Below are positions 1 to 20,263 of a DNA stretch of 20,263 nt, piece after piece. The notes under the pieces were generated by a model that was not told the origin of the DNA, searched no databases, and worked only from the letters and a program-made list of their open reading frames with translations. Source of the DNA: a virus; IMG/VR virus record IMGVR_UViG_3300028045_000138, positions 1-20,263 of that record; one strand, 5' to 3'. The first letter of the stretch is position 1; each line of letters opens with the position of its first letter. Position numbers and translations under genes: made by a program.

Positions 1-769
1 TGTAACGGTTGAAAAAATCCATAGCTTTTTGTTGTTCCTGAGTTACGCCGGGTCTCAACTTGATTTCGTCGTAATATTTACTCTTGGTTTCTTCCAAAAA
101 GTTTTTAGCTTTTGCAACTTCTTCTTTAAACGCAATTTTTTTCTTGCGTATATCTCTTTCCTCATCTATATCTTCGTCGTAATCGTAGTCTTCTAATAGT
201 AGGCTAACGTCATCCGATTCTAAATAAGGTTTTGTTTTTTTATAGTATTCTTTTAATAATGTTTTATCATCAACAGAAGAATAATCTGCATTTAATCTAA
301 CATAGTCTTCAACAGTTCCGCCAGTATCTTCCATAAAAGTTACAAGCTTTTCAATGTTTTCTGGTAAAGGTTTACCTAAAATCTTTTCATCTCTTACGGC
401 TTCTTTTGCTTCCTGAACTACTTGCTTTACTTCTTCAGTTATTTCTTGCAGCGGCAAATTTTCTTTAACATCTTCAATGGACCCTGGGTTTCCCTGTCCC
501 ACTTCTTGCAATCCCACCCGGGGTTGCTCTGTATGTAACACGCCGCTCTCTGCGCTTTGCTCTTGAATGGCATTTGCTTCTTGTTTTAATTCGTCTTTAG
601 GTATAACAACTTTTGTTACATCTGGTTCTAAATCTACTAAGGGTTCTTTAATATTAACCTTTACTACTTCAGGCGCTTTGTTTGATAATTGTTTTGGTCT
701 TTTGGATTTTCCTTTTAAACTAAAGTCTCCTTCCTGCTTAACAGGTTCATTTGTTTTTGTTTCTGACAT
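1..769 (-). CDS. Probable head scaffolding protein, 3'-truncated by window edge
   Basis: Reading leftward from an ATG at 769, an open frame of 256 codons runs off the left edge, so the C-terminus is missing. The protein is strongly charged and mostly acidic, with a disordered K/E/P/V-rich first half. Then comes a better-ordered helical part with 'VEDYVRLNADYSSVDD', 'LLLEDYDYDEDIDEERDI' and 'KLRPGVTQEQQKAMDFFNRY'. Charged, helix-rich proteins encoded directly after the portal gene are usually capsid scaffolds in tailed phages, and I recall this late motif from portal-adjacent genes of marine phages. It follows the portal gene after a 32-nt A/T-rich gap without Shine-Dalgarno. The scaffold role is inferred from position and composition; an internal or minor virion protein is the alternative. 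If correct, the major capsid gene should lie just beyond the left edge. Confidence 0.72.
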   Translation of the reverse strand, partial: MSETKTNEPVKQEGDFSLKGKSKRPKQLSNKAPEVVKVNIKEPLVDLEPDVTKVVIPKDELKQEANAIQEQSAESGVLHTEQPRVGLQEVGQGNPGSIEDVKENLPLQEITEEVKQVVQEAKEAVRDEKILGKPLPENIEKLVTFMEDTGGTVEDYVRLNADYSSVDDKTLLKEYYKKTKPYLESDDVSLLLEDYDYDEDIDEERDIRKKKIAFKEEVAKAKNFLEETKSKYYDEIKLRPGVTQEQQKAMDFFNRY

Positions 770-801
770 AATATAATATAATTAAATAATTGTTTGTAAT
801 T

Positions 802-3207
802 TTAACTAGGGCCAAACTCTTCTAGTCCAAAACCACCCAGAACATCATTACCTGATGATTCAAAATTCTTAGGTAATCCTTCTGTTTGTCTTTGTTGTAT
901 TAGTTCGGATTGTTGTGTTCCTTGTAATTTTATTCTTTGATCTTTTCTATCTTCAATTTCTTGCTCTTTTGCTTTTGTTGCACCCATCTGAGCCTGAGCT
1001 AGTTGTATATTGTACTGAAACTCTTCAGCCATTAGCTCTCTTTTTATTTGAGCCTCTGTCTGCATTCTTTGTATTTCAAATTGTGATTTAGCTTGTTCAA
1101 TGCTAACTTTCTCCTGAGTTAATGCTTGTTGTTTTTGCACTTCTGCCATAGCTGCTCTTTCTGCAGATTCAGCATTGGCTTGAGCTTGAGCTTGAATATT
1201 TGCTTGCTGTTGCTCTTGTTCTCTTTTAATTTTTTGTGTTTGTCTTAGTTTTATAAATTGATTAGCTAATTTAGTATTTTTTATTTCTCGTATATCTATT
1301 GCATCAGATAAAGCAATTGCTCCTGTTTGCAAGGCCATTTGAATGTTTTGCTCAAGCAAAGCTTTTTCTTCCTCTTCAGGCTCTAGTTGAATATAAATAC
1401 CAAAATCATGCAATTGTAAATTCATCAGTTCTTCTAACGTTTCAACATTAAATGTACTTATAGAATTTATTAAAGAATTTTCAGTTAAAGGGTTTTGAAT
1501 TAAATCCGCCACTTTTAAACTTACGTTTTCACAAGTTCTAACTGTTAAGTATAATAACGACTCTAGTAAATGTTTTGTGGCTGTGTTTGAAGCGTTAGCG
1601 GCCATTTTTTGTAATCCAAGTAGAGCATCTTTATCTGGAGCACTACCATCTCTTGCTTCGTTTAAACCGGTTACATCTCTTATCATTTGAAGATAATATT
1701 GATACGTACCAATTAAACTTTGTATTTTAGCTTGTCCAGATGATGATGATAATTCTTGAATAGGAACTTTACCTCTATTTAATTCACCGTCTTGTGTAAG
1801 TGATCTACCTACAATAGAACCAGTTTGAAAATACATATTCAAAGCTTCCGCTGGATTATAATTAGTTCCATTACCTAAATCAACTTCAGCTAAACCATCC
1901 ATATCTAAGAATACACCATCTGGTACTATTCTAGACATTACTTGTTGTAATTTTAAATGAGTTAATTGAATCATATCAGCAAAACCTGTAATTTTACTTA
2001 CTAAAGATTCTATTCTACCTTTATACATTCTAGGTGCAGATATACAGTAATTCATATTTACTTTAGTTGTATCCGCAGTAGGCCTGGTCATATTTTCCGC
2101 CATCTTCCACTCTAGCATGTAATTATTGCCGAGAACTTTAGCACCAGTATATAAAACTTCTATAGATCTAGATACTCTATCAAAATTATCATTTTCTGGT
2201 GGATTAAAAGTGTCAGGTTTTTCTAATGTTTTTTCTAAGCCTTGATCTGTTTTCTTTATTTTAAACACTTGATCAACATAAGTCTTGTACTCAAAGTACA
2301 TAACCTGCACAGTGTTTTGATCATAATTTGCCCAACCAGTAACGTATTGAGAATTACCTGGCATATTTTGTATTCTTTGAAGCTCTTCATCTGGTATATC
2401 CGGAAATTGTTTTTTTAATTCAGGAATACTTATAGCTTTAACTTCTCCTACATAATATATGTCTTCAAAATTTGGATCTTCCGTGTATGAATAAACTATA
2501 CGAGCGGGGTCAACATAATCAACTTTAATACCTTCGCTTAAATCAAATCTTGTTTTTACTGCTCCTATACCTAAAACAGCTAAATCGTAAGCAACTCTTG
2601 CTTTAGTTTGATCATATTTATTAAACGCTAAAACATTATTAATAACCTCTTCTTCTGCTATTTCAACATTCTGCTTGTAGGTCATTTGCATGTGAATATC
2701 TAATTCCTCCTTGCTTTCCGGAAGATCTTCTAAATTTCCAGTTCGAGCCATATCCATTCCTAATTCTTGCTTTATATTTTCAAGCATAGGTTTAGCATTC
2801 ATGTCTTTTTCAATAGCAGCTGCATAATCTGTCCTGCTTTTAACAGAAAAAGGATCTTGTGCGAAGGTTGAGATATCGTATGATTTATTAGCCATACCAT
2901 TAACAACAATGTCTACAAATTTAGATATAACAGCAACAGGTTTCCAGTCTAAATTAAGATAAGATAAATCACCGTTTATTGATAATTCATCTTTGTATTT
3001 TTGAACACTTTGTTCACCTCTAGCATATAATCTTAATCTATGAAAAGTAGCATAAGATTGAACATATCTATTACCCGCTCTGCCTTCCTGAAACCATTCG
3101 CCTTCTATAGCTCTACCTACCTGTATACCGTAATCTAAGCTAGACTTTTCAGCCTCGCTTACTACTTGATTTGGAAATGAACTGTTAGTATTAGTCTGTA
3201 TTCTCAT
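802..3207 (-). CDS. Portal protein
   Basis: An 801-residue protein that should form the dodecameric ring at the capsid vertex through which DNA enters and leaves. The N-terminal 600 residues have portal character, including 'DYVDPARIVYSYTEDPNFED', 'MIRDVTGLNEARDGSAPDKD' and the long-helix segment 'LGLQKMAANASNTATKHLLE'. The last 160 or so residues are a Q/E/A-rich coiled coil ('QANIQAQAQANAESAERAAM'), ending in a loose polar tail. It is longer than typical 500-600-residue portals because of this tail, which in marine Bacteroidota phages is common. It starts immediately after the TerL stop codon (TAA directly followed by ATG), and the scaffold candidate follows, giving the classic terminase-portal-scaffold order. 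The assignment rests on that order plus the internal motifs; residue-level assignment of wing, stem and crown was not possible by eye. Confidence 0.9.
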   Translation of the reverse strand: MRIQTNTNSSFPNQVVSEAEKSSLDYGIQVGRAIEGEWFQEGRAGNRYVQSYATFHRLRLYARGEQSVQKYKDELSINGDLSYLNLDWKPVAVISKFVDIVVNGMANKSYDISTFAQDPFSVKSRTDYAAAIEKDMNAKPMLENIKQELGMDMARTGNLEDLPESKEELDIHMQMTYKQNVEIAEEEVINNVLAFNKYDQTKARVAYDLAVLGIGAVKTRFDLSEGIKVDYVDPARIVYSYTEDPNFEDIYYVGEVKAISIPELKKQFPDIPDEELQRIQNMPGNSQYVTGWANYDQNTVQVMYFEYKTYVDQVFKIKKTDQGLEKTLEKPDTFNPPENDNFDRVSRSIEVLYTGAKVLGNNYMLEWKMAENMTRPTADTTKVNMNYCISAPRMYKGRIESLVSKITGFADMIQLTHLKLQQVMSRIVPDGVFLDMDGLAEVDLGNGTNYNPAEALNMYFQTGSIVGRSLTQDGELNRGKVPIQELSSSSGQAKIQSLIGTYQYYLQMIRDVTGLNEARDGSAPDKDALLGLQKMAANASNTATKHLLESLLYLTVRTCENVSLKVADLIQNPLTENSLINSISTFNVETLEELMNLQLHDFGIYIQLEPEEEEKALLEQNIQMALQTGAIALSDAIDIREIKNTKLANQFIKLRQTQKIKREQEQQQANIQAQAQANAESAERAAMAEVQKQQALTQEKVSIEQAKSQFEIQRMQTEAQIKRELMAEEFQYNIQLAQAQMGATKAKEQEIEDRKDQRIKLQGTQQSELIQQRQTEGLPKNFESSGNDVLGGFGLEEFGPS

Positions 3208-5412
3208 TTATTTTATTATTTTAGACATACCGCCTTTATTGTCGTATCGTTTAATACCTAAATCTATAGCTTTATATTGTATCTTAGCTCTAGGTATATA
3301 TCTATTTTTATTGCAAGCCATTAATGCTAATCCTGAACTTATAGAAGCATCATGCTTCGTTCTGTTGTTTATGTTAAATCTTGCCCAATCCTCTAATGTT
3401 CTTTGAAAATACATATTTCCATATCCCGTTTCTAACAATCCTACTTTAGTGTTTATGTATGTTTCTATAGCTGCAGCATGCGCTTGTTTTATATCTTCAC
3501 TTGAATTAGGTATACCACCTATTTCTCTTTCTGTTACTGAAAGCTTTAATTTATCTGGTCTGTTCATAGAGTAACCTCTGTAACCTCTTCTCTTAAAATG
3601 ATACAGCAATCTAGGCTTATTGTTTTCAGCTAATATCGGCATACCGTAAAACACGCAAGCCATTAAAACATCTTCAAAAAATATTTCAGCAGTTTGTGGT
3701 CTAGCTATATATTCTAAAAAGAAATGATCTGGAGGAACATTTTCCATACTAAACTTTGTTAAGCCATGTAAAGAACCATTAGATCCTCTTCCGTCTACAG
3801 TGCCTGATATGTCATAACTATCACATCCAAAAGCACCACAGTGTTCGTTTCCTGGATATTTTTTACCATTTTTAATTATCATTCGGTTTTGCAGCTCGAT
3901 TGGCGGCACCCAAGATACTTTGAATCTACCATCTTTATTTGGTATAAATATAACTCTAGAATCTTTAACGCCATCTTGCCATTGAAAACTACCTGTAGTT
4001 ATAACAGCTGTATTTTTTAAATCAGCATTATAATCTATTTGCTCATATATTTTAGCTAGATTAAATAAAGATTCTTTAGCTTCATCTCTAAAAGCGTGTT
4101 CTACCGTTCTTGGAAACTGACGATAAAATTCATTAAGACCGTCTTGATCTTCTTTCAACCCTTCAACTTCGTTTTGCCAATACTCTATTACGCCTGTATC
4201 AATTAACTCTCCTTGGGGTCCTTCAGTCGGTTTTTTTGGTGTATTGAATACAGGTAAGCCATAAGAATCAATGTATCCTTCGTAGTTCCATTCCATAGGT
4301 ATGAACAAAGAATAGAGTCCTGAACGAGTCTGTCCATTGGCGTTTCTTTTGTTAACGTCTGAATCATAATATAATTTCTTGTAGTTAGCTCCTCCTTTGT
4401 CTAATGCGTTTGATGTTGATCCCATCATACACTTACCTATAATTCTAGATCCTAATCTTAAACAAGTTTTAGTTACCCTCCAGTTGTTTAATATATTTGT
4501 AGGTCTTTCCCACTTACCACTTTCGTCGTGTACTAATAGTTTTAATTTTTCACCGTCGTACGAGTTGTCCCCAGTGTTCTTCCAGTCGATCGTTGTATCG
4601 AGCCCGGAGATCTCCTTAAGCTTCTCGTTGGTGTCAAGTTTCTTTCTGGTAAATTTCGACGCTGGTACCCTGTACGCGAGTTCTGTCTTCGGCCTGTCCA
4701 TACCGTCCTGGATTGGTTTGAAGAAGAAGGGGTAATTAACGGAAATGGGTACGACCTTATCAGTAAACATCTTTTTGGCGTCTGGCCCGGACTTGGATAA
4801 AATCCCAAATCGAGAATCTGTGGATATTGTTGCCTGATTAACCGTCTCGCCTGAAGCCATGAAAGAGAAACCTGACCGTCTGTTCTTAAGATAACACATT
4901 CCGTAACACCGTTGATCTGCCTTACAAGCCTCCCAGAATAAATAGAATAATCTGTTTGATTCCCTAAAGTCTGGTTGCCCAACATCAATCTTGGACCACT
5001 GCAGGTACATGTAGTTAGTACCAGTAATATAAGTAGACTTGTCTTTATTAATAAACCAAAAGCCTTCTTCGCGCCTTTTAAATTCTGTGTCAATATAGTC
5101 ATACCATTTTTCTTTAAATTCAACTGGATATTCATCCCAGTCAAATACTGATTTAATTCTTTTTAATTCTTTAGGATATTCTGTATGTTCCCATTTATTA
5201 GTTGAAAACTCTTTTATATCTTTTTCTTTAGGCAAAGCTATTCTTAATCCTTGTATATTATATATCTCTCCTATTTCCCCGGTTTTACTTATTACAACAA
5301 AGTCATATTCTTTATTGTAACCGTATTCCCATTTCTTATATCTATTTAATCTACTTAAAACTTTAGGTTTTATAGCATCTTTAACAATATGGTATAATGT
5401 TTGCTTGTACAT
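3208..5412 (-). CDS. terL: Terminase large subunit (packaging ATPase/nuclease)
   Basis: A 734-residue protein expected to translocate DNA into the prohead and cut the concatemer. The ATPase half shows a deviant Walker A-like loop 'LKNRRSGFS' (residues 175-183), a Walker B 'LLVHDE' (292-297) with the paired acidic residues, and a coupling-motif-like 'GSTSNA' (331-336). The C-terminal half fits an RNase-H-like nuclease, with candidate acidic metal ligands in 'FGCDSYDIS' (D531), 'IFFEDVLMA' (E580) and 'KHDASISSG' (D688). The Walker A lacks the usual GKT/S, as in other 'KxRRxG' terminases. Its ATG overlaps the previous stop as TAATG. Codons of residues about 125-287 are much richer in G/C at third positions than the rest of the gene (see the patch feature), yet the reading frame is intact across both edges. 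Confidence 0.93.
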   Translation of the reverse strand: MYKQTLYHIVKDAIKPKVLSRLNRYKKWEYGYNKEYDFVVISKTGEIGEIYNIQGLRIALPKEKDIKEFSTNKWEHTEYPKELKRIKSVFDWDEYPVEFKEKWYDYIDTEFKRREEGFWFINKDKSTYITGTNYMYLQWSKIDVGQPDFRESNRLFYLFWEACKADQRCYGMCYLKNRRSGFSFMASGETVNQATISTDSRFGILSKSGPDAKKMFTDKVVPISVNYPFFFKPIQDGMDRPKTELAYRVPASKFTRKKLDTNEKLKEISGLDTTIDWKNTGDNSYDGEKLKLLVHDESGKWERPTNILNNWRVTKTCLRLGSRIIGKCMMGSTSNALDKGGANYKKLYYDSDVNKRNANGQTRSGLYSLFIPMEWNYEGYIDSYGLPVFNTPKKPTEGPQGELIDTGVIEYWQNEVEGLKEDQDGLNEFYRQFPRTVEHAFRDEAKESLFNLAKIYEQIDYNADLKNTAVITTGSFQWQDGVKDSRVIFIPNKDGRFKVSWVPPIELQNRMIIKNGKKYPGNEHCGAFGCDSYDISGTVDGRGSNGSLHGLTKFSMENVPPDHFFLEYIARPQTAEIFFEDVLMACVFYGMPILAENNKPRLLYHFKRRGYRGYSMNRPDKLKLSVTEREIGGIPNSSEDIKQAHAAAIETYINTKVGLLETGYGNMYFQRTLEDWARFNINNRTKHDASISSGLALMACNKNRYIPRAKIQYKAIDLGIKRYDNKGGMSKIIK
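4550..5040. other. GC-rich, GC3-rich patch inside terL
   Basis: Hand counts per 60-nt line give 53, 48, 47, 47, 45, 43, 40 and 37% GC from 4561 to 5040, against 27% at 4441-4500 and 23-27% at 5101-5220. Codons inside are dominated by AAG, GAC, ATC, TTC, CTC, AAC and GTC, while flanking codons are A/T-ending. The left edge, near 4555, is abrupt; the right edge fades. The patch covers residues about 125-287 of TerL, that is the Walker A half of the ATPase. It also explains the long spurious overlapping frame at 4542-5144. Recombination with a phage of different composition or a chimeric assembly would both look like this. Confidence 0.75.
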
Positions 5413-5687
5413 TACCTAGATCTTCCTTCTGCAAATCCTCTAAAAGCTTTTTCTTCTTTTGCTTCTTTTGGATTATCATTCAACAAAGCTTCTTCTGCTT
5501 CTATTCTAGTAAGTATTTCAAAAGCATCGAATATAGCTAATTTTTTTGTAGCTGCAGCATTTTTTAATCTATCAGCTGTTATATCATCACCTGAATCAAC
5601 AATAGCCTCTTTAGCTACTTTAATTAATTCTTCAACTGCTTTTTGCCCAGCTAGGATTATACTCTTCTTCGTTTCCTTCGTGTTCAT
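5412..5687 (-). CDS. Small helical protein upstream of TerL; terminase small subunit candidate
   Basis: A 91-residue, mostly helical charged protein with a central 'ITADRLKNAAATKKLAIFDA' followed by 'FEILTRIEAEEALL' and a basic C-terminus 'GFAEGRSR'. It sits directly before terL and its TAA overlaps the terL ATG (TAATG), implying translational coupling. Small DNA-recognition subunits (TerS) are commonly encoded here, which is the only basis for the suggestion; no helix-turn-helix was recognised. The only methionine is residue 1, so the gene necessarily overlaps the preceding GroES-like gene by 56 nt in a different frame, an unusually long overlap for this window. Other possibilities are a packaging accessory or an uncharacterised conserved phage protein. 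Confidence 0.75.
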   Translation of the reverse strand: MNTKETKKSIILAGQKAVEELIKVAKEAIVDSGDDITADRLKNAAATKKLAIFDAFEILTRIEAEEALLNDNPKEAKEEKAFRGFAEGRSR

Positions 5688-6237
5688 ACTTAATTACAAT
5701 ATCATTAGATTTCATACAATAAACTCTTTGCTCATCTATAACAAAATCCCATTCACTGTTAGGCGTGAAGCCCACTATATCCCCTGGGACTATTTTAAGC
5801 GCTTCTAAAGACTTATTACCATATTTTAATATACCAATAAGCTTTTGTTCTTTATCTAGCTTTAAAGAGTCTTTATTTTTTAAAGGCATTACGAAACATC
5901 TGTTTCCAAATGATTGCCAATCCCCTGTATTCTTATACAAATATATTTGATCAATAGCACAAAAATATAACCCATCTTTAAAAAATGATCTACTATTTTT
6001 TTTAACACCTTTCATATCATAGAATACTCTAAATACATTTTGATGTACTACTATTATATCTCCTTTTTTTATATTTGTTTTAAAAGCTTTTGGCGTTTCT
6101 ACAACAATAGCTAAATTGTTTACAGATTTCCAACTTTCTATTTTAGTATTTAAAATCAAAGTTTTATTACCAATCTTTTTTTCGTTTTCATATCTATCAC
6201 CAAAAGGCTTGATAATAAAATCATATAAACTTCTCAT
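5632..6237 (-). CDS. Tandem GroES-like (chaperonin-10 fold) protein
   Basis: A 201-residue protein that appears to hold two GroES-type beta-barrels. The C-terminal one is the clearer: 'GILKYGN' (135-141), then 'VPGDIVGFTPNSEWDFVIDE' (150-169) and 'VYCMKSNDIVIKY', which parallels the GroES order 'EVLAVGNG', 'VGDIVIFNDGYG', 'VLIMSESDILAIVE'. The N-terminal half has 'IKKGDIIVVHQNVFRVFYDM' (56-75) followed by 'YFCAIDQIYLY', the same pattern with a larger insertion. No mobile-loop IVL-type tripeptide is obvious. The start is ATG at 6237 in a TGATG overlap with the gene before; a TTG one codon upstream is less likely. Its position within the packaging operon, far from the groEL/groES pair, suggests a morphogenesis-specific co-chaperonin or a capsid-assembly factor. 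The function is inferred from fold similarity only. Confidence 0.7.
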   Translation of the reverse strand: MRSLYDFIIKPFGDRYENEKKIGNKTLILNTKIESWKSVNNLAIVVETPKAFKTNIKKGDIIVVHQNVFRVFYDMKGVKKNSRSFFKDGLYFCAIDQIYLYKNTGDWQSFGNRCFVMPLKNKDSLKLDKEQKLIGILKYGNKSLEALKIVPGDIVGFTPNSEWDFVIDEQRVYCMKSNDIVIKYEHEGNEEEYNPSWAKSS

Positions 6238-6464
6238 CAATATTCTAAATCATACTCAACAGATATAGCCATGTTAGAATTAAATTTCTTCCACGGCATT
6301 ATCTCGTTTTCTTTTTTTATAAATATACTGTAAGAGTTGTTTTCTTGATTATGCAGTATAGCTGATATAGTATGACCTCCATATACCTGTTGACCAACTG
6401 CGTAGTGCATTGCATCATTTTTATAATCAGAGCCTATACTAATTTTTCTTACGACTGAATCCAT
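6237..6464 (-). CDS. Small conserved phage protein of unknown function
   Basis: A 75-residue protein with 'VRKISIGSDYKNDAMHYAVG' near the N-terminus, then short beta-strand-like stretches ('HTISAILHNQENNSYSIFI', 'MAISVEYDLEY'). I recall similar 'VRKISVGxDYKxAMHY' openings from marine phage genomes, but no function is known to me. It is coupled on both sides by single-nucleotide overlaps: TAATG with the coiled-coil gene upstream and TGATG with the GroES-like gene downstream. This indicates co-translation with the GroES-like/TerS/TerL set. No transmembrane segment or catalytic motif is visible. Confidence 0.8.
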   Translation of the reverse strand: MDSVVRKISIGSDYKNDAMHYAVGQQVYGGHTISAILHNQENNSYSIFIKKENEIMPWKKFNSNMAISVEYDLEY

Positions 6465-6727
6465 TATTCTACAATCTCAAGCTCTTTAGCCTCTTTTTCT
6501 ACTTCAGTGTAACTACCATCATTTAAATTTATATTTATTTGACCATACTCTTTTTCTAACTTAACTTTTATTTCTTGCATTTCTTTATTCGCTTCTGCGC
6601 TAGCAAAAATTAAGTCTTGTTTTCTAGCCTCTAAATAACCTACGTCTAGTAATATAGTGTTTATATTTTGTTGAATCTTTTTAATTGAACTTAGTTGCTT
6701 CTTTGTAATTTTTTTTACTTTTGACAT
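6464..6727 (-). CDS. Small coiled-coil protein
   Basis: An 87-residue protein: a lysine-rich start ('MSKVKKITKKQLSSIKKIQQ'), a long amphipathic helix likely to form a coiled coil through residue 60 or so, then 'YGQININLNDGSYTEVEKEA' and an acidic tail. The 'YGxxxINLxDGxY' ending is a recurring element of small marine-phage proteins in my recollection, without assigned function. It heads the coupled set leading to TerL, separated from the virion-protein gene upstream by a 47-nt A/T-rich gap holding a TAATATA/TATATTA inverted repeat. No Shine-Dalgarno is present. A packaging or morphogenesis accessory role is a positional guess. Confidence 0.78.
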   Translation of the reverse strand: MSKVKKITKKQLSSIKKIQQNINTILLDVGYLEARKQDLIFASAEANKEMQEIKVKLEKEYGQININLNDGSYTEVEKEAKELEIVE

Positions 6728-6774
6728 TTGATTTAATTTAATTGTTTATATTAATATAGTTACGTGTATATTAG

Positions 6775-7341
6775 TTATTTACATATAACTATATCCGCAT
6801 CTGTTACTGTTGTAAAGCCTGTTATGTAGTCTACAGCTATCGGTAATACACTTCCGGCAACTACTTTAAATTCTATGCTTTGAGCAGCGATTGGTATTCC
6901 AGCATTTACAGCTGTAATAGTAAACGTACCATTAGCACCGCCTGTTTGAACTACAGTGACTATATCACCCACGTTATAACCAGATCCTGCTGAATTTCCT
7001 ATAACAGCTGTGTCAATAACACCGCCTGTTTCGGTAATAGTTAAAGTTAAACCTTGAGCCATATTGTTCGAGCATGTTGTTGGCAAATTTGCTAAAGCGG
7101 AATAACCAGTACCTGCGTTTAATTTGCTTAATGTTCTTACAGAACTTAAACTAGTACCTGAAGGTATAACTTCAATAGCCCCATCAACACCACACCATAT
7201 TAGTGAACTATTTAGTAAAGTTCCTAAGTTGCCTGATTGATTTTCAAAAACCCAAGCCGGTTTGCCGTCTGGAGTTCCTGTTTTGCCTACAGCCCGCATT
7301 GCTTTGCCAAATACTCCGGCTGTTATTGGATATTGTCCCAT
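6775..7341 (-). CDS. Beta-rich virion structural protein (predicted)
   Basis: A 188-residue protein, rich in G, T, V and A with few charges, typical of phage virion beta-structures. Two related stretches occur: 'LNAGTGYSALANLPTTC' and 'GNSAGSGYNVGDIVTVVQTG', followed by 'GANGTFTITAVNAG'. The 'GxGYxxGDxVTV..GGxxGTFTIT' pattern is common in phage tail or capsid-surface proteins. The C-terminus 'YITGFTTVTDADIVICK' could be a final strand. It sits 12 nt downstream of the holin gene in the leftward block. It could be a decoration, fibre or tail component; nothing in the sequence separates these. Confidence 0.75.
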   Translation of the reverse strand: MGQYPITAGVFGKAMRAVGKTGTPDGKPAWVFENQSGNLGTLLNSSLIWCGVDGAIEVIPSGTSLSSVRTLSKLNAGTGYSALANLPTTCSNNMAQGLTLTITETGGVIDTAVIGNSAGSGYNVGDIVTVVQTGGANGTFTITAVNAGIPIAAQSIEFKVVAGSVLPIAVDYITGFTTVTDADIVICK

Positions 7342-7353
7342 ATTTATTTTTGT

Positions 7354-7761
7354 TTATTTATTTTTATTGAATAGTGGCCCTAGTTTGTCCACGATTTTTT
7401 CACCACTCCTACCTATTACATAACCACCAATACCAATTTCTAATAAGCTCCAGAATTCTGGTTCTAAAACAGGTGTTACTAAGTATGTTGATAGCTGTGA
7501 TATAAATTTTGTATATATTATTATAAAGCCAAATGAAAGCATTAGTATCGGTCTCCAGCTTCTCTGTAACCAATTACCTTTAGCTTCGGCTACAATAATC
7601 TCAGTTTGCATTCTTTGCAGCTCTAGTTGAGCGTCTTGTAATACTTTAAATATTGCATTTCTAGCTTTGAGTCTTTCTTCTTCGCTGGTGAATAAGTTGT
7701 CAACCACATCGCCAACTTGTTTGAAGACTTTAGTACTAAAAAATTCTAATATCTTTTTCAT
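7354..7761 (-). CDS. Holin, 3-TM superfamily type
   Basis: A 135-residue membrane protein. An amphipathic, charged N-terminal 60 residues ('FTSEEERLKARNAIFKVLQD') precede the hallmark 'WLQRSWRPILMLSFGFIII' hydrophobic segment. A second hydrophobic region follows ('FWSLLEIGIGGYVIGRSGEK'), with a charged tail 'KLGPLFNKNK'. This 'sWRP..ml' organisation with a terminal 'GGYVIGRSGEK' matches the holins of the 3-TM superfamily (the GTA/phage 'Holin_3TM' family). Holins permeabilise the inner membrane at the end of infection. Its ATG shares one base with the upstream stop (TAATG). No lysozyme or amidase gene is recognisable beside it; the mini metallopeptidase 1.5 kb upstream is the only nearby hydrolase-like gene. 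Confidence 0.86.
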   Translation of the reverse strand: MKKILEFFSTKVFKQVGDVVDNLFTSEEERLKARNAIFKVLQDAQLELQRMQTEIIVAEAKGNWLQRSWRPILMLSFGFIIIYTKFISQLSTYLVTPVLEPEFWSLLEIGIGGYVIGRSGEKIVDKLGPLFNKNK

Positions 7762-8348
7762 TATTTTTTATATCCCTTTTTGGCTCGCGCAGCGTCTTGC
7801 TTCGCTTTCAGCGCTTTTCTTTTAGCAGCTACTTCAGCTAATCGTTTCGCTTTTGCGGTAGCGAGCTTTGCCGCTCCATCAGCTTTCTTTTTTAAAAATG
7901 CTTTTCTTTTAGCCGCTTCATTAACTTTTCGTTGTGCTTTTGCGGCAGCAAGCTTAGCTTGTCCATCAGCTTTCTTTTTCTTTACCGCTGCTATTCTTTG
8001 ATCTCTAGTTAAAGGTTTCTTTTTAATAGTTCTTACCTTACCATCATCCACAACAACTTTGTCGCCTCTACCTGCGTTTACGTTTTTTAAAGCTTTTTTA
8101 ATTTCCCTTTTTTTAACTTTTTTATTTCCACCTTTAGAATCATAAGTCGTGGGTCTACCACCTCCTTTTTGCGACCTACTAGAATTACCAGTTTCTATAA
8201 GGGTACTTTTACCTTCTGCAGAATCTTTAGACGCCTTTCTAGCAAGCTTTCTTATAGCTCCTCGATCAGTTGTATTTTTAGGTTTTTTCTTTTTACCGGG
8301 ATCTGGAAGTGTAAGTGGAGATATAAATCTTTTTATCTTAAATGCCAT
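7761..8348 (-). CDS. Lysine/alanine-rich histone-H1-like protein with MAFK tag
   Basis: A 195-residue, very basic and probably disordered protein. It starts 'MAFKIKRFISPLTLPDPGKK', sharing the MAFK...SP...DPGK opening with the next gene upstream. The C-terminal third is made of two 29-residue repeats (residues 124-152 and 153-181), each 'KKKADGxAKLAxAKAxR' plus 'AAKRKA', which look like histone-H1 C-terminal tails or bacterial HU extensions. Such a sequence should bind nucleic acid non-specifically, so DNA condensation in the capsid or a virion-internal protein is plausible. The tract 'GGGRPTTYDSKGGNKK' is a disordered linker. Its stop overlaps the holin ATG. No enzymatic motif is present, and the function is inference from composition. 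Confidence 0.82.
   Translation of the reverse strand: MAFKIKRFISPLTLPDPGKKKKPKNTTDRGAIRKLARKASKDSAEGKSTLIETGNSSRSQKGGGRPTTYDSKGGNKKVKKREIKKALKNVNAGRGDKVVVDDGKVRTIKKKPLTRDQRIAAVKKKKADGQAKLAAAKAQRKVNEAAKRKAFLKKKADGAAKLATAKAKRLAEVAAKRKALKAKQDAARAKKGYKK
7806..7979 (-). repeat. Two 87-bp coding repeats (29-residue basic unit)
   Basis: Residues 124-152 and 153-181 of the 195-residue basic protein form two units with an exact 29-residue period: KKKADG at 124 and 153, AAKRKA at 145 and 174. At DNA level the units are clearly related but diverged, indicating an old internal duplication retained for its charge pattern. Confidence 0.8.
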
Positions 8349-8361
8349 AATTTATTAATTT

Positions 8362-9246
8362 TTAGTTGCAACCTTTAACTCTACCAAGTCCACTTGGTCT
8401 TCTGTTTCCTTTTACTTTAGCTTTCGTAATCTTCGGCTGCTTTTTCTTTTTACCTGGCACAATAGGCCCTACTGTTATATTACTAGGTTTTTTAGGCTTA
8501 GCCTTTAAGTCAATTTTAGGTTTTGGTGTTTTTGCTGAAATCTGCACGCCTGCAGGTTTAGCATTACCGTATGTAAAAGTTTTTGTTCTAGTACCGGACT
8601 TTTCAGCATTGAACTTTTTAGCAGCAATCACGTCCCCGCCTTCTTTTTCTAACTGCTTATAGCTTTTACCAGTTTTTTTACCACCTGTTGACGTTGTATA
8701 AGGCTGACTAACTGTAACTCTATTAAATCCATACTCATCCTTATCTTTTTTAACAGTTGTTTTTCCGTATTTTCTTTTTGGATCTTTTGCAGCTAATCTA
8801 TCTGCTTTACGTTTTTTATTTTTTGGATCTTTTGGATCTTTTGGATCACCTACAGCTTTAACCGGAGATCCTCCTTTGCGTTTAGCTCTTGCAGCTAATC
8901 TATCCGCTTTACGTTTTAACTGTGCTTTATAAGATGGGTTTTTAGATTTTTTAGCTTTTTCTAATGCAGCCTCAGATTTAGATTTAGCTTTGTTAGCTCT
9001 CATTTGCGACTTAGATACTCCTGCTGCTTTATCTGCTTCTTTCCTAGCTTTTATATTTGCTCTAGAATTTTTAGAAGTTTCTTTTTTAACAGTAGTTTCT
9101 TTGGATCGTGGTGTGAATTTTTTAGATTGCATAGAAACTTTGTTTATAGCATCTAATACATTTTCTTCTTTTTCTTTATTTTTATTTTTACCAATCTTTC
9201 CAGGGTCACCAAACATTGGTAGCGGTGAGTTCATTTTAAATGCCAT
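8362..9246 (-). CDS. Large lysine-rich low-complexity protein with MAFK tag
   Basis: A 294-residue, highly basic, low-complexity protein. The N-terminus 'MAFKMNSPLPMFGDPGKIGK' is the fullest version of the shared MAFK-x-N-SP...DPGK peptide. Internally it contains two 'KRKADRLAA' copies, the tripled 'DPKDPKDPK', and an 'SPVK' motif resembling the SPKK-type minor-groove-binding unit of histone tails. A somewhat more ordered segment ('YGFNRVTVSQPYTT') lies in the middle. It ends in 'RRPSGLGRVKGCN'. It is flanked by two other MAFK-tagged genes and has only 2-nt and 13-nt spacers, so the three are probably co-expressed. A virion-internal DNA-binding role is plausible; no catalytic motif is visible. 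Confidence 0.82.
   Translation of the reverse strand: MAFKMNSPLPMFGDPGKIGKNKNKEKEENVLDAINKVSMQSKKFTPRSKETTVKKETSKNSRANIKARKEADKAAGVSKSQMRANKAKSKSEAALEKAKKSKNPSYKAQLKRKADRLAARAKRKGGSPVKAVGDPKDPKDPKNKKRKADRLAAKDPKRKYGKTTVKKDKDEYGFNRVTVSQPYTTSTGGKKTGKSYKQLEKEGGDVIAAKKFNAEKSGTRTKTFTYGNAKPAGVQISAKTPKPKIDLKAKPKKPSNITVGPIVPGKKKKQPKITKAKVKGNRRPSGLGRVKGCN
8789..8917 (-). repeat. Internal repeats: 27-bp direct repeat and three 9-bp units
   Basis: A 27-nt sequence starting 'gcagctaatctatctgcttt' occurs at 8789-8815 and again at 8891-8917 with one substitution; both encode KRKADRLAA. Between them three perfect copies of 'ttttggatc' (8821-8847) encode DPKDPKDPK. Together they suggest slippage and duplication within the lysine-rich gene. 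Confidence 0.85.
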
Positions 9247-9248
9247 AA

Positions 9249-9560
9249 TTATTTCGCTTTTTTATATGCTTCAGCTTCCCAGGGTAAATTTTTAGCCCCT
9301 TCTTGCATTTGTTTTCTTGAATATTTTTTACCTTTCCAGTATACGTTTTGATTGTCGTAGTCTAAATCACCACGCTTCATCTGGTCAATGTGTACTTTTT
9401 CGTGCGCTATTACACTTTCTTTTTTTTCTGGATCTACGTCTTTATTTATTATTATAGAACCATTATTGTTGGCTTTACCTAAAACGCCATCTTCCATATC
9501 CACATGATATATTGGAGTATTGTCAAAATTATAAGGCGGGTTATTTAGTTTGAATGCCAT
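9249..9560 (-). CDS. Mini zinc metallopeptidase (HEKVH) with MAFK tag
   Basis: A 103-residue protein starting at 9560 ('MAFKLNNPPYNFDN'). The longer frame from 9602 would add 14 codons overlapping the terminator hairpin and is rejected. Residues 51-59 read 'IAHEKVHID', a HExxH zinc motif (H53, E54, H57). 'LPWEAEAYK' near the C-terminus offers E95 or E97 as the third ligand, the layout of minimal gluzincins such as DUF4157-like domains. A strand 'GSIIINKDV' precedes the helix, as expected. It carries the same N-terminal peptide as the lysine-rich proteins downstream. Possible roles are prohead maturation, virion peptidase or peptidoglycan endopeptidase; no direct evidence separates these. There is no signal peptide. 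All zinc ligands appear present. Confidence 0.8.
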   Translation of the reverse strand: MAFKLNNPPYNFDNTPIYHVDMEDGVLGKANNNGSIIINKDVDPEKKESVIAHEKVHIDQMKRGDLDYDNQNVYWKGKKYSRKQMQEGAKNLPWEAEAYKKAK

Positions 9561-9568
9561 AAATTGTT

Positions 9569-9603
9569 TTAAAAAAAATCCTGCGGGATAATACACCCGC
9601 AAG
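9569..9603 (-). terminator. Rho-independent terminator
   Basis: On the leftward strand a perfect 6-bp GC-rich stem TGCGGG/CCCGCA (plus-strand 9582-9587 and 9596-9601) with an 8-nt loop is followed by GGA and a run of eight T (plus-strand A8 at 9571-9578). It lies 14 nt after the stop of the 122-residue gene and just before the metallopeptidase start. It is the best terminator in the window and implies that the upstream gene is made in excess of the downstream ones. Confidence 0.9.
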
Positions 9604-9617
9604 ATTAATTAGTTTAA

Positions 9618-9986
9618 TTAAGCTGTAAAAGCAGCGCTCGTGTAAGTTACATTTACTTGAGCAGTAGTAATCGGTTGACGTCCTTGTCCTCCGCCTTGAG
9701 CTAAAGGAATTTGAGCAACGCTTACAGGTGACCCTACTGTTGATACTACTCCACCTGGATTAGCAGTCATTGCAGCCTGGATAGCATTTAATACATCATT
9801 AGCAACTAAAGGTACTAAGTGTGTTACTGTCCATTTTTTTGTAGCTGTTACATTGTTATCAAAAAAGATATCAGTTGTAGTTGTGCTAGCTGTTGCAATG
9901 CTTGTAATTTGGTCGATGTTAATCAACAATTCTGAACCTGTTGTTCCTCCTGGAGCAGTTAGGTTAAATTTAATGTACTTTGCCAT
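9618..9986 (-). CDS. Small, probably abundant virion protein
   Basis: A 122-residue protein, 'MAKYIKFNLTAPGGTTGSEL' then 'LINIDQITSIATASTTTTDI', rich in T, A, G and V with few charged residues. The predicted beta-strand first half leads to an alanine-rich helix 'VANDVLNAIQAAMTANPGG' and a Q/G-rich linker before a last strand. I recall similar short proteins in marine podovirus and myovirus structural modules; a decoration or tail protein is plausible. Two features suggest high expression. It is followed by the only strong terminator in the region, and it has its own 70-nt leader with ACTAAC tandem repeats. Codon use is less A/T-extreme than neighbours. The exact structural role is unknown. 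Confidence 0.78.
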   Translation of the reverse strand: MAKYIKFNLTAPGGTTGSELLINIDQITSIATASTTTTDIFFDNNVTATKKWTVTHLVPLVANDVLNAIQAAMTANPGGVVSTVGSPVSVAQIPLAQGGGQGRQPITTAQVNVTYTSAAFTA

Positions 9987-9990
9987 TTTT

Positions 9991-10024
9991 GTTAGTGTTT
10001 AAGTTAGTGTTAGTGTTAGTGTGT
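9991..10024 (-). repeat. ACTAAC tandem repeats in the leader of the 9618-9986 gene
   Basis: On the leftward strand the leader reads CACACACTAAC ACTAAC ACTAAC, a short TTAAAC break, then ACTAAC just before AAAAATGG. Four ACTAAC units sit 5-35 nt ahead of the start codon. Repeats of this kind occur nowhere else in the window. They could be a translation enhancer that keeps the leader unstructured, or simple slippage. Confidence 0.8.
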
Positions 10025-10056
10025 GGCGTTTTGAGTTTTATTACAGACCTCTACTG

Positions 10057-10659
10057 TTATCCTTTATATCCAGACTTTGATGCAGCTTGTGCATTTTCAG
10101 CGTAGTGTTTTCTAGCAGATTTACTTAAGCTTTGATTTGAAGCTTCTTTAATATCGTACTTCATACCTAAATTTTTAGCCGGTGAGCCTTTATACTCCAT
10201 TTTTCCTGCATCTTTTTTCTTACCTTTTCTGATTGCGCCGGACTTTTTTAATTGTTTAAGAGTATCATAATCTTTAGGATTTGCTTTTTTCAATTTACCG
10301 CTTTTTTTCGTTCCTCCTTTTTTCATTGCGCCATCGCCTGGTCCTGTTTTTTTAGCCGGTGATCCGTAATCCGCTTTGCTAGCTGATTGATCTCCTTTAG
10401 AAGATCCTGTTTTACCTTGGTAGCCTTTGTCAGTTTTTCCTGAATCCATAGCATAGTCAGATCTTGTTTTAGATTGATCTCCTTTCATTGCTCCTTTCAT
10501 CATCATCGCTGATCCGTATGATTTAGATCCTCCCATTTGCATAGGTGTTGACATGTGTTTTGATAATGGGTTTACGCTAAGTAGATTCGATCTCTCTTGA
10601 GAAGCGGATTCTTTTGCGTAACCTTTATTCTGGTTTTTCATTGGTGATTTGTAATTCAT
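10057..10659 (-). CDS. Lysine/serine/glycine-rich low-complexity protein
   Basis: A 200-residue, basic and disordered protein with N-terminus 'MNYKSPMKNQNKGYAKESAS'. It contains two 'GSPAK' motifs ('YGSPAKKTGPGDGAMKKGG', 'YKGSPAKNLGMKYD'), methionine-glycine-rich stretches ('GSAMMMKGAMKGDQS') and a lysine-rich helix around 'LKQLKKSGAIRKGKKK'. The C-terminal 'SLSKSARKHYAENAQ' is the most ordered-looking part. It belongs with the other SPxK-containing basic proteins of this region. Its leader ends in the recurring 'AAATAAATAATTATG' start context. The next gene downstream is preceded by a 70-nt leader. No enzyme motif is seen; nucleic-acid binding or a virion-internal role is inferred only from charge. 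Confidence 0.8.
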   Translation of the reverse strand: MNYKSPMKNQNKGYAKESASQERSNLLSVNPLSKHMSTPMQMGGSKSYGSAMMMKGAMKGDQSKTRSDYAMDSGKTDKGYQGKTGSSKGDQSASKADYGSPAKKTGPGDGAMKKGGTKKSGKLKKANPKDYDTLKQLKKSGAIRKGKKKDAGKMEYKGSPAKNLGMKYDIKEASNQSLSKSARKHYAENAQAASKSGYKG

Positions 10660-10688
10660 AATTATTTATTTATATATTCATTTATTTA

Positions 10689-11078
10689 TTAACAGTTCCA
10701 TTTTCTTCTAGCAGCCTTGCCTCTTTCTGATTTCCAGCTTCTAGATCTAGCACAAAATGATTTTCTACGCTTAGCGGCTTTACTTCCGGGTTTTAACTCG
10801 GACGGAGGCGTCGTTACTGCCGTACTCAACTTGCTACCAGGATTGTCTTTTCTGTATTTTTTAACCCCCCTGCTAGTCATACCTCCACCTGCTGCAGCAC
10901 CTGTACCTCCACCTTTTTTTACTTCAGCATAATTACCTTCCGATTTTTTTCTAGATGGAGCATTTCCTTTTTCTGCTTTTCTATTAGCTCTTCTTTCCTG
11001 ACGAAATTCTTTTCTTTCAGTTCTAGCTGCGCTTTTTTTCTTTTTGGCAAATGGTGAATCGTGTTGAATATAAGCCAT
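10689..11078 (-). CDS. Basic protein with DUF6321-like C-terminus
   Basis: A 129-residue protein. The N-terminal half is arginine/lysine-rich and disordered ('MAYIQHDSPFAKKKKSAART'), with an 'HDSPFAK' version of the SPxK tag. The C-terminal half is conserved-looking: 'GVKKYRKDNPGSKLSTAVTT', then 'SELKPGSKAAKRRKSFCARS' and a cysteine-ending 'RKWNC'. That 'KLKPGSKAAKRRKSFCAR' signature matches what I remember as DUF6321, a small uncharacterised family found in cyanophage and other marine phages. The two cysteines (in 'FCAR' and the last residue) are typical of that family. The start has the recurring 'AATAAATAATTATGGC' context. The function is unknown; its position among virion-type genes suggests a structural or DNA-associated role. 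Confidence 0.82.
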   Translation of the reverse strand: MAYIQHDSPFAKKKKSAARTERKEFRQERRANRKAEKGNAPSRKKSEGNYAEVKKGGGTGAAAGGGMTSRGVKKYRKDNPGSKLSTAVTTPPSELKPGSKAAKRRKSFCARSRSWKSERGKAARRKWNC

Positions 11079-11084
11079 AATTAT

Positions 11085-11237
11085 TTATTTTTTTCTAAGC
11101 TTAAACCATTTGGATACAGTGTAACCTATAGTCACTAGTAATAAAAATATTTTTAAACCCATTTCTATTTTAGTAAACGTTGTAACCCCTAATGCAAACG
11201 TGTTTATTGAATACAATTTAAAATCCCCAAGTGTCAT
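11085..11237 (-). CDS. 50-residue single-TM membrane protein (possible second holin component)
   Basis: A short gene from ATG at 11237 to TAA at 11085, filling a 163-nt gap exactly between two genes. The product reads 'MTLGDFKLYSINTFALGVTT', a linker, then one membrane helix 'MGLKIFLLLVTIGYTVSKWF' ending in the positive 'KLRKK'. The arrangement of a short polar N-terminus, one helix and a Trp/Lys-rich cytoplasmic end resembles small membrane proteins I recall in marine flavophages next to structural genes. It starts 4 nt after the upstream stop. A small holin, antiholin or membrane anchor are all possible; a 3-TM-type holin is encoded separately at 7354-7761. Confidence 0.72.
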   Translation of the reverse strand: MTLGDFKLYSINTFALGVTTFTKIEMGLKIFLLLVTIGYTVSKWFKLRKK

Positions 11238-11241
11238 ATTA

Positions 11242-11442
11242 TTATCCTTTAGCAATTTGTGTAATTGGCATTGCGTTGTAAGGTGTTGGGTATTTAGATA
11301 CTTGCATGCCTTTGGCTCCAGAGCTTGAACCCTTACCCATTGGAAAACCTGATGTGTCTAATGGTCCGTCCCATACAGCGTTTTCACCTACTTGTCCTTT
11401 TAACTGTGCTTTTCCCATACTAAATTTATCTTTTTCTTTCAT
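11242..11442 (-). CDS. Small basic glycine-rich protein of unknown function
   Basis: A 66-residue protein starting at 11442 ('MKEKDKFSMGKAQLKGQVGE'). A longer frame from 11484 is possible but would overlap the upstream gene, so the inner ATG, placed 7 nt after the upstream stop, is preferred. The middle 'NAVWDGPLDTSGFPMGKGSS' and end 'KYPTPYNAMPITQIAKG' are low in charge and probably disordered. It lies in the run of small basic proteins and probably belongs to the same structural group. I recognise no family. Confidence 0.68.
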   Translation of the reverse strand: MKEKDKFSMGKAQLKGQVGENAVWDGPLDTSGFPMGKGSSSGAKGMQVSKYPTPYNAMPITQIAKG

Positions 11443-11449
11443 GTTATAC

Positions 11450-11968
11450 TTATTTTTTATTAGGCTTAATCCAGCCTTGTCCAATTCCTATATCTTTTTG
11501 CGTAATTTTGCCATCTCCAGATAGATCTTCCATAAATAAAGGTCCTTCAACATTTCCTCTATTAGGCATACTTCTTTGTCTCTGATCTTGAGTTCCGAAA
11601 CATTTTTCTCCGTTTGAATTCTGTGAAGGAGAAAAAACAGATTTGTTTTTATAAGCAGCCGAATCAGTTCTTTGTTCCGGCCTAATTCTTTCCACGCCTG
11701 GTTTAAAAAATGGATCACCAGCATTAGCGTTAGCTCTGTAGTCTGATTGCTTTTTTTCTGCTATCGCTCTATTAACCTGACCAAATATACCTGTACTTAT
11801 ATCACCAAATGAGCCAGATCCCCCGCTGGAACCTGATCTAGCAACTGATGCTGCTATTCCGCCCATAAATTTAACTGGGCTCTCCGGGGCGGCTTCAATT
11901 TTAGCCTTCAAATTTTCAGGAAGCTTATCTTGATTTCCGATAAGTTTTTTATCCAATGGTGTGTCCAT
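11450..11968 (-). CDS. Basic SPVK protein with a C-terminal EF-hand loop
   Basis: A 172-residue protein. The N-terminus 'MDTPLDKKLIGNQDKLPENL' is followed by an 'ESPVKFMGG' motif, a glycine/serine hinge, and a long disordered middle with 'DPFFKPGVERIRPEQR' and a lone cysteine ('EKCFGTQD'). At residues 148-159 'DLSGDGKITQKD' is a clean 12-residue calcium loop, with D1, S3, D5, G6, K7, I8, T9 and D12 in the EF-hand/dockerin pattern. It is preceded by 'GPLFME' and followed by 'IGIGQGWIKP'. A single loop with a short following segment suggests a dockerin-like or half EF-hand, so Ca2+-stabilised virion contact is plausible in a marine setting. The gene begins 1 nt after the winged-helix gene's stop. 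The function is unknown. Confidence 0.78.
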   Translation of the reverse strand: MDTPLDKKLIGNQDKLPENLKAKIEAAPESPVKFMGGIAASVARSGSSGGSGSFGDISTGIFGQVNRAIAEKKQSDYRANANAGDPFFKPGVERIRPEQRTDSAAYKNKSVFSPSQNSNGEKCFGTQDQRQRSMPNRGNVEGPLFMEDLSGDGKITQKDIGIGQGWIKPNKK

Positions 11969-11969
11969 A

Positions 11970-12413
11970 CTATCTATTTTTGTCTTTATTAACTATTTCT
12001 ATTGCTTTCTTTAAAACCTTATCCGTATAAGACTTTCCTGCCATTATACTGTTTCTTCTACTTGTAGGAACATCTTCTTCACCTAACATCATTCTGTACA
12101 TCCTACTTATTAGTTGCTTGCATTTAAAAGAAACTTTATATATATGGTATTTTTGTGTTGTTCGATTTCTTTTTCTCCATACAGTTATCCAGCCTTCTTT
12201 AAGTAATCTATTCCACCTACGGTTATCCCAACTATAAGAGTAGGTACCCTCCATAAAATCATTTTTAGTAAAGAACTCCATACAATCAAAATAGATTAAT
12301 AACTCTAAATCAGCGTCATTAAGGTTGTTGTTCTTACAAGCCCACTTACGTATTATGCGATAATGTTTTAACAAGTTCATATCTTTGATATCTCTTGCTT
12401 CTAGCCTTCTCAT
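11970..12413 (-). CDS. Winged-helix (MarR-like) DNA-binding protein
   Basis: A 147-residue protein with a winged-helix layout: helices 'DADLELLIYFDCMEFFTKND' and 'RRWNRLLKEGWITVWR', a basic beta-wing 'RKRNRTTQKYHIYKVS', then a C-terminal helix 'CKQLISRMYRMMLGEEDVP'. The 'L..L...GWI..WR+R......Y..S.K...L...MY+.L.GEE' run is MarR-like, as in several phage proteins with a basic recognition surface. Its ATG overlaps the groES stop (ATGA), so it is co-translated with the chaperonin pair. It may control late transcription or the groE set, or it may bind DNA during head filling. No effector-binding pocket can be read from sequence. The tail 'KAIEIVNKDKNR' is charged. Confidence 0.78.
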   Translation of the reverse strand: MRRLEARDIKDMNLLKHYRIIRKWACKNNNLNDADLELLIYFDCMEFFTKNDFMEGTYSYSWDNRRWNRLLKEGWITVWRKRNRTTQKYHIYKVSFKCKQLISRMYRMMLGEEDVPTSRRNSIMAGKSYTDKVLKKAIEIVNKDKNR

Positions 12414-12670
12414 AAAACAACAACTACATCTTTGTTTTTTATTATATGATAAGTTTCTTTACTGTATTCTATCTTATGACCAGCATGTCGATCAAAAAAT
12501 ATACTATCTGTTTCATTTATTCCTTCAACGAGTTCTCCTACACTTATAACAGTTGCTTCAGTATATCTTATATCTTCTCTGTGGTTTTCAGCAAGAAGTA
12601 AACCGCCTTTTGTTTCAGCGGTTCCTTCTTTGAGCTTTTTTATAATTATGTTATTACCTACTGCTCTCAT
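12410..12670 (-). CDS. groES: Co-chaperonin GroES
   Basis: An 86-residue protein, slightly shorter than bacterial GroES (about 97). Diagnostic parts are 'GNNIIIKKLKEGTAETKGGL' with the mobile loop 'KGGLLLAENHRED' (LLL at the IVL position that contacts GroEL), 'EATVISVGELVEG', and the last strand 'YHIIKNKDVVVVL'. The roof hairpin region 'FFDRHAGHKIEYS' is in the expected place, although the usual 'VGDxVxF' turn reads 'ETDSIFF', so it is divergent. Its first 17 nt overlap the end of groEL, and its TGA overlaps the next gene. GroES caps the GroEL ring during folding. Order groEL then groES is reversed relative to the usual bacterial operon. The assignment is firm. Confidence 0.92.
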   Translation of the reverse strand: MRAVGNNIIIKKLKEGTAETKGGLLLAENHREDIRYTEATVISVGELVEGINETDSIFFDRHAGHKIEYSKETYHIIKNKDVVVVL

Positions 12671-14207
12671 CGATTCTTAAATTATTAATTACACAATCGG
12701 TTGATAAAATAGTAGTAGCTACTGATACCGCATTTCTAAGCGCGCTTTTAGTAACTAGTAATGGATCAATGATCCCAGACTTAATCATATTTACTGATTT
12801 ACCAGTAACTACATTAAGGCCTATTCCTTTAGATTTAGGATCTTCAACATCTATTATACCGGCATTTTCTAGTATTGTCTTGTAAGGAGCTTTAATTGCC
12901 TCTAAGAGTACTGTTTCGCCTATAGACTTAGTCTTTGTATTTGATGCTGCATTTAACAGTGCAATACCACCGCCTGGAACTATACCTTCTTTTATAGCAG
13001 CTTTTGTTGCACAAATAGCATCCTCAACTCTATCTGTTTTTTCTTTTAATTCAATCTCAGAATTTGCACCAACTTTTACTATAGCTATTTTAGCAGAAAG
13101 CCTAGCTAATCTTTTTTCAAGCTTGATTACTTCATGAGGGCGCTTTGTTTTTGTTATTTGCTTTTTAATATCATCTATGATATTTAAAATTTCCTCATTA
13201 GATTCTTCGACTTGAAGTACTGTTTCTGTTTGAGATGTTACACTTTTTAAACAACTACCCAGATGCTCTACTTGGATCATATCCATATCATCACCTAAAT
13301 CCTCGTTGATTATTGTAGCACCTGTTAATAAAGATAAATCTTGCAGAACTTCTTGCTTACTTACTCCGTAAGTTGGAGCATTAATCACATTAACTTTTAT
13401 ATTACCTTTATTTTTATTCATAGCTAGAGCAGATAAAACACCTTGTTCTAAATCGCCTATAATAAGCAAAGGTTTATTGTTTTTTATTACGTACTCTAGT
13501 ATAGATTGTATTTGTCTTATTGTATCTACTGGTGACTCTATAAGTAGAACCAATGGATTATCTAACTCGGCTGACTTTGTTTGTTTGTTTGTTATAAAAT
13601 GAGAATTTGTTAATCCTTTTTCATATTGAACTCCATCTACAATTTCAACAACAGTCTCTCCATTGGCAGATGTTTCCATCATTACAACACCTGTATTATC
13701 AACAGCTCTAAAAGCGTCTGCTATTATCTTGCCAAGTTCAGGATCATTGTTTGTTGATATAGTTGCTATTTGATCTATCATAGTATTTTTAACTTTGACC
13801 GATATAGCCTCCAAGTAATCAATTACTTTTTCAGTGGCACTATTAATACCATCTTTTAATTCTCTTGAATTTTTTTTATCCGAAACTTTATATGCCTCCT
13901 GTAAAATAGCATGGGCAAGAACTGTAGCTGTAGTGGTACCATCACCTGCTTCTCGAACTGTTTTTCTAGCTGCTTCTTTTAAAAGCGTAGCACCCATGTT
14001 TTCTACCGGGTCCCGCAAGATTATTGAATCTGCTACTGTAACACCGTCTTTTGTTATAATAGGGTTTCCAGTATGATCCTCTAGCATTACACATTTACCG
14101 CTAGCTCCTAATGTTGAACTAACTGCGTTTGTTAGTTTTTCTATACCTTTGAACACATTAACCCTGGCTTCTTCTCCAAAGTTAAGGTTCTTAACGATTG
14201 CCTCCAT
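12654..14207 (-). CDS. groEL: Phage-encoded chaperonin GroEL
   Basis: A 517-residue protein, near the usual 540-550 but lacking the GGM-rich tail, ending 'LRIDESSR'. The ATP site is intact: 'ITKDGVTVAD' (51-60), 'GDGTTTATVLA' (88-98), 'RVEDAICATKAAIKEG' (D396 equivalent to catalytic D398), 'PGGG' (411-414) and 'GIIDPLLVTKSAL'. The apical domain is divergent. By motif alignment with E. coli, the substrate/GroES groove residues Y199, Y203, L234 and V264 appear as L, H, Q and N, while F204 and L237 are kept. Phage GroEL/GroES normally fold capsid protein. The pair is embedded in the structural block. It has a 71-nt A/T-rich leader and no Shine-Dalgarno. The assignment is certain at family level. 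Confidence 0.97.
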   Translation of the reverse strand: MEAIVKNLNFGEEARVNVFKGIEKLTNAVSSTLGASGKCVMLEDHTGNPIITKDGVTVADSIILRDPVENMGATLLKEAARKTVREAGDGTTTATVLAHAILQEAYKVSDKKNSRELKDGINSATEKVIDYLEAISVKVKNTMIDQIATISTNNDPELGKIIADAFRAVDNTGVVMMETSANGETVVEIVDGVQYEKGLTNSHFITNKQTKSAELDNPLVLLIESPVDTIRQIQSILEYVIKNNKPLLIIGDLEQGVLSALAMNKNKGNIKVNVINAPTYGVSKQEVLQDLSLLTGATIINEDLGDDMDMIQVEHLGSCLKSVTSQTETVLQVEESNEEILNIIDDIKKQITKTKRPHEVIKLEKRLARLSAKIAIVKVGANSEIELKEKTDRVEDAICATKAAIKEGIVPGGGIALLNAASNTKTKSIGETVLLEAIKAPYKTILENAGIIDVEDPKSKGIGLNVVTGKSVNMIKSGIIDPLLVTKSALRNAVSVATTILSTDCVINNLRIDESSR

Positions 14208-14278
14208 ACTTATATAATTTTATTTAATTTAATTTACATAAGTATTATTACTTGTTTTTAGTAATTTTTACCTATTAA

Positions 14279-14638
14279 TTACTCAACAGGTGGTACAGGC
14301 TCTCCAATAGTTAACGTAATACTTATAGGTGTAATCAAACTATCTATCTGAATTTTTATGCTTGCTTCAATGTTGTTAACTTTATCCACACCCATAGCGC
14401 TTTTTGTCCAAGCAACTACTTCGTCGTTAGTTAGATTTTCAAAAGGTATAAAGTTTGTTATTTCGCTTGTGTCTAAAGTTTGTGTTCCAATGTTAGTCAC
14501 AGAATAAGCATTTCCCTCTGAATCTACTTGATCTGAAGTACCTGTTGCAATCCAGTGCACGTTATACACTACATCTGTTTCACTATCTTGTTCTGGATAG
14601 CAATCCACTGTTCTGCAATTCCAATTATAAGTTATCAT
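14279..14638 (-). CDS. DUF7936-like phage protein
   Basis: A 119-residue protein: 'MITYNWNCRTVDCYPEQDSE', then 'TDVVYNVHWIATGTSD', then strands, then 'ENLTNDEVVAWTKSAMGVDK', 'VNNIEASIKIQIDSLITP' and a proline-rich end. The pattern of 'VV..VHW.xtGt', a later 'PFENLTxDEVVxW...AMGx' and 'IEASxxxQI' is what I remember as the DUF7936 family of cyanophage and marine-phage proteins. The role there is unknown; a head-tail or tail-adjacent virion protein is suspected. It lies between the repeat-fibre gene and groEL, 18 nt and 71 nt away. The first nine residues contain two cysteines closely spaced with position 13. Confidence 0.82.
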   Translation of the reverse strand: MITYNWNCRTVDCYPEQDSETDVVYNVHWIATGTSDQVDSEGNAYSVTNIGTQTLDTSEITNFIPFENLTNDEVVAWTKSAMGVDKVNNIEASIKIQIDSLITPISITLTIGEPVPPVE

Positions 14639-14656
14639 AATTTATTTATTTGTTTA

Positions 14657-16225
14657 TTACATATTTGTGTGACTAACTTTCTGCCAGCTACTTCCATTGT
14701 AGAAGCATAAAGTATTTAAAGTTGTATTATATACTGTAAGACCATTACCCGGTGAAGCTATAGCATTTACCTGAGTCGTAGTCAGTCTAGGTAGTAAAAC
14801 CCCTTTAGTAGTACTAGATATTTCTAATATGCTATTAAAAACTGGATTTGTAGTCCCAATACCTACGTTATCCCCGTTACTTCCATTTAATATTATATCC
14901 CCGTCTTGCTGTAGCTGTATTTCCGCACCTCCAGTTTGTTTTCTAGATATGTAAAAAGGCGAAAACGGATTGCTTCCTTGAAAGTGCATATTCACCTCAT
15001 CGTTGTTACCTCCGGATGTTGTTGTAAATTTCAAACCAGTAGTATTGTCAACAGAATCTGCTATGTGTAATTTACCTTCAGGGTTAGTAGTTCCGATTCC
15101 CACCTTACCGGTTGCATTGTTGACCCTCATGGTTTCATTACCGGTTGTTCCTAAAAACCTAAAAGTTTGATTATCAAATGCTTGTAGGAATCCCCCTGTG
15201 CTATCACTTCCAAGATAAGTGTCTGTACCGTCACTAACTTTAATATTACCTCGCACATCCAGTTTTTGCTGCGGATTAACCGTCCCAATCCCAACGTTGC
15301 CGTCTGCTTTTACTTCGAATAAAGTCCATGCTCCTCCATTACTTCTTAGTCTAAATACAGATGAATTATTATTTAAGAGGGATTGTCCAAAAAATATCTT
15401 TCCATCGCTTATTACATCTAGTTTATAAACAGGATTCCTTTCCCCTATCCCGACGTTACCTGCTCCTGTAACCGCAAATTTATAAGAACTAGCGCTAAAA
15501 AGTTCGAAAAGGGGACGAGTAGTACTGTCTGTTCTCACAAACAATCCACCACCATTTCCTACATTGTAGAATTGCGCGACTGCTTGTATATTATCATCTG
15601 ATACCACTGTTAATTTCTGCGGTGGAGTGGTATAGGTACCATTGATCCCAATCCCTACACTGCCGGTTGTGCCTTCAACAATTAATGCTTGTGGGTTTGT
15701 TACTGAGCCTAAACTTACATCTCTTGTAGAAGCTCCTCTTATATCTAGAGCGCCTCCTTGGTTTCTTATTGAACCAATATCCGTTGTACCGCTTCGCAAT
15801 AAAAACTCATTATTACTTCTAATTTGGCCGTTAACATCTAATTTAACTCCAGGGCTAGTCTTATTGATACCTACGTTACCGCCGTTTAAATATGAAGCAC
15901 CAGAAGAATTTAATTTAACCTTAACAGCAGCATTAAGAGCGTCATAAATCTCCATTGAAGCATTATTACCTGAACCAGAATTTATTCCTTGAACACGTAA
16001 TACACCATTCTGCGGTGCAAGTACTAATTCGTTATTAGTTGTTGTAATAAAGGATTGTCCAGAAACACTTCCGTCATTGAACATTTCAAGATAATCACCG
16101 CTAGTGTCATCATTGCTTCTTATTTTACCCTCAACATCTAATGGAACCGCAGGGCTTGTTCTGTTTGGACCGATTCCCACCTTATCGGCGAAATATGCGT
16201 TATTTAAAAATTGTATATTTGCCAT
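14657..16225 (-). CDS. Tail fibre/appendage protein with seven VGIG repeats
   Basis: A 522-residue protein. Seven 'VGIG..NP..KLDV.G'-type units occur near residues 16, 118, 190, 258, 311, 375 and 454, separated by beta-rich linkers of 53-102 residues; the clearest is 'GNVGIGTVNPQQKLDVRG'. The C-terminus 'STTKGVLLPRLTTTQVNAIA', then 'GNGLTVYNTTLN' and 'CFYNGSSWQKV' is a module seen repeatedly in Bacteroidota surface proteins and their phages. No peptidase S74 intramolecular chaperone is attached after it, unlike many VGIG fibres. The protein should be a long trimeric virion fibre that touches the host. It sits directly after another fibre gene. Repeats vary in length, so the modular fibre may evolve by duplication. 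Confidence 0.88.
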   Translation of the reverse strand: MANIQFLNNAYFADKVGIGPNRTSPAVPLDVEGKIRSNDDTSGDYLEMFNDGSVSGQSFITTTNNELVLAPQNGVLRVQGINSGSGNNASMEIYDALNAAVKVKLNSSGASYLNGGNVGINKTSPGVKLDVNGQIRSNNEFLLRSGTTDIGSIRNQGGALDIRGASTRDVSLGSVTNPQALIVEGTTGSVGIGINGTYTTPPQKLTVVSDDNIQAVAQFYNVGNGGGLFVRTDSTTRPLFELFSASSYKFAVTGAGNVGIGERNPVYKLDVISDGKIFFGQSLLNNNSSVFRLRSNGGAWTLFEVKADGNVGIGTVNPQQKLDVRGNIKVSDGTDTYLGSDSTGGFLQAFDNQTFRFLGTTGNETMRVNNATGKVGIGTTNPEGKLHIADSVDNTTGLKFTTTSGGNNDEVNMHFQGSNPFSPFYISRKQTGGAEIQLQQDGDIILNGSNGDNVGIGTTNPVFNSILEISSTTKGVLLPRLTTTQVNAIASPGNGLTVYNTTLNTLCFYNGSSWQKVSHTNM

Positions 16226-16245
16226 TTAATTGAATTTAATTATTA

Positions 16246-17934
16246 TTAACCTATTTTTTGCACTAAAATCGTAATGTTTGATGCTTCAACTGCTGATATT
16301 GTAGCTACACAAGTGTTAGTTGTTCTGGTAATGTCACAGAATACTGTGTCTCCAGAAGAGTCTATAGTTTGTACTATAGTATTTAAAGTTCCAAAATTAT
16401 GTGTTACTGTTCCGGACAAGTTACCCGCTGTAATAACACCTACTTTAGAAGTTATTGTGTTAACAACAGGGGCTAATTGAGCCATAGTTATTTTGTAGTT
16501 CTCACCGTCTGGATCGCTGTAAAAAGGTATTGTATAGTTAAAAGGTTCATCATCAGTAGCAGGGTTTCCAGTCAAGCCAGCAATGTTAAGACCCACTTGT
16601 GCTGTACCAGAGGAATAACTAACATCAATACCAAGTTTATCTCCAAAAGGAGACTCCTCTACGATAACAGCACCTTTTTGAGTAGCCGATGAATCAACAA
16701 CATCTAATGTAGCTGTACCACTTGTGTACGGCGCAGTTACTGTGTTACTTGAACCAGGAACCACATTACCTATTCCGACCGTTGAAGCGGTTGCAAGATC
16801 GACGTTATTTTGTACAGTTACCCAGTTTGCTAATGTAGTTGGAGCGTCTTGTTGCGCTATTAAGAAATCACCTACTTCAACAGCCTCTGTAAAGAAATTA
16901 CCAGCTACTGTTACAACATACGCCCAACCTTGTTTAATACTTGCGCTAGGACTAACATCAAGGTCAGGTGTGTTGGTAGCTGCGTTATATCCTCCTTGAA
17001 AAACTAAGTTACCAACTATATTTGAATCAACGTAGTTTTTAGTTGCTGCATCTTGATTAGCAGTTGGATCTGCTAGATTTACTATCTTAGCGGTGTTCAT
17101 GTCAAGATCCCCTGTGATACTTACGTCAGCATCAATAGAAACTTCGTCATTAAAGGTACTCATACCTTCTACGGTTAAATCACCTTGAAGCGTTATAGTA
17201 TCATCTAAGTTTACAGTTACCGTGTCAGTTGCTCCTACCACTGTAGTTATATTAGTACCACCCGCTACATCTAAGACATCGCCACTATTTATAGTTTGAT
17301 TAGCTCCTGAGTCACCTGTTAAAGTAAATGTATAAGATTCAGCAGAAGGCATTGTAACTGTTTTAAGATTTAAAGCAGTTACGTGACCTGTTGTATTAGT
17401 TGTTACAGAATCTACGGCTGTAAACGTACCTGCATAACCGGGAGAGCCAGATGATGTTGTATCTGTTCTAGATGTTAAATCGTGATTAACAATTGGTATT
17501 GGACCGGTTTGATTTGTTACATTTATATAAGTACCGGGTTGTACTTCAGTTATATCACCTGTAGTTACATCTAACCAATTACCGGCGCCATCTAAATACT
17601 TACCGACTGAACCACCTGCAGGTACATAACCTACGTTACTGCCACCATCATATTCAAAAACATTCACAGTTACATTTCCAGTTGCTAGGGTGTTTAGCGT
17701 TATGGCTTCACCTGTAGAAGCAGTTCCATCATTTGACGATAGAGTTTCAACTCCACTAGTTGCACCAACTTCTATCCAAGCGCCACCTGCGTATATTTTT
17801 AAAGCGTCATCTGCAGTGTTAAAGTATATTTGTCCTTCTACTCCGGTTCCTGGATCAACAGCTAGGTTTTGTATTGCTGCATTGTTTAATTGATTCTTAT
17901 TAAGATCAACCGTGTTTAAAAAATTTATTGCCAT
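16246..17934 (-). CDS. Tail fibre protein (T4-type fibre motif, shared C-terminal domain)
   Basis: A 562-residue, beta-rich protein. The N-terminus 'AINFLNTVDLNKNQLNNAAI' with 'GQIYFNTADDALKIYAGGAW' is a frequent phage fibre opening. The region about 278-304 has 'KIVNLADPTANQDAATKNYV', the T4 gp37-like 'DAATKxYVD' element, followed by 'GGYNAATNTPDLD...GDFLIAQQDAPT', another recurring fibre domain. The C-terminal 60 residues, including 'VTHNFGTLNTIVQTID', parallel the end of the 17942-18622 product ('VQHNLGKFPSVTVVD'). There are no enzyme motifs. It probably forms trimeric fibres used in host recognition. It is the second of four consecutive appendage genes (only 7 nt after the upstream gene), so they are likely parts of one assembly. 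Confidence 0.88.
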   Translation of the reverse strand: MAINFLNTVDLNKNQLNNAAIQNLAVDPGTGVEGQIYFNTADDALKIYAGGAWIEVGATSGVETLSSNDGTASTGEAITLNTLATGNVTVNVFEYDGGSNVGYVPAGGSVGKYLDGAGNWLDVTTGDITEVQPGTYINVTNQTGPIPIVNHDLTSRTDTTSSGSPGYAGTFTAVDSVTTNTTGHVTALNLKTVTMPSAESYTFTLTGDSGANQTINSGDVLDVAGGTNITTVVGATDTVTVNLDDTITLQGDLTVEGMSTFNDEVSIDADVSITGDLDMNTAKIVNLADPTANQDAATKNYVDSNIVGNLVFQGGYNAATNTPDLDVSPSASIKQGWAYVVTVAGNFFTEAVEVGDFLIAQQDAPTTLANWVTVQNNVDLATASTVGIGNVVPGSSNTVTAPYTSGTATLDVVDSSATQKGAVIVEESPFGDKLGIDVSYSSGTAQVGLNIAGLTGNPATDDEPFNYTIPFYSDPDGENYKITMAQLAPVVNTITSKVGVITAGNLSGTVTHNFGTLNTIVQTIDSSGDTVFCDITRTTNTCVATISAVEASNITILVQKIG

Positions 17935-17941
17935 AATTGTT

Positions 17942-18622
17942 TTAGTTTAAGTACGCTTTTCCCGCGAACTGTGCTGAATTTGTTATTGTTAAGTTATTGT
18001 TGTCTATATAGTCTATCTGACTTATTACTGTAGTGTTACCTGTGTCAACTACGGTAACCGATGGAAATTTTCCTAAATTGTGTTGTACGTTCCATACTAA
18101 TGAAGGAACAGTTTGTGTAAATGTAAATGTTTTATCAGTATCTTCTGATAACGTAAATGCTGCAAAGTCATAGTGTTTGTCTAAAACAAGATTACCATTA
18201 CCGCCTATATTAAGTAGATTAAGTGTATATACACCGCCTACTAGTCCAAATGAAACAATTTTAAAGTGCCCAAAATTATCTATATCGTTTTGTTCACTTA
18301 TTAGTATATTGTTACCAACTATGTATTCCATAAACGAAACGTAACTTTGTCCCGATGCATCTATGGGTGATAATTGCATAGTCGTAATACTATCTATAGG
18401 GCTACCGCCTGCTGGGCCTATAAACTCACCATTACCTAAAGGAGTTACAGAAAATTTAAATACCATTTGACCAGATATAGAAATCTTTCCTTTGATGTTT
18501 AAATACTTAGCTACAGCTTCTGCAGTAAACTGTTTTGTTTGCCTATTTACAGAATCTGTGCCGATCCAAGCATCCTTGTCGGTTATATTGGTATCAAATG
18601 GATATGCGTTAATTCTTGCCAT
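17942..18622 (-). CDS. Virion appendage protein with shared N-terminal anchor and C-terminal fibre domain
   Basis: A 226-residue protein. The N-terminus 'RINAYPFDTNITDKDAWIGT', then 'TKQFTAEAVAKYLN', has the same framework (YP...K..D..IG...T..FT...V) as the first 45 residues of the 18632-19096 product, suggesting a common attachment domain. The middle is beta-rich. The C-terminal 'VWNVQHNLGKFPSVTVVDTG' plus 'IDYIDNNNLTITNSAQFAGK' is a terminal fibre domain also present, more divergent, at the end of the 16246-17934 protein. It probably links or decorates the fibres at the baseplate. It has an 8-nt spacer to the next gene and no signal peptide or catalytic motif. Confidence 0.84.
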   Translation of the reverse strand: MARINAYPFDTNITDKDAWIGTDSVNRQTKQFTAEAVAKYLNIKGKISISGQMVFKFSVTPLGNGEFIGPAGGSPIDSITTMQLSPIDASGQSYVSFMEYIVGNNILISEQNDIDNFGHFKIVSFGLVGGVYTLNLLNIGGNGNLVLDKHYDFAAFTLSEDTDKTFTFTQTVPSLVWNVQHNLGKFPSVTVVDTGNTTVISQIDYIDNNNLTITNSAQFAGKAYLN

Positions 18623-18631
18623 ATCCTAAGC

Positions 18632-19096
18632 TTAATTATATATTCTTATTTCTAAAGAACCGTTTGTAAATTTATCGTCGCTGTTATGTGTTTCTAAGTT
18701 TATAATAGTGTTACTTACTCTTAACCATGCTACATCATGATTATTTTCTGCGGCACCCCCGTTTAAAAACACTATAGTTTTACCTGAAGTAAACAAACTT
18801 TCCGATGCAGTTATTCTATAGCTTCCACCTGATACTCTAGTGAATGCAAATGTTTTATTAGTTGTGTTGGCTAGCTCCGTAACTATAGGATCGTTTGTTC
18901 CTGTTTGACTTATTAAAGCTACGTATGATGTGTAACCTAAACTTGTACTACTTGCTAGATTAACTATTGAACCTACTGTAAAATTTCTAGTTGGATTACC
19001 AGTTACCTCAGCTACTCCAGCCACGTATGTTTCTGATCCTATTATTAAATCCTGTACTTTTGGTAGTATGTTAGGATAACTTGATATATCTGCCAT
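18632..19096 (-). CDS. Small virion appendage/adaptor protein
   Basis: A 154-residue protein whose first half 'ADISSYPNILPKVQDLIIGS' and 'NPTRNFTVGSIVNLA' mirrors the anchor domain of the next gene. The second half is a short beta-domain ending 'GSLEIRIYN'. The pattern fits a protein that carries the common anchor plus a small tip. It is the first of four appendage genes in transcription order, separated from the next by 9 nt. In marine phages such short anchor-plus-tip proteins are commonly annotated as virion structural proteins. The host-contact role is inferred. Confidence 0.8.
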   Translation of the reverse strand: MADISSYPNILPKVQDLIIGSETYVAGVAEVTGNPTRNFTVGSIVNLASSTSLGYTSYVALISQTGTNDPIVTELANTTNKTFAFTRVSGGSYRITASESLFTSGKTIVFLNGGAAENNHDVAWLRVSNTIINLETHNSDDKFTNGSLEIRIYN

Positions 19097-19110
19097 GTTT
19101 TGTTATTTAT

Positions 19111-19365
19111 TTATTGTTTATCGTTTTTTGTACCATCTCCAGAGTCTCCTCTGTTGTTTTTTATGGACATTCTTTTAGTTTCTCCAACCTTACCATCCAC
19201 ATGGTGTAAATCACTGTTAGATCGTTGCCCTATTCTTTGGTTCTCCGCCTTCTTAGCCTTCCTGTCTGCAGTTTTAGCAAATAAAACGTCTCTTCTAGCT
19301 TTTCTTCTAGCCGCCAGGGGACTTAATTTTTGTATTGGCCCTCCTTTTTTCTTTGGTTTTGCCAT
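19111..19365 (-). CDS. Small basic protein with SPL motif, first gene of the late block
   Basis: An 84-residue, very basic N-terminal half: 'MAKPKKKGGPIQKLSPLAAR', then 'RKARRDVLFAKTADRKAKKA'. The C-terminal half is polar, with 'SDLHHVDGKVGETKRMSIKN' and 'NNRGDSGDGTKND'. I recall near-identical openings and 'NNRGxxGxGTK' endings from marine phages without a known role. The 'LHHVDG...NNRG' order is faintly reminiscent of HNH nucleases but lacks the flanking zinc cysteines, so I do not call it one. It begins the leftward block, downstream of the candidate promoter at 19485-19492, and carries the SP-type motif of the other basic proteins. Confidence 0.8.
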   Translation of the reverse strand: MAKPKKKGGPIQKLSPLAARRKARRDVLFAKTADRKAKKAENQRIGQRSNSDLHHVDGKVGETKRMSIKNNRGDSGDGTKNDKQ

Positions 19366-19422
19366 AATTTTTTGTATACCTATATACTTACGTATATATT
19401 GTAGTTTTTACAATTATATAGT

Positions 19423-19467
19423 GTGACAATAGCCTGTTATTATTATATTATACTAGGCTAACGTCAC
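19423..19467. other. Large imperfect hairpin in the inferred leader of the late operon
   Basis: GTGAC (19423-19427) and TAGCCT (19430-19435) pair with AGGCTA (19455-19460) and GTCAC (19463-19467), with a 2x2 internal loop and a 19-nt A/T loop. On the plus strand it is followed by TGTTTTTA, terminator-like; on the minus strand no T-run follows. It lies between the candidate leftward promoter and the first late gene. It may block antisense or rightward readthrough, or act as a leader structure. Confidence 0.6.
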
Positions 19468-19484
19468 TGTTTTTAAAAGCATTG

Positions 19485-19492
19485 CAAATATA
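19485..19492 (-). promoter_or_regulatory. Candidate Bacteroidota-type -7 box for the leftward block
   Basis: The minus strand reads TATATTTG here, an exact match to the TAnnTTTG -7 element of Bacteroidota promoters. It would start transcription near 19479, giving a leader of about 115 nt before the start codon at 19365 that includes the hairpin. No TTTG -33 element is found at the usual distance, so this is a half-match in A/T-rich sequence. Confidence 0.4.
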
Positions 19493-19726
19493 GAGTGATG
19501 TTGTTGCATACTCATTTCACCTCAACAAGCCGTACGCCTTTTCAATTCTCAAAAACGCACCCCCCTAGCCTTTTTTTGAGCTTTTGTGCACGGTTTCAGC
19601 TTTTCCATACGTTTTACAGCACAGGTTCTGGCTTACTGTCCGGGCCACAGCTGTCTGGATCAGAGCTCAGGATCTCGTCCCGTGCGTTTGACCTCGTCTA
19701 CTCACAGCACTAACACGACAACCATA

Positions 19727-19743
19727 CGATAATACATATGAAT
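19727..19743 (+). promoter_or_regulatory. 17-nt motif, copy 1, ahead of rightward genes
   Basis: CGATAATACATATGAAT recurs with one change at 20052-20068. This copy ends 30 nt before the 28-codon gene. Both copies include an ATG that opens a tiny frame beginning Met-Asn-Leu. A shared rightward promoter or leader element is likely from its position, but no known consensus matches. Confidence 0.5.
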
Positions 19744-19773
19744 TTAACAATAACACTTTAATACTTATACCGA

Positions 19774-19860
19774 ATGAAACGATTAACAAACATTATCACG
19801 AAGATCAACAGCATCATGGCTGAATTAGGAACTGCTGCGGCACATGCAATCAGACACTAA
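19774..19860 (+). CDS. Tentative 28-residue peptide gene
   Basis: A rightward short frame from ATG 19774 to TAA 19860, reading 'MKRLTNIITKINSIMAELGT' then 'AAAHAIRH'. A basic start and an amphipathic helix are predicted. It is followed 4 nt later by the next rightward ATG, as in a compact operon, which is the main support. It is too short for statistical confidence, and no family is recognised. The 17-nt motif lies upstream. Confidence 0.42.
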   Translation: MKRLTNIITKINSIMAELGTAAAHAIRH

Positions 19861-19864
19861 GCTT

Positions 19865-20017
19865 ATGTATACGTCAAAGATCATAACCCGACCAGATGGA
19901 TCCACGTACGTTCATTGCTTCAAGAGCTGGACTGGATCAGATGACCAGGACCAGGATCTTACCAGGGAGCAGAAGCTTACAGCTGATCAGCTCAAGGACT
20001 GGAACACGACTGAGTAA
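19865..20017 (+). CDS. Small acidic protein of unknown function, GC-rich
   Basis: A 50-residue protein, 'MYTSKIITRPDGSTYVHCFK' then 'SWTGSDDQDQDLTREQKLTA' and 'DQLKDWNTTE'. The beta-hairpin-like start and acidic helical end could be a small regulator or host-takeover protein, but I recognise no family. Base composition is about 50% GC against 25-30% for most of the window, and six GATC sites fall in or at the edge of it, so it may have been acquired recently. It starts 4 nt after the previous small frame. It has no Shine-Dalgarno. Confidence 0.6.
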   Translation: MYTSKIITRPDGSTYVHCFKSWTGSDDQDQDLTREQKLTADQLKDWNTTE

Positions 20018-20051
20018 AGATCATATCTACAAACCTAATACGATAGGTATT

Positions 20052-20068
20052 CGATAATATATATGAAT
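20052..20068 (+). promoter_or_regulatory. 17-nt motif, copy 2, ahead of rightward genes
   Basis: CGATAATATATATGAAT, 16 of 17 identical to the copy at 19727-19743, ends 17 nt before the next start codon. A small inverted repeat AATAC/GTATT (20037-20051) and a second CGATA (20041-20045) precede it. It is a likely transcription or translation signal for the rightward genes. Confidence 0.5.
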
Positions 20069-20085
20069 CTTAAATAAATATACAA

Positions 20086-20253
20086 ATGTCAAATCAAAAC
20101 TTTAAAAATCAAACTTTCTTTCAAATCTATTATTGCTCAAACAATAAAATGTATGACTTTACAATCTTCAATTCTAATACAAAAGAAGTTATCTATCACT
20201 ACCATTTTACAAATCTAAATGAAATTAACAAATTGATACAACAATATAAATAA
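20086..20253 (+). CDS. Small protein of unknown function
   Basis: A 55-residue protein, 'MSNQNFKNQTFFQIYYCSNN' then 'KMYDFTIFNSNTKEVIYHYH' and a helical end 'NLNEINKLIQQYK'. It looks like a compact beta-sheet plus helix fold, and its codon use is A/T-rich like the rest of the phage. It has its own copy of the 17-nt motif upstream, so it may be a separate transcription unit from the two small genes before it. No family is recognised; small early phage proteins often look like this. Confidence 0.65.
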   Translation: MSNQNFKNQTFFQIYYCSNNKMYDFTIFNSNTKEVIYHYHFTNLNEINKLIQQYK

Positions 20254-20263
20254 ACTTACAAAA

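Follow-up and report, generated by a model that had tools for sequence, protein, structure and literature searches.

The window analyzed here, a whole stretch of 20,263 bases, belongs to a podovirus-like phage and encodes a portal protein, a terminase large subunit, GroEL and GroES, tail fibers, and a holin (Table 1). Just before the holin lie three consecutive, abutting minus-strand genes (9560-7761), all of which start with MAFK: MAFKLNNPP in a small metallopeptidase, MAFKMNSP in a 294-residue protein, and MAFKIKRFISP in a 195-residue protein. From residue 21 on, the three bodies share no significant BLASTP similarity with one another (best E value, 2.4), which bears out the original prediction that an N-terminal MAFK peptide is common to three neighboring genes with unrelated bodies. 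GroEL and GroES of the phage itself are encoded upstream of these genes (12410-14207), and a GroES-like gene precedes the terminase in cultured relatives too. Although the window has a holin, no recognized endolysin was seen in it; in related phages, this region (here 9249-9560) contains lysins, of the M15 type or others.

Table 1. Features of the window and their coordinates
Feature	Coordinates	Strand	Remarks
Acidic protein; candidate scaffold	2..769	-	In relatives, sits between portal and capsid genes
Portal protein	802..3207	-	phrog_6547, E 6e-141; context
Terminase large subunit	3208..5412	-	phrog_6681; clade marker
Holin adjoining the tagged genes	7354..7761	-	phrog_3427, E 2.1e-31; PF11351
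Lysine-rich (25% K) protein, 195 aa	7761..8348	-	Start MAFKIKRFISPLTLPDPGK
Tag of the 195-aa protein	8292..8348	-	First 19 codons
Lysine-rich (23% K) mosaic protein, 294 aa	8362..9246	-	Start MAFKMNSPLPMFGDPGK
Tag of the 294-aa protein	9196..9246	-	First 17 codons
Small HExxH zinc metallopeptidase, 103 aa	9249..9560	-	MAFKLNNPPYNFDNTP; start MAFKLNNPPY
Metallopeptidase tag	9531..9560	-	First 10 codons
200-aa basic protein	10057..10659	-	Start MNYKSPMKN; internal SP motifs; wider tag form; cluster 8
DUF6321 protein	10689..11078	-	MAYIQHDSPFAKK; SP tag MAYIQHDSPFAKKKK; PF19846, E 3.7e-9; wider tag form

Translation of the metallopeptidase starts at the ATG at 9560, the listed TTG at 9602 being merely the start of the longest open reading frame. 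Across 32 relatives, H53, E54, H57, and E95 are invariant, as is M1, and F3 and K4 are kept in at least 90%. The protein matches phrog_16532 and the phrog_87 metallo-protease weakly, and Peptidase_M78 stayed below the cutoff. In its AlphaFold model, disordered residues 1 to 10 (pLDDT, 52) precede a core with a small zincin fold. The top PDB fold matches, weak ones (E, 0.05-0.3), are IrrE/PprI and minigluzincins, with selecase and abylysin among them. The HExxH motif, the glutamate that follows further along, and the small zincin core fit an IrrE/minigluzincin-like metallopeptidase; a profile search against PDB sequences gave marginal matches to MJ1213/selecase only. The start M[AG][FY][KR][LMI] is kept in all 25 relatives with less than 72% mutual identity (two via an internal start), and M-[AG]-[FY]-K is retained in relatives that are 32 to 50% identical, followed by a linker of variable length and sequence that leads into the catalytic core. 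A viral collection held 458 relatives, of which 80 loci were fetched. In cellular genomes, the protein occurs in metagenome-assembled bins only, several of them labeled Bacteroidetes; since most have tagged neighbors, these are probably phage contigs.

The 294-residue protein belongs to no Pfam family, has only a weak PHROG match (E, 0.02), and has no match in deposited phages. Two of its segments, 30-106 and 160-235, are also present in other tagged proteins but at different places in the chain. Among the lysine-rich tagged proteins (this one and those of L007, L011, and L083), shared segments are reordered, and some have their last 24 residues in common. The 195-residue protein has a single full-length relative (L092, 63%), other matches covering residues 1 to 29 or the last 24 only, and its MAFKIKRFIS/IPASPL start is found in relatives on bodies of 73 to 395 residues. 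DPGK, which had been proposed to accompany the peptide, is minor and local (7 of 39 MAFKI genes and 1 of 47 MAFKM genes); we rejected it as a general part of the tag, and its presence in the two lysine-rich N termini may reflect common descent.

Spread of the start peptide in a marine podovirus clade

A terminase matching that of the window was found in 23 of the 24 longer tag-bearing records, with intact copies 74 to 85% identical, so that the carriers form one clade. Its members are uncultured ocean podoviruses, and their hosts are probably Bacteroidetes. The nearest complete genome outside the clade, MW202828, has a terminase 64% identical to that of the window, and those of the cultured elemo, Cellulophaga, and Tenacibaculum phages are 31 to 45% identical. 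The tag is absent from the fetched stretches of MW202828, elemo, phi13:2, phi38:1, and Gundel_1, all outside the clade. A separate observation concerns MW202828 and an elemo phage, both of whose giant structural genes enclose a small open reading frame, MPFKSK[QA]QMKACY..PKWDCKKW.KETP, that is read from the same strand but in a different frame (L235:9593-9724, minus strand; L237:40088-40216, plus strand). It is possibly a conserved nested gene and was not found within the giant genes of the window's clade.

Within the clade, the start peptide takes approximately the form M-A-[FY]-x(1-8)-[S/A/N]P-[LFMY]-x-K, the core being SP followed by a hydrophobic and then a basic or amide residue. Many of the 80 loci have, in the slots beside the metallopeptidase, genes with MAFKIKRFISPLH, MAFKIKRFIPASPL, or MAFKIKAPF-like starts on bodies of 73 to 395 residues, and pattern scans added MAFKMKGSP-type starts. 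Wider forms were taken from ten records of 51 to 67 kb, where late-gene starts include MAFKMKGSPLQK, MAYIQSNSPFTK, MAYKQSPLNIK, MYTQNSPFSKK, MSSPFNK, and MKSPLNIK. Among genes that do not start with MAFK, the core SP[LFMIAHYV]x(0-2)[KQNR] occurs within residues 1 to 10 at 5.3 per 1,000 positions versus 0.4 in shuffles. MAFK itself opens 18 of 865 other nonredundant genes (0.4 expected; 8 body groups), a count taken in loci fetched only through the metallopeptidase.

Altogether, 395 nonredundant tagged genes fall into about 100 BLAST-defined body clusters, an upper bound since BLAST splits short basic families; the set has a few false members, as the expressions used also catch the start of a terminase (MYKQ) and that of a portal protein. 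The MAFK form alone spans 41 clusters. The search of relatives revealed a tag far more widespread than the three genes of the original prediction, with at least eight clearly different bodies, including the metallopeptidase, DUF6321, DUF5872 and its N-terminal half, mosaic lysine-rich proteins, and a glycine-rich virion protein. Depending on the genome, the DUF5872 body bears MAFKMKGSPLQK, MAFKMKPSPFKN, MAYTQPNSPFKK, or MAYQSPFNK, so that the forms look interchangeable. The tag is absent from DUF6321 relatives in Pelagibacter phages, Venkman, and S-TIP28, from DUF5872 in Roseobacter phage CRP-7, and from HExxH relatives in two other phages outside the clade. In some genomes, no more than one or two genes are tagged, and some conserved structural proteins have no tag. 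Cyanophages S-N03 and S-TIP28, Venkman, and Roseobacter phage CRP-7 have DUF6321 and DUF5872 genes at the terminase large subunit gene or close to it (loci L284, L285, L289, and L283), a hint of a packaging-related role.

Late genes, destination, and alternative readings

In ten long genomes, with "late" defined as the strand carrying the terminase and structural genes, the tag is present on 50 of 426 late genes and on 0 of 318 early genes (Fisher P = 2.6e-13), against shuffle expectations of 4.1 and 2.2, respectively. Tagged genes occupy several separate spots of the late region, some of them on the other side of the giant structural gene, a long way from the holin. Their products are small, a few being longer than 300 residues, and basic (median net charge per residue, +0.087 versus -0.007; P = 6e-9). 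Two genes ahead of the giant structural gene lies a homologue (E, 4.9e-7) of phi38:1 gp99, whose annotation is virion structural protein. In this family, the members from G015 and L178 have an N-terminal extension with SPF or SPL that is absent in eight aligned orthologues; judged from these alignments, two orthologues of a virion structural protein have gained the tag as an extension. A PHROG scan of ten late proteins of G008 turned up no prohead-protease family, some structural genes having no match of any kind, and no conserved cleavage site is visible. The published description of the elemo phages contains no virion proteomics that we could find.

What is conserved is the peptide and not the DNA, since synonymous codons vary nearly freely under the tag: codons 7 to 9 are identical between body clusters at 0.39 to 0.45, versus 0.34 to 0.38 expected from codon usage. 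A conserved 5' end acting as a recombination site for body swaps, with a peptide devoid of any role, would suit the visibly mosaic lysine-rich bodies, but this near-expected identity makes it very improbable, as does the finding that tags of different bodies are no more alike within than between genomes (173 of 353 pairs). The same count gave no signal of within-genome coadaptation of tags and thus no sign of adjustment to a genome-specific receptor. We give little credence to a start-region expression signature, in which A-rich early codons (ATG GCA TTT AAA) would favor translation in hosts with little Shine-Dalgarno pairing. A-rich synonymous choice is indeed general at codons 2 to 6 in these genomes, and the codon excess at tag codons 2 to 4 is mostly this general bias; however, the SP[LF]xK core at residues 5 to 12 and the 13-fold enrichment in non-MAFK genes are left unexplained, portal, capsid, and GroEL genes do not have such starts, and the amino acids of the tag are kept while its codons vary. 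Diverged paralogues that retained only their N terminus could account for the SP and DPGK common to the two lysine-rich proteins of the window, and BLAST may have broken up a single family into some of the body clusters. Yet the zincin, DUF6321, DUF5872, and the glycine-rich virion protein are plainly unlike one another, and untagged versions of three of them exist elsewhere, leaving common descent a scarcely credible explanation. Simple duplication, the objection that the original prediction had raised against itself, is excluded by about 100 body clusters, nonhomologous bodies, and conservation at the peptide level.

The tag might instead send late proteins to a nonvirion partner, such as the phage GroEL, the host membrane, the lysis machinery, or the host nucleoid. 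Late-only expression is no proof of a virion part, the window genes abut the holin, and GroEL and GroES are phage encoded. We nonetheless regard such a destination as unlikely, given the tagged genes beyond the giant structural gene and the addition of the tag to orthologues of a virion structural protein. Nor is the tag a hydrophobic signal peptide.

Good support exists for a protein-level tag at the N terminus of unrelated bodies. In the reading that we favor, with a probability of about 0.6, the start peptide acts as a targeting signal by which late phage proteins are brought into the virion during assembly, and most likely into its capsid interior. Virion localization is the destination best supported by the sequence data, through the restriction to late genes and the gain of the tag by orthologues of a virion structural protein. 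Counting against it are the missing coadaptation of tags within genomes, the conserved structural proteins and cultured relatives in which no tag was seen, and the genomes in which hardly any gene is tagged. The original prediction is partly supported: the targeting function that it suggested fits a peptide conserved on unrelated bodies, while its suggestion of prohead processing is unsupported, with neither a protease family among the structural genes scanned nor a visible conserved cleavage site. The tag would bind the capsid shell or a scaffold, and cargo would be captured in this way; the acidic protein at the edge of the window, which has no PHROG match, is a putative receptor. In the capsid interior, small basic proteins, together with enzymes like the metallopeptidase, would then travel alongside the DNA, and this cargo may be delivered into the host on infection. 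We more tentatively envisage, at somewhat less than even odds, a clade-wide peptide code, in which an interchangeable N-terminal motif bound by capsid or scaffold swaps dozens of unrelated cargos into the particle for host delivery, with a diversity far beyond that of T4. If the tag does direct proteins into the virion, the cargo of an abundant uncultured phage group could be read straight from sequence, and dozens of uncharacterized small genes, DUF5872 and DUF6321 members among them, would be given a function class. The tag would also provide a compact signal for loading proteins into phage capsids and make internal-protein loading testable in phages without a T4-type core.

Comparison with known targeting systems

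The original prediction held that no tag-based cargo system had been described, which is incorrect. The internal proteins IPI, IPII, and IPIII of T4, small and basic with divergent mature parts, carry an N-terminal capsid targeting sequence of 10 to 19 residues (PMC9026906), and an N-terminal capsid targeting signal directs DarB of P1 into the head (PMC9024508). The likeness to T4 lies in a short conserved N-terminal peptide on otherwise divergent, late, small, basic proteins of a tailed phage. The clade differs in the peptide itself (MA[FY]x..SP), in its unrelated phage lineage, with portal and terminase in their own PHROGs, and in its many more body types. Moreover, the T4 sequence is cleaved by gp21, whereas no gp21 counterpart was found here among the late proteins scanned, and incorporation is predicted; as neither a protease nor a cleavage site was found, we do not claim membership in the T4 type. 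The Dar proteins of P1 have no consensus among them, while the consensus of the clade spans many proteins.

Encapsulins load unrelated cargo into an HK97-fold shell through a short terminal motif, which is N terminal in an example from ferredoxins (PMC8346489). Their peptide is usually C terminal, however, and they form a cellular compartment with one or few cargos per shell. A large virion cargo load is also known from crAss001, a podovirus of Bacteroidetes, with its capsid and tail cargo proteins gp45 to gp50 (PMC10172136); these cargos are large conserved proteins, and the part of that paper drawn on here reports no shared N-terminal tag. Our literature search returned nothing relevant on MAFKMK or on a marine N-terminal capsid motif. 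The principle of a targeting peptide is therefore already known from T4, P1, and encapsulins; within the scope of these searches, what appears to be new is the motif, together with the lineage of the phages and the wide range of cargo.
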